NCBI RefSeq assembly: GCF_016591715.1
Contig: NZ_AP024109.1
Coordinates: 1 to 64,000, forward strand
Direction: 5' to 3'
Length of the DNA: 64,000 bases
DNA from: Mesorhizobium sp. J8
Lineage (GTDB): Bacteria > Pseudomonadota > Alphaproteobacteria > Rhizobiales > Rhizobiaceae
Part shown: positions 1 to 64,000 of the stretch, one piece after another
Layout: each line of letters starts with the position of its first letter
Numbering within the stretch: the first letter of the stretch is position 1
The notes under the pieces: model-generated
What the model was told of the DNA's origin: nothing
Seen by the model: only the letters and a program-made list of their open reading frames with translations
Database searches by the model: none
Translations under genes and position numbers: made by a program

Positions 1-822
1 GTGAACAAACCTCAGAGCTTCTTCCATCTGCACCTGATCTCCGACGCCACCGGCGAAACGCTGCTGGCGGCCGGCCGCGCCGCGTCCGCACAATACAAGG
101 ACGCGCGCGCCATCGAGCATATCTACCCGCTGATCCGCACCGAGAAGCAGGTCGCCAAGGTCTTCGAGGACATCGAGGAGGAGCCCGGCATCATCCTCTA
201 TACGGTCGTCGACCAGAAGCTCGCGCGCTCGATCGACGAGCGCTGCGCGGCCATGGGCCTGCCTTGCGTCTCGGTGCTGGAGCCGGTGCTTACCGTCTTC
301 CAGTCCTATCTTGGCACGCCGGCCGGCCGCCGCGTCGGCGCTCAGCATGTGCTCGACGCCGAATATTTCCGCCGCATCGATGCCTTGAACTTCACCATGG
401 AGCATGATGACGGCCAGCTACCGGCCAACATGGAGGATGCCGATATCGTGCTGATCGGCATCTCGCGCACCTCGAAGACGCCGACCTCGATCTATCTCGC
501 CAATCGCGGCATCAAGACCGCCAACATCCCGATCGTGCTCGGCGTGCCGCTGCCCGAAAGCCTGATCGCCGCCAAGACCCCCTTGGTCGTCGGCCTGGTC
601 GCCACGGCCGAACGCATCTCGCATGTGCGGCAGAATCGCATCCTCGGCAACAGCGCCGCCTTCGTGCCGACCGACTACGTCGACCGCGCCGCCATCAACG
701 AGGAGCTCGCCTATGCCCGCCAGCTCTGCACGAAGCATGGCTGGCCGATGATCGACGTCAGCCGACGCTCCATCGAGGAAACGGCGGCGGCGATCGTTGC
801 CCTGCGCGGGAAGACGCGGTAG
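1..822 (+). CDS. PEP synthase / pyruvate, phosphate dikinase regulatory protein
   Basis: This 273-aa protein belongs to the DUF299 (kinase-PPPase) family. Members are bifunctional serine/threonine kinases and phosphorylases that switch PEP synthase or PPDK off and on, using ADP as phosphate donor. The N-terminus ([12 protein letters not shown], residues 9-20) and the P-loop-like segment GISRTSKTP (about 153-161) are family hallmarks, and the length is normal. The start is GTG at the first base of the window, so any ribosome binding site lies outside. Which target, PEP synthase or PPDK, cannot be told from the sequence. It heads the block followed by maf, aroE, coaE and dnaQ, the arrangement seen beside alphaproteobacterial origins. 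Confidence 0.93.
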
Positions 823-851
823 GGCAAGCGATAGAAGTGAGCACTCCGTCC

Positions 852-1040
852 AGCACCCCTCATCCGTCCGAGCTTCGCTCGGCCACCTTCTCCCACAAGG
901 GGAGAAGGGAAGTCCTGCGCCACCGCCGCAGCAAATCGCCGTCTGCTAGTATTTGCGGGACGCCGGCGCCGCGCTCTTCCTTCTCCCCTTGTGGGAGAAG
1001 GTGGATCGGCGCGATAGCGCCGAGACGGATGAGGGGTGCT
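852..1040. repeat. Dispersed palindromic element, family A (arms around a spacer)
   Basis: Two inverted arms surround a spacer. The left arm runs from AGCACCCCTCATCCGTC through CCTTCTCCCACAAGGGGAGAAGG (852-908), and the right arm is its reverse complement (979-1040). Each arm contains a small internal hairpin built on CTTCTCCCC/GGGGAGAAG. The same arms occur at 58967-59145. It looks like one of the intergenic mosaic or palindromic elements common in rhizobial genomes. It holds no credible gene and separates the first gene from maf. Confidence 0.75.
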
Positions 1041-1070
1041 GGACGGATCGCAACCGTTGGATGAACCATC

Positions 1071-1670
1071 ATGCCCGAAAAGATCATCCTCGCCTCCGGC
1101 AGCCCATTCCGAAAAACCATGCTCGTCAATGCCGGGCTCGACATCGAGGCGATGCCGGCAAATGTCGACGAGCGCGCGCTCGAGGCTCCGCTGAAGGACA
1201 GCGGCGCCTCGCCGGAGGATGTCGCCTCGATCCTGGCCGAGGCCAAGGCGACCGAGGTCAGCGAGCGCAAGCCGGGCGCCCTGGTGCTCGGCTGCGACCA
1301 GACCCTGTCGCTGGGCGACGAGATTTTTCACAAGCCGGCCGACATGGAAGGCGCGCGGAGGCATCTCCTGGCCCTCTCCGGCAAGACGCATCAGTTGAAC
1401 AGCGCCGCCGTGCTCTGCCGCGACGGCGAGGTGCTGTGGCGCCATGTCGGCGTCGCCAGCCTCACCATGCGCAAGCTCGACCCCGCCTTCATAGGCCGGC
1501 ACCTGGCGCGCGTCGGCGCCAAGGCGCTCTCCAGCGTCGGCGCCTACCAGATCGAGGGCGAAGGCATTCAGCTGTTCGAGAAGATCGAGGGCGACTATTT
1601 CACCATCGTCGGCCTGCCGCTGCTGCCGGTGCTGAAGGAGCTGCGCGCATTGGGAGCCATCGATGGCTGA
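1071..1670 (+). CDS. maf: Maf family nucleoside triphosphate pyrophosphatase
   Basis: This 199-aa protein is of the Maf/HAM1-fold family, which hydrolyses non-canonical or pyrimidine nucleoside triphosphates to monophosphates and has been linked to septum control. The N-terminal [13 protein letters not shown] segment (residues 5-17) is the family signature, and the acidic [10 protein letters not shown] segment (about 73-82) contributes the catalytic carboxylate. The ATG at 1071 directly precedes this motif. The 3' end overlaps the start of aroE by 8 bases, so the two are probably translated together. Substrate class (dTTP/UTP or m7GTP type) is not assigned here. Confidence 0.93.
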
Positions 1671-2499
1671 GAAAAAGGCCTTCGTCACCGGACATCCGAT
1701 CGCCCATTCGCGCTCGCCGAAGATCCACGGTTATTGGCTCCAGCAATACGGCATCGACGGCAGCTACCGGGCGATCGACGTCGCGCCGGCGGATTTCGCC
1801 GCGTTCCTGACATCTCTCGGCGAACAAGGCTACCGCGGCGGCAATGTCACCATTCCGCACAAGGAAGCCGCTTTCGCCGGCGTCGCGCGCCGGGACCATG
1901 CGGCCGATGAAATCGGCGCCGTCAACACATTGTGGTTCGAGGACGGCGTTCTCTGGGGCGGCAACACCGACGGCTACGGCTTCGCCGCCAACCTGGACGA
2001 CCATGCGCCCGGCTGGGCTGTCAACGGGCCGGCCGTGGTCCTGGGCGCCGGCGGCGCCTCCCGCGCGGTCATCCATGCGCTGAAGGAGCGTGGCGTCAAG
2101 GATATCCGTGTCGTCAATCGGACGCTGGCAAGGGCCGAGGAACTCAGCCGCCATTTCGGCCCCGGTGTCTCGGCGCATGGGGCGGGCGCGGTCGGCGAAC
2201 TGCTTGCCGATGCCGGCCTGCTCGTCAACACCACGGCGCTCGGCATGCATGGCGATGCGACGCTCTCCGCCGATCCGGCCGGCTTGCCGGACCGCGCCAT
2301 TGTCACCGACATCGTCTATGTGCCGCTGCAGACGCCTTTGCTCGCCGCCGCCAGGGCACGCGCCCTGAAGACGGTCGATGGGCTCGGCATGCTGCTGCAT
2401 CAGGCCGTGCCCGGCTTCGAACGCTGGTTCGGCAGGAAACCGGACGTCACGCAGGAATTGCGGCGTATGATCGTCACCGACATCGAGGGCCGTCGATGA
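1663..2499 (+). CDS. aroE: Shikimate dehydrogenase (NADP+)
   Basis: This 278-aa enzyme reduces 3-dehydroshikimate to shikimate, the fourth step of chorismate synthesis. Visible motifs are the substrate-binding HSRSP near residue 15, [10 protein letters not shown] (61-70) with catalytic Lys67, NTDGYG near 105, and the nucleotide-binding GAGGASRA in the C-terminal half. The start overlaps maf by 8 bases and the stop overlaps the coaE start in an ATGA, so maf, aroE and coaE form one translationally coupled unit. Confidence 0.96.
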
Positions 2500-3101
2500 T
2501 CGTGCTCGGCCTCACCGGATCGATCGGCATGGGCAAGTCCGCCACGGCCAAGATGTTCGCTGAGGCCGGCGTGCCGGTGCATGATTCGGACGAGACGGTG
2601 CATCGCCTTTATTCCGGCATGGCGGCGCCTCTGGTCGAGGCCGCATTCCCGGGCACGACTGAGGCGGGCGTGGTCGACCGCGTGAAGCTGGCGGGCCAAG
2701 TGCTTGGCGATCCGGCCGCGCTGAAACAGCTCGAGGCGATCATCCATCCGCTGGTGCGCGCCGACGCCGATGCGTTTCTGGCGAGGCACCGCGCCGCCGG
2801 CGCGCCGCTCGCCGTGCTCGACATCCCGCTTTTGTTCGAAACCGGCGGCCGCAACCGCGTCGACAAGGTCGTGGTCGTCACCGCCTCGCCCGAGATCCAG
2901 CGCGAGCGCGTGCTGGCGAGGCCCGGCATGAGCGAGGAAAAATTTGCCTCGATCCTTGCCAGGCAGGTGCCCGACGCCGAGAAGCGCCGCCACGCCGATT
3001 TCATCATCGACACCGGGCACGGCTTCGAGGCGGCGCGTCAGGCGGTCGGGGCCGTCATCGGCGAATTGACGGGGGATAAGTCTGGCCGCGATGGCTCCTG
3101 A
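2496..3101 (+). CDS. coaE: Dephospho-CoA kinase
   Basis: This 201-aa enzyme phosphorylates the 3' hydroxyl of dephospho-CoA in the last step of coenzyme A synthesis. The P-loop [10 protein letters not shown] lies at residues 8-17, and the lid and substrate region around IHPLVRADA are typical. The ATG at 2496 shares four bases (ATGA) with the aroE stop and puts the P-loop at the usual distance from the N-terminus. The open frame runs far upstream inside aroE, but that part is out-of-frame shadow. Length is normal. Confidence 0.95.
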
Positions 3102-3175
3102 CGTCGGCTGACAGCAGTCCCCATTGCCATTTTGTTCTGGTTTGTGATTCTGCTCCCTGGAGCGGATTGATTCGC

Positions 3176-3880
3176 ATGCGTGAGATCATCTTCGATACGG
3201 AAACCACCGGCCTCGATTTGCGCGAAGACCGCATCATCGAGCTCGGCGGCGTCGAGCTGGTCAACCGTTTCCCGACCGGCCGCACCTTTCACAAATTCAT
3301 CAATCCGCAAGGTCGCGCCATCCACGCCGAGGCGCAGGCCGTGCACGGCATCAGCGCCGCCGATCTGGTCGGCAAGCCGACCTTCGCCGAAATCGCCCAG
3401 GAATGGCTGGACTTCACCGATGGCGCCAAGCTGATCGCGCACAACGCCACCTTCGACCTCGGCTTTCTCAATCTCGAATACAGCCGTCTCGGTCACCCAT
3501 CCATCGACCCCGGCCGCATCATCGACACGCTGGCGCTCGCGCGCCGGAAGCATCCGATGGGCCCGAACTCGCTCGATGCGCTCTGCCGGCGCTACGGCAT
3601 CGACAACACCCGCCGCACCAAGCACGGCGCGCTGCTCGACTCCGAATTGCTGGCCGAGGTCTATATCGAGCTCATCGGCGGCAAGCAGGCGGCACTGGTT
3701 CTGGAAACCGTGGCGGTGCAGATGAACGGCGCCGGCGAGGTGGCCGATATCGACATCTCCATCGGCGCCCGGCCCATCGCCCTGCCGCCGCGGCTCACCG
3801 AAGCGGACCGCGCGGCGCATGCCGGGCTGGTTTCGACGCTGGGTGAAAAGGCGCTATGGCTCAAGGTGGCGGTGGGGTGA
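3176..3880 (+). CDS. dnaQ: DNA polymerase III epsilon subunit (3'-5' exonuclease)
   Basis: This roughly 234-aa proofreading subunit removes misincorporated bases during replication. The DEDDh exonuclease motifs are visible: FDTETTG (residues 6-12, Exo I), HNATFDLGFLN near 95-105 (Exo II) and the His/Asp pair in KHGALLDSELL (Exo III). I chose ATG 3176, 13 bases after GGAG at 3159. A TTG at 3167 would add three residues but sits too close to that site. It lies 74 bases after coaE on the same strand. Some relatives carry a longer C-terminus; this one ends soon after the exonuclease domain. Confidence 0.94.
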   Translation: MREIIFDTETTGLDLREDRIIELGGVELVNRFPTGRTFHKFINPQGRAIHAEAQAVHGISAADLVGKPTFAEIAQEWLDFTDGAKLIAHNATFDLGFLNLEYSRLGHPSIDPGRIIDTLALARRKHPMGPNSLDALCRRYGIDNTRRTKHGALLDSELLAEVYIELIGGKQAALVLETVAVQMNGAGEVADIDISIGARPIALPPRLTEADRAAHAGLVSTLGEKALWLKVAVG

Positions 3881-3910
3881 GCGGGCTAGTCGCGTAGGCA
3901 GCGATCCTTC

Positions 3911-4067
3911 GCGCCCCCCTCTGCCCTACCGGGCATCTCCCCCACAAGGGGGAGATTAGCAGTTTCGGCGCCCCGCTCATTCTGCAACGTTCGTGATTGG
4001 CGAAAGCCGGCGTGACATCGATCTCCCCCCTTGTGGGGGAGATGGCCGGCAGGCCAGAGGGGGGCGC
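3911..4067. repeat. Dispersed palindromic element, family B, copy 1
   Basis: A roughly 157-bp element has inverted ends (CCCCCCTCTG..GGGCATCTCCCCC and its complement at 4021-4067) and an asymmetric core that includes CTGCAACG and GATTGGCGAAAGCCGG (3995-4010). A second full copy in the opposite orientation sits at 57203-57359, and a core fragment lies near 28236-28285. It fills the gap between the convergent dnaQ and secB genes and holds no gene. Confidence 0.75.
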
Positions 4068-4087
4068 TGTCCCGCCAGCATCTCCAA

Positions 4088-4118
4088 CAAAAAAAGCCCG
4101 GCACGAAGCCGGGCTCTT
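4088..4118 (-). terminator. Rho-independent terminator of secB
   Basis: An 8-bp perfect stem, AGCCCGGC (4095-4102) with GCCGGGCT (4108-4115), encloses a 5-base loop. Read on the minus strand it is followed by a run of seven T residues (the A run at 4089-4095). It lies about 20 bases after the secB stop, the right distance and orientation. Confidence 0.88.
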
Positions 4119-4139
4119 CATTCGCTAAAGCGAATCTTC

Positions 4140-4643
4140 TCAGCTCACCTGGACCTTGCTGGCCGCAGCCTGGTCCTCGGCAATCCTCTGCTGGAACATC
4201 TGCGCGAAATCGATCGGATCGAGCATCAGCGGCGGGAAGCCGCCATTGCGGGTGGCATCGGCGATGATCTGGCGCGCGAAGGGGAACAGCAGGCGCGGGC
4301 ATTCGATGAAGAGCAGCGGCAGCATGTGCTCCTGCGGGAAGCCCGAGATGGCGAAGACGCCGCCATAGATCAGCTCGACATTGAACAGCACTTCCTGGTC
4401 GAAGGACGCCTTGGCGTTCAGCGTCAGGTTGACGTCGAACTGCTTGTCCGAAAGCGGGTTGGCGTTGACGTTGACGTTGATGGCGATGCCGGGAGCCTTG
4501 TCGCGGCCACGCAGCGAGTTCGGCGCGCCGGGGCTTTCGAAAGACAGGTCCTTCACATATTGCGCAAGCACATTGAGCGAGGGCTGGTTCTGGGTGCCGT
4601 TGCCGTTGGCGGCGCCGGTCGCGGCGTCATCGTTGCTGGCCAT
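4140..4643 (-). CDS. secB: Protein-export chaperone SecB
   Basis: This 167-aa cytosolic chaperone keeps preproteins unfolded and delivers them to SecA. The sequence is a typical alphaproteobacterial SecB: a polar N-terminal leader, then [13 protein letters not shown] near residues 26-38, the acidic beta-sheet core, and [19 protein letters not shown] near 105-123. I chose ATG at 4643; the open frame upstream of it shows no similarity to the family. A strong terminator follows the stop. Convergent with dnaQ. Confidence 0.95.
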
Positions 4644-4892
4644 GAGCCTTAAGTCCTTTTGCCTGGGCAGCATTGCTGACCGGATTGAAATCGCGGGTTC
4701 GCTACCATGGCCTGCCGGACAAAACAAGTTTTGCCGCCTTGGCCGGCAGAAGGAACGGGACGGCGCAAACGCTGGGGATTTATCGAAGCCGCCCCAACCT
4801 GACGATCGCGATGAGCGTTCCGGCCAATTTCCACCGTATGCAGCCTGCCAACGCAAACATAGCCGGCCGGTCAAAAACCCGGTGCAGTGCCG

Positions 4893-5387
4893 CTAATCGT
4901 TCTTCAGCCGCCGCCAGGGCGAATTGTGGTCCGGTCGGTTCGGGTAATCGTCGCGCGAATAGTCGCTGTCGTCGAGGTCGATGACGGTGTCGCGCCGGCG
5001 CGCCGAAAAGCCGCTCGAGAAGCTGGTCGCCATGACGATGCGGTTCTTGAGCAGGCGCCAGGCGAAGTCGCGCACTGGCGGCAGAAGCAGAAGAATGGCG
5101 AAGATGTCGGTGATGAAGCCCGGGATGATCAAAAGGATGGCGGCCAGCACGATCATCGCGCCATGCGCGAGCTGGCCGCTGGGGTCGCGTCCGGCATCCA
5201 TTTCCCTGCGCACCCGCGTCATGACGCCGAAACCCTGATGCCGAAGCAGCAGGCTGCCGGCGACGCTGGACAGGATGACCAGCCCGACCGTCGCCAGGGC
5301 GCCGATTTCGCGGCCGACGACGACGAAGCCGGCGATCTCCAGCAGCGGCAGCAGGAGCAGGAACAGCGGAATGAAGGAAATGCGCAA
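4893..5387 (-). CDS. fxsA: FxsA family inner-membrane protein
   Basis: This 164-aa protein has several hydrophobic segments (residues about 4-22, 28-45 and 75-100) and a polar, acidic, arginine-rich tail. FxsA proteins are small membrane proteins; E. coli FxsA reduces phage T7 exclusion by plasmid F, but the normal cellular role is unknown. Family features seen are the PLLEIAGFVVVG segment and the glycine-rich LLRHQGFG turn. It sits 249 bases upstream of secB on the same strand. Confidence 0.88.
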   Translation of the reverse strand: MRISFIPLFLLLLPLLEIAGFVVVGREIGALATVGLVILSSVAGSLLLRHQGFGVMTRVRREMDAGRDPSGQLAHGAMIVLAAILLIIPGFITDIFAILLLLPPVRDFAWRLLKNRIVMATSFSSGFSARRRDTVIDLDDSDYSRDDYPNRPDHNSPWRRLKND

Positions 5388-5591
5388 AGTCTCGACCGAT
5401 CGCTTTCTTCTTTTGCGGCGCCCGCGGACAATCGCCGCTGGCCTTGGCGCCTTTAGATAGGTATGGCTGCCTTTGATTTGAATGATAGCGCCTGCCGTTC
5501 TATATGCTTTGGGTGTTGAACGCTATGCGACCGCGATCCCCGAGGGGTTTACGCCGGTCCGGCAAGGACAGGGATCGAGTTGGCGGAAAAT

Positions 5592-6299
5592 ATGGGTTTC
5601 TTCGACTTCGGCACGATTTTCTTTTTGATTGCGGCGGTTGTGATCTTTTTCCAGCTGCGCAACGTGCTCGGACGTCGCACCGGAAACGAGCGCCCGCCCT
5701 TCGACCCCTATTCGGCAAGCCGCACGCGCGAGGCTGACGCGGCGCAGAAGCCGGAAAACGTGGTGTCGCTGCCGCGCAAGCGCGCGCCGGGCGAACCTTC
5801 GGCCGAGACCTATGCCGCGATCGACGCCTTCGCCAAGCCGGACACCGATCTGAACAAAGGCCTGCGCGCGATCAAGGACAACGATCCGTCCTTCGATCCC
5901 AAGACCTTCGTCGACGGCGCCAAGATGGCCTATGAGATGATCGTCATGGCCTATGCCGACGGCGACCGTAAGACGCTGAAGAATCTTCTATCGCGCGAAG
6001 TCTATGACGGCTTCGTCGCCGCGATCGGCGAACGCGAGGCGAAGTCGGAGAAGATCCAATCCTCCTTCGTCGGCATCGACAAGGCCGACATCGTCGCCGC
6101 GGAGATGAAGGGCTCGGAAGCGCATATCACGCTGCGCGTCGTCTCCGAGCTGATCTCGGCGACCCGCGACAAGGCTGGTGCCGTCATCGACGGCGATCCC
6201 GAGACGGTGGCCGAGGTCAAGGATGTCTGGACCTTCGCCCGCGACACCCGCTCGCGCGACCCGAACTGGAAGCTGGTCGCCACCGAAGAAGAAGATTGA
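5592..6299 (+). CDS. Tim44/TimA family membrane-anchored protein
   Basis: This roughly 235-aa protein has one N-terminal membrane helix (about residues 5-22) followed by a soluble Tim44-like domain, as in mitochondrial import motor subunit Tim44 and bacterial TimA. The DPYSASRTRE linker and the C-terminal VAEVKDVWTFARD..NWKLVATEEED are characteristic of the alphaproteobacterial members beside secB. Their role in bacteria is still unclear. I chose ATG 5592; a TTG at 5580 with AAGGACAGGG upstream would add four residues and is also possible. Divergent from fxsA. Confidence 0.88.
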   Translation: MGFFDFGTIFFLIAAVVIFFQLRNVLGRRTGNERPPFDPYSASRTREADAAQKPENVVSLPRKRAPGEPSAETYAAIDAFAKPDTDLNKGLRAIKDNDPSFDPKTFVDGAKMAYEMIVMAYADGDRKTLKNLLSREVYDGFVAAIGEREAKSEKIQSSFVGIDKADIVAAEMKGSEAHITLRVVSELISATRDKAGAVIDGDPETVAEVKDVWTFARDTRSRDPNWKLVATEEED

Positions 6300-6321
6300 G
6301 CTTAAGCGGCGAGGCTCGGTC

Positions 6322-7425
6322 GTGCCGCTATCTTCCGTATTCACTGCAAAATCCTACAGCGACCTTCCGGGCTGGGATGAGGATGATCATCTCGCCGCCT
6401 TCGCCGCGTTTCGCCGCTCGGCTTGCCACGCGCCGGTAAAGCCTTACCGCACCGGATCGCTCGGCATCGATTTCAATGCCTTTGCCGAGGCTTACGCCGA
6501 AGCGCGCGCCGTTTCGGCGCCGGACAGGCCGCAAGCGCGGTCCTTCTTCGAACGGCATTTCGTGCCGATGCTGGTGAGGGCCGACAACGGCGCGGGTCTC
6601 GTGACCGGCTTTTACGAACCCGAGGTCGAGGCCTCGCCGGTCAGGACCGAGCGGTTCACCGTGCCGTTGCTGTCCCGCCCCGCCGACCTGATCGACATCG
6701 ACGACGACAACCGGGTGGCCGGCATGGATCCTTATCTGGCCTTTGCCCGCCGGACGGATGAGGGTCCGGTCGAATATTTCGACCGCGGCGAAATCGAGCG
6801 CGGCGCGCTCGCCGACCAGAACCTCGAAATCGCCTGGCTCGCCGAAAAGGTCGATGCCTTCTTCATCCATGTGCAGGGCGCGGCGCGCCTGAAGATGACC
6901 GACGGCAGGCTCATCCGCGTCACCTATGCCGCGAAATCGGGCCAGCGCTTCACCGGGCCGGGCAAGATCCTGAGCGAGTTCGGCGAAATCCCGTTGGAAA
7001 GGGTGACGATGCAGTCCATCCGCGCCTGGTTCAAGGCGCATCCGGACCGCGTCGACGAGATCCTGTGGCAAAACCGCTCCTATATCTTCTTCCGCGAGGC
7101 CGCGGTCGACGACGCGGCGCTTGGGCCGATCGCCGCCGCCAAGGTGCCGCTGACGCCGGGGCGTTCGGTGGCGGTCGATCGCCTGCTGCACACTTTCGGT
7201 TCGCCTTTCTACATCGACGCGCCGACGCTCACCGCCTTCGATCAAAAACCGTTCCGGCGGCTGATGATCGCGCAGGACACCGGCTCGGCCATCACCGGAC
7301 CGGCGCGCGGCGACCTCTTCGCCGGCTCGGGCGACGTGGCCGGCGAGATCGCCGGCGTGGTCCGCAACGCCGCCGACTTTTATGCGCTGGTGCCGCGCGC
7401 GCTTCTGGATGGAGCGACAAGGTGA
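6322..7425 (+). CDS. mltA: MltA family lytic transglycosylase
   Basis: This 367-aa protein is a murein lytic transglycosylase that cuts glycan strands with formation of 1,6-anhydromuramic acid. The MltA barrel (VTGFYEPEVEAS near residues 92-103) and the C-terminal 3D domain with MIAQDTGSAITGPARGDLF, which carries the catalytic aspartate, are both present. The best start is GTG 6322 with GAGG eight bases upstream, just after the Tim44-like stop. With this start no signal peptide or lipobox is evident, which is odd for an envelope enzyme. It overlaps the next gene as GTGA. Confidence 0.9.
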   Translation: MPLSSVFTAKSYSDLPGWDEDDHLAAFAAFRRSACHAPVKPYRTGSLGIDFNAFAEAYAEARAVSAPDRPQARSFFERHFVPMLVRADNGAGLVTGFYEPEVEASPVRTERFTVPLLSRPADLIDIDDDNRVAGMDPYLAFARRTDEGPVEYFDRGEIERGALADQNLEIAWLAEKVDAFFIHVQGAARLKMTDGRLIRVTYAAKSGQRFTGPGKILSEFGEIPLERVTMQSIRAWFKAHPDRVDEILWQNRSYIFFREAAVDDAALGPIAAAKVPLTPGRSVAVDRLLHTFGSPFYIDAPTLTAFDQKPFRRLMIAQDTGSAITGPARGDLFAGSGDVAGEIAGVVRNAADFYALVPRALLDGATR

Positions 7426-7946
7426 GCCGCCGCGACGACCATCTCAGCGACGACGACCGCATCCTGTGGAACCTTGTGGCGCGTTCCGCCCGGCCGCTGA
7501 AAGGCAAGACCGCCGTCGAGATCCCCGATATCGTCGAGCCCAGGCCCGAGCCGCCGCGGCCAGCCGCCAATGGCGTTCCGGCCGCGGCCACCAAGCCGAA
7601 GACGCCGCATGTGGCGCATTCGCTCGACGACCAGACGCTGCACAAGTTGAAGAAGGGCCGGCTGCCGATCGAAGGCCGCGTCGACCTGCACGGCATGACA
7701 CAGGACGAAGCCTATTCGCTGCTGCTCACCTTCCTCAACCGCGCGCATGCCGGCGGCATCCGCTATGTGCTGATCATCACCGGCAAGGGTTCGTCCTCGG
7801 GCGGTGACGGCATCCTGCGCCGCGCCGTGCCGGCCTGGCTGTCGACGCCCGCCTTCCGGCATCTCGTCTCCAGCCACGATCACGCCGCCCGCAACCATGG
7901 CGGTTCCGGCGCGCTCTATGTCCGGCTGCGGCGGACGCGTTCATGA
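7422..7946 (+). CDS. Smr/MutS2 C-terminal domain protein
   Basis: This 174-aa protein ends in a Smr domain, with GRVDLHGMTQDEA near residues 86-98 and the conserved ITGKGSSSGGDGILR turn. Stand-alone Smr proteins can be nicking endonucleases or ribosome-rescue RNases, and the actual role in this lineage is unknown. The N-terminal third is a proline-rich linker. The GTG start overlaps the mltA stop (GTGA) and the stop overlaps the next gene (ATGA), so mltA, smr and the XRE gene are tightly coupled. Confidence 0.9.
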   Translation: MSRRDDHLSDDDRILWNLVARSARPLKGKTAVEIPDIVEPRPEPPRPAANGVPAAATKPKTPHVAHSLDDQTLHKLKKGRLPIEGRVDLHGMTQDEAYSLLLTFLNRAHAGGIRYVLIITGKGSSSGGDGILRRAVPAWLSTPAFRHLVSSHDHAARNHGGSGALYVRLRRTRS

Positions 7947-8314
7947 CCCCGTTCGGCGAGAAGCTCAGGGCGCTGCGCGCCGAGCGCGGCGTCAGCCAGA
8001 AGGCGATGGCCGAGGCGATCGGCGTCAGCGCCGCCTATCTGTCGGCGCTCGAGCACGGCCGCCGCGGCGCGCCGACCTGGACGCTGATCCAGAAGATCAT
8101 CGGCTATTTCAACATCATCTGGGACGATGCCGAGGACCTTGCCCGCCTCGCCGAAAGCTCGCATCCCAGGGTCAGGATCGACACGTCCGGCCTGTCGCCG
8201 GCGGCGACCGAGCTGGCCAATCTGCTCGCCGAAAGCATCGAGAGGCTGGACGAGGCGGAATTGCGCAAGATCACGGCGTTGGTCCGGGCTGCGCTCCGCG
8301 GGCACGGTCGGTAA
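7943..8314 (+). CDS. XRE family helix-turn-helix regulator
   Basis: This 123-aa protein has an N-terminal Cro/C1-type helix-turn-helix (about residues 6-60, with GVSQKAMAEAIGVSAAYLSALEHGRRG) and a helical C-terminal tail. Proteins of this kind next to mltA-smr in rhizobia are conserved but their targets are not known. It starts in an ATGA overlap with the Smr gene and ends the operon. Confidence 0.9.
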   Translation: MTPFGEKLRALRAERGVSQKAMAEAIGVSAAYLSALEHGRRGAPTWTLIQKIIGYFNIIWDDAEDLARLAESSHPRVRIDTSGLSPAATELANLLAESIERLDEAELRKITALVRAALRGHGR

Positions 8315-8360
8315 ACGGCAATTGGCAACGTCGGCGCTGCTCCCGCATCCGGCGCTCCGC

Positions 8361-8465
8361 GGCCCCCTTCTTCCCGTCGGGGAGAAGAGGATGGCGCGCC
8401 AGCGCCGGCCATCTCCTCTCCCCTCGGGGAGAGGTCAGCCGAGCGAAGCGAAGGCTGAGTGAGGG
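8361..8465. repeat. Dispersed palindromic element, family A2
   Basis: This roughly 105-bp element contains two short hairpins (CTTCTTCCCGTCGGGGAGAAG and CTCTCCCCTCGGGGAGAG) and the phrase GTCAGCCGAGCGAAGCGAAG. Reverse-complement copies lie at 38374-38500 and, in part, 46391-46486. It separates the XRE gene from the convergent protease gene. Confidence 0.7.
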
Positions 8466-8484
8466 AAGCGCCGACGTCCGAAGC

Positions 8485-9102
8485 CTACTGCACCGAGCCG
8501 ACCAGCACCGCCTGGCCGTCGCGGATCGAGACCCAGCGTCCGGTGTTGTCGATCGCCTGGCGCTTGAGGAAGCGGTAGCCGGTCGCGTCCCAGGCTTTGA
8601 CCTTGTCGGTCAGGTTGTCGAGCACGTAGTCACCCTTGTCGGTGCGCACCGTCAGCACCGAATGGCCCTCGCCATCGGGCTTGCGCACGACGGTGATCAA
8701 AAGGTCGGCCAGCGACATGCCAAGCCGGTAGAGCTGACGCCGCTTTTCCAGCACATAGTCCTCGCAATCGCCATAGCCGTCATCCGGATAGGCCCAGACT
8801 TCGTCCTTGCCGTAGTGATCGAGGTCGCTCATCGGCTTGACGGCGGCATTCACCTTGGCGGTCACGTTGATCAGCCGACGCCACAAACTATCCGTCATCC
8901 TGGCCGGCTCGAGATCGACCGGATGGATGTTGCATTCGCTGGGATTCGACTTGCAGAAATCATAATGGCCGATCGGCTGCGACGTTAGGCCGCCCGTGGT
9001 CATGGCGCCTGCCGCCCAGGCCGGCACTGCCCAATGCGCAGAGATCGCCAATCCTGCGGCTGCACACAAACGCAGAATCCGCGTCATTGCTGAGGAAGTC
9101 AT
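8485..9102 (-). CDS. Transglutaminase-like cysteine peptidase (BTLCP family)
   Basis: This 205-aa secreted protein has an N-terminal signal peptide ending near AWA-AGA (residue 30). The catalytic triad of bacterial transglutaminase-like cysteine proteinases is visible: Cys113 in GDCEDY, His147 in GEGHSVL and Asp162 in VLDNL. Relatives such as LapG cleave adhesins at the cell surface under c-di-GMP control, but no LapD-type partner is in this window, so the substrate is unknown. It stands alone, convergent with the XRE gene. Confidence 0.9.
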   Translation of the reverse strand: MTSSAMTRILRLCAAAGLAISAHWAVPAWAAGAMTTGGLTSQPIGHYDFCKSNPSECNIHPVDLEPARMTDSLWRRLINVTAKVNAAVKPMSDLDHYGKDEVWAYPDDGYGDCEDYVLEKRRQLYRLGMSLADLLITVVRKPDGEGHSVLTVRTDKGDYVLDNLTDKVKAWDATGYRFLKRQAIDNTGRWVSIRDGQAVLVGSVQ

Positions 9103-9260
9103 TGCCCCCGCCCTGTTCTTTATTAACGAAACGTTAAGGGCGATTTACAGTCCGTGTCAATTAGAGACGACGGTCCGTTTGACGGCATGGTTACCTGGAC
9201 GATCCCGTAGCGGCACTTTCGCAACAGAGGCATGGGCGCAACACCGAGGGCCGCTAGCGC

Positions 9261-9342
9261 GATTCCAGGAAAAGTGCGCCACCGTCTGGAATTGCGCAAA
9301 ACGAGGAGATAGAGCGGTTCGCCGTTTCCGTGAAACGCGTTA
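9261..9342. repeat. Dispersed element, family C, copy 1
   Basis: The sequence begins GATTCCAGGAAAAGTG, continues through TCTGGAATTGCGC and ends AGCGGTTCGCCGTTTCCG with TGAAACGC. It matches copies at 31910-31970, 33161-33259 and 62956-63046. It fills the gap between the protease promoter and the end of phaZ. Confidence 0.65.
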
Positions 9343-9364
9343 GGCAGCAAGGAGCTTGCGCCTT

Positions 9365-10642
9365 TCAGCCTTTTGCGGAACGGACCAGCTTTGGCTTTGC
9401 CGCCACCCGGTTCTGGCGCCCATAGCTGGAAACGAAGTCGACGATGCGCGGCACGATTTCCGAGCGGAAGCGCGAGCCGTTGAAGACGCCGTAATGGCCC
9501 ACGGCCGGCTGCATGTAGTGCGCATGTCTGTCGGCCGGGAGGTTGACGCACAGCTCATGCGCGGCCTGGGTCTGGCCGAGACCGGAAATGTCGTCGTTCT
9601 CGCCCTCGATGGTCAGCAGCGCTACGTTGCGGATCGCAGTGCAATCGACCGGCTCGCCGCGATGCGTCATCTCGCCTTTCGGCAGGGCGTGGCGCACGAA
9701 CACGGTGTCGACCGTCTGCAAATAGAATTCCGCCGTCAGGTCCATCACCGCCAGGTATTCGTCGTAGAAGTCGCGATGCTTCTCGGCGCTGTCGCCGTCG
9801 TTTTTCACAAGGTGCATGAAGAAGTCCTTGTGGGCGATGATGTGGCGGTCGAGATTCATGCTCATGAAGCCCGAAAGCTGCAGGAAGCCCGGATAGACCT
9901 CGCGGCCGAATCCCGGCACCGGCCACGGCGCCTGCATGATGACATTGTCGCGGAACCAGTCGATGCCCTTCTCCTCGGCCAGAAGATTGACCGCGGTCGG
10001 GTTGCGCCGGGTGTCGACCGGGCCGCCCATCAGCGTCATGGTCGAGGGCACGAAGGGATCGCCGCGCTTCTCCATCACCGCCACCGCCGCCAGCACCGGC
10101 ACCGAAGGCTGGCACACGGCCATCACATGCGTGTCGGGGCCAAGCGCGTGGAACATCTCGATGACGTAGTCGATATAGTCATCGAGATCGAAAGTGCCTT
10201 GCGAGACCGGCACCATGCGGGCGTCGACCCAGTCGGTGATGTGCACGTCGGCATAAGGCAGCATCGCCTCGACCGTGCCGCGCAGCAGCGTCGCGTAGTG
10301 GCCCGACATCGGCGCCACGATCAGAAGCTTCGGATCGGGTTTGCGGCCGGCGGGCAGCGCGCGCTCGAAACGGATGAGATTGCAGAAGGGTTTCGACCAG
10401 ATCGTCTTTTCCGTGACGGCGACGCTCTTCCAATCGACCACGGTCTTGTCCAGGCCGAATTGCGGCTTGCCGTAGCGACGCGTGGTGCGCTCGAAGAGCT
10501 CGGCGGTTGCGGCGACCGAGCGGCCGAAGGGCGTGTGGGAAATCGGATTGAGCGGATTGGAGTAGAAGAGCCGCACCGCGTCGGCATAGAGGCGCGCGGG
10601 CTGCAGCGCCGCATGGTTCATTTCGTAGAGCTGGTAGAACAT
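9365..10642 (-). CDS. phaZ: Intracellular poly(3-hydroxybutyrate) depolymerase
   Basis: This 425-aa cytoplasmic enzyme mobilises stored polyhydroxybutyrate, yielding 3-hydroxybutyrate oligomers. It belongs to the intracellular PhaZ family of alpha/beta hydrolases, in which the usual lipase-box serine is replaced by cysteine; here the nucleophile is most likely Cys177 in VMAVCQPSVP. The charge-relay Asp (ENDDISG) and His (PAVGHYGVFNG) follow near the C-terminus. No signal peptide is seen. The gene is single, with family C repeat sequence just downstream. Confidence 0.93.
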   Translation of the reverse strand: MFYQLYEMNHAALQPARLYADAVRLFYSNPLNPISHTPFGRSVAATAELFERTTRRYGKPQFGLDKTVVDWKSVAVTEKTIWSKPFCNLIRFERALPAGRKPDPKLLIVAPMSGHYATLLRGTVEAMLPYADVHITDWVDARMVPVSQGTFDLDDYIDYVIEMFHALGPDTHVMAVCQPSVPVLAAVAVMEKRGDPFVPSTMTLMGGPVDTRRNPTAVNLLAEEKGIDWFRDNVIMQAPWPVPGFGREVYPGFLQLSGFMSMNLDRHIIAHKDFFMHLVKNDGDSAEKHRDFYDEYLAVMDLTAEFYLQTVDTVFVRHALPKGEMTHRGEPVDCTAIRNVALLTIEGENDDISGLGQTQAAHELCVNLPADRHAHYMQPAVGHYGVFNGSRFRSEIVPRIVDFVSSYGRQNRVAAKPKLVRSAKG

Positions 10643-10871
10643 CGCGAACCCCGCTGCCGTCCGAAGACCAAAAGGACGACGGACAGCGCCGAGCCTTGAA
10701 TGTCTCCCGGCGAGGTTAACAAGATATTGTTGCGATGCAATACGTCATTTTGTCTGACGAATGCATCTTTGGTCCAACCTGTTGAAAATCAGCCTTGGGC
10801 GGCGGAGCCGGCTCAATGTGCGCTGCGGCAATGTGAAGGATATGTGTCCGACCCCTCATGCCGGACACCGG

Positions 10872-10910
10872 CCACGATCCGGAACCCTTGAGGTTGGCAT
10901 CGGATCGTGG
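10872..10910 (-). terminator. Inverted repeat downstream of rlpA, possible terminator
   Basis: A perfect 10-bp inverted repeat, CCACGATCCG (10872-10881) with CGGATCGTGG (10901-10910), encloses a 19-base loop. It lies 27 bases after the rlpA stop. No clear T run follows on the minus strand, so it could be a weak terminator or an RNA-stabilising hairpin. Confidence 0.45.
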
Positions 10911-10937
10911 TGCGACGGCTGGTTCCCGTGCAGCGTA

Positions 10938-11300
10938 TCAGACGCGCGCCATGCAGACCGCGGTGTGGCCCGAACCGATGAAACCGAGCTGGCTGGCGGC
11001 GCCGCGGGAGAGATCCAGCATGCGTCCCCTCACGAACGGACCGCGATCGTTGATGCGGACGACGACGCTGCGGCCGTTGTTCTTGTTGGTGACCCTGAGC
11101 TTGGTGCCGAAGGGGAGCGAGCGGTGGGCGGCGGTCAGCGCCGATGGGTTCATGCGTTCTCCCGAGGCGGTTCTGGAATGCAGCGCATACCAGGAAGCGC
11201 GGCCGCACTGCGCGGCGGCCGAGGAGGCGGACGACGCGCCGGCCATCAGGCCAGCCGCGATCGTTACCGCGACGAGCGCGGTCTGGTTGGTTTTCTTCAT
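10938..11300 (-). CDS. rlpA: RlpA family septal-ring lytic transglycosylase-like protein
   Basis: This 120-aa protein has a signal peptide (cut near residue 30, SSAAAQ) and one double-psi beta-barrel domain, with the family motifs [16 protein letters not shown] (33-48), [12 protein letters not shown] and [20 protein letters not shown]. RlpA proteins cleave peptide-free glycan strands at the septum. This copy is minimal and lacks the SPOR domain of longer RlpA proteins, so septal targeting would need another route and catalytic activity is not certain. Confidence 0.9.
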
Positions 11301-11609
11301 GCTTTGGGGGAGGCTCCGTTGATCGAATAGCCCCGCCTAGGTGCCGAATGAGGCGGGAAATGCGGCAGCCTTCTGGCGGTTCCATGGCGACGGCACACGT
11401 TTGGAGTCACCGCGAAACAGTTTGTCATGCTATTTCTGGAGCCGGAGAGGCGTATTCTTCATGAATATCGGACCGGCATCCGGGACGTTCCGGGCAAGAT
11501 CGGTCCCTCAGGATTTGCAGTACAGGGGAACCGGACTGTTTCGATTCCTCAGTGTCTTTTGTTGCGTCACGTCGCCGTGCAGGATCGACTTTTGGAGAGG
11601 GTCCAACCG
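11301..11609. other. Intergenic region between rlpA and a small membrane gene
   Basis: This 309-base gap holds the divergent promoters of rlpA and the 61-aa gene. The only structure I see is a 7-bp hairpin, CCCGCCT (11332-11338) with AGGCGGG (11351-11357). No credible gene is present. Confidence 0.5.
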
Positions 11610-11795
11610 ATGCGATTGATCAGGTTTGTGCTGGCGCTGATCGTGCTGGCTCTCGGCGCGCTGTGGTCGCTGCAAGGCCTCGGCCTCGTCAAGGGCAGCT
11701 TCATGACCGGCCAGACGCAATGGCTCTATATCGGCCTCGTCACCATGCTGGTCGGCGTGGTCGGGCTGCGCTGGGCGAACCGCTCGCGCATCTGA
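11610..11795 (+). CDS. Small two-helix membrane protein
   Basis: This 61-aa protein of unknown function has two predicted membrane helices (about residues 4-24 and 37-54) joined by a short loop, with a basic C-terminus. ATG 11610 is supported by GGAGAGG at 11594-11600, nine bases upstream. The open frame continues upstream, but the extra residues are not hydrophobic and lack a ribosome binding site. It is convergent with ssuB. Confidence 0.65.
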   Translation: MRLIRFVLALIVLALGALWSLQGLGLVKGSFMTGQTQWLYIGLVTMLVGVVGLRWANRSRI

Positions 11796-11832
11796 CCTTG
11801 CGCGCGTGATCTTGTGATCTAGCGCTGCGCGC

Positions 11833-12633
11833 TCAAGCCCGGCCGAACAGATGGTCCAGGATGGCGCCTTCGATTTGGGCAAGCTCGGCCGAGCCGTGCC
11901 GTCGCGGCCGGGCCACCGGCACGGCAAGGTCGAGAGCGATCTTGCCGGCGCCGATCACGACAACGCGGTCGGCGAGCGCGACAGCTTCGCCGACATCATG
12001 TGTCACCAGCACGGCGGCGAACTTCTGGTCGAGCCATATGCGTTCCAGAAGCTGCTGCATCTCGATGCGGGTCAGGGCGTCGAGCGCGCCGAGCGGCTCG
12101 TCCAGCGCCAGGATCTCCGGTTGGCCGACCAGGGCGCGCGCAAGCGCCACGCGCTGCTTCTGGCCGCCCGACAGCACTGACGGCCACTCGTCGGCGCGAT
12201 CGACGAGCCCGACCTTGTCCAGCATGGCAAGCGCCCGCTGCCTGGCCTCGGTGCCGCCGGCGATGCCGGTCAGCCCGATCTCGACATTCTTCACCACGCT
12301 CATCCAGGGCAGGAGCCGCGGTTCCTGGAACATGAAGCGCGTGCGGCTGTCGCCTTCCTCGTCTGAGAGGGTCAGCGAACCGCTGCTCGGGCGGTCGAGC
12401 CCGGCCAGCAGCCGAAGCAGCGTGCTCTTGCCGCAGCCGCTCTTGCCGATGACGGCGAGGAATTGTCCGGCCCGCACGTCGAGGCTGATGCCGTCGAGCA
12501 CGATCTTGTCGCCGAAAGATTTCCGGACGTCCTTGAAGGCGAAGGCCCGGCGGCCCTCGACGGAGCCGATCGTGCGGCTGGTCGCCGGCGTGGCGACGAG
12601 GGAGCGCGCTGCGGTGAGGGTGGCGGCCGGCAT
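11833..12633 (-). CDS. ssuB: Aliphatic sulfonate ABC transporter ATP-binding protein
   Basis: This 266-aa ATPase energises sulfonate import. Walker A (GKSGCGKST), the ABC signature (LSGGQKQR), Walker B (ILALDEP) and the switch His (THDVGEA) are intact. I chose ATG 12633, preceded by GAGGA; the frame stays open far upstream through ssuC without similarity. It is the last gene of the ssuADCB cluster, 8 bases after ssuC. Substrate choice is inferred from the neighbouring SsuD monooxygenase. Confidence 0.92.
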
Positions 12634-12641
12634 CTTTGTCC

Positions 12642-13421
12642 TCAGCCCTTCTGGAACGCTGGATGCCAGCCGAGCGACAGCCGCTCGAGCAGACGGGCCA
12701 GGCTGTCGGCGAGCTTGCCGAGCAGCGCGTAGATCAGGATCGACAGCACCACGACATCGATCAGCAGGAACTCGCGCGCCTGCATGGCCATGTAGCCGAG
12801 GCCTGAGCTGGCCGAGATCGTCTCGGCGACGATCAGGGTCAGCCACATGATGCCCAGCGCATAGCGCAGGCCGACGAAGATCGAGGGCAGCGCGCCGGGC
12901 AGGATCACGCGGAAGAACAAGGCGCGCCGGTCGAGCCCGTAGACGCGGCCCATCTCGACCAGCTGCGGATCGACGCCCTGGATGCCGAGCAGCGTGTTGA
13001 CATAGATCGGAAAGAACACGCCGAGCGCCACCAGGAAGAGTTTTGCTTCCTCGTCGATGCCGAACCACAGGATGACCAGCGGGATCAGCGCCAGATGCGG
13101 TATGTTGCGGATCATCTGCAGCGTCGTGTCGGTCAGCCCGCGGCTGAGCCGCGACAATCCGTTGGCAAGGCCGAGCGCGAAGCCGATCGAGCCGCCTATG
13201 GCGAAGCCGGACAGCGCGCGCAGGGTGGAGACGCCGATGTTACGGATCAGCTCGCCGGAGAGGGTCAGCCGCCAGAAGGCCTCGGCCACGGCACTCGGCG
13301 CCGGCAGCACATTGGCCGGGATCAGGCCCGCGCGGCTGGCGATCTCCCAGCCTGCGATGATTGCCGCCGGCAGCAACCAGCCGGCCGCGCCGTTGCGGGC
13401 AAGGCGCGTGGCCAGGCTCAC
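12642..13421 (-). CDS. ssuC: Aliphatic sulfonate ABC transporter permease
   Basis: This 259-aa inner-membrane permease has about six hydrophobic segments and the EAA loop typical of binding-protein-dependent importers ([21 protein letters not shown], near residues 160-180). The GTG start at 13421 overlaps the ssuD stop in a GTGA, which fixes the start. Together with SsuB and SsuA it would form the sulfonate importer. Confidence 0.92.
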
Positions 13422-14575
13422 GACGCCGCCTGCAGGCGGCCGGCGCCGTGGAAGCCGACCGAGAATTCGTTGGCGATGTCCTTGTGCGCCTTGAGCCGGC
13501 TGGTGCCGAGACCGAGGCTGGGGAACAGGAGCTCGGCGACCCGGTAGGCCTCCTCGAGATGCGGGTAGCCCGAGCCGATGATGGTGTCGATGCCGATAGC
13601 CTGGTATTCGCGGATGCGCTCGACGATCTGCTCCGGCATACCGACCAGCGCCGTGCCGGCACCGCCGCGCACCAGGCCGACGCCGGCCCAAAGATTCGGC
13701 GAGACGACGAGCCGGTCGCGCCGGCCGCCATGCAGCTCGGCCATGCGCCGCTGCCCGACCGAATCCATCTCCTTGAGGAAGCGCGCCTGCGCATTCTCGA
13801 TCTGCGCGTCGGTGACATGGCTGATCAGCCGTTCGGCGGCGCGCCAGGCCTCGTCCTCGGTCTCGCGCACGATGAAATGCAGGCGGATGCCGAACCGCAG
13901 CTTGCGGCCCCGCCGCGCCGCCTTCTCGCGCGCCGAGGCGATCTTGCCGGCCACTTGCGCCGGCGGCTCGCCCCAGGTGAGATACATGTCGACGAGGTCG
14001 GCCGCGAGCTGCTGGCCGGCCTCGGAGGAGCCGCCGAAATAAAGCGGCGGCCGCTCCTGCAGCGGCAACAGATCGAGCCGGCCGTTCTCGACGTGGTAAT
14101 ATCTGCCTTCGAAATTCACCCGCTCGCCCGAGACCAGGCCGCGCCAGATGGCGAGGAATTCCTGCGCCTGCGCGTAGCGCTCGTCATGCGGCAGGAACAC
14201 GCCGTCGCCGGCAAGCTCGGTCGGGTTGCCGCCGACCACGACATTGAGCAGCAGGCGGCCGTTGCTCAGCCGGTCGAGCGCCGCGGTCTGGCGCGCCGCG
14301 AAGGTCGGCAGCGTCACGCCGGGCCTCAGCGCGACCAGGAATTTCAGCCTCTCGGTCAACGTCGCGAGGCCGGTGGCGGTGATCCAGGAATCCTCGCAGT
14401 TCTGCCCGGTGGGCAACAGCACGCCGGGGAAGCCCAGCCGGTCGACCGCCTGCGCGATCTCCTTGAAGTAGCCGAATTCGGGCGGACGCTGCTGCTTCTC
14501 GGTGCCGAGATAGGAGCCGTCGCCATGTGTGGGGATGAACCAGAAGAAATCGAGCGGGCTTGATGATGCGGTCAT
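13418..14575 (-). CDS. ssuD: FMNH2-dependent alkanesulfonate monooxygenase
   Basis: This 385-aa luciferase-like enzyme cleaves alkanesulfonates to aldehyde and sulfite using reduced FMN. The family's N-terminus ([17 protein letters not shown]), the GQNCEDSW segment near residues 58-65 and the C-terminal [12 protein letters not shown] match SsuD closely, and the length is the usual one. ATG 14575 gives the conserved N-terminus; an upstream TTG at 14605 is less likely. No SsuE flavin reductase is in the window, so reduced flavin must come from elsewhere. Confidence 0.95.
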
Positions 14576-14649
14576 GGCTGGCACTCGGGGTAAAGACGGT
14601 CGCAAACAAGGCGGCGCCGAGCGGCGAATGCCCGGCGCCGTGAAAGGAA

Positions 14650-15621
14650 TCAGTTGCCCGGCGCGGTCCAGACGGCGTCGGATATGCGCACCGCTTTCGG
14701 GATCAGCCCGAGCTTGAAGAAGCGGTCTGCCGTCGCCTGCTGGCCGGCGACGATCTCGTCGGTGATCGGATAGATGCCGAACCTGGTGCGGTTGGCGGCG
14801 ATCGTCTGCGCGTCGAGCGGCACGCCGGTCACCTCATGCAGCGCCTCGGCCACCTTGTCGCGGTTCTGGTCGGCCCATTTGGCCGCGTCGCCGAGCGCGG
14901 CGATCGTCGTCGAGACGAAATCCGGATGCGCCTTGGCGAAATCCTTGTTGGCGAGGAAATAGGTGTTGACCTTGAGCACGTCGCTGGAGCGGGCAAGCAC
15001 GCGCGGCTGGTAGCGGGTCTCGGCGATGGCGAAGAACGGATCCCACACCGCCCAGGCGTCGATCTGGTCGCTGGCGAAGGCGGCGGCCGCATCGGCCGGG
15101 CTGAGATAGACTGGCGTGACCTGGTCGAACGGGATGCCGGTCTTTTCCAGCGCCGCGACCAGGAGATTGTGCGCGCTGGTGCCCTTGCCGACGCCGATGC
15201 GCTTGCCCTTGAGATCGGCCAGCGACTGGATCGGCGAGCCCGGCTTGACGAAGATCGCCTCACCCTCGCCATTGGAGGGCAGCGCCGCCGCATAGACGAT
15301 GTTGGCCCCCGCCGACTGGCCGAAGATCGGCGGCGCGTCGCCGGTCCAGCCGACATCGATGGCGCCGACATTCAAGGCCTCCACCAGCGGCGGGCCGGCG
15401 GTGAACTCGACCCACTTCACCGCCACGCCCTTGTCGGCCAGCGCCTTCTCGATGATCTGCTGCTGCCGGGCGATCACCGGGAGGCCGGTCTTCTGGTAGC
15501 CGATGTTGAACGCCTTGAGCTCCTGCGCGGCGGCGCCAGGGGATGTCGTCCCAAGGGATGCGGCAAAGGCCGCCGCTGCCAGCAGGCCGACGCCGAAAGC
15601 GCGTCTCGTCAGATTGAACAT
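14650..15621 (-). CDS. ssuA: Sulfonate ABC transporter substrate-binding protein
   Basis: This 323-aa periplasmic protein captures sulfonates for the SsuBC importer. A signal peptide with two arginines (LTRRAFGVG) precedes a hydrophobic core and an alanine-rich cleavage region near residue 32. The mature part has the SsuA/THI5-like fold with the [16 protein letters not shown] motif and [18 protein letters not shown]. It is the first gene of ssuADCB. A 22-bp motif shared with the tauA promoter lies 57 bases upstream. Confidence 0.93.
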
Positions 15622-15678
15622 GACCCTCTCCTTCGATGGCCCGGGCTGCCGGGCCGTTGGGAATGGAGCAAGGCTAGG

Positions 15679-15700
15679 TAAATCTATAAAGTTAGTAGAG
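15679..15700 (-). promoter_or_regulatory. Motif upstream of ssuA shared with tauA
   Basis: On the coding strand the motif reads CTCTACTAACTTTATAGA then TTTA, 57 bases before the ssuA start. It matches the sequence upstream of tauA at 18 of 22 positions. ATAGATTTA could include the -10 box, with CTCTAC as the operator or upstream part. A LysR-type sulfur regulator (CysB/Cbl-like) is a reasonable candidate binder, but this is inference. Confidence 0.55.
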
Positions 15701-15781
15701 GAACGATCTTGCGAGTTCTGCCGATGGGATGGAATTATTTTCTGGGCCTACCTTTGAAGGCGCGAGAGGCTGGCGTCCCTA

Positions 15782-16009
15782 TCACTGCGACCAGTACTGC
15801 CAGGCCCAATAGAAGCTCTCGTCGCGGGGTGGTAGGCGATCGCGGTCGCCGGCGAGAAGCACCGGCGTCGGCGATTTCGGTTCGTCCTGCGATCGCCCGT
15901 CCTCCGGGGACCTCTCGCTCGGCGGCAGGCGCAACAGCCAAGCGCCGACATGCGCGAACAGCACTGCGGTGGAATGGGTCACAAGTCCTACTCCTTCGCT
16001 TTCGTTCAT
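15782..16009 (-). CDS. Possible small protein coupled to tauC
   Basis: A 75-codon frame starts with an ATG that overlaps the tauC stop (ATGA at 16006-16009). That is the same coupling used between the other genes of this cluster. The predicted peptide has a hydrophobic N-terminal part (residues about 10-27), a polar proline- and arginine-rich middle and an aromatic end (FYWAWQYWSQ). I recognise no family. The overlap favours real translation, while the high-GC setting, which keeps many frames open, argues for caution. Confidence 0.4.
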   Translation of the reverse strand: MNESEGVGLVTHSTAVLFAHVGAWLLRLPPSERSPEDGRSQDEPKSPTPVLLAGDRDRLPPRDESFYWAWQYWSQ

Positions 16010-16869
16010 TCCCGCCCCGCCCAGGGCACCAGCACGCGCTCGATCCGGCGGATGATGAATTCCAGCGCAAAGGCGATCATCGCGATCACCAGGATGCCCA
16101 TCACCACCACGTCGGTGACCAGGAATTGCGCCGCCGACTGGATCATGAAGCCGAGCCCCCGCGACGCGGCGACCAGTTCGGCCGCGACCAGCGTCGACCA
16201 GCCGGCGCCGAGCGCGATGCGCAGGCCGGTGAGGATCGACGGCAGGGCGCTGGGCAGGATCACATGGCGGATGACTTGGCCGCGCGTGGCGCCGAGAGCG
16301 CGCGCCGCGTCGACACGCTCGCGCGAGACGCCGCGCACGCCGGCGGCGGTCGATAGCGCCACCGGCGCCAGCATGGCGATGGCGATCACCAGGATCTTCG
16401 ACGGTTCGCCGATGCCGAACCAGATGATGATCAGCGGCAGGTAGGCGAGCGGCGGGATCGGCCGCAGGAATTCGAGAAGCGGATCGAACACGCCGCGCCC
16501 GATCCGGCTGATGCCGATGGCGAGGCCGACCGGGACCCCGACGAGGATGGCTGCGATTAGCGCCGCGAACACGCGCCAGAGCGACGCGAGGGTATGCTGA
16601 ATGAGCGTCGCATCGACGAACCCGTCGCGGGCGACGACGACGAACTTGGCCCAGACCGCGGCCGGCGAGGGCAGGAAGACCGGCGACACCAGCTGCAGCG
16701 AGGCCGAAGCCGTCCAGGCGGCGAGCAGCACCAGGATGGTGACCGCACTGACCAGCCTGGCTGAGACCGCCCGTCTCGGCCTCGGCCGCGGCCGCGACCA
16801 TGGCACGGAAAACCCGTCGGTCTCGTCGGCTTTCGCGGCGGGACGTTCGCTATAGGCGCCGATGCTCAT
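16006..16869 (-). CDS. tauC: Taurine/sulfonate ABC transporter permease
   Basis: This 287-aa permease has a polar arginine-rich N-terminus, about six membrane segments and the EAA-loop motif (ALGATRGQVIRHVILPSALPS near residues 196-216). I chose ATG 16869, which overlaps the tauB stop (ATGA). Its order after tauA and tauB identifies it as the membrane subunit of a second sulfonate importer beside SsuABC. The cluster has no TauD dioxygenase, so the exact substrate is uncertain. Confidence 0.9.
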   Translation of the reverse strand: MSIGAYSERPAAKADETDGFSVPWSRPRPRPRRAVSARLVSAVTILVLLAAWTASASLQLVSPVFLPSPAAVWAKFVVVARDGFVDATLIQHTLASLWRVFAALIAAILVGVPVGLAIGISRIGRGVFDPLLEFLRPIPPLAYLPLIIIWFGIGEPSKILVIAIAMLAPVALSTAAGVRGVSRERVDAARALGATRGQVIRHVILPSALPSILTGLRIALGAGWSTLVAAELVAASRGLGFMIQSAAQFLVTDVVVMGILVIAMIAFALEFIIRRIERVLVPWAGRE

Positions 16870-17654
16870 GCCGCCTCTCCCTCGAAGATCGCATCGGTGA
16901 GCTCCGCGCGGGCCGCGGCAAAGCCGGGATCCGCCTTGATCGCGCGGATCGGCTCGCCGGCCGCGTAGCGGCGGCCGAAATCCGTTTCGAAAGTTCGCAC
17001 CACATGGCCGGGTCCCGGCGCCAGCACGACGATGCGGGTGGCAAGCACCAGCGCCTCCTCGATGCCGTGCGTCACCATCAGCACGCCGACCCGGGCCGCC
17101 GCCCACAGGTCGAGCAGCGTCGTCTGCATGCGCTCGCGCGTCAGCGCGTCCAGCGCGCCGAGCGGCTCGTCGAGCAGAAGGAATTCGGGTTCGGCGGCCA
17201 AGGCGCGGGCAAGGCCGACGCGCTGGCGCATGCCGCCGGAAAGCTCCCAGATGCGCTTGTCGCCGGCATCGCCGAGCTTGACCAGCGACAAAAGCTCGTC
17301 GGCGCGGCGCGCCCTCTTGTCGGCGGATACGCCCCGCAGCCTGAGCGCGAACGCGACATTTTCCCGCGCCGTCAGCCAGGGGAACAAAGCATCGTTCTGG
17401 AACACCACGGCGCGGTTCGGCCCGGGCCCGGTGATCGGCCGGCCGCCAATTGTGGCCAAGCCACTCACGGGCTCGACCAGGCCGGCGGCGACGTTGAGCA
17501 GCGAGGTCTTGCCGCAGCCGGACCGGCCGACCAGCACGACGAAGTCGCCCCTGCCCGAATCGCTTTTGCCGATGTCCAGCGAAACGCGCTCGACCGCCGG
17601 CGCCGGCTGCCCGTCATAATGGACGCTGACCTTGTCGAGGATGAGATGCGTCAT
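16866..17654 (-). CDS. tauB: Taurine/sulfonate ABC transporter ATP-binding protein
   Basis: This 262-aa ATPase has Walker A (GRSGCGKTS), signature (LSGGMRQR), Walker B (FLLLDEP) and the H-loop (THGIEEA) intact. The N-terminal THLILDKVSVHYDG and the later GRPITGPGPNRAVVFQ resemble TauB proteins. ATG 17654 begins the conserved part. It is separated from tauA by 169 bases that contain a strong hairpin, so tauA mRNA may be more abundant than tauBC. Confidence 0.9.
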   Translation of the reverse strand: MTHLILDKVSVHYDGQPAPAVERVSLDIGKSDSGRGDFVVLVGRSGCGKTSLLNVAAGLVEPVSGLATIGGRPITGPGPNRAVVFQNDALFPWLTARENVAFALRLRGVSADKRARRADELLSLVKLGDAGDKRIWELSGGMRQRVGLARALAAEPEFLLLDEPLGALDALTRERMQTTLLDLWAAARVGVLMVTHGIEEALVLATRIVVLAPGPGHVVRTFETDFGRRYAAGEPIRAIKADPGFAAARAELTDAIFEGEAA

Positions 17655-17692
17655 TCGGGCCTCTGCTGGACCAAGGCTTTTGGATCCTGGGG

Positions 17693-17733
17693 CCTGCCCC
17701 GAAGCCGCGCCTCGTAAGCGGCTTCGGGACAGG
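17693..17733. other. Hairpin between tauA and tauB
   Basis: A 16-bp stem with one mismatch, CCTGCCCCGAAGCCGC (17693-17708) with GCGGCTTCGGGACAGG (17718-17733), encloses a 9-base loop. It lies between tauA and tauB on the transcribed strand. Such hairpins often stabilise the upstream mRNA of a binding-protein gene or partly terminate transcription. No T run follows, so complete termination is unlikely. Confidence 0.6.
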
Positions 17734-17823
17734 CAAGCGCAAGGCCAGGGAAGAAGGGGCCGCGCTTGTCGGACAATCCCCGGAAAGGCGGTCATCCTTC
17801 CGGGAATTGCCATGGAGAAAGGC

Positions 17824-18837
17824 TCAGTTCGAGGCGAGCGCCTCGCTGGCATATTTCGCCGTCACATATTTCGAATAGTCGGGCAGCACCGCGTCGACCT
17901 TGCCCTGCTCCTTGAGGAAGGCGGACGTTGCCGCGACGGCCTTGACGGTGGCGCCGCCGAGGAACTTGTCCGAAGCCTGCTCCTCGAGCGGGGGGAAGAC
18001 ATAGCCCTTGAGCAGCTCCGGCACCTCTTCCAGCTTGGCGCCGGTCAGCTTGGCGATCTTGCCGGCTTCCGGCGACGACGCCGACCAGGCCTCGGGCTTG
18101 GCGAGGAACTGCGCATAGGCCTCGCCGGTCACCTTGACGAAGTCGCGCACGGCTTCGGGGTGCTTGTCGGCAAAATCGGTGCGCACGATCCAGGCGTCGA
18201 AGGTCGGCGCGCCCCAGGCGGCGACCTGCGAGGAGTCCAGCACCACCTTGCCGGACGTCTTCACCTGGCCGAGCGCCGGGTCCCAGACATAGGCTGCGTC
18301 GATGTCGCCGCGCGCGAAGGCGGCGGCGATCTCCGGCGGCCTCAAATTGAGGATCTGCACCGACTTCGGATCCACGCCTTCATGCTTCAGCGCCGCGAGC
18401 AGGCTGTAATGCGTGGTCGAGACGAACGGCACGGCGACTTTCTTGCCGGTTAGGTCGGCGACCTTCTCGATGCCTGCGCCGTTGCGGGCGACCAGCGCTT
18501 CCGACGGGCCGATCAGGCCGACGACGAAGATGGTTTCGATCGGCAATTCGCGGCTGGCGGCCGCGGCCAGCGGGCTCGAACCGACATAGCCGATATCGAC
18601 CGATCCGGAGGCGATCGCGGCGATGACGTCGGCCCCGGAATCGAACTTGCGCCAGTCGATCGCGGCCTTGATTGCCTTTTCATAGGCGCCGTCGGCCTGC
18701 GGCACTTTCGAAGGCTCGACCACCGTCTGGTAGCCGATGGTGATCTTGAGATCGTCCGCGCTGGCCGGACCGACCAGAGCGGCGGCGATAACCGCCGCCG
18801 ACGAGAAAAGCAGAACGCGTCGTGAAAGGATTGACAT
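17824..18837 (-). CDS. tauA: Taurine ABC transporter substrate-binding protein
   Basis: This 337-aa periplasmic binding protein has a signal peptide (cut near ASA-DD, residue 28). The mature part has the TauA fold with KITIGYQTVVEPSKVPQADG near residues 31-50, DIGYVGSSPLAAAAS and the GKKVAVPFVSTTHYSLLAAL segment. It is the first gene of tauABC, and its upstream region carries the motif shared with ssuA. Ligand assignment to taurine rests on family resemblance only. Confidence 0.92.
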   Translation of the reverse strand: MSILSRRVLLFSSAAVIAAALVGPASADDLKITIGYQTVVEPSKVPQADGAYEKAIKAAIDWRKFDSGADVIAAIASGSVDIGYVGSSPLAAAASRELPIETIFVVGLIGPSEALVARNGAGIEKVADLTGKKVAVPFVSTTHYSLLAALKHEGVDPKSVQILNLRPPEIAAAFARGDIDAAYVWDPALGQVKTSGKVVLDSSQVAAWGAPTFDAWIVRTDFADKHPEAVRDFVKVTGEAYAQFLAKPEAWSASSPEAGKIAKLTGAKLEEVPELLKGYVFPPLEEQASDKFLGGATVKAVAATSAFLKEQGKVDAVLPDYSKYVTAKYASEALASN

Positions 18838-18887
18838 TGAAAGGCTCCATAAACCCCTGAAAACCAGATTGCCTTTCTATCGTCCGC

Positions 18888-18909
18888 TAATTCTATCAGG
18901 TTTGTAGAG
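18888..18909 (-). promoter_or_regulatory. Motif upstream of tauA shared with ssuA
   Basis: On the coding strand it reads CTCTACAAACCTGATAGA then ATTA, 50 bases before the tauA start. It agrees with the ssuA motif at 18 of 22 positions, at a similar distance. No other gene in the window shows an obvious copy. It probably marks a common promoter and regulator for sulfur-limited expression (inference). Confidence 0.55.
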
Positions 18910-19246
18910 TTAAATCCTTCCAACGAGGAGTGTTTTGTTGGAAAAGTGTCGCCGGGTACCGGCGGCGGAAGCGCAAAAGGAGGGTTGTGGGTAGGGGCGC
19001 TGATGGCCAGCCGGCTGCCGCGCCTTGGCCGCCCTTTGCGATTGGCGAAGCCGTCCCTTCCGCCCTGGAATGAGACCGAAGGATGGCGTAGCCAATCGCC
19101 AAGGGTGGTCGATCCAGCGAACGAAAATTCTCCGGTCAGCCCGCCTAGGCAAATCCATGCTTCAAAGGGTAGGCGAATTGGAACCACGGTTTCGTGCCCA
19201 GCCCTCTTAGTATAGTAATCTTATCAACATTGGGAGTGAGAGAACG
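18910..19246. other. Intergenic region with an imperfect inverted repeat
   Basis: The gap between tauA and the flavoprotein holds an imperfect inverted repeat with arms of about 25 bases (around 19034-19057 and 19079-19105), built on GCGATTGGC (19038-19046) and GCCAATCGC (19091-19099). The same GATTGGCGAA core occurs in the family B elements. A/T-rich sequence near 19208-19232 (TTAGTATAGTAATC) is a plausible promoter for the genes to the right. Confidence 0.5.
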
Positions 19247-19327
19247 ATGCGCAACCTTCTAAAAGCCGTTCCGGCGATCGTTCGTGGCCTGCGGCCGAGG
19301 CCGCCCGCGGCGACCGCCGCGCGCTGA
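19247..19327 (+). other. Possible leader peptide (26 codons)
   Basis: A 26-codon frame starts at ATG 19247 with GGGAGTGAGAG just upstream, a much better ribosome binding site than the one before the flavoprotein gene. The peptide is basic and proline-rich, ending RPRPPAATAAR, and its codons include a GC-rich self-complementary stretch (GGCCTGCGGCCGAGGCC, 19287-19303). It stops 29 bases before the next start. It could be a regulatory upstream frame, or chance. Confidence 0.35.
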
Positions 19328-19356
19328 TCGCTCGACAGAAGTTCCGGCTCGCAACC

Positions 19357-20697
19357 ATGGTTGGACGCGCCAATTCCATCATCATTGTCGGCGGCGGCGC
19401 CAGCGGCGTCGTGCTGGCCGCGCATCTGCTCAAATCGCCCAATCCGGACCTGCGCGTCACGCTGATCGAGAAGCGGCCGCATTTCGGCCAGGGCATGGCC
19501 TATTCGACGCTGCTTTCGGCGCATGTGCTCAATGTCAACGCCTCCGGCATGAGCGCTTACGCCGACGACCCCACGCATTTCGCCCGCTGGGTGCTGGAGC
19601 GCGGCCTGGCGAAGCCGGACCAGGGGCCGTTCTATGCGCCGCGCAGCCTCTATGCCCGCTATCTGCAGGACGTGCTCGAGGCGCTCGAGGAACGCGAGCG
19701 CGAGACCGGCCGCCTCAGGCTGATCCGCGAGGAGAGCCTTTCCATCTCCCCGACCTCGTCGGGCGTCGAGGTGGCCTTGGCCAACGGCACCAGCGTCGTC
19801 GCGCATCTCGCCGTTCTGGCCACCGGCCATGACGAGCAGCCGGGCGCCTTCCAGGGCCATGCCATCCGCATGGGGTCGGAGGCCGACACCGCGCTCGATC
19901 CCGAAGCTCCGGTCCTGTTGCTCGGCACGGGCCTCAGCATGGTCGACGCCTTCCTTTCGCTGGAGCAGCGCGGCCATCGCGGCCCGATCGTCGCGGTGTC
20001 GCGGCGCGGCCTGCTGCCGTCGCCGCACCGCAAGGGCAATCCGATCAAGCTCGATATCGCCGATATCCCGCTCGGCACCGAGCTTTCCTATTTCGTCGCC
20101 TGGTTCCGCAATCTGATCCGCGAGACCCAGAAGGCCGGTGGCGACTGGCGCGACGTCGTCGACGGCTTGCGGCCCTTCAACCAGACGATCTGGCAGAATT
20201 GGCCCTCCTCGGCAAAACGCCGCTTCGTCGAGCACACCAAGGCCTGGTGGGACATCCACCGCCACCGCATGGCGCCGGAAGTCTACGCGCGGGTCACCGA
20301 AGCGGTCGGGTCGGGTCGCATCCGCCTTGTCGCCGGGCGGGTGGTGGACATAGAACCCAACGACGGCTTCGTCGTGAAAATCCAGCCGCGCGGCACGCAG
20401 GATGTCGAGACTCTGGAGGTCGCCCGCCTCTATGATTGCATGGGCATCGCCCGCGACATTTCGAGGACGTCGAACGGCGTCGTGCGTGCGCTGCTCGAGC
20501 GGGGCGTGGCGCGGCCCGATCCGCTGCGCCTCGGCCTCGACGTCACCGCGAAATGCGAGCTGATCGCGGCAGACGGCACGGTGTCGTCGAAGCTGCTCGC
20601 CGTCGGCCCGCTGACGCGCGGCACCTTCTTCGAGATCGACGCCATTCCGGATATCCGCGTGCAAAGCGCGAAGCTGAGCAAGCAGCTGCTGGGGTGA
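19357..20697 (+). CDS. FAD/NAD(P)-binding oxidoreductase
   Basis: This 446-aa flavoprotein has an N-terminal dinucleotide fold (SIIIVGGGASGVVLA, residues 7-21) and a second nucleotide site (VLLLGTGLSMVDAFLS, near 186-201). It resembles the FAD-NAD(P)-binding (NAD_binding_9) family, whose members are mostly uncharacterised. GLLPSPHRKGNP is also typical. It lacks a strong ribosome binding site of its own. Placement between tauABC and the CBS/CGL pair suggests a sulfur-related job, but nothing in the sequence proves it. Confidence 0.85.
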   Translation: MVGRANSIIIVGGGASGVVLAAHLLKSPNPDLRVTLIEKRPHFGQGMAYSTLLSAHVLNVNASGMSAYADDPTHFARWVLERGLAKPDQGPFYAPRSLYARYLQDVLEALEERERETGRLRLIREESLSISPTSSGVEVALANGTSVVAHLAVLATGHDEQPGAFQGHAIRMGSEADTALDPEAPVLLLGTGLSMVDAFLSLEQRGHRGPIVAVSRRGLLPSPHRKGNPIKLDIADIPLGTELSYFVAWFRNLIRETQKAGGDWRDVVDGLRPFNQTIWQNWPSSAKRRFVEHTKAWWDIHRHRMAPEVYARVTEAVGSGRIRLVAGRVVDIEPNDGFVVKIQPRGTQDVETLEVARLYDCMGIARDISRTSNGVVRALLERGVARPDPLRLGLDVTAKCELIAADGTVSSKLLAVGPLTRGTFFEIDAIPDIRVQSAKLSKQLLG

Positions 20698-20873
20698 GTT
20701 TCTGCCGAGGGGGACGCTGTCCCGCCAGTTCAACAGGCGATAGAGCGCCCTCCCGCGAAATTCCATTCCTCCACTCGCCGCCGGATTGGCACGATCTATC
20801 TTCTTTCCGGATGAAAAGGGCTGGAAAAGACAGGGCGCGCGACGCGCGAAACCGGAATGGCTTCCCGCGGCTA

Positions 20874-20918
20874 GAGGATGATCCCAAAAAGTGGGAACCG
20901 GCTTTTGGAAAAGATGCG
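20874..20918. repeat. Dispersed element, family D, copy 1
   Basis: This 45-bp sequence contains GATGATCCCAAAAAGTGGG and ACCGGCTTTTGGAAAAGAT. Related copies lie at 34444-34490 and 38940-38986, in the reverse orientation. It sits in the 268-base gap upstream of the cystathionine beta-synthase gene, where I see no other gene. Confidence 0.6.
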
Positions 20919-20965
20919 CGAGATTGCCAGGATCCGCCTCGAACTGGTTCGATGGAGCACTCAAG

Positions 20966-22402
20966 ATGAGCGAGCAGACAAAAGCGGCGCCCGGCGGCGC
21001 GCACACCGACCTGTCGAGACTTCGCCCGCCTTACGCCTCGGTGCTCGACCTGATCGGCCAGACGCCGGTCGTCGAGCTGACCAAATTCGACACCGGCAAA
21101 TGCCGGCTGTTCATCAAGCTCGAAAGCCAGAATCCCGGCGGCTCGATCAAGGACCGTATCGCTTTGTCGATGATCGCCGCCGCCGAGAAGGCCGGCAAGC
21201 TGAAGCGCGGCGGTACGATCGTCGAGGCGACCGCCGGCAACACCGGCCTAGGCCTTGCCCAGGTCGGCATCCCGAAAGGCTACCGCATCATCCTGGTCGT
21301 GCCCGACAAGATGTCGCGCGAGAAGATCCAGCATCTGCGTGCTTTGGGCGCCGAAGTGCGCATGACGCGCTCCGATGTCGGCAAGGGCCATCCCGAATAC
21401 TACCAGGACATGGCCGAGAAGATCGCTTCCGATCTGCCCGGCGCCTTCTATGCCAACCAGTTCGCCAACCCCGCCAACCCGCTCGCGCATGAGACGACGA
21501 CCGGCCCGGAAATCTTCTCGCAGCTCGAGGGCGACGTCGACGCGGTGGTGGTGGGCGTCGGCTCCGGCGGCACGCTCACCGGCCTCGGCCGCTTTTTCGC
21601 GAAACATTCGCCCAAGACCGAGATGGTGCTCGCCGATCCGGTCGGCTCGGTGCTGGCGCCGCTGATCAAGACCGGCAAGATGGAGGAGGCCGGCAGCTGG
21701 ACGGTCGAGGGCATCGGCGAGGATTTCGTGCCGCCCAATGCCGACCTCTCGCTGGTGAAGAAGGCCTATTCCATCACCGACAAGCAGAGCATGCTGGCGG
21801 TGCGCGATCTCTTGTCGCGCGAAGGCATCCTGGCGGGCTCCTCCTCCGGCACGCTGTTGTCGGCGGCGCTTCGCTATTGCCGCGAGCAGACGGTGCCCAA
21901 GCGCGTCGTCACCCTGGTCTGCGACAGCGGCAACAAATATCTGTCGAAGGTGTTCGACGATATCTGGCTGGCCGAGCAGGGCCTTGCCGACCAGGAGCAG
22001 CATGGCGATCTGCGCGATCTCGTGATGCGCTCGCCGCGCACCGGCGACATCGTCACGGTCGGTCCGGAGGAAAGCCTGCTCAACGCCTATGGCCGCATGC
22101 GCCGTTCCGATGTCTCGCAACTGCCCGTGCTGGACGAGGGCAAGCTGGTCGGCATCGTCGACGAAAGCGACATCCTGGCCAAGGTCGACGGCCCCTATGA
22201 AGGCCGCTGGGACCGCTTCAACGCGCCGGTGCGCACGGCCATGACGTCGAACCTCCACACGCTGCAGGCCAACCAGACGCTGGATGCGCTGCTGCCTGTC
22301 TTCGACCGCAACGAGGTGGCCATCGTCTTCGATGGCGAGGAGTTCATCGGTCTGATAACCCGTATCGACCTGATCAACCATCTGAGGCGCCGCGCAAGAT
22401 GA
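20966..22402 (+). CDS. Cystathionine beta-synthase
   Basis: This 478-aa PLP enzyme joins homocysteine and serine into cystathionine. The catalytic domain has the PLP lysine Lys62 in GGSIKDR, the substrate loop EATAGNTGLGLA and the phosphate-binding GVGSGGTLTG. Two C-terminal CBS domains (about residues 350-475) are present, as in eukaryotic-type CBS, and may regulate it. ATG 20966 starts the conserved region. It overlaps cystathionine gamma-lyase by ATGA, forming a reverse-transsulfuration pair. Confidence 0.92.
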   Translation: MSEQTKAAPGGAHTDLSRLRPPYASVLDLIGQTPVVELTKFDTGKCRLFIKLESQNPGGSIKDRIALSMIAAAEKAGKLKRGGTIVEATAGNTGLGLAQVGIPKGYRIILVVPDKMSREKIQHLRALGAEVRMTRSDVGKGHPEYYQDMAEKIASDLPGAFYANQFANPANPLAHETTTGPEIFSQLEGDVDAVVVGVGSGGTLTGLGRFFAKHSPKTEMVLADPVGSVLAPLIKTGKMEEAGSWTVEGIGEDFVPPNADLSLVKKAYSITDKQSMLAVRDLLSREGILAGSSSGTLLSAALRYCREQTVPKRVVTLVCDSGNKYLSKVFDDIWLAEQGLADQEQHGDLRDLVMRSPRTGDIVTVGPEESLLNAYGRMRRSDVSQLPVLDEGKLVGIVDESDILAKVDGPYEGRWDRFNAPVRTAMTSNLHTLQANQTLDALLPVFDRNEVAIVFDGEEFIGLITRIDLINHLRRRAR

Positions 22403-23568
22403 CTTCAAACGGCAAGAACCGCCTGGCCTTTTCCACCCGCACCATCCATGGCGGCCAGAGCCATGACCCGCTGACCGGCGCGGTGATGGTGCCGATCTAC
22501 GCCACCTCAACCTATGGCCAGCAGTCGCCCGGCGTGCACAAGGGTTTTGAGTACGCCCGCAGCCAGAACCCGACGCGCTTCGCCTTCGAGCGCGCGGTCG
22601 CCGACCTCGAAAGCGGCTCGGCCGCCTTCGCCTTCGCTTCCGGCCTGGCGGCGATCGGCACGGTGCTCGAGCTCCTCGATTCCGGCGCCCATATCGTCGC
22701 CACCGACGACATCTATGGCGGCTCGTTCCGGCTGATGGAGCGGGTGCGCAAACGCTCGGCGGGGCTTGAGGTTAGCTTCGCCGATTTCACCGACCTCGCC
22801 GCCGTCGAGGCTGCGATCCGCCCGGAGACCAAACTGCTCTGGGTCGAGACGCCGACCAACCCGCTGCTGCGTATCGTCGACCTCGAAGCGGTCGCCGCGC
22901 TTGCCAGACGCAAAGGCCTGCTCACCGTCGCCGACAACACCTTCTGCAGCCCCTATATCCAGCGCCCGCTGGAGCTCGGCATCGACATCGTCGTCCATTC
23001 GACGACGAAATATCTCAACGGCCATTCCGACATGGTCGGCGGCGTCGCAGTCGTCGGCGACAACAAGGATCTCGCCGCCCAGTTGAAATTCCTGCAGAAC
23101 GCCATCGGCGCCATCTCCGGCCCGTTCGACAGTTTCCTGGCGCTGCGCGGCATCAAGACCCTAGCGCTCAGGATGGAGCGCCATTCGGCCAATGGTCTTA
23201 AAATAGCGCAATGGCTGGAGACGCGAAAAGATGTCCGCCGGGTGATCTATCCCGGCCTCGCCAGCCACCCGCAGCATTCCGTCGCGGTCCAGCAGATGCA
23301 CGCCTTCGGCGGCATGATCTCCGTCGACCTCGACCGCGATCTCGCGGGGACGAAACGCTTCCTCGAACGCACCCAGCTCTTCACGCTCGCCGAAAGCCTC
23401 GGCGGCGTCGAAAGCCTGATCGAGCATCCGGCGCTGATGACACACGGCTCGATTCCGGCGGAAAAGCGCGGGGCGATCGGGATTTCCGATTCGCTGGTGC
23501 GATTGTCCTGCGGCATCGAGGACGGCGATGATCTGATTGCGGATCTGGAGCAGGCGTTGGGAGAGTGA
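22399..23568 (+). CDS. Cystathionine gamma-lyase (Cys/Met metabolism PLP enzyme)
   Basis: This 389-aa enzyme of the Cys/Met metabolism family has the PLP lysine Lys204 in VHSTTKYLNGHSD, the RSQNPTR substrate motif near residues 54-60 and SGLAAIGTVL. The ATGA overlap with the CBS gene argues for gamma-lyase (cystathionine to cysteine and 2-oxobutyrate) rather than a gamma-synthase, which sequence alone cannot exclude. Together they convert homocysteine to cysteine. Confidence 0.9.
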   Translation: MTSNGKNRLAFSTRTIHGGQSHDPLTGAVMVPIYATSTYGQQSPGVHKGFEYARSQNPTRFAFERAVADLESGSAAFAFASGLAAIGTVLELLDSGAHIVATDDIYGGSFRLMERVRKRSAGLEVSFADFTDLAAVEAAIRPETKLLWVETPTNPLLRIVDLEAVAALARRKGLLTVADNTFCSPYIQRPLELGIDIVVHSTTKYLNGHSDMVGGVAVVGDNKDLAAQLKFLQNAIGAISGPFDSFLALRGIKTLALRMERHSANGLKIAQWLETRKDVRRVIYPGLASHPQHSVAVQQMHAFGGMISVDLDRDLAGTKRFLERTQLFTLAESLGGVESLIEHPALMTHGSIPAEKRGAIGISDSLVRLSCGIEDGDDLIADLEQALGE

Positions 23569-23586
23569 GAAGCGAACCCCGCTAGC

Positions 23587-24426
23587 TTAGGGTAATTGTT
23601 CTCCCAGACGTCGAAGCTCCAGAATAGCGTTGTCATTCCCTCGGTGAGCTGCCTTGCGCAGCCAGGTACGGGCTTGGTCCAAGTCCTTCGGGATACCCTC
23701 ACCTCTGGAATACATTATTCCGAGATTACTGGCCGCTTCCGGGTCACCTTGCTCGGCGGATTTGCGGTACCATGACAGCGCGAGATTGTAGTCTTGAGGA
23801 ACCCCCAAGCCTTTCTGGTACAATACACCCAGGCCATTTTCTCCCACCGGATCTCCAGCCTCGGCTGCCTCTCTGTACAAGGTTGCTGCCTCAGAGATAT
23901 CTTTTTGGACGCCGCGCCCGGTTAGGTAAAGTAGCGCCAAATCTGCTCGTCCAAGCGAGTTTCCGGCGTCCGCAGCCTTACCATACCAATAGGCTGCCAT
24001 AACGTAGTCTTGAGGGACGCCGCGTCCATAGATGTACATCCCCCCGAGATTTACTTCTCCGTGAACATTCCCTTGCTCGGCGGCCATCCGATAAAGAACG
24101 ACTGCCTTGGCGGGATCTACCGGAACACCGCGGCCTTTGGAGTACATTGCTCCGACGGCGCATTGAGCGTCTGCCAGACCCTGATCGGCCGCCTTCTGGT
24201 ACCAGACCAACGCGGTCGGGAAATCCTGCTTCACGCCACGGCCCGTTTCGTAAATCAACCCGAGGCCGAATTCGGCTGTTGCGACCCCTTGCTCTGCTAG
24301 CGGCCGCCAATAGTCCAACGCAATGCCGTATTGACCCTTGTCATAAGCCTCTTGCCCCGCGTCAGCATGGGCAGGAGTCGCCGACAGAAATGCGGCAATA
24401 GCGCTCGCACCCAATACCTCGCGCAC
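23587..24426 (-). CDS. Secreted Sel1-repeat protein
   Basis: This 279-aa protein has a short signal peptide (cut near AHA-DA, residue 22) followed by about seven Sel1-like repeats of some 36 residues, each with an ALA.WY.KAA.QG..A....G..Y..G.GV pattern. Sel1 repeats form helical superhelices that bind other proteins. The DNA is visibly less GC-rich than its neighbours and uses A/T-ending codons, a sign of acquisition from elsewhere. It is convergent with the gamma-lyase gene. No partner is recognisable. Confidence 0.85.
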   Translation of the reverse strand: MREVLGASAIAAFLSATPAHADAGQEAYDKGQYGIALDYWRPLAEQGVATAEFGLGLIYETGRGVKQDFPTALVWYQKAADQGLADAQCAVGAMYSKGRGVPVDPAKAVVLYRMAAEQGNVHGEVNLGGMYIYGRGVPQDYVMAAYWYGKAADAGNSLGRADLALLYLTGRGVQKDISEAATLYREAAEAGDPVGENGLGVLYQKGLGVPQDYNLALSWYRKSAEQGDPEAASNLGIMYSRGEGIPKDLDQARTWLRKAAHRGNDNAILELRRLGEQLP

Positions 24427-24675
24427 GGAGACACCTCGGCGACCTTAGAAGGTTGAAACCAACTGTCGAAACTATCGCCGGTCAGTATATGCGTCGAGTA
24501 ACATAGACATGAGGACGATCGGATTTGAACCTAACATGCCCACACCCTCCAGGTTTGTGGCAGTTCGTCTGCAAGTGACGACCTCTCGCCGCCACGCTCG
24601 TGGCCTAACACTCCCACCTTTGCAATTTCCAATTCCCCTCTAAACTGCCCCCAGCTTGCGATCTCCGGAGGCGTG

Positions 24676-25917
24676 ATGCGCGTGATCGTGTTGGGTGGCG
24701 GCGTGGTCGGCGTCACCACGGCTTACCAGCTGCAAAAGGACGGGCACGAGGTCGTCATCCTCGAGCGCCAGCCTCAGGTCGCCGCCGAGACCAGCTGGGG
24801 CAATGCCGGCATGATCGCGCCGGGGCATTCCTTCGTCTGGTCCTCGCCCAGGGCGCCGATGATCCTGCTCAAATCGCTGGTGCTGAAGGACCAGGCGCTG
24901 CGCTTCAAGCTGTCGGCCGATCCTCGGCTCTATACATGGTCGTGGCTGTTCCTGATGGAATGCACGGCCGAGAAGGCCCGGCGCAACACGCTGCTCAAGC
25001 ACCGGCTTGCCGTCTATTCGCAGTCGGTGCTGCAAGAAGTCGTGGCGGATGAGGCCATCGACTATGACCGCAACGATCGCGGCATCCTCTATTTCTACCG
25101 CAGCCAGCAGGCGCTCGACAAAGGCGTCGATCATATGCGGCTCTTGGAATCCGACGGTCAGCTGATCAAGGTGCTCGACCGTGACGCCATCGTCACGCTC
25201 GATCCGTCGCTGGCCGCCGCGAAGGAGAAGATCGCCGGCGGCATCCATTGCCCGACCGACGAGACCGGCGACCCGGCGAAGTTCACACGCGCGCTCGCCG
25301 CCAAGGTGATCGAGCGCGGCGGCGAGATCCGCACCGGCACGACCATCACCGGCATCGAGACATCGGGCGACGGCGTCGCGCAGGTGCTGACAGACAAGGG
25401 GGCGGTCAAGGGCGACGCCTATGTGCTGGCGCTCGGCTCCTACAGTCCGCTGATCGCCAGGACGGTCGGGCTCAGCCTGCCGATCTATCCGATCAAGGGC
25501 TATTCGCTGACCATCCCGATCGGCAACCGGCCCGCCCCTCCGACCATCGCCGCGATCGACGAGCACAATCTGGTCGCCGTCTCGCGCTTCGGCGACCGGC
25601 TGCGCGTCACCGCCACCGCCGAGTTCGCCGGCTACGACACCAGCCACAAGCCTGCCGATTTCGCCTTCATGAAAGGCGTGACCGAGGAGCTCTATCCCGA
25701 AGGCGCCGATTACGACCGCGCCGAGATGTGGGCAGGCTTGCGGCCGATGACGCCCAACAATCTGCCCGAATTCGGCCGGCGGCGCCTACGCAATCTCTAC
25801 CTCAACACCGGGCACGGCCATATCGGCTGGACCATGTCGCACGGCTCGGCCCGCATCACCGCCGATCTGATCGCGGGCCGCAAGCCGGCGATTTCCATGG
25901 ATGGACTTTTGAATTGA
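24676..25917 (+). CDS. dadA: D-amino-acid dehydrogenase
   Basis: This 413-aa FAD enzyme oxidatively deaminates D-amino acids, usually D-alanine, passing electrons to the respiratory chain. The FAD fold starts at once (VIVLGGGVVGVTTAYQL), followed by ETSWGNAGMIAPGHS near residues 38-52 and the C-terminal LYLNTGHGHIGWTMSHG. ATG 24676 lies four bases after GGAGG (24667-24671); a GTG three bases earlier is too close. The racemase-family gene directly downstream may supply or consume its substrate. Confidence 0.9.
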   Translation: MRVIVLGGGVVGVTTAYQLQKDGHEVVILERQPQVAAETSWGNAGMIAPGHSFVWSSPRAPMILLKSLVLKDQALRFKLSADPRLYTWSWLFLMECTAEKARRNTLLKHRLAVYSQSVLQEVVADEAIDYDRNDRGILYFYRSQQALDKGVDHMRLLESDGQLIKVLDRDAIVTLDPSLAAAKEKIAGGIHCPTDETGDPAKFTRALAAKVIERGGEIRTGTTITGIETSGDGVAQVLTDKGAVKGDAYVLALGSYSPLIARTVGLSLPIYPIKGYSLTIPIGNRPAPPTIAAIDEHNLVAVSRFGDRLRVTATAEFAGYDTSHKPADFAFMKGVTEELYPEGADYDRAEMWAGLRPMTPNNLPEFGRRRLRNLYLNTGHGHIGWTMSHGSARITADLIAGRKPAISMDGLLN

Positions 25918-25959
25918 GCGCATGATCCCGGCTTGGGATCGACCAGGAAAGGGAATGCC

Positions 25960-26781
25960 ATGTCTGTCAGTGCAGCCGCGGCCCGCACTCAATCGTCAGG
26001 GCCGGTCGACCCCAGGCCGGTCGATCTGGGCGTGCTGCCCTCGGAGATCGACGGCGGCCTCGCCTCGCGTGCGGCGATCGGGCTCGCGATCCTTGCCACC
26101 GATCAGACGCTGGAGCATGAGTTCCGCGCGCTGATCCGCATTCCGGGCGTCGCCTTCTACGAGGCGCGCCTGTTCAACGACAACGACATCACCCCGGAGA
26201 CTTTGCGCGCCATCGGTCCGCGCATCGCGCCCACCGTCGACCTCATCCTGCCCTCGATCCCGCTCGACGTCGTCGGCTTCGGCTGCACCTCGGCCACCAT
26301 GACGCTGGGCGAGGAAGCCGTCTTTGCCGAGATCAGGAAGGTTCGGCCGGGCGTCGCCTGCACCACGCCGGTCACCGGCGCCCTCGCCGCCTTCAAGGCA
26401 TTGGGCGCCAGGGGCATCGGGCTGCTCACCCCTTACGCGCCCGAGATCAACCAGGGCCTGGTCCGCTATTTCACCGGCCGCGGGCTTGATATCGCCGCCG
26501 TCGCCACCTTCGACCGCCGTGACGACCGCGAGGCGGCCCGCATCTCTCTCACCTCCATCGAAGCGGCGGCCGAACGCATGGCTGAAGTGCCTGGCGTCGA
26601 CGCGATCTTCATCTCCTGCACCAGCCTGCGCGTCGCCGAGGCGGTCGCCGATCTGGAGCGGCGCATCGGCATTCCCGTCACCTCCTCCAACCACGCCATG
26701 GCCTGGCACTGCCTGCGCCTTGCCGGCATCGACGATGTGGTGCCGGCCGGCGGCCGGCTTTTCGCGCTGCCGGCTGTTTGA
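25960..26781 (+). CDS. Asp/Glu racemase or maleate isomerase family protein
   Basis: This 273-aa protein has the two catalytic cysteines of the aspartate/glutamate racemase superfamily, Cys109 in GFGCTSATM and Cys220 in FISCTSLRV. Overall it is closest to arylmalonate decarboxylase/maleate cis-trans isomerase-like members. ATG 25960 is preceded by AGGAAAGGG. It lies 42 bases after dadA on the same strand, so a role in D-amino-acid or related dicarboxylate metabolism is likely. The exact reaction is not assignable. Confidence 0.85.
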   Translation: MSVSAAAARTQSSGPVDPRPVDLGVLPSEIDGGLASRAAIGLAILATDQTLEHEFRALIRIPGVAFYEARLFNDNDITPETLRAIGPRIAPTVDLILPSIPLDVVGFGCTSATMTLGEEAVFAEIRKVRPGVACTTPVTGALAAFKALGARGIGLLTPYAPEINQGLVRYFTGRGLDIAAVATFDRRDDREAARISLTSIEAAAERMAEVPGVDAIFISCTSLRVAEAVADLERRIGIPVTSSNHAMAWHCLRLAGIDDVVPAGGRLFALPAV

Positions 26782-26982
26782 TCGGCGCGGCGGACTTTTC
26801 GCCATGCATTGTTTAATGTAGCGCTGGTCGACCCACCTCCGGCTCGGCGAAGCGGACGGAGCGGGGCAGCGCTGCCCTGTGCGATTAACGCAGATCACCC
26901 CCAATTAACGAAATCGGAAGGAGATGTTTAACGCTTCCTCTCTATGTCCCCTCCCCGGGGAGGCGCAGACAGAGCGAGCAAG

Positions 26983-27156
26983 ATGAACGACGAAAAGCGA
27001 AACGAATGGCGCGCCATCTTCTACGTGCAGGCGCGCGTTGCCATCCTGTTTGTGCCGGTCGTGCTCAGCCTTCTCCTCATTGGCATCTTCGCCGGCAATG
27101 AGCGCAAGTCCGTGCCCGACGCCGTCGATCCGACCGTGACGAGCTCGGTGAAATAG
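26983..27156 (+). CDS. Small single-helix membrane protein
   Basis: This 57-aa protein of unknown function has a charged N-terminus (MNDEKRNEWR), one strong membrane helix (about residues 17-37) and a polar tail. ATG 26983 is preceded by GAGCGAGCAAG, a moderate site. The frame starts further upstream at 26944, but those residues are polar and lack a ribosome site. It is a stand-alone gene. Confidence 0.55.
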   Translation: MNDEKRNEWRAIFYVQARVAILFVPVVLSLLLIGIFAGNERKSVPDAVDPTVTSSVK

Positions 27157-27253
27157 CCGGCCGGCTGGTCGGCGACCTCATCTGATAGGCGCCTTCAACA
27201 GCACGTCAAAGCCGACGCTGGACCGGCGTCGTCGAATCGTTAAGCTGTGCTGG

Positions 27254-28003
27254 ATGACCGCCGACTGGCTCCGCACGGACTATCACACGCTGTTTCGACT
27301 GAGCCGCGATGGACGGATTGCCGGCGAGAACGATCCTGATTGCTCACCGGGGCCTCGACTATGGTTGGCAGGCTGCGCATCCGGCAACGTCTTCGGGGTG
27401 CACGCCGATCTGCCTGATGAGCTGGCGGGAGAGCTCGAAGGACTTCTCGCCACCGAGCCGCCCTTCGCGAATCCCGCAACGCCAAGACATCTTGAACGCT
27501 ACCTGGCGCTCCTCGGTGGCGGCAACCATGCGCGGCACAATTTTGGTTTGATCTACCACCTGCCGCACGGGCACCCGTATCCCAGCGGGGTGCGGCTTGT
27601 CGGCAGCGATTCCGAAAGTGGCCAGGCTCTGATCCGGTCCTGGAAGGCGGAGGGAGTACCGGAAGGCTTGTTCGAACTCGGCTTCCGTGAGGTATCGGAC
27701 TTTTGGGCGCCATGGTGCGCGGCTCTGATCGACGGGGAGGTCGCTTCCATCGCCTTTGCGGCTCGATTGGCGGATGCCGGCGCCGAACTCGGGCTGGTAA
27801 CGGTGAAAGCCTTCAGGGGGCGGGGCCTTGCCGCCAGCGCGACTGCCGGATGGTCCCGATTGCCCGAGCTCCGTTCCCGCACGCTGTTCTACAGCACGGA
27901 CCGAGGCAATTTCGGATCGCAACGCGTCGCCGCCCGCCTCGGTCTCCCGCTTCGGGGAGCCAGCTTGCGGATCAGCGAAGACGACCAGGGGGAAGGCGCA
28001 TAG
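27254..28003 (+). CDS. GNAT family N-acetyltransferase
   Basis: This 249-aa protein has a C-terminal GNAT domain, where LVTVKAFRGRGLAAS (about residues 180-194) is the acetyl-CoA-binding V/I-x-x-x-x-R-x-G-x-G/A loop and LFYSTDRGNFGSQRVAARLG resembles the final helix-strand. The N-terminal half is unlike common GNAT proteins. The acceptor is unknown. The first ATG (27254) follows only a weak ribosome site. Its GC content is slightly lower than that of its neighbours. Confidence 0.75.
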   Translation: MTADWLRTDYHTLFRLSRDGRIAGENDPDCSPGPRLWLAGCASGNVFGVHADLPDELAGELEGLLATEPPFANPATPRHLERYLALLGGGNHARHNFGLIYHLPHGHPYPSGVRLVGSDSESGQALIRSWKAEGVPEGLFELGFREVSDFWAPWCAALIDGEVASIAFAARLADAGAELGLVTVKAFRGRGLAASATAGWSRLPELRSRTLFYSTDRGNFGSQRVAARLGLPLRGASLRISEDDQGEGA

Positions 28004-28087
28004 CCAATCCGATCGCCAAAAAGGCCGGCGAGCACAAATGAATCGAAAAGGCCTATCTTATTGATCCCGTTGGTAGTCGGGAAAAGA

Positions 28088-28172
28088 TGGTGCCCAGAAG
28101 AGGACTCGAACCTCCACTCCTTGCGGAACACGGACCTGAACCGTGCGCGTCTACCAATTCCGCCATCTGGGC
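28088..28172 (-). tRNA. tRNA-Leu (anticodon CAG)
   Basis: On the minus strand this 85-nt gene folds as a long-variable-arm tRNA. The acceptor stem is GCCCAGA/TCTGGGC, the D-arm TGGCGGAATTGGTAGACGC, the anticodon loop TTCAGGT with CAG, then a leucine-type variable arm, the T-loop GGTTCGAGTCC and an encoded CCA (28088-28090). It has no neighbours in its transcript and could serve as an island attachment site, but no integrase is seen. Confidence 0.97.
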
Positions 28173-28235
28173 TGGTGGGCGCTCTAGTAAGCGGGCAAAC
28201 GGTATGTGTCAACGCGCTTTTTTGTCGATGGCCGC

Positions 28236-28461
28236 GCTGCCCTCATCGCCATTCCCGCAACGATTGGCGAAACCGGCGGCGGGAGCTTCCCTCTCCCCGC
28301 CACTATACGGGGAGAGGGTGCCGGCAGGCAGGTGAGTGGCGGCGCCGACGGTGATTAGGTGGGGTTCAGCTGTCGCCTGAGTCCGGACGGGTTAATCGCC
28401 GAAGCTGGCGCCGCCCCTCATCCGCCTGCCGGCACCTTCTCCCCGTGAACGGGGAAGGAAG
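28236..28461. repeat. Composite palindromic element between tRNA-Leu and gpmA
   Basis: The gap contains a partial family B core (28236-28285, with GATTGGCGAAACCGGC at 28262-28277), then a palindromic pair: CTCTCCCCGCC..GGGGAGAGGGTGCCGGCAGGC (near 28290-28330) and its partial complement GCCTGCCGGCACCTTCTCCCC (28425-28445). It holds no gene and may aid termination of gpmA. Confidence 0.6.
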
Positions 28462-28462
28462 C

Positions 28463-29083
28463 TTACCCCTCCAGCACGTCTTTCTTCGCTACCGTGGAAT
28501 CGGCGTTGAGCTTGTAGATCACCGGCACGCCGGTGCCGAGCTCGAGCTTGACGATCTCCTCTCCGCTCTTGCCGTCCAGCGCCATGATCAGCGCGCGCAG
28601 CGAATTGCCGTGCGCGGCGACCAGCACGGTTTCGCCGCGCAGCACATGCGGCTGCACCTCGTGCAGGTAATAGGGCCACACGCGCGCGCCGGTGTCCTTC
28701 AGGCTTTCGCCGCCGGGCGGCGCGATGTCGTAGGAGCGGCGCCAGATATGCACCTGCTCCTCGCCCCATTTCTTGCGCGCGTCGTCCTTGTTGAGGCCGG
28801 AGAGGTCGCCATAATCGCGCTCGTTGAGCGCCTGGTCGCGGATCGTCTTGAGGTCGCTCTGGCCGACCACGTCGAGGATGTGCTGGCAGGTCTTCTGCGC
28901 CCGCTTCAGGGCGGAGGTGTAGGCGATGTCGAATTTCAGGCCGCGCGCCTTGAGCTTTTCGCCGGCCGCCAGCGCTTCCGCCGTGCCCTGCTCGGTCAGG
29001 TCGACGTCGCGCCAGCCGGTGAACAGGTTCTTCAGGTTCCATTCGCTCTGGCCGTGGCGCACGAGCACGAGAGTTCCCGACAT
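28463..29083 (-). CDS. gpmA: 2,3-bisphosphoglycerate-dependent phosphoglycerate mutase
   Basis: This 206-aa glycolytic enzyme interconverts 3- and 2-phosphoglycerate. The histidine phosphatase motif [10 protein letters not shown] (residues 6-15, phospho-His9) and the second catalytic His in [14 protein letters not shown] are present. The length fits the short alphaproteobacterial GpmA form. It lies 78 bases after dapB in the glk-exporter-dapB-gpmA run. Confidence 0.95.
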
Positions 29084-29161
29084 GTCAGCTCCTCTGGGGT
29101 TTGGCAGTTCCAGCGATTTCCCGTCCGGAATTGCGTAAGAAGGAAATACTTCAGGCTTGTG

Positions 29162-29983
29162 TCAGCTCAGGCCGAGCACATCCCGCATGGAATAGAGGCC
29201 GGGCTTCTTGCCGCGGGCCCAAAGTGCGGCTTTCACCGCGCCGCGGGCGAAGATCGCCCGGTCCTCGGCATGGTGGGAGAGCGTGATGCGCTCGCCGGTG
29301 CCGGCAAGGATCACGCTGTGGTCGCCGACCACCGAGCCGCCGCGCAGCGTGGCGAAGCCGATGGATCCCGCCTTGCGCACGCCGGTATGGCCGTCGCGCA
29401 CCCGCACGCTGTTGTCGGCAAGATCGATGCCGCGCCCCTTGGCCGCCGCCTCGCCGAGCAGCAGCGCCGTGCCGGACGGCGCATCGACCTTGTGGCGATG
29501 ATGCATCTCTAGGATCTCAATGTCGAAATCGTCGGCGTCGAGGGCCTTTGCGGCCTGCTCGACGAGCACCGCCAGAAGGTTGACGCCGAGGCTCATATTG
29601 CCGGATTTGACGATCGTCGCATGCCGCGCGGCGGCGGCGATCTTCGCGTCATCGTCGGCCGAGCAGCCGGTGGTGCCGATGACATGGACGATGCGCGCCT
29701 GCGCGGCATAGCCGGCGAATTCGACGCTTGCGGCCGGCGCGGTGAAATCGAGCACGCCGTCGGCCTTGGCGAAGGCCGGCAGCGGATCGTCGACGATCGG
29801 CACGTTGACGGTGCCGATGCCGGCAAGCTCGCCGGCATCCTTGCCGAGATAGGGGGAGTCCGGCCGCTCGATCGCGGCGGCGACACGCGCGCCGGGCATC
29901 GTATGGATGGCGCGGATCAGCGTCTGGCCCATGCGGCCCGCAGCGCCCACCACCACCAGGCCCATATCGCCCGATTCACTCAT
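29162..29983 (-). CDS. dapB: 4-hydroxy-tetrahydrodipicolinate reductase
   Basis: This 273-aa enzyme of the lysine and diaminopimelate pathway reduces 4-hydroxy-tetrahydrodipicolinate with NAD(P)H. The nucleotide fold [13 protein letters not shown] (residues 13-25) and the catalytic loop [16 protein letters not shown] (about 160-175) are intact. The ATG overlaps the stop of the upstream ABC exporter gene (ATGA at 29980-29983), so the two are cotranslated. Confidence 0.96.
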
Positions 29984-31902
29984 GCGCTTCTCCCGATGGT
30001 CTTCCTGGCGCGGCTGCGCGGCGCCGGAGTCTGGGCTGAAGTTTGGCTTGCCTTGACGTCGTCGACAAGCCCCAGCCCCTTCTTGCCCTGGATGCGGTGG
30101 AAGCGGGCATAGACGGAGTGCGGATCGGCCATCAGCGAGGCATGCGTGCCTTCCTCGACCAGCCGTCCCTCTTCCAGCACGATGATGTGGTCGGCATTGA
30201 CCACCGTCGACAGCCGGTGCGCGATGACGATCGTCGTGCGCCCCTCCATCACATGGGTCAACGCTTCCTGCACGCGCGCCTCGGCCTCGTTGTCGAGCGC
30301 CGAGGTCGCCTCGTCGAGCAGAAGGATCGGCGCCTGGCGAACGATGGCGCGCGCGATCGACACGCGCTGGCGCTGGCCGCCGGACAGCGTCGAGCCGCCT
30401 TCGCCGACCGGCGTGTCGTAGCCTTGCGGCTGCTGGCGGATGAACTCGTCGGCCGCCGCCAGTTTCGCCGCCTGCTCGATCTCGGCGTCGGTCGCGGAAA
30501 GCCGGCCGAAGCGGATGTTGTCGCGGATCGTGCCTTCGAAGAGATACGGCGCCTGCGCGACATAGGCGATCGATTGGCGCAGCGAATGCTTGGTTACCTT
30601 GGCGATATCCTGGCCGTCGACCTCGATCGTGCCCTTGTCGACGTCGTAGAAGCGCTGCAGCAGCGCCACCATCGTCGACTTGCCGGCGCCCGAGGCGCCG
30701 ACGACGGCCGTGACCTTGCCGGCCGCGGCGGTGAAGGTCAGGTCCTTCAGCACCGGCGTGTCGGGGTTGTAGCCGAAGGTCACATTGTTGAAGCGCACCT
30801 CGCCGGTGGTGACCTTCGCTTCGACCGCGTCGGGCGCGTCGCCCTGCTTCGGCTCGAGGTCGAGCAGCTCGTAGATCATGCGCGCGTTGACCAGGGCGCG
30901 CTCCATGCCGACCTGCGTGCGCGCCAAGCGCCTAGCCGGGTCATAGGCCAGGATCAGCGCGGTGATGAAGGAGAACACCGCGCCCGGCGGCTGCCCGAGC
31001 ACCAGCGCCCGATAGCCTGAATAGGCAAGCACGGCGGTGATGGCGAGGCCGCCGAGAATTTCGGAGATCGGCGACAGCCGCTCCGAGACGCGGGCGATCT
31101 TGTTGTTACGCTGCTCGGCCGTGTCGGCCATGATGCCGATGCGGCGCGCCAGCTCGTCCTCCAGGGTGAAGGCCTTGACGATGGCGATGCCTTGCGTGGC
31201 CTCCTGCACCGAGCCGTTCAGCCGCGAGTTGATCAGCACGGATTCGCGGTTGATCTTGCGCAGGCGGCGGGTGATGTAGATGACGGCCCAGATCAGCGGC
31301 GGCCCGATCAGCAGCGAGCTGAGCGACAAGACCGGATCCTGGTAGATCATCACGCAGACGAGTGCGACGAGCGAGACCGCGTCGCGGCTGATGGAGGTCA
31401 GCGTCAGCGACAGCAGGTCGCGGATGCCGCCGACATTCTCGTTGACCTGCGCCGCCAGCCGGCCGGAACGGGTCTCGTTGAAGAAGTCGACGCCGAGCTT
31501 CATCAGATGGTCGAAGCTGCGCTTCTGGTAGCGGGCGACCAGATTGTTGCCTATCTTGGCCAGCGCCACCGCCTGGCCGTAGCCGGCGAAGCCGCGCAGT
31601 ACGGAGGCGCCCATGAAACCGGCGCAGATCCAGACGATCATGTCGCTGCGCCGTTCGTAGAAGATCTGGTTGATCATCGGGGCCATGATCCACGCCGTGA
31701 AGGCGGTGGAGCCGGAAACGATCAGCAGGCATGCGACGGCGACGACATAAGTCCAACGGTATTCCTTGCCGTTTTCGGCCAGGATGCGGCGCAGCACGGC
31801 GCTGACCTCGGTGGGCTGGACTTTCAGTTTGAGGGAAGATTGGACGGTCAAATCAGGGGCGCTTCGTGGTTTCCGCGTGTCGGATGGGCCGTATTTCGGC
31901 AT
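29980..31902 (-). CDS. MsbA-like ABC exporter (fused permease and ATPase)
   Basis: This 640-aa half-transporter has six membrane helices (about residues 45-330) and a C-terminal ATPase with Walker A (GASGAGKST), signature (LSGGQRQR), Walker B ([12 protein letters not shown]) and H-loop (AHRLSTV). It resembles lipid A or multidrug exporters; the cargo cannot be read from sequence. I chose ATG 31902 because the region upstream is a dispersed repeat (31910-31970) that merely keeps the frame open. Overlaps dapB by ATGA. Confidence 0.9.
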
Positions 31903-31909
31903 CCTCTTA

Positions 31910-31970
31910 GAGCAATTCCAGGAAAAGTGTGAGCGGTTTTCCGTCCGGAATTGCGTCAAAACAAAGGGAT
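31910..31970. repeat. Dispersed element, family C, copy 2
   Basis: The sequence begins GAGCAATTCCAGGAAAAGTG and continues GAGCGGTTTTCCGTCCGG and AATTGCGTC. It directly abuts the exporter start and so lies in its leader. Copies at 9261, 33161 and 62956 share the same order. Confidence 0.7.
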
Positions 31971-32036
31971 AGCCCGGCTACGGCTTGCCTATGGCGAAAC
32001 TTCGTCGCGGTGGCCGATCGCCACCCCCTGGCGCGC

Positions 32037-33056
32037 TCAGGTCCGCCAGTGCCGCCCCGCCGTGTTGACGCCGTACAGCGATGGCGTCCTGGCATAGGCG
32101 GCGAGCCCGAGCAGCGCCGCCAGCGGATGGGTGATGACATAGACCGGCATTTTGCGCATCAGCGCGCTGTGCGGCGCCTTGTCCTCGAAGGCAGCGCGGA
32201 AATTGCCTTCCTTCAGCGCCGGCACGATCTTCTGCGCGATGCCGCCGGTGAGGAACACGCCGCCGCGGCCCATGAACACCAGCGCGAGATCGCCGGCGGT
32301 GCGGCCGAGGCAGGTGACGAACAGCTCCAGCGCCTCTTCGGCCACTGCGTCGGTTTTGGCGAGCGCGGCGCCGGTGATCTCGGCCGGCGTCGCTAAGGGC
32401 GTCGGCTTGCCGTCTGTCCTCGCCACGGCGCGGTAGACGTTGACCAGCCCGCGTCCGCACAGGATCTGCTCGCCGGAGATGCGGCCTTCGAGCTTGTCGA
32501 TATGCGGGAACACCTCGAAGTCGCGCGGCGTGCGCGGGCCGATATCCATGTGCCCGCCCTCGCCCGGCACCGGGATCCAGTGGTTGAGCGCATAGATCAG
32601 TCCGGCGACGCCGAGGCCTGTGCCGGGGCCGAGCACGACGCGGCTCGCATTGGGTTCCGGCGCGCCGCCGCCGATCTTTTCCATATGCTCTTCGCCGAGC
32701 GCCACCACCGCCAGCGCCTGCGCCTCGAAATCGTTGAGCACGACGGCCTCGCTCAGGCCCAGATTGGCGAGCATCTGCCGAGGCTTCACGACCCAGGGGC
32801 AGTTGGTGAGCGGGATCTCGTCGCCGTCGACCGGCCCCGCGACCGCCAGCACCGCCGAGTTCGGCTGGACGGACGAGCGGTCGAGCACCGCCGCCTGGAT
32901 CGCCTCGTCGATGGTCTTGAAGTTGGCGGTCTGGACGATCTGCGGCTCCGTCGCTTCCGAATTCGCGTCGAGCACGATCGAGAAACGCGCATTGGTGCCG
33001 CCAATGTCGCCGATCAGGACCGGAAACCGCAGTCCCTTCTCGTCTTCGCCTGCCAT
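32037..33056 (-). CDS. glk: Glucokinase
   Basis: This 339-aa enzyme phosphorylates glucose with ATP. The phosphate-binding [13 protein letters not shown] (residues 13-25), [17 protein letters not shown] (about 87-103), [10 protein letters not shown] with the catalytic Asp and the [11 protein letters not shown] loop fit bacterial group A Glk. I chose ATG 33056; the extra upstream residues in the open frame are not conserved. It is the first gene of the minus-strand run leading to the exporter, dapB and gpmA, with 134 bases before the exporter. Confidence 0.94.
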
Positions 33057-33160
33057 GCTCTTGGTCGTCCTCGCTGCGGCGCCGCTGCGCCGGTTCAATC
33101 GCCCATTTCAATCGATTGACTAGCGCATGACCCCGCAAAGGGGAAGCCCGCTCGCGCCTT

Positions 33161-33259
33161 AGAGCAATTCCCAGGAAAAGTGTGAGCGGTTTCCGTCCGG
33201 AATTGCGTCTAAGCAAAAAGATAAGGTATTTCGCCGTTTCCGTGAAACGGTGAAACGCA
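33161..33259. repeat. Dispersed element, family C, copy 3
   Basis: This long copy runs from AGAGCAATTCCCAGGAAAAG through TCCGTCCGGAATTGCGT to TCGCCGTTTCCGTGAAACGG. It ends at the stop of mepA and lies upstream of glk. The last part forms a hairpin (CCGTTTC/GAAACGG). Confidence 0.7.
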
Positions 33260-34342
33260 CTAGTTCCCCGGTCTCGGCCTTGGCAGCGGGATGCCGATCT
33301 TGGGCGTCGGCGCGAAGGCGCTTGCGGCCGCCGGCATGGCGGCGTTGCCGCTGGAGATCGTTTCCGCCGGCTCGCTGGGCTCGGGTTCGGCGACAGCGAC
33401 CGCTGCGGCGCTTCCGCCATGATAGGTCACCGCCTCCAGCGACGGCGCGTCCGGCGCAGCGAGCACGTCCTGGCACTGCCTGGGCAGATTGGCCATCGTC
33501 ATCACGTCGCGCGCCTTGGGGGCGTCCGGGTTCTTGTTCGGCCGCCACGGCTCCTCGGTGAACCACCAGGCCAGCGGCTTGCCGCAGCCGTCGTCGTTCG
33601 GCGTTGTCTCCTGCCCCTTGCAGAACGGCGAGCCCGGCTGGCAGCCGATGCGCATATGGAAATGATAGTCATGGCCCCAGAACGGCCGGATCTTGCGCAG
33701 CCAGGAACGGTCGCCGGTGACGGTGTCGCAGAGCTTCTTCTTGATGCCGGGATTGACCAGGATGCGCTCGACCTCCGGATAGCTCGCCGCGCGCTTGAGC
33801 AGCCTTGTGTGCGCCGGCGTCCACAGCGCGTCCTTCACCAGATGCGTCTTCTCGTCGACCATCAGCGTGGCGCTCATCGTCTCGCGCTGCGCGATGGTCA
33901 GCGGCTGCTTCGGCATCGGCGTCAGCCAGATGTCGGCATCGAGCCCGATCTGGTGCGAGGCATGGCCGGTCATCATCGGTCCGCCGCGCGGCTGCGAGAC
34001 GTCGCCGACCAGAAGCCCCGGCCAGCCATCGGCGTGGGCATCGCGCGCGAGCTTCTCGATCAGCGCGATCATCGCCGGATGGCCCCAGCGGCGGTTACGC
34101 GACGGACGCATCACTTCCCAGGTCGGACCTTCCATCGGCAGCGCCACGCCGCCGGTGAAGCAGCCTTTCGAATAGAAGCCGAAGGATTGCGCCGGCGCGA
34201 CCGCCGGCAGCTTCTGGGCGCCGAACAGCTCCTTCGCGCGCGGTTCGGCCGAAATGGCGGCAGCCGCCAGCGCGGCGAGCGCCACCAGCGCCAGCGCGGC
34301 GGTCAGGAACGGCTTGCGGTCAGGCAGCGATCGCAAATTCAT
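33260..34342 (-). CDS. mepA: Penicillin-insensitive murein endopeptidase
   Basis: This 360-aa periplasmic zinc peptidase (M74 family) cuts D-alanyl-meso-DAP cross-links in peptidoglycan. A signal peptide (about residues 1-32) precedes the catalytic domain. Metal and active-site motifs are visible in TGHASHQIGLDADIWL (near 123-138) and WGHDYHFHMRIGC (near 212-224). The last 70 residues are an Ala/Pro-rich extension absent from E. coli MepA. It stands alone between repeats. Confidence 0.93.
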   Translation of the reverse strand: MNLRSLPDRKPFLTAALALVALAALAAAAISAEPRAKELFGAQKLPAVAPAQSFGFYSKGCFTGGVALPMEGPTWEVMRPSRNRRWGHPAMIALIEKLARDAHADGWPGLLVGDVSQPRGGPMMTGHASHQIGLDADIWLTPMPKQPLTIAQRETMSATLMVDEKTHLVKDALWTPAHTRLLKRAASYPEVERILVNPGIKKKLCDTVTGDRSWLRKIRPFWGHDYHFHMRIGCQPGSPFCKGQETTPNDDGCGKPLAWWFTEEPWRPNKNPDAPKARDVMTMANLPRQCQDVLAAPDAPSLEAVTYHGGSAAAVAVAEPEPSEPAETISSGNAAMPAAASAFAPTPKIGIPLPRPRPGN

Positions 34343-34443
34343 CAGGCTGGGTCCCTCTCCAGTCTATGCCGCATGGTCGGCGAACCCGGAACGAATCATA
34401 CCACGGCGCGCGTCCCGCATCGATCTTCAGCGCTGGATCAAGA

Positions 34444-34490
34444 AGGATGATGTCGTCCGAAAACCGCTTCACACTTTTCGGCATCATCCT
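34444..34490. repeat. Dispersed element, family D, copy 2 (carries a stop codon)
   Basis: An imperfect palindrome with AGGATGAT at the left and ATCATCCT at the right surrounds CCGAAAACCGCTTCACACTTTT. The stop codon of the epimerase gene (34484-34486) lies inside the right arm. Confidence 0.6.
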
Positions 34491-35386
34491 CGCATCGGGC
34501 TGCGCGGCGCGCCGTCCCGCCAGTTGCCCTCGGTCCACATCCGCTCCAGCGCCACCCGGTAGTTGGGAAACCGGAAGCGGTAGCCGGCCGCCTTGATCGC
34601 CTGATTCGCGACGCGCTTGTTCTCGCCATAGAAAGACCGCGCCATGGGCGAAAGTTGGGCGGTCTCGAAGGGAATGTCCGGCGGCGGTTCGACGCCCATC
34701 AGTCCGGCGGCATAGGCCACGACGTCCTGCGGCGGCGCCGGCTCGTCATCGGTGACGTTGAAGATGCCGCCGCGGTTGCTGCCGGCGAGATGCCACAGCG
34801 CGCCGGCGATGTCGTCGCAATGGATGCGGTTGAACACCTGCCCCGGCTTGACCAGCCGCCGCGCCGTGCCGTCCTCGAGATTGGCCAGCGCGTTGCGGCC
34901 GGGCCCGTAGATGCCGGACAGACGCAGGATCGCCGCCGGCTTGCCGATCTCTTGGCCGAGCGCCAGCCATTCCCGTTCGGCCGCCACGCGCATCACGGAA
35001 CGCTTCGACACCGGCCGGCAGTCGCTTGTCTCGTCAACCCAGGCGCCGCCATGGTCGCCATAGACGCCGACAGTGGAGAGATAGCCGATCCATTGCAGCG
35101 CCGGCATGTTTGCCCGGATCGTTGCTCCGGCGGCGTTGAGCACCGGATCGCCGGCTTCGTCGGGAGCCACCGAGACGATGAGATGGGTGGTCTGCCGAAG
35201 CGCGTCGCCGAGTTCCGGCGACAGCGCGCCGTCGAATTGCAGCGGCCCGATGCCGGCCGATCGCAGCGCTTCGAACCTTTCCGTGGCCCGGGTCGTGCCG
35301 AAGACCGGCGCGTGTTGGGCGTTGGCCCGCGCGAAAGCCTTGGCCGAATAGCCGGCGCCGAAGATGAAGAAGCGTCTTTCGCTCAT
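34484..35386 (-). CDS. NAD-dependent epimerase/dehydratase family protein (atypical SDR)
   Basis: This 300-aa extended short-chain dehydrogenase has an N-terminal nucleotide fold ([16 protein letters not shown], residues 5-20), [11 protein letters not shown] near 104-114 and [13 protein letters not shown] near 149-161. It resembles the YeeZ-like SDR group of unknown reaction. The ATG at 35386 overlaps the queG stop (ATGA), so it is expressed with queG. The stop codon lies inside a dispersed palindrome. Confidence 0.87.
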
Positions 35387-36534
35387 AGGTGAACCTCTCC
35401 GGGTGCCAAGGCCGCCAGCCATTCCTCTTGAACGGCCGCATCCGTCTCGGTCTTCGAAGCCGTGGCGGCGAGGTCGCCAAATTCGCGGTCGGGAAGCAGT
35501 CGCGACAGAGCCCAGATTGCCGCACCCCGCACCAGCGGCGAGGCATCGCCCAAAAGGCCTCGGACGATGGGCGTCAGAGCAGCATCGCCCGAATTGCCGG
35601 CGGCGATCAGCACGTTGCGGGCAAAACGGTCGCGGCCGATGCGCTTGACCGGGGAACCCGAGAAGAAAGCGCGGAACGCCGCATCGTCGAGGGCGAGCAG
35701 CTCGGACAGCTTCGGCTCGCGCAGATCCTCGCGCGCGGCAAGCTTCGCCTCGGAAGCCGCGCTGGCGAACTTGTTCCAAGGGCAGGCGGCCAGGCAATCG
35801 TCGCAGCCATAGATGCGGTTGCCGATCGCCTCGCGGAATTCGCGCGGGATCGGCCCCTTGTTCTCGATGGTGAGGTAAGAGATGCAGCGCCGCGCATCGA
35901 GCCGGTAGGGCACGGGAAACGCGCCGGTCGGGCAGGCGTCGAGGCAGGCGCGGCAGGAGCCGCAATGGTCGATCTCTGCCTTGTCCGGCTCCAGCTCGGC
36001 TGTGGTGAAGATCGTGCCGAGGAACAGCCACGAGCCATGCGCGCGGCTGACCAGGTTGGTGTGCTTGCCCTGCCAGCCGAGGCCGGCCGCTTCCGCCAGC
36101 GGTTTTTCCATCACCGGCGCGGTGTCGACGAACACCTTCACGTCGCCGCCGGCCTTCGCCACGATCTTGCCGGCGATCTCCTTCAGCCGGCCCTTCATCA
36201 CGTCGTGATAGTCGCGATTCTGCGCATAGACCGAGATCGCGCCGCGGTCGGACTTCGCCAGGATATCGCGCGGATCGCGGTCCGGGCCGTAATTCATGGC
36301 GAGCACCACGATCGAGCGCACCTCCGGCCACAGCGTCGAGGGCTCGGCCCGGCGCTGAAGCGTCTCGGCGATCCACGCCATCGAGCCGTGGAAACCGTCG
36401 GCGACGAATTCGGCGAGCCTTGCCGGTGCCAGCGGGATCGCGTCCGGCCGGGTCACGGCGACCGCCTCGAAACCGGCGCGGCGCGCCTCCGCGTCAATCA
36501 GCGCGCGCAGTTTTTCAGAAGTCGAGGTCCGCAT
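35383..36534 (-). CDS. queG: Epoxyqueuosine reductase
   Basis: This 383-aa cobalamin-dependent iron-sulfur enzyme makes queuosine from epoxyqueuosine in tRNA. Two [4Fe-4S] sites are visible, [15 protein letters not shown] near residues 192-206 and [11 protein letters not shown] near 242-252. The C-terminal part includes a HEAT-like repeat ([17 protein letters not shown]). The start overlaps the end of the glutathione transferase gene by 20 bases. Family length is normal. Confidence 0.95.
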
Positions 36535-37207
36535 AATGCGATACCGGCGACAGGCCGCGCACCCGGTCGGAGAGCAGCGGCCGGAAGGACGGCCGCGATT
36601 TCACCCGCGTGTACCATTCGCGCGCGGCGCCATGTTCGCGCCAGTCGATCTCGCCGAGATAATCGAGCACCGAAAGCGTCGCCGCTGCGGCGAGGTCGGC
36701 ATAGGTCACCTTGTTGCCGGCCAGCCAATGGCGCGTGCCGGCCAGCCAATTGGTGTATTTCATGTGCTGGCGGATGTTGGCGCGCGCGGCGCGGATCGCC
36801 GCCGAGTCGGGCGAGCCGCCGCCGGCCGTCTCCGGCATGACCGGCTTCAGCACGCGCTCGCGCACGAGATGGCGGGTCACTTCGCTCTCGGCCTTCGCAA
36901 GATACCAGTCCGTCAGCCGGCGGATTTCGGCGCGCTGCATCGGGTCCTCGGCGAACAGTCTTTTGTCGCGCTTCAAGACGCCCCGGGTCTCGTCGAGATA
37001 TTCGGCAATCACCATGGCGCCGACGATCGGCACGTCGCCTTCGGCGAGCAGGATCGGCAGCGTTCCGGCCGGATTCAGCGCCAGGAACTCCTTGCGCCTG
37101 GTCCATGGCTTTTCCTCGATCAGCGCCAGCTCCTCGCCATACTCGCCGAAGGCGAGGCGGACGAACCGGCAGGTGGCGAACATGGGATGATGGAAAAGCG
37201 TCAGCAT
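36515..37207 (-). CDS. Glutathione S-transferase family protein
   Basis: This 230-aa protein has the N-terminal thioredoxin-like domain ([18 protein letters not shown], with NPAGTLPIL near residues 45-53 for the cis-proline site) and an all-helical C-terminal domain. Alphaproteobacterial proteins like this precede queG, but the substrate is unknown. I chose ATG 37207; frame upstream is in the palindrome region. It overlaps queG by 20 bases. Confidence 0.88.
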
Positions 37208-37229
37208 GGTTCCGCGATGATAGGGCGCA

Positions 37230-37306
37230 CTAGTGTGGTGGATTTGAAGTTCCTGTACCCTCAATGGCATCAGCGTCCAGGAACTTCAAATCCAAAACCA
37301 CACTAG
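37230..37306. repeat. Palindrome 1 with TA-flanked ends, MITE-like
   Basis: The left arm, CTAGTGTGGTGGATTTGAAG then TTCCTG (37230-37255), pairs with the right arm 37278-37306 apart from three extra bases. The pair closes on a 22-base loop. The ends read TAGTGTGG..CCACACTA with TA at both edges, as expected of a Tc1/IS630-type miniature element. It carries no gene. Confidence 0.65.
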
Positions 37307-37319
37307 AACTTAAAGTTGA

Positions 37320-37389
37320 CAGTGTGGCTCAGAATCCGGAATTCGCACATTGCGCTCCTCCGTGGTGCGGCGAATTCCGGATTGCCACA
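37320..37389. repeat. Palindrome 2, related ends
   Basis: AGTGTGGC..AATCCGGAATTCGC (37321-37345) pairs with GCGAATTCCGGATTGCCACACT (37368-37388), with a 4-base bulge. It follows palindrome 1 by 13 bases and shares the AGTGTGG outer end. Together they occupy most of the 321-base gap between the glutathione transferase gene and uppP. Confidence 0.65.
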
Positions 37390-37528
37390 CTGGCGAATCG
37401 TTAACGGCGCCGGTAAGTCTTGGCCGCCCGATTCCAGGGACTGTCATGGTGTTGCGACCTATAGGGACACTTCCGCCCCGTGACAAGCAAACCCTTCCCT
37501 TAGCCATCATCCAAAAGCAGAGGTTGCC

Positions 37529-38335
37529 ATGGAAAGCCAGACCATCGTCGAAGCGCTGCTGCTTGGGCTTTTGGAGGGCCTGACCGAGTTCATCCCGGTG
37601 TCCTCGACCGGTCATATCCTGCTTGCCGGCCATTTCCTCGGCTTTCATTCCACCGGCAAGGCCTTCGAGATCCTGATCCAGCTCGGCGCGATCCTGGCCA
37701 TTTTGAGTGTTTATTTCGGCAAGCTCTGGCGGATGCTGGTCAAGCTGCCAAGCGACCCGCAAACAAGGCATTTCGTCATAGGCATCCTGATCGCCTTCCT
37801 GCCGGCGGCGGTTATCGGCGCGTTGGCGCATGATTTCATCAAGACCATCCTGTTCGAATCGCCGAGGCTCATCTGCATCATGCTGATCATCGGCGGCGTG
37901 GTGCTGCTTATCGTCGACCGCGTCAACTTCAAGCCGGTGCATCACGATGTCGAGCGCTTCCCGCTGAGCGTCTATCTCAAGATCGGCCTGTTCCAGTGCC
38001 TGTCGCTGATCCCCGGTACCTCGCGCTCCGGCTCGACTATCGTCGGCGCGCTGCTGATGGGCGTCGACAAGCGCGCGGCCGCCGAATTCTCCTTCTTCCT
38101 CGCCATGCCCACCATGGTCGGCGCCTTCGCCTTCGACCTTTTCAAGAACCGAAACGTGCTGACCGCGGCCGACCTGCCGATCATTTCCGTCGGCTTCATC
38201 GCCGCCTTCATCGCCGCGCTGATCGTCGTGCGCGTCCTGCTCGATTACGTCTCGCGCAAAGGCTATGCGCTGTTCGGCTGGTGGCGGCTGGTGGTGGGGA
38301 TCGCTGGGCTGGTGGCATTGATGGTTTGGGGGTGA
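37529..38335 (+). CDS. uppP: Undecaprenyl-diphosphatase
   Basis: This 268-aa inner-membrane enzyme dephosphorylates undecaprenyl pyrophosphate, recycling the lipid carrier of cell-wall synthesis. The catalytic signature motifs are seen in [16 protein letters not shown] (residues 13-28) and [11 protein letters not shown] near 165-175. About eight membrane segments and the length fit the UppP/BacA family. It is divergent from the glutathione transferase gene, with its promoter probably after palindrome 2. Confidence 0.95.
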
Positions 38336-38373
38336 GGCGTCGCCCCCGGGGGAATGGCAACCACAAACGCCAC

Positions 38374-38500
38374 TCCCCCTCACCCAGCCTCCGCTTCGCT
38401 CGGCTGACCTCTCCCCGAGGGGAGAGGAGACCGTCGGCGCCGGCGCCAACCTCTTCTCCCCACTGGGGAGAAGGTGGCCGCGAAGCGGCCGGATGAGGGG
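38374..38500. repeat. Dispersed palindromic element, family A2, reverse copy
   Basis: The sequence runs CCCTCACCCAGCCTCCGCTT, then CTCTCCCCGAGGGGAGAG, and ends CTTCTCCCCACTGGGGAGAAG with GGCCGGATGAGGGG. It is the reverse complement of 8361-8465 with few differences, and fills the gap between the convergent uppP and yraN genes. Confidence 0.7.
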
Positions 38501-38551
38501 GCCAGCGCTGCCATATGCGATTGTCTGCCCCTTGCAGCGGGGTAAGCCCCC

Positions 38552-38929
38552 TCAATTCCTCCCATAGAACGCGTTCTCGACATGCACCGGCCAGCGCCAG
38601 GGCAGCACCGCCACCATGTCGAAACGCATTGAAAGCCTGCCATAATCCGGTTGGCGCGACAGCCAGATATCCGCGGCGCCCTCGATGCGGCGCTCCGATT
38701 CATGGCCGATCGCTTCCATCGCCTCGATCAATGTCCGCCGCGCCTTGACCTCGACGAACAGAACGAGGTCGCCGCGCCGGGCGATCAGGTCGATCTCGCC
38801 GAGCCTGGTGCGATGGCGGCGGGCAAGGATGCGGTAGCCTTTCAGCATCAGCGCCAGAGCCGCCAGCCACTCGCCGCGATGGCCGCGCCGATAGGCTTTT
38901 CGCCGGTGGCCGACAGTGCGCTCAGCCAT
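38552..38929 (-). CDS. yraN: YraN family (UPF0102) nuclease-fold protein
   Basis: This 125-aa protein has the restriction-endonuclease-like fold of the YraN family: [29 protein letters not shown] with the acidic D..E.K motif ([21 protein letters not shown] near residues 43-63). Its cellular function is not established. It follows rsmI, its usual partner, after 49 bases that hold a family D element. Confidence 0.9.
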
Positions 38930-38939
38930 CTTTTTGCTT

Positions 38940-38986
38940 GACCATGATCTTATCCAAACCCGTGCCCACTTTTCGGGATCATGGTC
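38940..38986. repeat. Dispersed element, family D, copy 3 (carries the rsmI stop)
   Basis: GACCATGATC (38940-38949) and GATCATGGTC (38977-38986) form a perfect 10-bp palindrome around CCAAACCCGTGCCCACTTTT. The stop codon of rsmI (38979-38981) lies in the right arm, so the element forms the gene's end and the rsmI-yraN junction. Confidence 0.7.
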
Positions 38987-39869
38987 CGTCCTTGAGCTCC
39001 AGCAGCCGCCGGTAGAGCGCCTGCTTCTGGCCGCCGGTCATTTTCGCCGCTTCGGCCGCGGCCTTCGACGCCGGCATTTCGGCCGCGAGCGACAAGAGCA
39101 GCCGATCGATGTCGGCCGGCTGCTCCTCCGCCGCTTCCGGCGGGCCGACGCAGATGACGATCTCGCCCTTCGGTGTGTCGGCCGCCGCATAATGGTCGGC
39201 AAGCTCGGCAAGCGTTCCGGTGCGCATCTCCTCGAAGGCCTTGGTCAGCTCGCGACCGATCGCAGCTTTCCGGCCGCCGCCCAGCGCCTCGACCATGGCG
39301 CCAAGCGTCTCGGCCAGCCGTCTGGGCGATTCGAAGAAGATCAGCGTCGCCGGCACCGCCTTGAATGTTTCCAGCTTGGCCAGCCGCTGCCCGGCCTTTA
39401 CCGGCAGGAAGCCGGCGAACAGGAAGGCGTCGGAGGGCAGGCCGGACGCGGTCAGCGCGGCAAGCGCGGCCGAAGGCCCCGGGATCGGGACCACGCGAAT
39501 GCCTTGCTCCAGCGCCTCGCCGACCAGCCGGTAGCCGGGGTCGGAAACCAGCGGCGTGCCGGCGTCGGAGATCAGCGCCACGCTCTGTCCGGCCGCAAGC
39601 GCCTCGATCAGCTTCGGCCCGGCCTCTTGCGCATTGTGCTCGTGATAGGCCGTTGTGCGCCGGCGGATGCCATAGCGTTCGAGCAGCACGCGCGAGACGC
39701 GGGTGTCCTCGCAGGCGACGATGTCGGCGGCGGCCAGCGTCTCCAGCGCGCGCAGCGTGATGTCGGCCAGATTGCCGATCGGCGTCGCCACCAGATAGAG
39801 CGCCGGCGCGAGCGGCCGCGCCGCGATCTCGCTTTGCCCGATCAGATAGCTGCGTTTGTCGCCGGTCAC
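38979..39869 (-). CDS. rsmI: 16S rRNA 2'-O-ribose C1402 methyltransferase
   Basis: This roughly 296-aa SAM-dependent enzyme 2'-O-methylates C1402 of 16S rRNA. Motifs of the tetrapyrrole methylase-like fold are [40 protein letters not shown] and VIPIPGPSA-type [10 protein letters not shown] chose GTG 39869, which has GAGGGG seven bases upstream; a TTG at 39920 would add 17 residues. The stop codon sits in a dispersed palindrome. Confidence 0.92.
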
Positions 39870-40027
39870 CGGTTGCCCCTCATGGTCACCCTGTTTCGCA
39901 TGGCTGACGCCTCGTTGCAAAACGTGAGGCCGGCCTGAGGAAATCGCCTTGCCTTTGCCACAGTGCGGAACGAAACCGGCAACGGCGAATTTAACCCCTG
40001 ATTCCCGGGAGGAGGCAGGACCGAACG

Positions 40028-40216
40028 ATGCCCAATCGCTTCGATATTTTCATCGGCCGACTTGAAAGCAAGACCGCCCGCGAGGGCATCCCTCCACACC
40101 CCATCGCCGCCCAGGACGGCGCACGCCGCGACAAGGCCGATGCGAAGCCTGTCCGCCACGACGAGGCGCATGGCGAGAAGCACCGCGGCAAGCACCGCCA
40201 GAAGCACGACGCGTGA
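40028..40216 (+). CDS. Possible small charged protein
   Basis: A 62-codon frame begins at ATG 40028, eight bases after GGAGGAGGCAGGA, which is a good ribosome site. The peptide starts MPNRFDIFIGRLESKT and becomes very rich in Lys, His, Asp and Arg. I recognise no family, and a longer frame exists on the opposite strand, so coding is uncertain. Confidence 0.3.
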   Translation: MPNRFDIFIGRLESKTAREGIPPHPIAAQDGARRDKADAKPVRHDEAHGEKHRGKHRQKHDA

Positions 40217-40378
40217 AGCGTCGCATGTGAGCGCAGGCAGCTTCCCTTCGCCATTCCAGGGCGGAGCAAGGAGCGAAGCGACGCGCGCAGACCCTGGAAT
40301 CCATGCCGTTACATCGAAGCGCTATCAACGGCGCAGAATTCTGGACCGCCGCATCCTTCGCATAGGTCACGCCATGGA

Positions 40379-40401
40379 TTCTCGGGTCAAGCCCGAGAAT
40401 G
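40379..40401 (-). terminator. Hairpin downstream of hemW
   Basis: A 9-bp perfect stem (ATTCTCGGG with CCCGAGAAT) encloses a 5-base loop 14 bases after the hemW stop on the minus strand. No T run follows; it is part of a repeat that also occurs after cysK, so termination is possible but unproved. Confidence 0.4.
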
Positions 40402-40414
40402 ACGAGCGCGCGAG

Positions 40415-41593
40415 TTACCGCGCCAGATCCGCCACCACGGCATCCAGCACGATCATGCCGGCGGTCGTGGCGCGCAGCCTTGCATTGCCGACCGGCGCCA
40501 CTAGGCCTTCTTCCTGCAGCACCGAAAGCCGCGCGCTCGAGAGGCCGCGCCCCGAGAGCGCCTCGTAGCGCTGCAGGTCGATGCCTTCGGCGAGCCTGAG
40601 CCCCATCAGCAGGAACTCGTCCGCCTCTTCCGCGCGGGTCAGGATCTCGCCGCCGGTGACGCCATTCCCCTTGGCCTCGACCAGATTGACCCAGGTCTCC
40701 GGCATCTTCTCGGCGATCGTCACCGTGCGGCGGCCATTCTCGACGAAACGGCCATGCGCGCCCGGGCCGACGCCGACATATTCGCCGTAGCGCCAATAGG
40801 TGAGGTTGTGCCGGCTCTCGGCGCCCGGCCGCGCGTGGTTGGAAATCTCATAGGCCGGCAGTCCATGCGCCGCCGTCACCTCCTGCGTCAGCGCATAGAG
40901 GTCGGCGGCATGGTCGTTGTCGGGCAACGTGAATTTCTTCGCCGCGTAGAGCGCGTGGAAGGGCGTGCCCTCCTCGATGGTGAGCTGGTAGAGCGAAAGA
41001 TGGTCGACCGCATAGCCGATCGCCTGCTCCAGCTCCGCGCCCCATGCCTCCGGCGTCTGGCCGGGCCGCGCATAGATCAGGTCGAAGGAGAGGCGAGGAA
41101 AGATGTCCCGCGCGAGCCCGATGGCATGCAGCGCCTCCTCGACATTGTGCAGCCGGCCGAGGAAGCGCAGGTCCTTGTCGTTCAGGGCCTGCACGCCGAG
41201 CGAGACGCGGTTCACCCCGGCGGCGCGATAGCCGCGGAAACGCTCGGCCTCGACCGAGGAAGGGTTCGCCTCCAGCGTCACCTCGATGCCGGCCGGCGCC
41301 GTCCAGTTCCTCGCCACCGCTTCCAGCACGGCGCCGACGGTTTCCGGCTTCATCAGCGACGGCGTGCCGCCGCCGAGGAAGATGCTGGTCACCTCGCGCG
41401 GCCCGGTGCGGTCGCGCATGGTTGCCAGTTCGGTTTCGAAGGCGCGGGCAAAACGCTCCTGGTCGACCGGTTGGTGGCGGACATGGCTGTTGAAGTCGCA
41501 GTAAGGGCACTTGGCCGCGCAGAACGGCCAGTGGATATAGACGCCGAAGCCGGGGCTGCGGTCGAGCGCCATGGTATAGCCGGTTCCAATCAT
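40415..41593 (-). CDS. hemW: Radical SAM heme chaperone HemW
   Basis: This 392-aa HemN-like protein binds heme and a [4Fe-4S] cluster and is thought to hand heme to target enzymes. The radical SAM motif [13 protein letters not shown] (near residues 25-37) is intact, and the [11 protein letters not shown] and [15 protein letters not shown] segments are typical. Unlike true HemN it lacks the longer N-terminus. The start at 41593 overlaps the rdgB stop (ATGA), and MALD at 41572 is an internal alternative. Confidence 0.93.
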
Positions 41594-42252
41594 TCCGAGC
41601 CGAGCCGGGCTAGATCCAGCCTGGCCTGTGCAAACTTCTGGAAAGCGCGGGCGCGGTGCGACAGTGCCGTCGCTTGGCCGGGCTTCCAGCCATGCTTTTC
41701 TTCCGCGCTCATTTCGCCGAAGGTCTTGTCGAAGCCGTTGGGCAAAAACACCGGGTCGTAGCCGAAGCCGAGTGTGCCGCGCGGCGGCCACACCAATGTG
41801 CCCTCGGCCTCGCCGCGGTAATATTCGGCCTCGCCGTCCGGGAAGGCGAGACAAATGACGGCGACGAAGCGGCCGGTGCGCTGCGAAGGCTCCGCCGCGC
41901 CGGCGTCCTGCAGCGCAGTCTCCGTCTTTTGCATGGCCATGCCGAAATCCCGGCTGCCGTCGGGCTTCTCGGCCCAATTGGCGGTGTAGACGCCGGGCGC
42001 GCCGCCAAGCGCGTCGACGCAGAGCCCGGAATCGTCCGACAGCGCCGGCAGGCCGGTTGCCTTGGCCGCGGCGTATGCCTTGATATAGGCGTTCTCCTCG
42101 AAGGTGGTGCCGGTCTCGTCCGGCTCGGGCAGGCCGTACTCCTTGGCCGATTTCGCCTCGAAGCCGAACGGTGCCATCAGGTCGGCGAATTCGCGCAGCT
42201 TGCCGGCGTTGTGGCTGGCGACGACGATCTTCTTTCCGTTCAAAGAATGCAT
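41590..42252 (-). CDS. rdgB: Non-canonical purine NTP pyrophosphatase (RdgB/HAM1)
   Basis: This 220-aa house-cleaning enzyme hydrolyses dITP, XTP and related bases before they enter DNA or RNA. The N-terminal [17 protein letters not shown] (residues 9-25), [20 protein letters not shown] near 70-89 and the C-terminal SHRARAF are the family hallmarks. The ATG at 42252 shares one base with the stop of the upstream VOC gene (TGATG). The stop overlaps hemW (ATGA). Confidence 0.95.
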
Positions 42253-42662
42253 CAGAAACTCCAGATCCTCGGCTCGGCGAACTCGATCGAATTGCCCGAC
42301 GGGTCGCGGATATAGATCGAGTGCCCGCCCTGCGGCCACTCGAAATCGCTTTCGATGGCGATGTCGTTCGCGGCGAGATGCTCGCGCCACGTGGCGATCT
42401 CATCGGCGGTTGCCGCAAAGCAGAGATGCCCCTCGCCGGCCGTGCCGTGCGGCGGCACCTTCAGGCGAGCGTCCGGCGGCGGCGGGATCTTGGTCGCCTG
42501 GGCGTTGAAGAGAAGCAATACGCCGTCGCCGCAGCGGAAGAAGACGTGGCGGCCTTCGACCTTGCCCAGCGCCTCGAGGCCGATGATGTCGCGATAAAAT
42601 GCCTCCGCCGCTTCCAGATCGGTGACGTAAAGAGCCGATTCGAGGATGGCGGAAGGTCTCAT
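42252..42662 (-). CDS. VOC (glyoxalase/bleomycin resistance) family protein
   Basis: This 136-aa protein has the two beta-alpha-beta-beta-beta halves of the vicinal oxygen chelate fold. Possible metal ligands are visible in GEGHLCFAA (His) and [19 protein letters not shown] (His and Glu). The substrate is unknown. It is placed between rph and rdgB with 6 and -1 base spacing, so it belongs to that operon. The link to RNA maturation or nucleotide repair is only positional. Confidence 0.88.
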
Positions 42663-42668
42663 AAGTAC

Positions 42669-43385
42669 CTACGCCACCGCCATCTGCTGGAGGCTCACCA
42701 GCCGCTGGATGCCCTTCTTCGCCAGTCCCATCAGCGCGGAAAACTGCTCCTCGGAGAAAGGCTCGCCTTCGGCCGTGCCCTGGATCTCGACGATGCCGCC
42801 CTTGCCGGTCATGACGAAATTGGCGTCGGTGCCGGCCGAGGAATCCTCCAGATAGTCGAGGTCGATGACCGGCTGGCCGTCATGGATCCCGCAGGAAATC
42901 GCCGCGACATGGTCCTTCAGCACCTTGGAAACGCTCACCATCTGGCGCGCTTCCATCCAGCGCAGGCAATCATAGAGCGCCACCCAGCCGCCGGTGATCG
43001 AGGCGGTGCGGGTGCCGCCATCGGCCTGGATGACGTCGCAGTCGACGGTGATCTGCTGTTCGCCCAGCGCCTGCAGGTCGACCACGGCGCGCAGCGAACG
43101 GCCGATCAGCCGCTGGATCTCCAGCGTGCGGCCGCCCTGCTTGCCGGCCGAAGCCTCGCGCCGCATGCGCTCGCCGGTCGAGCGCGGCAGCATGCCGTAC
43201 TCGGCCGTAACCCAGCCCTTGCCGGAATTGCGCATCCAGGCCGGCACTTTTTCCTCAAGGCTCGCCGTGCACAAGACATGCGTGTCGCCAAACTTCACCA
43301 GGCACGAGCCTTCGGCGTGCTTGGACACGCCACGCTCGAAGGAGATGGCGCGCATTTCGTCGGCTTGGCGTTTGGAGGGGCGCAT
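42669..43385 (-). CDS. rph: Ribonuclease PH
   Basis: This 238-aa phosphorolytic exoribonuclease trims tRNA 3' ends. The N-terminus [19 protein letters not shown], the [11 protein letters not shown] loop, the [35 protein letters not shown] central segment and the [16 protein letters not shown] active-site region are all intact. I chose ATG 43385; the frame upstream of it is unrelated. It is divergent from hrcA, the usual arrangement in alphaproteobacteria. Confidence 0.96.
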
Positions 43386-43543
43386 CGAGGCTCTTTCTGT
43401 TCTTTCCCGGATTCGTCGGCGGCTTGTAGACGCATGCGCGGCATGGCGCAAAGGAAAACGGCCGGACGATCGCAAACGCGGCACCTGGGTTGCGCCGCTG
43501 TGGCTTAAGTCTATATCTTTTCGGCAGGAGGTTTCTCGCCGGA

Positions 43544-44641
43544 ATGAACAAACCAGTCGATCCGACGTCCCAAGGTCCCGGGCTTCAGTCGCCCGTACTT
43601 CAGTCACTCGACATGCGCTCGCGCGATATTTTCCGGCGGATCGTCGATTCCTACCTGCGCGACGGCGAGCCGGTCGGCTCGCGCAGCCTGTCGCGCATCC
43701 TGCCGTCCTCGCTGTCGCCGGCCACCATCCGCAACGTGATGAGCGATCTCGAGCATCTGGGTCTGATCTACGCGCCGCATGTTTCCGCCGGGCGGCTGCC
43801 GACCCAAACCGGCCTGCGCTTCTTCGTCGACGCCTTCATGGAGCTCGGCGATCTATCCGACGACGAGCGCCGCGCCATCGAGGCGCAGGTGCGCGCCTCC
43901 GGCTCGGGCGCGACGCTGGAGCATATGCTGACCGAAGCCAGCCAGATGCTCTCCGGCATGTCGCGCGGCGCCGGCCTCGTGCTTGCCTCCAAGAACGAGG
44001 TGGCGCTGAAGCACATAGAGTTCATCCAGCTGGAGCCGACCAAGGCGCTTGCCGTGCTGGTGTCGCAGAGCGGCGACGTCGAGAACCGCGTCATCGACCT
44101 GCCGGCCGGCATCACAGTCTCGCAGCTGCACGAGGCGTCCAACTTCCTCAACGCCCATATCCGCGGCCGCACCTTGGCCGAGGCGCGCGCCGAGATCGCC
44201 CGCATCAAGGACGAAACCCGTGCCGCCCTCGATACGCTCTCGCAGGATCTGGTCGAGAAGGGGCTGGCGGTCTGGGCCGGCGCCGAAAGCGGCCTGCCGG
44301 CGCGCCTCATCGTGCGCGGCCGCGCCAACCTGCTCGAAAACGTCACCGCCCAGGCCGACCTCGAATTGCTGCGCCATCTGTTCGAGGACCTCGAGACGCA
44401 GGACGGGTTGCTGCAGCTGCTCGACCTCGCCGAGGAAGGGCCGGGCGTGCGCATCTTCATCGGCTCGGAGAACAAGCTGTTTTCGCTGTCCGGCTCGTCC
44501 CTGGTCGTCGCCCCCTATCGCGACAAGGACGCCCGCGTCGTCGGCGCGCTTGGCGTCATCGGGCCGACGCGCCTGAATTACGCCCGCATCGTGCCGATGG
44601 TCGACTATACTGCGCAACTGATTTCGCGCATGCTTCGTTAA
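43544..44641 (+). CDS. hrcA: Heat-inducible transcription repressor HrcA
   Basis: This 365-aa repressor binds CIRCE elements upstream of groESL and related genes and is kept active by GroEL. The winged-helix N-terminus ([43 protein letters not shown], about residues 29-77) and the GAF-like inserted domain fit the family. ATG 43544 lies 12 bases after CAGGAGG. No CIRCE palindrome was seen nearby, and grpE, its frequent neighbour, does not follow here. Confidence 0.94.
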
Positions 44642-44664
44642 AACACGTCAAGGGGGCCGGAAAA

Positions 44665-44862
44665 ATGGCGCTGGAAGCAATCAAGGCCCAGATCGACCTC
44701 CTGCTTCAGGAAATGATCAACCAGCCCGAGGACGAGCACGAGATCCAGGAGCAGCTGCGCGAGAAATTGCGGGAACTCCGCGCCATGGGCCTGCCTCTGC
44801 CGACGGACCTCGTCGAGCTGGAAAAGCGCCTCGACGACGACCTGGATGCCGAAGAGGCTTGA
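44665..44862 (+). CDS. Conserved small acidic helical protein
   Basis: This 65-aa protein is predicted to be almost all helical and acidic, with a heptad-like QINEL.EQLREKLRELRAM segment in the middle. ATG 44665 is preceded by AGGGGG at a normal distance. It lies 23 bases after hrcA on the same strand and is likely cotranscribed. I recognise no domain; a short coiled-coil adaptor is possible. Confidence 0.7.
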   Translation: MALEAIKAQIDLLLQEMINQPEDEHEIQEQLREKLRELRAMGLPLPTDLVELEKRLDDDLDAEEA

Positions 44863-44977
44863 ACCTCTGCTCCGTCAAAACCGCGTGCGCAGGCTTCTCT
44901 TTTCGAGCGCTTGCCCAATATTTCCTGTCTCTGGCGCCTGATCGAGTGAGGCGCGTCAGCAGACGACGGAGGACAGC

Positions 44978-46318
44978 ATGATGCGGATCGCCGGGCTTGC
45001 GGGCTTCGCGCTGATCTTTGCCACCGGGGCCTTCGCGCAGCAGGCCGATCAGCCCCTGCTTCGCGGCGAAAAAGCCTTCGGCGACTGGAAGGCCGACCGC
45101 CCGGGCGTGCGCCGGCTGCTGAAGCCGGAGGATTTGCCGAAACCCGATATGGCGGAGTCCGCCTCCAATGGCGGCGGCGTCACCGATCGCCCGGAGGATG
45201 CCAAGCCGAAGCTCCCGCCCGGCTTTTCCGCCGAGCTGGTCGCTTCCGGCATCGACAGCCCGCGCGTCGTGCGCGTGGCCCCGAATGGCGATCTCTTCGT
45301 CGCCGATAGCCGGGCGAACCAGGTCCGCGTCTACCGGCTGGCGGAAGGCAGCGGCAAGCCCGCGCAGAAGTCGATCTTCGCCAAGGGCCTGACCCGGCCC
45401 TACGGCATCGCCTTCTATCCGCCGGGCGACAAGCCGCAATGGGTCTATATCGCCAACAGCAACAGCGTGGTCCGCTTCCCCTACCGCGACGGCGACCTGG
45501 AAGCGTCGGGCAAGCCGGAAACCATCGTCGCCAAGGTGCCCGCCAGCCACCATTGGACGCGCGATATCGCCTTCTCACCCGACGGCAAGACGCTCTACCT
45601 GTCGGTCGGCTCCGGCTCCAACATCGCCGAGGATATGGGGGCGAAGCCGAAGGGCGGTGTCGAGGAATGGGCGAAAACGCAGCCGCTGGGCGAGGCCTGG
45701 GGTGCGGAACAGGGCCGCGCCGATGTGCTCGCCTTCGATCCCGACGGCAACAACCGCAGGACGGTCGCCACCGGCTTGCGCAATTGCTCAGGCATGACCG
45801 TACAGCCGGCGACCGGCGCGCTCTGGTGCGTCGTCAACGAGCGCGACGAGCTTGGCGACAACACCCCTTTCGAATACGCGACCGCGGTGAAGGAAGGCGC
45901 CTTCTATGGCTGGCCCTGGTACTATATCGGCGACAATGAGGACCCACGTCACGAGGGCGCGCGCCCCGATCTCACCGGCAAGGTCACGGTTCCGGACGTG
46001 CTGATCCAGGCGCATTCGGCGCCGCTCAACATCGCCTTCTACGACGGCGGCAATTTCCCGGCCGACTACAAAGGCGACGCCTTCGTCACGCTGCACGGCT
46101 CGTGGAACCGCAATGTCCGCACCGGCTACAAGGTAGTGCGGCTGAGGTTCAAGGATGGCAAGCCGACCGGCGAATATGAGGATTTCGCCACCGGCTTCGT
46201 CATCTCGGACGACGAGGTCTGGGGCCGGCCGGTCGGCGTGGCCGTGGCGAAGGATGGCGCGCTGATCCTCACTGAGGACGGCAACGGCACGATCTGGCGG
46301 ATTACCTATGGCGGGTAG
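44978..46318 (+). CDS. Sorbosone dehydrogenase-like beta-propeller protein
   Basis: This 446-aa protein has a signal peptide (cut near AFA-QQ, residue 21) and a six-bladed propeller of the sorbosone/glucose dehydrogenase (GDH-B-like) family. Typical segments are GDLFVADSRANQVRV, GLTRPYGIAFYPPG, HHWTRDIAFSPDGKTLYLSVGSGSN, LRNCSGM and YGWPWYYIG. Such enzymes act in the periplasm, some with PQQ. No PQQ genes are in this window, so cofactor and substrate are open. Confidence 0.88.
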   Translation: MMRIAGLAGFALIFATGAFAQQADQPLLRGEKAFGDWKADRPGVRRLLKPEDLPKPDMAESASNGGGVTDRPEDAKPKLPPGFSAELVASGIDSPRVVRVAPNGDLFVADSRANQVRVYRLAEGSGKPAQKSIFAKGLTRPYGIAFYPPGDKPQWVYIANSNSVVRFPYRDGDLEASGKPETIVAKVPASHHWTRDIAFSPDGKTLYLSVGSGSNIAEDMGAKPKGGVEEWAKTQPLGEAWGAEQGRADVLAFDPDGNNRRTVATGLRNCSGMTVQPATGALWCVVNERDELGDNTPFEYATAVKEGAFYGWPWYYIGDNEDPRHEGARPDLTGKVTVPDVLIQAHSAPLNIAFYDGGNFPADYKGDAFVTLHGSWNRNVRTGYKVVRLRFKDGKPTGEYEDFATGFVISDDEVWGRPVGVAVAKDGALILTEDGNGTIWRITYGG

Positions 46319-46390
46319 CGCCCGGTCGCTGCAGCGGGCTCACCGTCACCCGGATTGCCATCCGAATTACGAACAGCAATTCGGGGCAAT

Positions 46391-46486
46391 CCGACCTCTC
46401 CCCAAGGGGTGAGGAGCAGACAAGCGCCGGCGCCAACTCTTTTCCCCTCGGGAAGAAGGTGGCCGCGCAGCGGCCGGATGAGGGAG
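46391..46486. repeat. Dispersed palindromic element, family A2, partial copy
   Basis: CGACCTCTCCCCAAGGGGTG, then GCGCCGGCGCCAACTC and GAAGAAGGTGGCCGC with GGCCGGATGAGGG. It has the same orientation as the copy at 38374-38500 and lies between the sorbosone dehydrogenase-like gene and the LysE gene. Confidence 0.65.
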
Positions 46487-46570
46487 CTGGCGCAAACGAA
46501 TCCGGATCTAAGCGAATTCATTCCCGTTCCGTTTCGTGCAATAGACGCGTCGCGATCCCAGGCCAAAACC

Positions 46571-47188
46571 ATGACACTCACCGGATTCCTCGCTTACAGC
46601 GCAGCCCTCGGCGTCGCCGCCGCCATTCCAGGCCCCGGCGTCACGGCGCTGGTCGCCCGCGCGCTCGGCTCCGGCTTCCGTTCCTCGCTTGCCATGTCGT
46701 TCGGCCTGATGCTCGGCGACCTCACCTATCTCACCGCCGTGGTGCTCGGGCTCGCCTTCGTCGCCCAGACCTTCGGCATGGTCTTCCTCGCCATCAAATG
46801 GGCCGGCGTCGCCTATCTTGCCTTCCTTGCCTGGCGCTTCTGGACCGGCGGCATCACGCCCGAAACCGTCGAGGCGCGGAAGGCCAAGGGCGGGCTGGTG
46901 TCGAGCTTCATCGCCGGGCTGACGGTGACGCTCGGCAATCCGAAGACGATGATCTTCTATCTCGCTATCACGCCGACCATCGTTGATCTCAAGACGATCA
47001 CGTTCGCCGACTACGCCATCCTTGCGGTGCTCACCGTGGTGGTTCTGTTTGTGGTGCTGGTGCCCTACCTGGCGCTGGCGGCCAAGGCGCGGTGGTTCCT
47101 TAAATCGCCGCGCGCGCTGAAGGCCCTGAACCGCACCGCCGCCGGCTTCATGATGGGAGCGGCGGCCGCCATCGCTGCACGTCAATAA
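46571..47188 (+). CDS. LysE family amino-acid exporter
   Basis: This 205-aa membrane protein of the LysE/RhtB family has about six membrane segments. Typical are the N-terminal AIPGPGVTALVARALGSG (near residues 19-36), GVAYLAFLAWRFW and LTVTLGNPKTMIFYL (near 119-133). The cargo is likely an amino acid or derivative but cannot be read from sequence. ATG 46571 begins the first hydrophobic segment. Confidence 0.9.
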   Translation: MTLTGFLAYSAALGVAAAIPGPGVTALVARALGSGFRSSLAMSFGLMLGDLTYLTAVVLGLAFVAQTFGMVFLAIKWAGVAYLAFLAWRFWTGGITPETVEARKAKGGLVSSFIAGLTVTLGNPKTMIFYLAITPTIVDLKTITFADYAILAVLTVVVLFVVLVPYLALAAKARWFLKSPRALKALNRTAAGFMMGAAAAIAARQ

Positions 47189-47202
47189 GGTGTGTCAACG
47201 AG

Positions 47203-47248
47203 GTGTATTGATATTCAGGTGAGGCCGGCCTGACGTCAATATCAACAC
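47203..47248. other. Imperfect inverted repeat after the LysE gene
   Basis: GTGTATTGATATTCAGGTG (47203-47221) pairs with TGACGTCAATATCAACAC (47231-47248) around a palindromic AGGCCGGCCT centre, with several mismatches. It lies 15 bases after the stop. There is no T run, so it may be a terminator variant or the dyad of a regulator upstream of cysK. Confidence 0.4.
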
Positions 47249-47435
47249 GGCTTGGTGCGTGACTGTCCCGATTTCAGCCAAACCATTCCTGAAATCGGCG
47301 GCGGCGGGAAATGCATTTCCGGTCGCGGGCGCTTTTGAGCAACCGCCCCACTCGGATATTTTCCAGCCTCGGCCTATCTTGCGCGGCTGAAAGCCTTATT
47401 CTGTCAGCCGTACCACTGCCCTGGGAGCGAAACCA

Positions 47436-48416
47436 ATGAACAAGCCCGTCACCTCCGCGCGCGTGCCCGGCCGCGGCCGCGTCTTCAATTCGATCACGGA
47501 GACGATTGGCGACACGCCGCTGGTCAGGCTGGACAAGTTCGCCAGGGAGAAGGGCATCGTCGCCAACCTTCTGGCCAAGCTCGAATTCTTCAACCCCATC
47601 GCCTCGGTCAAGGACCGTATCGGCGTCGCCATGATCGAGGCGCTGGAGGAGGCGGGCAAGATCGCCCCCGGCAAGACCACCCTGATCGAGCCGACCTCCG
47701 GAAACACCGGCATCGCGCTCGCCTTCGCCGCTGCCGCCAAGGGCTACAAGCTGATCCTCACCATGCCGGAGACCATGTCGGTCGAGCGCCGCAAGATGCT
47801 GGCGCTGCTCGGCGCCGAGCTGGTGCTGACCGAAGGCCCGAAAGGCATGAAGGGCGCCATCGCCAAGGCCGACGAGCTTGCCGCCACGCTGCCCAACGCC
47901 ATCATCCCGCAGCAGTTCGAGAATCCGGCCAATCCCGAGATCCACCGCCGCACCACGGCCGAGGAAATCTGGAACGACACCAATGGCGAGGTCGACATCT
48001 TCGTCGCCGGCATCGGCACCGGCGGCACCATCACCGGCGTCGGCCAGGTGCTGAAGAAGCGCAAGCCTTCGCTGCAGGTCGTGGCGGTCGAGCCGGAGGC
48101 ATCGCCGGTTCTGTCGGGCGGCCAGCCCGGCCCGCACAAGATCCAGGGCATTGGCGCGGGCTTCGCGCCGAAAATTCTCGACACGTCCATCTATGACGAG
48201 ATCGTCAGGGTGTCGAACGAGGATTCGGTCGCCAATGCGCGCCTGGTCGCCCGCCTCGAAGGCGTGCCGGTCGGCATCTCGTCGGGCGCGGCGCTCCAGG
48301 CGGCAATCGTCGTCGGCTCGCGGCCGGAGAACAAGGGCAAGAACCTCGTCGTCGTCATCCCCTCCTTCGCCGAGCGCTATCTCTCGACCATCCTGTTCGA
48401 TGGGCTGGGGGCGTAG
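47436..48416 (+). CDS. cysK: Cysteine synthase A (O-acetylserine sulfhydrylase)
   Basis: This 326-aa PLP enzyme makes cysteine from O-acetylserine and sulfide. PLP lysine lies in [13 protein letters not shown] (near residues 51-63), with [12 protein letters not shown] (about 88-99) for substrate carboxylate binding and [10 protein letters not shown] for phosphate. It lacks the CBS domains of the related enzyme at 20966. It is the assimilatory counterpart to the sulfonate uptake and reverse transsulfuration genes elsewhere in the window, but not clustered with them. Confidence 0.93.
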
Positions 48417-48427
48417 GCAACCTTTCG

Positions 48428-48495
48428 TCGTCCTCAGGCTTGACCCCGAGGACCATTCCGTGACGTTACGCGCCGCAACGGTGCAGAATTCTGCG
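48428..48495. repeat. Dispersed element, family E
   Basis: A hairpin (GTCCTCAGGCTTGACCCCGAGGAC) is followed by CCATTCCGTGACGTTACG and AACGGTGCAGAATTCTG. The block around 40288-40405 shares this order in looser form and in reverse. It lies between the convergent cysK and sigma-factor genes. Confidence 0.45.
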
Positions 48496-48528
48496 CCGTT
48501 TGCATTCTTCGGGAGGGGGCTTCCTGCC

Positions 48529-49776
48529 CTAACCCCTAACCATCTTCGCCTTCTCGCCCTGCAGGAAGCGGCGCAGCGCCGGGTCGCGCTCGAGGCCGAT
48601 CGCCCGGTCGTAGGACTCCGCCGCCTGCTTGATATTGCCGAGCCTAGCGAGCAGGCCGGCGCGGGCGGCCCAATAGGGCTGGTAGTCCTGCAGCCTTCTG
48701 TCTTCGCCCAGCACATAAAGCGCCGCCAGTCCGGCTGGTGCGCCCTCGGTTTCGGCGATCGCCACCGCGCGGTTGATCGCCACCACCGGCGATCCGGCCA
48801 CGGCTTGCAGGGCGTCGTAAAGCTGGCGGATCGCCGTCCAATTCGTGCCGCCGCCGCGCCGGCGCGCCGTATGCGCGGACTGCACGGCGGCCTCCAGCTG
48901 GTAGCGGCCGATGATCCCTCTTTGCGCGGCGCGCACCAGCAAGGTTTCCGCCTCGTCGATCAGGCTGCCGTCCCAGAGCGCGATATCCTGCTCCGCCAAG
49001 GGCACGAAATCGCCTTTTGGGCCGCGCCGCGCCGAGCGTCGCGCCTCGGCGAACAGCATCAGCGCCAGGAGTCCCAGCACTTCCGGCTCCTCCGGCATAA
49101 GCGAGGCGACGAGCCGTCCAAGCCAGATGCCTTCGCCGGCGAGGTTGCGCCGCCGGCTGTCGGTGCCGGTCGGGTCGGACCAGCCTTCGGCGAAGGTGGC
49201 GTAGATCGCCTCCAGCACCGCGCCCAGCCGTTCGCCGAGCTCCGCCGGCTCCGGTACGCGGAACGGAATCCCGGTCTCGCGGATGCGCGCCTTGGCCCGC
49301 ACCAGCCGCTGGCCCATCGTCGCCGGTGAGACCAGGAAGGCCGAGGCGATGGTCGCGGCATCGAAGCCGAGGATCGTCTGCAGGATCAATGGCGCGCGCA
49401 CGCTGGCCTCGATCGCCGGATGGGCGCAGGCGAACATCAGCCGCAACCTGTCGTCCGGCAGCTCCTCGCCGTTCATGCGCGCCTCCATCTCTTCGGCGAT
49501 CAGCCTCAGGTGATCGCGCGCCGCCTCGCCGGTCAGCCGCCGCCGCACCGCGTCCACGTCGCGCCGGCGCGCCACCGACAGCAGCCAGGCTTCCGGTTGC
49601 TCCGGCACGCCGGTTCTGGGCCAGCGTTCGAGCGCGGCCGCGAAGGCGTCGGCCAGCGCGTCCTCGGCGCCGGCGACGTCGCGCGTACGCGCCGAGAGCC
49701 ATGCGACCAGCTTGCCGTAGCTGCGCCGGGCGGCCGCTTCCGCCGCCGCCCGCGCGATCCCCGAGCGATCATCCAT
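48529..49776 (-). CDS. ECF-type RNA polymerase sigma factor with C-terminal extension
   Basis: This 415-aa protein is an extracytoplasmic-function sigma factor of the ECF42-like (DUF6596) type. Sigma region 2 (AEDALADAFAAALERWP..PEAWLLSVARRRDVDAVRRR) and region 4 (LILQTILGFDAATIASAFLVSPATMGQRLVRAKARI) lie in the first 180 residues. A long helical extension follows, which replaces an anti-sigma factor in this group. It starts 6 bases after its usual partner, a YCII/DGPF-like protein. It should act on a small regulon including that partner (established for the family). Confidence 0.88.
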   Translation of the reverse strand: MDDRSGIARAAAEAAARRSYGKLVAWLSARTRDVAGAEDALADAFAAALERWPRTGVPEQPEAWLLSVARRRDVDAVRRRLTGEAARDHLRLIAEEMEARMNGEELPDDRLRLMFACAHPAIEASVRAPLILQTILGFDAATIASAFLVSPATMGQRLVRAKARIRETGIPFRVPEPAELGERLGAVLEAIYATFAEGWSDPTGTDSRRRNLAGEGIWLGRLVASLMPEEPEVLGLLALMLFAEARRSARRGPKGDFVPLAEQDIALWDGSLIDEAETLLVRAAQRGIIGRYQLEAAVQSAHTARRRGGGTNWTAIRQLYDALQAVAGSPVVAINRAVAIAETEGAPAGLAALYVLGEDRRLQDYQPYWAARAGLLARLGNIKQAAESYDRAIGLERDPALRRFLQGEKAKMVRG

Positions 49777-49782
49777 AGCGGA

Positions 49783-50154
49783 TCACTCCGCGGCGGCGAC
49801 GTACTCGGCCATTTCCCAGATCGGGCGCACCTCGACCGTGCCTGTAGAGGACGCGGGGCAGCGCGCACCCCATTCGATGGCCGTGTCGATGTCGGCCGCC
49901 TCGATCATGTAGAAGCCCGCCAATTGCTCCTTGGTGTCGGCATAGGGGCCGTCGAGCACATTGGTCTTGCCGCTGGCCAGCCGCACCGATGTGGCCGCCT
50001 GGGTCGGGCGCAGCCGCTCGCCGGCGATATAAGCGCCGGATTTCTTGAGCGCCTCGGTATAGGCGCCGTAGGCCGCGAGCACTTGCTGGGTCTGCTCTTT
50101 CGGAGCGTTCGCCATCGCGGCTTCGTCATTATAGATCAAAAGCATGTATCGCAT
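49783..50154 (-). CDS. YCII/DGPF-like protein
   Basis: This 123-aa dimeric alpha/beta-barrel protein starts MRYMLLIYNDEAA and has the LDGPYADTKEQLAGFYMIE segment, a variant (DGPY) of the DGPF motif that names the group. Such proteins are the conserved genomic partners and often targets of ECF42-type sigma factors. The function is unknown; a role in an enzyme-like or sensing reaction is proposed. I chose ATG 50154. It lies 6 bases upstream of the sigma gene. Confidence 0.88.
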   Translation of the reverse strand: MRYMLLIYNDEAAMANAPKEQTQQVLAAYGAYTEALKKSGAYIAGERLRPTQAATSVRLASGKTNVLDGPYADTKEQLAGFYMIEAADIDTAIEWGARCPASSTGTVEVRPIWEMAEYVAAAE

Positions 50155-50276
50155 GGTCTTCTCCCGTTTTCTGAAGGCCGCATCGTCGCGTGCCGACCTA
50201 TGTCGCGCGGGCACGGCCGATTTCGACAGGCTTCGGAAAAATTTTCGCCCTTTGCCGCGACGAGCGCAAGGACGCC

Positions 50277-51983
50277 TCAACCCGCGGTAACCGCCTCGGG
50301 CGCCGCCGCCGTTGGAGCACGTGCCGGCACGAGCCAGCCGCGATAGCGAACGATCAGCCCGGCTGCCGGGTGCGATATCTCGACATGAAAGCGGAAGCGG
50401 CCGTCCTCGACGGTTTCATAGGCGTTCGAGCGCGGGCAAAGCCACATCGGCAGCGGCAGGCCGAGAAAGCTCCAGCGGCGCAGCACAAGCCGAAGCCGGT
50501 TGCCGTCGACGACCAGCGCCATGGCGAAGGTGAGCGGGCCGAAGCGCTCGCAAAGCAGCCGCTCCGATCGGCCGCGTCCGGCGAACTGCCGGCTCGAAAA
50601 CCCATGCGCGCCGAATGTGCGGATCCAGCTCTCGCCTTGCCCGTCGGCAACGAAACGTACCTTGACGGGGATATCGGGCGCGCCGGGCGGGAAGCCGGCC
50701 ATGCGCGCGGCAAGCCGGCTAATCATGCCGCTGCCGCGTTCGACGCTGGCGCGTCCGTCCGCCATCGTCGTTCCCTCATGCATGACGCTGATTTCGCCCG
50801 GAAGGCTCTTCCAGGCGTCGCCAAGTAGATCCGGATAGAGCGACTTCGCCTTGCCGGTGTCGTCCCTGAAGCCGGTGTGGATCGTCTTGCCGGCGAACAG
50901 CGCCTCATAGTCCTCCAGCTCGACATCGCGCGTCGCCGCCCGCGCGCCGGGTGAGGGCATGCGGCCGTCGAGCGCCTTGCGGACGATCGCCTCGACCGCC
51001 ATGGATGGGATCAGCGGTCCGTCGTCGCCCTCGGCCAACAGGTGCCAGGACCGCCTGATCGGCCTGCCCTCCGCATCCGCGCCGTCGACCGCGACGAACA
51101 TGCCGCCGCGATGCTCGCCCCATGACAGCCGGTTGGTCGCCCAATGCATCAGCGGCGCCAGCGGCGCCAGCGACCGCGCGAGGCCGGCGCGGACCAGCCA
51201 GGCCAGGCCGATCAGCGCCCGGTGCAGCAGCTCGGGCACCGGGCCGGCGCCCATCCAGATCGTGCTCGCTTCCGGCCACAGCGCCTGCAGGGCGCGCAGA
51301 TCCGGCACGTCGACCAGCGAGAACAGCGTGTTCCTCACCGGCACGCGCCCCGGCGGCGCGATCGTGTAGCGCATCTGCTCGGTGAGCGGGTAACCCTCGG
51401 CAGGCTTGCCGTCCCGCACCAGCCGCACCGGCCGGCCGGCATAGCTCGCAATGGCGCGGATGACGTTCTCGCCGACGCCGGCGAAGGGCGATGGCGCGAT
51501 GCCGCCGCGAATGCTCTCCACACGCGCCATGCCGGCCGAGAGGCGCCGAACCACCGCCGCCGTCAGCACCGGGAAGCTCGACACGCCGGAGAGCACGACG
51601 ACGCCGGCCGCCCTGGCCGCCGCATCGAAGGCGGAAATCCCGGCGACGAAGTCCGAGCCGTCGGCAAGGTCGAGATAATGGATGCGTTGGGCGACACAAG
51701 CTTCGACCAGCCGGTAGCGCCCCTCCCCATAGGCTTGGAACGGCCCGCTGGCGTCGACGACGATATCGGGCCGCAGGACACTGAGTTGTGCGCCGAGGTC
51801 GCCGTCGCGGTCGAACGTCGCCGGCACGAGCCGGGCCTTGGTCGTGCCTCGCTCCTTACGGCAGGCCTCGGCCCTTGCCAGCGACCGGCCGGCGATAATG
51901 AGCTCGAGCCGAGGCTCATTCTCCAGCAATTGGACGATGCGTCCGCCGAAGGTGCCGTAGCCGCCGACGATGAGAAGCTTCAT
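50277..51983 (-). CDS. Saccharopine dehydrogenase-like / DUF4166 fusion protein
   Basis: This 568-aa protein joins an N-terminal nucleotide fold (LLIVGGYGTFGGRIVQLL, residues 3-20, of the saccharopine dehydrogenase-like type) to a C-terminal DUF4166 domain (about 365-560, with AWKSLPGEISVMHEG and RTFGAHGFSSRQF). The middle has a membrane-like stretch (RALIGLAWLVRAGLARSL). Substrate and role are unknown. It lies 30 bases after the DCC gene and 122 bases before the YCII gene. Confidence 0.82.
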   Translation of the reverse strand: MKLLIVGGYGTFGGRIVQLLENEPRLELIIAGRSLARAEACRKERGTTKARLVPATFDRDGDLGAQLSVLRPDIVVDASGPFQAYGEGRYRLVEACVAQRIHYLDLADGSDFVAGISAFDAAARAAGVVVLSGVSSFPVLTAAVVRRLSAGMARVESIRGGIAPSPFAGVGENVIRAIASYAGRPVRLVRDGKPAEGYPLTEQMRYTIAPPGRVPVRNTLFSLVDVPDLRALQALWPEASTIWMGAGPVPELLHRALIGLAWLVRAGLARSLAPLAPLMHWATNRLSWGEHRGGMFVAVDGADAEGRPIRRSWHLLAEGDDGPLIPSMAVEAIVRKALDGRMPSPGARAATRDVELEDYEALFAGKTIHTGFRDDTGKAKSLYPDLLGDAWKSLPGEISVMHEGTTMADGRASVERGSGMISRLAARMAGFPPGAPDIPVKVRFVADGQGESWIRTFGAHGFSSRQFAGRGRSERLLCERFGPLTFAMALVVDGNRLRLVLRRWSFLGLPLPMWLCPRSNAYETVEDGRFRFHVEISHPAAGLIVRYRGWLVPARAPTAAAPEAVTAG

Positions 51984-52013
51984 GCTCTGCCCCCAGTGTT
52001 GCCGGCACCACCG

Positions 52014-52466
52014 TCAGCCGATCAGCCGCGCCCGCAACTCGGCCGAAGGTATCTCGCAACTTTCCTTGCGGCCGAACAGCGCGTAGCGGTTCCTGGCGAC
52101 GCGGTCGTAGAGCCAGTCGCGTAGCGGCCTTGGCAGGATGAGCAGCGCCCTCGTCGCGCGCCATGGCCAGCCGAGCGCGCCCATGACGGCGACGAAACTG
52201 TCGAGCTTGGTGAAGGCCGCGCCGTCAATGATGGCGAGGTTGCTGTCGTAATCGTCGGTCGGCAGGCCATGCTCGCGAAACAGCGCCTCGCCGAGTGGCG
52301 ATTGCGCGGTGGCGAAGCGGAAGCGTTTTTCCCGGTCCAGCCTGAGGATGAGCTGGACGAAGCCCGAGCAGAACACGCAGACGCCGTCGAAGACGATCAG
52401 CGGCTGGCTTGCGTCATAGGCCTGGCTTGGAGAGGCGGGACGGTTCGGTTCGGGCAGGTCGGTCAT
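52014..52466 (-). CDS. DCC family thiol-disulfide oxidoreductase-like protein
   Basis: This 150-aa protein of the DUF393 family has the namesake DxxCxxC motif in VFDGVCVFCSGFVQL (near residues 25-39), which resembles a thioredoxin-like active site. Its substrate is unknown. I chose ATG 52466; an upstream open stretch to 52556 lacks similarity. It precedes the dehydrogenase-DUF4166 gene by 30 bases, probably in one transcript. Confidence 0.87.
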   Translation of the reverse strand: MTDLPEPNRPASPSQAYDASQPLIVFDGVCVFCSGFVQLILRLDREKRFRFATAQSPLGEALFREHGLPTDDYDSNLAIIDGAAFTKLDSFVAVMGALGWPWRATRALLILPRPLRDWLYDRVARNRYALFGRKESCEIPSAELRARLIG

Positions 52467-52661
52467 GGCGGCCCGGCTGCTTGTGACCCCAAACACTAAG
52501 CTAGGAGACACACTAAGCCAGCCGGCGGCGGCGTCAAAGTCGCGGCGTTGTCGCACGCCAGTTGGCGGCGAGCACCAGGCGCTCGGCGCGATAGGTAGTG
52601 GCGCGCTGGTCGGCGGCCGGCCGGCAGATGCGGCTGTGGTGGGCGCGTAGACGGGTCATGA

Positions 52662-52808
52662 TCAGTTGGCGCTGACGCCCAGCGAGTTGCCGCGGCGCGC
52701 GCAGGCCGGACCCGGGCCGCGCATGTAATAACGCTCCGGCCGATAGGTCGGCGCGACGAATTCGCGAATGGCGGCGGCGTAGCCGGCGATGTGGTTCCAG
52801 AAGTTCAT
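52662..52808 (-). CDS. Possible 48-aa protein
   Basis: A short frame starting MNFWNHIAGYAAAIREFVAP encodes an amphipathic helix followed by a basic, arginine- and proline-rich tail. The start at 52808 follows GGGACTAAGTAAG on the coding strand, a weak ribosome site. No family recognised. It is a single gene upstream of the DCC gene. Confidence 0.4.
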   Translation of the reverse strand: MNFWNHIAGYAAAIREFVAPTYRPERYYMRGPGPACARRGNSLGVSAN

Positions 52809-53090
52809 CTTACTTAGTCCCTGTCCCGCTTTCGGATGTCCCGTCCGAATTGTTCGAGAGCATAGCGTCGAGGCGTGAATAGTCGGTGAACGTGATGTTA
52901 ATTTCTGGTCCGAAAGTCGTTGCATCGTGGCCGGATTGCGGCTGATTCGCGGTCTTTCGGTGCCTTTCGTCGCGTTTCCGCGCTATGTGACTTTTGCATC
53001 ACATATGTTTCGTTCCGATGTCGCTTGGCCGCGCTTCTGTTTCACCTTTATCCGGCAACAGGAAATTTCCTTTCGCCGCCCGGCCGGACA
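52809..53090. other. Intergenic region upstream of the yciE-like promoter
   Basis: The gap between the 48-aa frame and the ferritin-like gene contains a short palindrome, TATGTGA (52984-52990) with TCACATA (52999-53005) around 8 bases. It resembles but does not fit the N6 spacing of CRP/FNR sites. No gene is evident. Confidence 0.4.
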
Positions 53091-53116
53091 GGAACCTGTC
53101 ACGGAAGCCGACGTTG
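53091..53116 (+). promoter_or_regulatory. EcfG-type general-stress promoter of the yciE-like gene
   Basis: GGAAC (53091-53095), a 16-base spacer and CGTTG (53112-53116) match the GGAAC-N16/17-CGTT promoter of EcfG/RpoE2 sigma factors in alphaproteobacteria. Transcription would start near 53122, leaving an 85-base leader before the ATG at 53207. Confidence 0.7.
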
Positions 53117-53206
53117 ACCCGCAAGGCCGGGGCGAACCCGGCCGGTGTTGACGGCTGTCCCGCCGCGCAACTTCCCGACAATGCGAAACATGGAAAGGCA
53201 ACCGCC

Positions 53207-53713
53207 ATGGGCTTCTTTTCGAAGGACATCAAGACACTGGACGATCTCTTCATCCACACGCTGCGCGACATCTATTATGCCGAGAAGCAGATCGAGAAAT
53301 CGCTGCCGAAGATGATCGACAAGGCGACCGATCCGCAATTGAAAGCCGGCTTCGAGAAGCATCTCACCCAGACCAAGGGTCATATCGAGCGGGTCGAGCA
53401 GGTGTTCGAACTGCATGGCGTCAAGGCCAAGACCGTCGACTGCCCGGCCATCGACGGCATCCTCGCGGAAGCCGACGAGGTGAGCGGGGATGTCGACGAC
53501 AAGGAGGTCCTGGACGCGGCGCTGATCGCTTCCGCGCAGGCGGTCGAGCATTATGAGATAACGCGCTACGGCACGCTGATCGCCTGGGCCAAGCAGCTCG
53601 GCCGCAGCGACTGCGCCAACGTGCTGGCCAAGAACCTCAAGGAAGAAGAGGCGACCGATCGCAAGCTCACCGAGATCGCCGAAAGCAAGGTGAACCTGCA
53701 GGCCGCCGAATAA
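53207..53713 (+). CDS. YciE/YciF ferroxidase family (DUF892) ferritin-like protein
   Basis: This 168-aa four-helix protein has the YciE/YciF signature: TLDDLFIHTLRDIYYAEKQIEKSLPKM near the N-terminus, with di-iron type Glu and His residues in HIERVEQVF and AVEHYEITRY. Such proteins are induced by osmotic and general stress; ferroxidase activity is presumed. ATG 53207 follows GGAAAGG at a good distance. The EcfG-type promoter and the ku-ligD operon behind it fit a stress role. Confidence 0.93.
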   Translation: MGFFSKDIKTLDDLFIHTLRDIYYAEKQIEKSLPKMIDKATDPQLKAGFEKHLTQTKGHIERVEQVFELHGVKAKTVDCPAIDGILAEADEVSGDVDDKEVLDAALIASAQAVEHYEITRYGTLIAWAKQLGRSDCANVLAKNLKEEEATDRKLTEIAESKVNLQAAE

Positions 53714-53736
53714 CAGGCCACGTGCCGTCCCTCCCC

Positions 53737-53762
53737 GGAACCCAAGCGAACCCCTGGCCGTT
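53737..53762 (+). promoter_or_regulatory. EcfG-type promoter of ku-ligD
   Basis: GGAAC (53737-53741), a 17-base spacer and CGTT (53759-53762) match the same consensus. It lies 43 bases before the ku start. Rhizobial ku and ligD copies under RpoE2 control are known, which supports the reading. Confidence 0.68.
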
Positions 53763-53804
53763 GCGGTAGGATCGCGCCGCACGGAATTTGGCCAGGAGTT
53801 CGCC

Positions 53805-54671
53805 ATGGCACCTCGCCCGGCCTGGAAGGGCTATCTCAAACTGTCGCTGGTCACCTGCGCCATCGAGCTCACCAATGTCGTCACCCATGCGGAAAAGGTC
53901 TCGTTCCGCATCCTCAACCGTAAGACCGGCAACACCGTCAAACGCATCTATGTCGATGCCGGGACCGGCAAGCCGCTGGAAGAAGGTGACGAGATCAAGG
54001 GTTATGAGGTGAGCGACGGCGATTTCGTCCATATCGAGGAAGACGAGATCGAGGCGGTGCAGATTGAATCTTCGCACACGATGAGTCTCGACGGCTTCGT
54101 CGAGAAATCTTCGATCGAACAGATATATCTCGACACGCCTTACTACGTCTCGCCGGCCGACAAGGTCTCGGAAGAAGCCTTCACGGTCATCCGCGAGGCC
54201 ATGGCGGCGAGGAAGATGGCGGGGCTGGCGCGCATCGTGCTTTATCAGCGCGAACGCCCGGTGGTGATCGAGCCACTCGGCAAGGGCATGTTGCTGACCA
54301 CCTTGCGCTATGACGATACGGTGCGCCGGCCGGCGACGGTGTTCGAGGACATCGCGTCGGCCAAGACCGACAAGGAGATGATCGACCTCGCCCAGCACAT
54401 CATCGACGGTAAGAAGACGAAGTTCGACCCGTCGAAGTTCGACGACCGCTACGAGGAGGCGCTGCTCGAGCTGATCCGCGCCAAGAAGGCCGGCAGGAAG
54501 GCGCCCAAGGCCAAGGCGCCGCCGAAGCCGTCCAACGTGGTCAACCTGTTCGCCGCGCTGAAGAAGAGCCTCGACGCGGAAGGCGGCGGCAAAGCCGGCA
54601 AATCTTCGTCCAAGGCTTCGGCGCGGCGGCCGAAGGCCAAGGCATCCGCGCCGAAGCGCAAATCCGCATAG
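53805..54671 (+). CDS. ku: Non-homologous end joining protein Ku
   Basis: This 288-aa protein forms the ring dimer that binds double-strand DNA ends and recruits LigD. The Ku core (residues about 5-255) includes MAPRPAWKGYLKLSLVTCAIEL at the N-terminus, and the last 45 residues are Lys/Ala-rich, as in many bacterial Ku proteins. It precedes ligD by 12 bases. The upstream EcfG-type promoter suggests stress or stationary-phase expression. Confidence 0.95.
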   Translation: MAPRPAWKGYLKLSLVTCAIELTNVVTHAEKVSFRILNRKTGNTVKRIYVDAGTGKPLEEGDEIKGYEVSDGDFVHIEEDEIEAVQIESSHTMSLDGFVEKSSIEQIYLDTPYYVSPADKVSEEAFTVIREAMAARKMAGLARIVLYQRERPVVIEPLGKGMLLTTLRYDDTVRRPATVFEDIASAKTDKEMIDLAQHIIDGKKTKFDPSKFDDRYEEALLELIRAKKAGRKAPKAKAPPKPSNVVNLFAALKKSLDAEGGGKAGKSSSKASARRPKAKASAPKRKSA

Positions 54672-54683
54672 GAGAGTGGCGGC

Positions 54684-57182
54684 ATGGCCAGCCTCGAGCA
54701 ATACCACGCCAAGCGCGATTTCGGGAAAACCGCCGAGCCGTCCGGCAAGGTCGGCAAGCAAAAACAGGGCGGCGGCATTTTCGTCGTCCAGAAGCATGCC
54801 GCCACCCGCCTCCATTACGATTTCCGCCTGGAGCATGACGGCGTCCTCTGGAGCTGGGCGGTGACGCGGGGCCCGAGCCTGGACCCGCATGAGAAGCGGC
54901 TTGCCGTGCATGTCGAGGATCACCCGATCGACTACGCCTCCTTCGAAGGCACAATTCCGAAGGGCCAATATGGCGGCGGCTCGGTGCTTGTCTGGGACGA
55001 AGGCAGATGGACGCCCGACGGGGATCCGGCCAAGGGCATGAAGAAGGGCCATATCGACTTCGAGCTCGAGGGCCACAAGCTCAACGGCCGCTGGCATCTG
55101 GTCAGGCTGAAGCCCCGCCCCGGCGAGAAGCGCGACAACTGGCTGCTGATCAAGTCCAGCGATGCCGCCGCCCGGCCGGGCGAGGATATTCTCCAGCGGG
55201 AACCGAAATCGGTGAAGTCCGGCCTGACCATCGAGGAGATTGGTGAAGGCAAGGCTGCCAGGGGGCAGACACCGAAAGTCTGGCAGTCGAACAAGCCGGC
55301 TGCCCGCAAGGCCAAGGCCGGGCAGGCGAGGCGGCTGGAATTCATCGAGCCGCAATTGGCGACGCTGGAAAAGGATGCGCCCGGCGGCGACGACTGGTTG
55401 CACGAAGTGAAATTCGACGGCTACCGCATGCAGGCGCAGATCGAGGGCAGCGAGGTCAGGCTGCTCACCCGCGCCGGGCTCGACTGGACCGGGAAGTTCG
55501 AGGGGCCGATCACCGCCGCGCTGGCCAAATTGAAATGCCGCGACGCAATCATCGACGGCGAGGTCGTGGTGCTGGCCGACAGCGGCGTGTCGTCCTTCCC
55601 AATGCTGCAGGCGGACCTGTCGGCCCGCCGTGCCGACCGCTTCATTTATTACGTCTTCGACCTGATGCGGCTCGACGGCGAGGATCTGCGCCGCGAACCG
55701 CTGGTCGAACGCAAGCAGGCTTTGGCCGAGCTGCTTGGCGAACAGCCCGAGGATTCGGCGCTTCGCTTCAGCGATCATTTCCACGAGCCAGGCAAGGTGA
55801 TGCTTCAGCATGTCTGCCGCATGGGCCTGGAAGGCGTGGTCTCGAAGCGCGCCGACGCGCCCTATCGCAGCGGGCGCGGCCTTACATGGATCAAGTCGAA
55901 ATGCACGCTCAGGCAGGAATTCGTCATCGGCGGCTATCTGCCTTCCGACAAGACAGGCCGCGGCCTGCGCTCGCTGCTGGTCGGCTTCAATGACGGCGGC
56001 AAGCTGCACTACGCCGGCCGTGTCGGCACCGGTTTTTCCGGCAAGGTGATGACGGATCTGAAAAAGAAGCTCGATCGGCTCGAGACGAAGACCTCGCCCT
56101 TCTCCTCCGCTGTGCCCAAAGGCAAAGGCCTCACCTTCGTCAAGCCGGAACTTGTCGGCGAGGTGGAGTTCCGCAGTTGGACGTCCGACCGTATAATCCG
56201 CCACGCCTCCTTCCAGGGGCTTCGCGAGGACAAGCCGGCGGAGGAAGTCGTGCAGGAAAAGCCGAAAGAGGCCGAGAGCGAAGCAAGGCCGGGCGGAAGC
56301 CCTGCCAAGGCCTCGGCCGGACAGGCGAAAACCTCGATAAAACTTTCGCATCCCGACAAGCTGCTATGGCCCGACGAGAAGGTTTCGAAACAGGACCTGC
56401 TCGACCACTACGCGTTGGTGTGGCCGCGCATGGAGCCGTTCGTCGTCAACCGGCCGCTGAGCCTGGTGCGCGCACCGGACGGCATCCACGGCCAGCGCTT
56501 CTTCCAGAAACACGCCTCGCCCGGCATGAGCGCCAAGATCGCCCGCATGAAGGATCCGACCGATGGCGAGGAGATCCTCTACATTCAGGATTTCGACGGG
56601 CTGGCGGCGCTTGTCCAGTACGGCGTGGTCGAGGTCCATATCTGGGGCTCGACCATCGATCAGCTGGAAAAGCCGGACCAGATCATCTTCGACCTCGATC
56701 CGGACGAAGGCGTCGATGTCGGCCGCGTGCGCGAGGCGGCGCTCGACATCCACAGGCAGCTCGACGAATTGTCGCTGCCCAACCTGGTCAAGACCTCAGG
56801 GGGCAAGGGCTATCACGTGCTGGTGCCGCTGAAACCCTCGGCGGAATGGGACGAGGTCAAGGACTTCGCGCATGATTTCGCCCGCGCGCTGGAGCAGGCG
56901 GCGCCCGACCGCTACACGGCGACGCTGTCGAAGAAGGCGCGCACCGGCAAGATCTTCGTCGACTATCTGCGCAACGGCCGCGGCGCGACCACGGTCGCGC
57001 CCTACTCCTCGCGCGCCAAGAAGGGCGCCACGATATCGATGCCGGCGACCTGGCCGGAGATCGAGAAGGGGCTGGCTCCGAATGCCTTCCCGCTTGGCGA
57101 TGAGACGACGCTGGCGCAGTTGAAGAAGGCCGATCCCTGGAAGGAGTTCTTCAAGCTGGGGAAAGCGTTGAAACGGGGGTGA
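54684..57182 (+). CDS. ligD: ATP-dependent DNA ligase LigD (phosphoesterase-ligase-polymerase)
   Basis: This 832-aa repair enzyme joins DNA ends with Ku. The domain order is 3'-phosphoesterase (residues about 10-170, with HYDFRLEHDGVLWSWAV), ligase (about 215-520, with the adenylated Lys243 in EVKFDGYRMQ and KRADAPYRSG), and primase-polymerase (about 550-830, with SHPDKLLWPDEKVSK and the DLDPDEG acidic pair). All three look intact. The order matches the Pseudomonas type. It overlaps nothing downstream. Confidence 0.95.
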   Translation: MASLEQYHAKRDFGKTAEPSGKVGKQKQGGGIFVVQKHAATRLHYDFRLEHDGVLWSWAVTRGPSLDPHEKRLAVHVEDHPIDYASFEGTIPKGQYGGGSVLVWDEGRWTPDGDPAKGMKKGHIDFELEGHKLNGRWHLVRLKPRPGEKRDNWLLIKSSDAAARPGEDILQREPKSVKSGLTIEEIGEGKAARGQTPKVWQSNKPAARKAKAGQARRLEFIEPQLATLEKDAPGGDDWLHEVKFDGYRMQAQIEGSEVRLLTRAGLDWTGKFEGPITAALAKLKCRDAIIDGEVVVLADSGVSSFPMLQADLSARRADRFIYYVFDLMRLDGEDLRREPLVERKQALAELLGEQPEDSALRFSDHFHEPGKVMLQHVCRMGLEGVVSKRADAPYRSGRGLTWIKSKCTLRQEFVIGGYLPSDKTGRGLRSLLVGFNDGGKLHYAGRVGTGFSGKVMTDLKKKLDRLETKTSPFSSAVPKGKGLTFVKPELVGEVEFRSWTSDRIIRHASFQGLREDKPAEEVVQEKPKEAESEARPGGSPAKASAGQAKTSIKLSHPDKLLWPDEKVSKQDLLDHYALVWPRMEPFVVNRPLSLVRAPDGIHGQRFFQKHASPGMSAKIARMKDPTDGEEILYIQDFDGLAALVQYGVVEVHIWGSTIDQLEKPDQIIFDLDPDEGVDVGRVREAALDIHRQLDELSLPNLVKTSGGKGYHVLVPLKPSAEWDEVKDFAHDFARALEQAAPDRYTATLSKKARTGKIFVDYLRNGRGATTVAPYSSRAKKGATISMPATWPEIEKGLAPNAFPLGDETTLAQLKKADPWKEFFKLGKALKRG

Positions 57183-57202
57183 TCGCGCAACGTCGGCGGG
57201 AC

Positions 57203-57359
57203 AGCACCCCCCTCTGGCCTGCCGGCCATCTCCCCCGCAAGGGGGAGATTGAGCGCTCAGCCGGTTTCGCCAATCTCCAATGTTGCAAGAATAGCGGAGC
57301 GCCAGAACTGCCAATCTCCCCCTTGCGGGGGAGATGCCCGGCAGGGCAGAGGGGGGTGC
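57203..57359. repeat. Dispersed palindromic element, family B, copy 2 (reverse)
   Basis: Inverted ends (AGCACCCCCCTCTGGCCTGC..CATCTCCCCC and complement) flank the core CCGGTTTCGCCAATC (57261-57275), the reverse of the copy at 3911-4067. Ends and core agree across the element, showing it moves as a unit of about 157 bases. Confidence 0.75.
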
Positions 57360-57399
57360 CTCGCGCCGACGTTGCAAGGCTGTCATTTCCTGCGCAGCC

Positions 57400-58074
57400 C
57401 TACGCCAGAAACAGCCTCTCAAACGCCTGCCTCCCCCTCGGCGAGAACACCACCGCACGGCTGTCCTTGTCGCGCCGCGCCCATTTCTCGCCGATGATCT
57501 TGTCGAGGATGGCGGCGCCCAGCGTGCCGGCGAGATGCGAGCGCCGCACGCTCCAGTCGAGGCAGGCGCGGCATACCGGCCGCCGCGCCTTGGCCTGGGT
57601 TTCGATGCCGAGCGCGGAAAAATGCGAGGCGCCGGCTGACGAGAGCCGGATTTCATTGCCCTCGCGCAGCAAAAGCTTCCTGTCGAACAGCCGGTCGAGC
57701 ATCGCCACTGCCTGCTCGCCGGCGAGGTGGTCGTAGCAGACCCGCGCCACGCGCATGGCCGCGTCGCGCGGACCGGGCCGCACCCGTTTCGGGCCGACGG
57801 CCTCGGCGACGCCGATGATCGCCTCGATCATGCCGGCCACCTGCGCGCTGGCAAGCCCGTAATAGCGATGGCGGCCTTGGCTCGCCAAGGTGAGCAGCCC
57901 GCCTTCCATCAGCTTCGACAGATGCGAGGAAGCCGTGGGCAGCGACACGCCGGCTTCCAGCGCCAGTTCCGACGCCGTCAGCGCCGTGCCGCCCATCAGC
58001 GCGTTCAGCATGTTGGCGCGGGCCGGGTCGCCGACCAGGTTGGCGATGCGGGCAATATCGGGTCCTTCACGCAT
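57400..58074 (-). CDS. ArsR family helix-turn-helix regulator
   Basis: This 224-aa protein has an N-terminal winged-helix domain of ArsR type (about residues 5-80, with LALEAGVSLPTASSHLSKLMEGGLL). The C-terminal half contains cysteines (VCRACLDWS) and RRSHLAGTLGAAIL, as in longer ArsR-like regulators. No effector is known. It is divergent from the NIPSNAP gene, which it may control. Confidence 0.88.
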   Translation of the reverse strand: MREGPDIARIANLVGDPARANMLNALMGGTALTASELALEAGVSLPTASSHLSKLMEGGLLTLASQGRHRYYGLASAQVAGMIEAIIGVAEAVGPKRVRPGPRDAAMRVARVCYDHLAGEQAVAMLDRLFDRKLLLREGNEIRLSSAGASHFSALGIETQAKARRPVCRACLDWSVRRSHLAGTLGAAILDKIIGEKWARRDKDSRAVVFSPRGRQAFERLFLA

Positions 58075-58246
58075 GGTTTGATCCTCATCGAAGCATTCCC
58101 GTCAGGGAAGCACTATTCTGGGACCATCTCAAGCAGCCCGGGCAAACACTCCTGACAAGGAGAATGCCTAGCACAGCGGCGTAAGCGACGTTTCGATCCC
58201 GGTCGAAGCATCGATGTGCGCAAGCCAACCGACGAGGAGACCCGAC

Positions 58247-58615
58247 ATGACCATCACCTGCTTCATCCGCTACGAGATCGACCCGTTCGGCAAGGCGGCC
58301 TTCGAGCAATATGCCCGGGCCTGGGGCCAGGCCATTCCGCGCTGCGGCGCCGACCTGATCGGCTACTACGCGCCGCATGAAGGCTCGGCGACCACGGCTT
58401 ACGCCGCCTACAACATCGAGAGCCTTGCGGCCTACGAGGCTTATCGCGCCCGGCTTGCCGAAGACCCCACGGCCAAGGCAAATTACGAATTCGCCAGGCG
58501 CGAGAAGTTCATCATGAAGGAAGATCGCGTCTTCCTGAAGCTGGTCTCCGGGCCGCACGGTCCGCGGCAGCTCTTTCGCACCGACGTAACGGTCAAGGAA
58601 GGGATAGAGGCATGA
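58247..58615 (+). CDS. NIPSNAP family protein
   Basis: This 122-aa protein has the dimeric alpha/beta-barrel fold of NIPSNAP proteins, starting MTITCFIRYEIDPFG and containing LIGYYAPHEGSATTAYAAYNIES. The function is unknown. ATG 58247 follows GAGGAGA. It overlaps the following antibiotic biosynthesis monooxygenase-like gene by ATGA and is divergent from the ArsR gene. Confidence 0.88.
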   Translation: MTITCFIRYEIDPFGKAAFEQYARAWGQAIPRCGADLIGYYAPHEGSATTAYAAYNIESLAAYEAYRARLAEDPTAKANYEFARREKFIMKEDRVFLKLVSGPHGPRQLFRTDVTVKEGIEA

Positions 58616-58956
58616 TCGCTGTGATCTTCGAGGTCGAGCCGGCGGAAGGGAAGCGCGATGCCTATCTCGGCATCGCCGCCGACCTTAAGCCGCTGCTCGA
58701 GAGCATCGACGGCTTCATCTCTGTCGAGCGCTTCCAGAGCCTGACCGATCCCGACCGCATGCTGTCGCTGTCCTTCTGGCGCGACGAGGAAGCGGTGAAG
58801 GCGTGGCGCAACACCGGGGAGCACCGGCAGGCGCAGCAGGCCGGCCGCGGCGGTATCTTTGCCGGCTACCGTCTGCGTATCGCTCGTGTCGTGCGCGACT
58901 ACGGCATGGAGGAAAGGGCGGAGGCGCCTGCGGACAGCAGGGCGGTGAATGGGTAG
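58612..58956 (+). CDS. Antibiotic biosynthesis monooxygenase (ABM) domain protein
   Basis: This 114-aa protein has an ABM-type ferredoxin-like fold, with MIAVIFEVEPAEGKRDAYL and the IDGFISVERFQSL..MLSLSFWRDEEAVKAWRN segment. Relatives range from quinol oxygenases to heme-degrading enzymes; which one this is cannot be told. Its ATG overlaps the NIPSNAP stop, so the two barrel proteins may form a pair or heterodimer. Confidence 0.87.
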   Translation: MIAVIFEVEPAEGKRDAYLGIAADLKPLLESIDGFISVERFQSLTDPDRMLSLSFWRDEEAVKAWRNTGEHRQAQQAGRGGIFAGYRLRIARVVRDYGMEERAEAPADSRAVNG

Positions 58957-58966
58957 GCGCGGCTCT

Positions 58967-59145
58967 CCTTCTCCCCTTGTGGGAGAAGGTGTCGCCGAAG
59001 GCGACGGATGAGGGGTGCTCCAGCTTGGCGACGCTCGAGGAGACGGCAAGTTTGCCGACGTCTCACTCCGCTTGAGCACCCCTCATCCGTCTCGGCGCTG
59101 ACGCGCCGATCCACCTTCCCCCACAAGGGGGGAAGGAGAGCGCCG
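58967..59145. repeat. Dispersed palindromic element, family A, copy 2
   Basis: CCTTCTCCCCTTGTGGGAG..GACGGATGAGGGGTGCT and the inverted AGCACCCCTCATCCGTCTCGG..CCTTCCCCCACAAGGGGGG flank a spacer. The arms match 852-1040 in the opposite order. It fills the gap before the convergent mbfA. Confidence 0.7.
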
Positions 59146-59149
59146 GCGC

Positions 59150-60133
59150 CTACGCATTCCCGATCAGCACGCCGGCCCCGAACACCAGCGCGCCGCCCAG
59201 CACCACCTGGAAGGCGGCGCGCCAGAATGGCGTCTGCATGTAGCGGTTCTGGATGAAGGCGATTGCCCAGAGCTCGAAGAACACCACGACCGCCGCGACG
59301 ACGGTTGCCGTCCAGAAATAGGGGATGAGATAGGGCAGCGCGTGGCCGAGCCCGCCCAAAGTGGTCATGATGCCTACGGTGAGGCCGCGCTTCAACGGCG
59401 AGCCACGACCGGAGAGCTTGCCGTCGTCGGAGGCGACTTCGGTGAAGCCCATCGAAATGCCCGCGCCGATCGAGGCGGCGAGGCCGACGAGGAAAGTTTG
59501 GAAGGTCGCATGGGTGGCGAAGGCGGCGGCGAAGATCGGCGCCAGTGTCGACACCGACCCGTCCATCAATCCGGCCAGCCCGGGCTGCACATAGGTGAGG
59601 ATGAACTGGCGCTGCTCGGCCGTGGCCTCCTCAACCTTGACCGTGCCCGGCACATGCTCCTGCTCCAGTTCATGCGCCGAGCTCTCATGGCCCTGCTCGG
59701 CCACGGCGAGGTCGTCAAGCAGCTTTCGCGTCGAGGCGTCGGTGGTGCGCTTGGCCGCCTCGACATAGAAGCGATAGGCCTGCCGCTCCATTTCCTCGGC
59801 CTGCCGGCGCACATGCTCGATGCCGAGCGGCTTCACCAGCCAGTCGGGCTTGCGCTCGAAATAGCCCTTGACGTGTTCGCGCCGGATCAGCGGGATGCGT
59901 TCGCCGAAGCGCTTGCGGTAAAGCTCGATCAGCGAATCGCGGTGGCCGTCTTCCTCCTCGGCCATCGCCTCGAACACTTTCGCGGATTGCGGAAAGTCTT
60001 GCGCCAGGCCATCGGCATAGGCGCGGTAGATGCGCCCGTCATCCTCCTCGGAAGAGATCGCCAGCGCCAGGATCTCCTGCTCCGACAGCGAATCGAAGGA
60101 ACGGCGGCCGAAGCCGAAAACACGGGAAAGCAT
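59150..60133 (-). CDS. mbfA: Membrane-bound ferritin MbfA (ferritin-like domain fused to VIT1-type transporter)
   Basis: This 327-aa protein joins an N-terminal ferritin-like (Er/rubrerythrin) domain (about residues 12-160, with Glu/His di-iron ligands such as EEEDGH and VAEQGHE) to a C-terminal VIT1/CCC1-type membrane domain with about five helices. MbfA exports iron under iron excess and oxidative stress in rhizobia and Agrobacterium. The perfect Irr-type palindrome 16 bases upstream fits regulation by Irr. Confidence 0.94.
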   Translation of the reverse strand: MLSRVFGFGRRSFDSLSEQEILALAISSEEDDGRIYRAYADGLAQDFPQSAKVFEAMAEEEDGHRDSLIELYRKRFGERIPLIRREHVKGYFERKPDWLVKPLGIEHVRRQAEEMERQAYRFYVEAAKRTTDASTRKLLDDLAVAEQGHESSAHELEQEHVPGTVKVEEATAEQRQFILTYVQPGLAGLMDGSVSTLAPIFAAAFATHATFQTFLVGLAASIGAGISMGFTEVASDDGKLSGRGSPLKRGLTVGIMTTLGGLGHALPYLIPYFWTATVVAAVVVFFELWAIAFIQNRYMQTPFWRAAFQVVLGGALVFGAGVLIGNA

Positions 60134-60148
60134 GATGAAACCACTCTT

Positions 60149-60167
60149 GTTTAGAATGATTCTAAAC
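60149..60167 (-). promoter_or_regulatory. Irr-type iron control element (ICE box)
   Basis: GTTTAGAATGATTCTAAAC is a perfect 9-1-9 palindrome and matches the TTTAGAA-N3-TTCTAAA consensus of Irr binding sites. It lies 16 bases before the mbfA start codon, so bound Irr would block transcription or translation start. Irr is degraded when heme (iron) is plentiful, which would release mbfA. Confidence 0.8.
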
Positions 60168-60312
60168 TAGGATCTTGCCTGCCGGGCGTCAATCGCCGGT
60201 CCGTCGACGCACCCGCGAATGGTTGCTCCAGCCCGCTTCGGCCAGCCCTTCATTATTGCCGAATGTTCGCCTATATGGGGTGGCAACAGCCGAAATTGAA
60301 GGAATCTACCGA

Positions 60313-60636
60313 ATGACGGACAAGAAGCCGCCGCACGCATTCGATGCGAAGCCCGTTCTCGACCTCATCGCCAGCATCGAGGCCGACCTGCAGCGCCTCA
60401 AGGGTCTGGTCGAGCAACAGATCGAGAAATTCGATCCCGCCAATCCGCACAACAAGACGCCCGACGGCAAGCTCACCGAGGAAGGCGTCGAGTGCTGCTA
60501 CCGCATGTTCGACGAGGGCAAGTCTCGCTACACCGTCGCCCAGCAGATGAAGATCTCCTTCGCCGCCGCCACCCACCGCTTCAACAATTGGCGCAAGCTG
60601 GGCGGCAGCAAAAGGACGAAGACGCTCTTGGGGTGA
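60313..60636 (+). CDS. Conserved small protein with HTH-like C-terminus
   Basis: This 107-aa protein has a helical N-terminal part (LIASIEADLQRLKGLVEQQIEKFD) and a C-terminal segment resembling a helix-turn-helix (YTVAQQMKISFAAATHRFNNWRKLGG). It looks like a family conserved in rhizobia but has no assigned function. A regulatory or DNA-binding role is possible. ATG 60313 follows GAAGGAATC. Confidence 0.7.
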   Translation: MTDKKPPHAFDAKPVLDLIASIEADLQRLKGLVEQQIEKFDPANPHNKTPDGKLTEEGVECCYRMFDEGKSRYTVAQQMKISFAAATHRFNNWRKLGGSKRTKTLLG

Positions 60637-60702
60637 AAGGGTTCGCTTCGTGAGGTGTCGATCGGGCGCTTGCGCACGCAATCCCCGGTGTTTGCGCCAA
60701 CC

Positions 60703-61106
60703 CTACTGCTCCTCCGTCGTCGTCATGCCCTCGAATTCCGGAAGCCAGCGCAGGGCCGACCGGTGCCATTTCTGGTGTCTCGGGACCAGGTCCTGACGCT
60801 GCCGGGCGGTCCCCACCCTCACGCCATAGACCTTCGGGCCGTCGCCGACCGACGTCGCGTAAAGATGCGAGCCGCAGTCGGCACAGAAAGCCTGGGCCCG
60901 CCTGGCGCCGCTTGCCACGACCTTGATGTAGATTTTCGGCGCGCCTTGGTGATCCTGTAGTCGCTTTCCGGCGCCGGAACGGTGACGCGAAAGGCCGTGC
61001 CGGTGAGCTGCTGGCAGTCCGTGCAGTGGCAGATCGATGTCTTCTCTGGATCGACCTCAGCCTCATAGGTGATCGCGCCGCAATGGCATCCGCCGTCGAT
61101 CTTCAT
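60703..61106 (-). pseudogene. Frameshifted GFA family (glutathione-dependent formaldehyde-activating-like) gene
   Basis: The 5' part encodes the GFA start (MKIDGGCHCGAITYEAEV..CHCTDCQQLTGTAF, zinc-binding Cys residues) and the 3' part, in another frame, encodes the rest (CADCGSHLYATSVGDGP..WLPEFEG). Adding one G in the run AAGGCGCG on the minus strand (near 60940-60947) restores ITK-GAPKIYIKVV and a 134-aa protein. It is either a true pseudogene or a sequencing error. Confidence 0.8.
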
Positions 61107-61140
61107 CGCCTGTCTCCTTACAAACTTCGCTGCGTTGAAC

Positions 61141-62100
61141 CTAGCTCTCGTCCGAGGCCTCGGCCATGGTCTTGCGCCGCCGCTCCCATGTGCCAGTCGC
61201 CTGCGGCTTGACGAAGAGCCGGGAGATTTGCGGCATTTCCTTCTTGAGCCTTGCCTCCAGGCGCTCGACGCAGGCTTCGATCTCGGGCGCGGTGAGATGG
61301 TCCTCGAACTCGATGCTCAAGCCGGCGACGATTTCCTCCGGACCGATATGGACGCTCAGGATTCCGTTCGCCCGCTGCACCGCAGGATCCTGCTGGACGA
61401 TTTCAAGCACCTTCTTCTGCACTTCGGACGACGCGGGTTCACCCAGCAGCAAGCCCTTGCTCTCGCGCGCCAGGAAGATGGCCGTGGCGCCAAGGATGAT
61501 GGCAATGCCGATCGAGCCGACGCCGTCGAGCTCCGGGATCTCCAGGAGTTCGGCGGACAGGATGCCGGCGAAGGCGACGATGAGGCCGAGCAGCGCGGCG
61601 CTGTCCTCGAACAGCACCGTGTAGACGCTGGGGTCCTTGCTCGACTGCACGGCCTGCAGCCAGCCCTGCCTGCCTTTCTGCTGCCGAAACTCCTTCAGCG
61701 CGACCAGCCATGAGCTGCCCTCGAAAAGGAAGGAGAGGCCGAGCACGGTATAATTGACCTTGGCGTTGACGACCGGTTCGGGCGCCATGATGTGGATGAC
61801 GCCCTCGTAGAAGGACACGCCGGCGCCGAGCGCGAACACCAGAAGCGCGACGATGAAGCTCCAGAAATAGAGCTCGCGCCCGTGGCCGAGCGGATGCGTG
61901 CGGTCGGGCGGCCGCGCCGCGCGACGCATGCCGTAGAGGAGCAGCGCGCCGTTGCCCGTGTCGACCAGCGAATGCACGCCTTCCGACAGCATGGCGGACG
62001 AGCCGGTGAAGACTGCCGCCGCGAATTTGGTGAGCGCGATCGCCAGATTGCCGGCAAGCGCGGCGTAGATCACGCGTCTCGATCCGCTATGTCCTGCCAT
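61141..62100 (-). CDS. Cation diffusion facilitator family transporter
   Basis: This 319-aa efflux protein exports divalent metals (Zn, Fe, Mn or Co) by proton exchange. Membrane segments 1-6 include ALTKFAAAVFTGSSAMLSEGVHSLVDTGN with the His/Asp ligand pair in HSLVDT, and HPLGHGRELYFW. A C-terminal cytoplasmic domain follows from about residue 230. I chose ATG 62100 after GGAG; the frame upstream is not conserved. The metal is not predictable. Confidence 0.9.
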   Translation of the reverse strand: MAGHSGSRRVIYAALAGNLAIALTKFAAAVFTGSSAMLSEGVHSLVDTGNGALLLYGMRRAARPPDRTHPLGHGRELYFWSFIVALLVFALGAGVSFYEGVIHIMAPEPVVNAKVNYTVLGLSFLFEGSSWLVALKEFRQQKGRQGWLQAVQSSKDPSVYTVLFEDSAALLGLIVAFAGILSAELLEIPELDGVGSIGIAIILGATAIFLARESKGLLLGEPASSEVQKKVLEIVQQDPAVQRANGILSVHIGPEEIVAGLSIEFEDHLTAPEIEACVERLEARLKKEMPQISRLFVKPQATGTWERRRKTMAEASDES

Positions 62101-62318
62101 TCGATCTCCGACCTGCCCCAGCCTGGCGGGACACTGAAACTCCACAGACAATGCGCCAGGCAATCGGAAGTTCAAGCCGCCGCAGCGCGTTGAATGAGCA
62201 TGGCGACGGGAAATCGGTTGACATCCGGCCACACCGCCGAGTCGGCGAGATGCCGCCTCTTGCAGTCCGGCATTTCTCTTGTTTCACTTGGATCGCCCAC
62301 AAACCGGAGGAGCGAATC

Positions 62319-62444
62319 ATGGCAAAAGGTGCGATGAAGGCGGGCAAGGAACCCCGCAAGCCGAAGAAGGATGCCAAGAAGCCCGCCGCGGCCCCGGCTC
62401 CGAAGGCGCCGCCGGTCAAGGCGATGCGCATCAAGGAGAAGTAA
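62319..62444 (+). CDS. Small basic Lys/Ala/Pro-rich protein (41 aa)
   Basis: This 41-aa protein, MAKGAMKAGKEPRKPKKDAK onward, is very basic and disordered in composition. ATG 62319 follows GGAGGAG by six bases, and a strong terminator follows, so it is a convincing transcription unit. The function is unknown; nucleic-acid or ribosome binding would fit the charge. The promoter is in the gap before it. Confidence 0.72.
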   Translation: MAKGAMKAGKEPRKPKKDAKKPAAAPAPKAPPVKAMRIKEK

Positions 62445-62483
62445 GCGGCCGGATTCGGTCGGCCCGGCTCGATCCTGGCTTGA

Positions 62484-62518
62484 ACCGGCAGCATCACCGT
62501 GCTGCCGGTGTTTTGTTG
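62484..62518 (+). terminator. Rho-independent terminator after the 41-aa gene
   Basis: A 10-bp perfect stem (ACCGGCAGCA with TGCTGCCGGT) encloses a 6-base loop and is followed by GTTTTGTT. It lies 39 bases after the small basic gene and isolates the riboswitch-sugE unit downstream. Confidence 0.88.
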
Positions 62519-62550
62519 ATCGAAAAACAAGGGCACCCTATATCCAGACG

Positions 62551-62597
62551 GCGAGGACGACCTCGCTTCCCCGAAGAACCGGCCGGGACGACCCGCC
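62551..62597 (+). promoter_or_regulatory. Guanidine-II (mini-ykkC) riboswitch
   Basis: Two hairpins each end in an ACGA tetraloop: GCGAGG-ACGA-CCTCGC (62551-62566) and CGGG-ACGA-CCCG (62584-62595, extended by GG/CC), with a 14-base linker. The pair of ACGR loops is the diagnostic feature of the guanidine-II class, which turns on SMR-type guanidinium exporters when guanidine binds. The gene behind it is exactly such an exporter. It sits 44 bases before the start codon. Confidence 0.85.
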
Positions 62598-62640
62598 ACA
62601 TCAAGCATCTCAACCGATGCTGGAATGACGGAGTGTTTCG

Positions 62641-62955
62641 ATGTCCTGGATCTTTCTTTTCTTCGCCGGCCTGTTCGAGATCGGCTGGGCGATCGGCCTC
62701 AAATACACCGACGGCTTCTCCAAGCCGCTGCCGACCCTTCTCACCATCGTCTCGATGATCGTCAGCCTCGGCCTGCTCGGCTTGGCGCTGAAGACGCTGC
62801 CCGTCGGCACAACCTATGCGGTGTGGACGGGCATCGGCACCGTCGGCACGGCGCTGCTCGGCATCTGGCTGCTCGGCGAGCCGGCGACAGCCGTGCGGCT
62901 CGCCTGCATCGGTCTGATCGTTTGCGGCATCATCGGCCTCAAACTGGTGGCCTGA
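62641..62955 (+). CDS. sugE: SMR family guanidinium exporter (SugE/Gdx)
   Basis: This 104-aa protein has four membrane helices and the SugE/Gdx pattern: Glu13 in [20 protein letters not shown], the [20 protein letters not shown] helix 2-3 region and GIWLLGEP. Dual-topology or homodimer function is expected. The guanidine-II riboswitch upstream makes guanidinium/proton exchange the likely activity rather than drug efflux. GGAG lies about 8 bases before ATG 62641. Confidence 0.93.
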
Positions 62956-63046
62956 GCATTTTCAGAGCGGTTCATCGTTTCACGGAAAACGGCGAACCGC
63001 TCTGTCCGGACGGAAAACCGCCCACACTCTCCTGGAATTGCTCTAG
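62956..63046. repeat. Dispersed element, family C, copy 4
   Basis: This reverse copy starts GAGCATTTTCAGAGCGGTTC, has a hairpin (AGAGCGGTTC with GAACCGCTCT, 62964-63003) and ends CCTGGAATTGCTCTAG. It starts at the sugE stop and may also serve as its terminator. Confidence 0.7.
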
Positions 63047-63107
63047 GCACAAACGCGTTCAGGGCCGCTTTCGGCGACCCTGACCTCATGGTTCCGAGAA
63101 CCCGAAC

Positions 63108-63542
63108 TTAGCGGGCGGAGAAGCCCGGAGGCGTCCGGCCTACGCGCGCCTTGCGGGCGGCGTAGCGCGCGTCACGCTTAGCCTTGCGCGCCGCTTCCTC
63201 GGCGAGCTCGATCGCGATGCGCTCGGCCTCCTCGGCTTCGCGGCGCCTGGCCTCTTCGGCCGCAGCTGCTTCCGCGGCCAGACGCGCCGCCTCGGCAATC
63301 GCCTCGCGCTCGGCCTTCTCGGCCGCTTCACGCGCCAGCTTTTCCTGCTTCAGTCTTGCCTTTTCGGCCTCGCGGATGGCGCGGGCCTCGAGGATCGCCT
63401 TGCGTTCGGCCTGGCGGGCGAGCACAGCCGGATCATCCGCCGCCGGTCTTGCCTTGAAGCGCTCGAGCAGCGCCTTCTTTGCCTCGTTCGCGGCGTTGCG
63501 CCGCTCGAAAATGTCTTTTTCCCTGTAGATAGCCAAGTGCAC
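63108..63542 (-). CDS. DUF6481 family coiled-coil protein
   Basis: This 144-aa protein has the DUF6481 N-terminus (KDIFERRNAANEAKKALLERFKARP) followed by a long charged Ala/Glu/Arg-rich helix that would be coiled coil or extended. The function is unknown. The start is GTG 63542 or TTG 63536; the latter has AGGGAAG at a better distance. It is convergent with sugE and divergent from the oxidoreductase at the window end. Confidence 0.8.
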   Translation of the reverse strand: MHLAIYREKDIFERRNAANEAKKALLERFKARPAADDPAVLARQAERKAILEARAIREAEKARLKQEKLAREAAEKAEREAIAEAARLAAEAAAAEEARRREAEEAERIAIELAEEAARKAKRDARYAARKARVGRTPPGFSAR

Positions 63543-63766
63543 TTCCCTGCAGTCTATTTGCGACGCTTACATACGCGCGAAACCGGCGAGTTCAAGCGCC
63601 AAATCGGTATGCCAGCCATGAAAAATCCGGGCTTGTTGCCGCAGGGATACGGCGCGGCAATGCATGATGCACTGTTCACAGATCGCGCCTCTGGCGGGCG
63701 GCGGGGCAGATCGTTACCTCTAGCGCCGACAAGCAACGCCACGCGAACATCTCAGGGTATAACCCA

Positions 63767-64000
63767 ATGGAACTCGGTCTCTACACTTTCGCCGACGTCA
63801 GTCCGGAGCCGGGTCCCGGCGCCATCGGCCCGCATGAGCGGCTGCGCAACCTCATCGAGGAAATCGAGCTGGCCGACCAAGTCGGTCTCGACGTGTTCGG
63901 GCTCGGCGAGCATCACCGCCCCGACTATGCCGCCTCCGCGCCGGTCGTGGCGCTTGCCGCCGCGGCCGAGCGCACGAAGAAGATCCGCCTTACCAGCGCG
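63767..64000 (+). CDS. Luciferase-like (LLM class) flavin monooxygenase, 5' part
   Basis: The first 78 codons of a luciferase-like monooxygenase are present. [15 protein letters not shown], then [34 protein letters not shown] and KKIRLTSA match the N-terminal strands of the family, in which GEHH is near the FMN site. The rest lies beyond base 64000. The substrate is unknown. No strong ribosome site is seen before ATG 63767. Confidence 0.85.

Follow-up and report, generated by a model that had tools for sequence, protein, structure and literature searches.

Guanidine-II riboswitches (mini-ykkC, Rfam accession RF01068) constitute an established class, as are their pairing with Gdx guanidinium exporters and their translational mode of control. 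Passages on the class describe two ACGR-loop hairpins joined by a linker of 7–40 nt (PMC7544219) and a variable distance behind the second hairpin, P2 (PMC5486947). A mutually exclusive stem that spans P2 and the ribosome site has already been proposed for G. violaceus in a passage of PMC5486947. The family is also in print for Mesorhizobium, since a table of PMC5596092 lists MH_s35 of M. huakuii 7653R as RF01068 mini-ykkC. The entry presents MH_s35 as a predicted small RNA and gives the locus tags on either side; the word guanidine is absent from the main text. A full-text literature search for a guanidine riboswitch in Mesorhizobium returned nothing on topic by title or abstract.

We analyzed a window of 64 kb at the start of a 6.69-Mb contig of Mesorhizobium sp. 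J8. The window contains an element of the same family, in the same genus, as MH_s35. This element is an ordinary member of the known class and carries an additional hairpin, which varies freely among its relatives.

The guanidine-II aptamer and its upstream flank

The aptamer (62551–62596, + strand) matches the RF01068 covariance model with 35.7 bits against a gathering score of 32. This model had been named by the initial annotation as a check on the guanidine-II identity, which it bears out. When all 4227 Rfam families were run against the 64-kb window with cmscan, the two matches above gathering score were a tRNA and Guanidine-II; sub-threshold matches around the aptamer (mir-299 and others) were taken for chance. 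Hairpin P1 (62551–62566, GCGAGG-ACGA-CCTCGC) has 6 bp and can be extended by a seventh, G-U pair (62550/62567), and P2 (62584–62595, CGGG-ACGA-CCCG) has 4 bp. Both ACGA-loop hairpins that had been claimed are thus present, separated by a linker of 16 nt, inside the class range, rather than the 14 bases originally given. Like its class, whose members precede genes for guanidine export or breakdown, the element is GC-rich in both hairpins and lies upstream of the coding region of a gene that sequence family assigns to the guanidinium exporters.

A hairpin pair of this kind is unconvincing by itself. Pairs of ACGR hairpins (at least 4 bp each, 5–40 nt apart) occur once in the window, and of 100 simulated sequences of 64 kb (first-order Markov, both strands), 18 contain one or more under the same rule. 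The model score over a curated cut-off, the exporter gene downstream and conservation in the genus together rule out a chance origin. The initial annotation was fair in expecting gene-only annotation to miss the element, but Rfam detects it at once, and the family was already listed for M. huakuii 7653R in the table of PMC5596092.

Upstream of the aptamer is an intrinsic terminator-like site (62484–62514, +), in which an 11-bp stem (62484–62509) is followed by the T-rich run GTTTTG. This site would close the upstream transcript and corresponds to the isolating terminator noted earlier. The terminator scan by itself proves little, as its five sites in the 2.5-kb region compare with 2.1 (sd 1.5) in shuffled sequence. 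At the corresponding position, however, 59 of 111 related leaders also have a terminator-like hairpin followed by a T run/GTTGA. Just before the terminator lies a 41-codon Lys/Ala/Pro-rich frame (62319–62441) with no Pfam or NCBIfam match.

The terminator-like site is followed by a promoter-like sequence, GTTGAT-N17-CTATAT (62515–62543, +), which agrees at 10 of 12 positions with the S. meliloti consensus CTTGAC-N17-CTATAT quoted in a passage of PMC2573895. Sites of the TTGAY-N-TAYNT type less than 60 nt from P1 occur in 69 of 111 related leaders, against 0.1% of shuffled leaders. These sites end 2–8 nt before P1 in the related leaders, and the window's CTATAT ends 7 nt before it, so that the transcript should begin at the aptamer, near 62550 at the foot of P1. 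A general sigma-70 scan of the region listed no promoter.

A third hairpin and the predicted switch

The initial annotation placed the two hairpins directly upstream of the exporter gene; they do lie upstream of it, but a third hairpin and the Shine-Dalgarno region intervene. This hairpin, P3 (62601–62624, +), is predicted by folding, with a main stem of 62604–62609/62616–62621 (62604–62621). It distinguishes the element from RF01068 as described, in that passages on the class mention no structured insert between P2 and the Shine-Dalgarno sequence and note no such P3-based expression platform.

We compared this region across the genus using 123 other sites and the window's own. An SMR gene is present on the fetched stretch at 118 of these 124 sites and absent there at six. 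All but one of the 118 leaders (L172, dropped by the stem rule) parse into two hairpins; the loops are ACGA/ACGA in 102 of the 117 and ACGR/ACGR in 116. The gap from the end of P2 to the ATG is 18–28 nt in 25 of the 117 leaders, five of which precede distant SMR genes (48–50% identity), 43–50 nt in 40, the window's class, and 56–102 nt in 52. Gaps of 43–102 nt, which 92 of the 117 leaders have, contain a predicted hairpin, with the exception of L166, which looks like a duplicated ribosome site. Gaps are 20 nt in four parsed Aminobacter leaders (a fifth did not parse) and 15–30 nt in 14 leaders from other genera that parsed. A tree built from 120 exporter genes takes nine changes between short and inserted gaps; the true number may be smaller, since good support is limited to 15 of the 117 inner branches and three rows from outside the genus are placed within it.

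Covariation in P3 was almost absent among 38 and 52 unique leaders, which vary little or align poorly. In the mid-length group both sides of a pair changed in three cells and the covariation term was no better than in column shuffles. The consensus energy of this group was better than in 197 of 200 column shuffles, a signal that the long group does not share.

We searched four genomes (the window's, G036, G078 and G144) for dispersed copies of the insert and found it repeated in G144 only. There, the insert of L190 (G144:C215:39246–39315), between the aptamer and the Shine-Dalgarno sequence, is a dispersed palindromic repeat, with 25 matches across the genome when its own site is counted. The inserts of G036 and G078 have no dispersed copies (best other place 0.07 and 0.4). 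A mobile-repeat origin was rejected for the window's P3, whose eight other matches in the genome reach only E 0.19 or worse.

The element is probably a guanidine-II riboswitch of the ON type that controls translation of a Gdx guanidinium/proton antiporter and in which P2 opens in the ligand-free state. Transcription would start at the foot of P1. Without guanidine, P1 would be folded and P2 open. The P2 5′ strand and loop (62583–62590) are then predicted, in the two longer of three folds, to pair with the start codon and codons 2–3 (62642–62649, +). The P2 3′ strand (62591–62595) is predicted to pair with the Shine-Dalgarno region CGGAGT (62629–62634, +; GGAG at 62630–62633), and P3 would form a cap between the two halves. 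By analogy with the class, two guanidinium ions would bind as P2 refolds, and its ACGA loop would kiss that of P1. The refolded P2 would release the Shine-Dalgarno sequence, allowing the ribosome to enter and the exporter to be made. Both ligand and ON direction are taken from passages on the class (PMC5486947, PMC9561414, PMC12186494).

Folding from the predicted transcript start is consistent with the ligand-free arrangement: P1 forms, P2 does not, and 62591–62595 pair with 62629–62634 around P3. Mean P2 pairing in the window is 0.001–0.03 and rises to 0.46–0.69 once the part behind P2 is shuffled. We made the same comparison for 32 unlike leaders at three lengths of coding sequence. P2 was weaker than with shuffled downstream sequence in 6–7 of 8 mid-length leaders (p 0.016–0.2) and in 13–15 of the 16 long ones (p from 0.021 down to 9e-5). 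The eight short-gap leaders gave no consistent P2 effect, and the 32 leaders showed no matching fall of P1. A weakening of P1 in the short-leader class, seen over 25 leaders with related ones counted as independent, was not reproduced among the eight unlike leaders and was discarded.

Forcing P1 and P2 gave a mixed picture of the ligand-bound state. In the window, the unpaired fraction of GGAG rose from 0.30–0.33 to 0.38–0.57, and that of GAGT from 0.34 to 0.53–0.58. The same forcing was applied to 117 leaders, folded thermodynamically without kissing loops and with 15 nt before P1 and 33 coding nt. The Shine-Dalgarno sequence became more accessible by over 0.1 in only 11 of them and less accessible by over 0.1 in 42, so that across the genus these folds do not reproduce a simple thermodynamic ON state. 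Our confidence is lowered by the loss of the window's P1 in longer folds: it is absent from the minimum-energy fold of 62521–62670, and its pairing is 0.08 in one set and 0.37 at 33 coding nt in another. Taken as a whole, the leader in the window has unremarkable folding stability (z −0.76).

The strongest competing explanation, which we consider unlikely, is a real riboswitch in which P3 is a mere spacer and the Shine-Dalgarno sequence is hidden by the P1–P2 linker (TTCCCC) or by the 5′ flank in a helix P0. Passages of PMC9094411 propose the linker as anti-Shine-Dalgarno for E. coli, and those of PMC9561414 propose a P0 helix with the aptamer's 5′ flank for P. aeruginosa. The linker is indeed the main predicted Shine-Dalgarno partner in the 25 short-gap leaders (0.32). 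In the 40 mid-length leaders, however, the main partner is the P2 3′ strand (0.35), against 0.04 each for linker and 5′ flank, and in the window the corresponding values are 0.64, 0.00 and 0.00. A transcription start at P1, if correct, also leaves hardly any 5′ flank for P0.

Extending the preferred reading, with P2 itself as the switch, to most Mesorhizobium is more tentative, and we regard it as somewhat less than an even chance. In such leaders a lineage-specific, length-variable P3 may let both P2 strands reach the Shine-Dalgarno sequence and the start codon, and the G144 insert would be a mobile repeat that settled in the leader. The genus offers more than 100 natural leaders with one gene, one aptamer and gaps of 18–102 nt, a ready-made series on the insert tolerance of expression platforms.

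Conservation in the genus and the exporter gene

The window site is the sole RF01068 match found in its own genome (150 of 1316 first-look candidates scored), and a search for a guanidine-I riboswitch in the same genome gave no match. RF01068 is present at E ≤ 0.001 in at least 120 of 146 genomes of the genus and above the cut-off in at least 113. Among 297 family genomes the corresponding counts are at least 133 and at least 119. These counts are lower bounds, obtained with stricter filters and with 38 (genus) and 19 (family) candidates scored per genome. A protein matching the exporter (E ≤ 0.001) occurs in 144 of the 146 genus genomes, in a few as distant SMR relatives only.

The exporter is also found, at 79% identity or more, in 21 of the 26 genus genomes that have no riboswitch call. 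Together with a second copy in G073, these provide 22 leaders without an Rfam call, nine of which still parse into two hairpins. The non-parsing leaders mostly have an altered loop or stem, and L254 has no recognizable aptamer. In L236, L237, L238, L239 and L243 the exporter is kept and loops or stems of the guanidine-II aptamer are damaged or altered, a natural loss of the switch. Such decay, and a score close to the cut-off, would fit a window element that is a former guanidine-II riboswitch whose switching has since been lost. We consider this improbable, as the window's loops, stems, Shine-Dalgarno sequence, promoter-like site and gene are all intact.

The gene behind the aptamer, gdx/sugE (62641–62955, +), encodes a 104-aa protein of the SMR family. 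Its product matches Pfam PF00893 and passes the NCBIfam SugE equivalog cut-off (134.7 vs 126 bits). The nearest solved structures have the Gdx-Clo sequence (6wk5/6wk9; PDB 6WK9 is named Gdx-Clo in a passage of PMC9574504). The product retains E13, W16, S42, Y59 and W62, as well as GIG in TM3, and we found no notable difference from the Gdx-Clo/SugE exporters, a group whose Gdx members move guanidinium against 2 H+. These residues include the central Glu, the Tyr switch and W16, whose roles in SMR proteins are taken from passages of PMC7695847 and PMC9574504. The sequence thus identifies the gene as most likely a SugE/Gdx-type guanidinium exporter, in agreement with the initial annotation. A Qac-type drug pump with an inducer other than guanidine, as the NCBI model name 'quaternary ammonium compound efflux SMR transporter SugE' might suggest, is very improbable given W16, which is conserved in Gdx and replaced by Gly/Ala in Qac pumps (passages of PMC7695847), and the scores of 103 bits for Gdx-Clo vs 37 bits for EmrE. 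For annotators, the site is a sign that the 'drug pump' behind it most likely exports guanidinium.

The closest named relatives of the exporter are from Mesorhizobium (96–98% identity), which places the host in this genus or close to it. A second SMR-like frame in the genome, at 6662572, scores 80 bits, below the SugE cut-off of 126. Just behind gdx lies a palindromic repeat (62962–63005). With 40 of 140 first-look candidates scored, it has at least 43 matches across the genome, a count that takes in its own site on both strands. Elsewhere in the window, a gene at 59153–60133 (−) combines a rubrerythrin domain with a VIT-type membrane domain. It lies slightly upstream of a gene for CDF cation efflux (61144–62100, −).

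Second ATP synthase subunit a genes and other aptamer partners

From the sites listed for the family beyond the genus we took 88 (28 loci and 60 more) and used tblastn to classify the gene starting within 260 nt behind the aptamer, checking one protein per kind in Pfam. These genes comprise 37 SMR, 18 F0 subunit a, 15 PACE-type (PF05232), 13 DUF1989 and three Ca2+/H+ antiporter-like genes, with two not parsed. The ATP synthase association is more surprising than the window site. A second F0 subunit a gene (atpB) lies behind RF01068 in L046 (1570–2313) and in L034, L045, L265, L273, L283, L288, L325, L345, L346 and others. The sites come from further genera of the family, and also from G030 and G062, which are placed within the genus. 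Each of the 18 genomes selected because of an aptamer-atpB site has at least two PF00119 matches (two of three are partial in G242), and the window's genome has one.

Among the PF00119 matches (38 listed, 30 fetched, 29 parsed), all 15 copies that have an aptamer no more than 1 kb away share the motif SRPxSHSVRLFAVMLAG, and all 14 that have none share SRPxSLSxRLFANMLAG. Relative to the invariant Arg, which we take to be the essential proton-channel Arg (E. coli a-R210), linked copies have His at −3 and Val at +4, where unlinked copies have Leu and Asn. In 5dn6, the closest solved subunit a, the His is likewise present but the Asn is retained, which makes Val for Asn the distinctive change. Both His and Val were found in 117 of the best 120 of 8000 database relatives; the other three did not match the pattern. 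Downstream of four of the 13 linked atpB copies examined, another aptamer follows together with an SMR gene, both inside 900 nt.

Guanidinium is the side-chain group of arginine. We speculate from these sequences that aptamer-linked atpB may encode a guanidine-inducible, guanidine-tolerant replacement subunit. If guanidine-controlled, linked atpB would suggest the ATP synthase proton channel as a target of guanidinium stress, an idea that bears on why so many bacteria guard against guanidine. Literature searches linking guanidine riboswitches to ATP synthase (subunit, antiporter) returned nothing on topic by title or abstract, and 'ATP synthase' is absent from the main texts of PMC12186494, PMC7266159 and PMC7736828.

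Other partners recur in the family. PACE-type efflux genes (PF05232) lie behind RF01068 in L048, L050, L051 (Pfam-checked), L059 and 11 further sites, and Ca2+/H+ antiporter-like genes (PF01699) in L033 (Pfam-checked), L052 and L057. One genome, G333, has four RF01068 sites inside 1.7 kb of a single contig.
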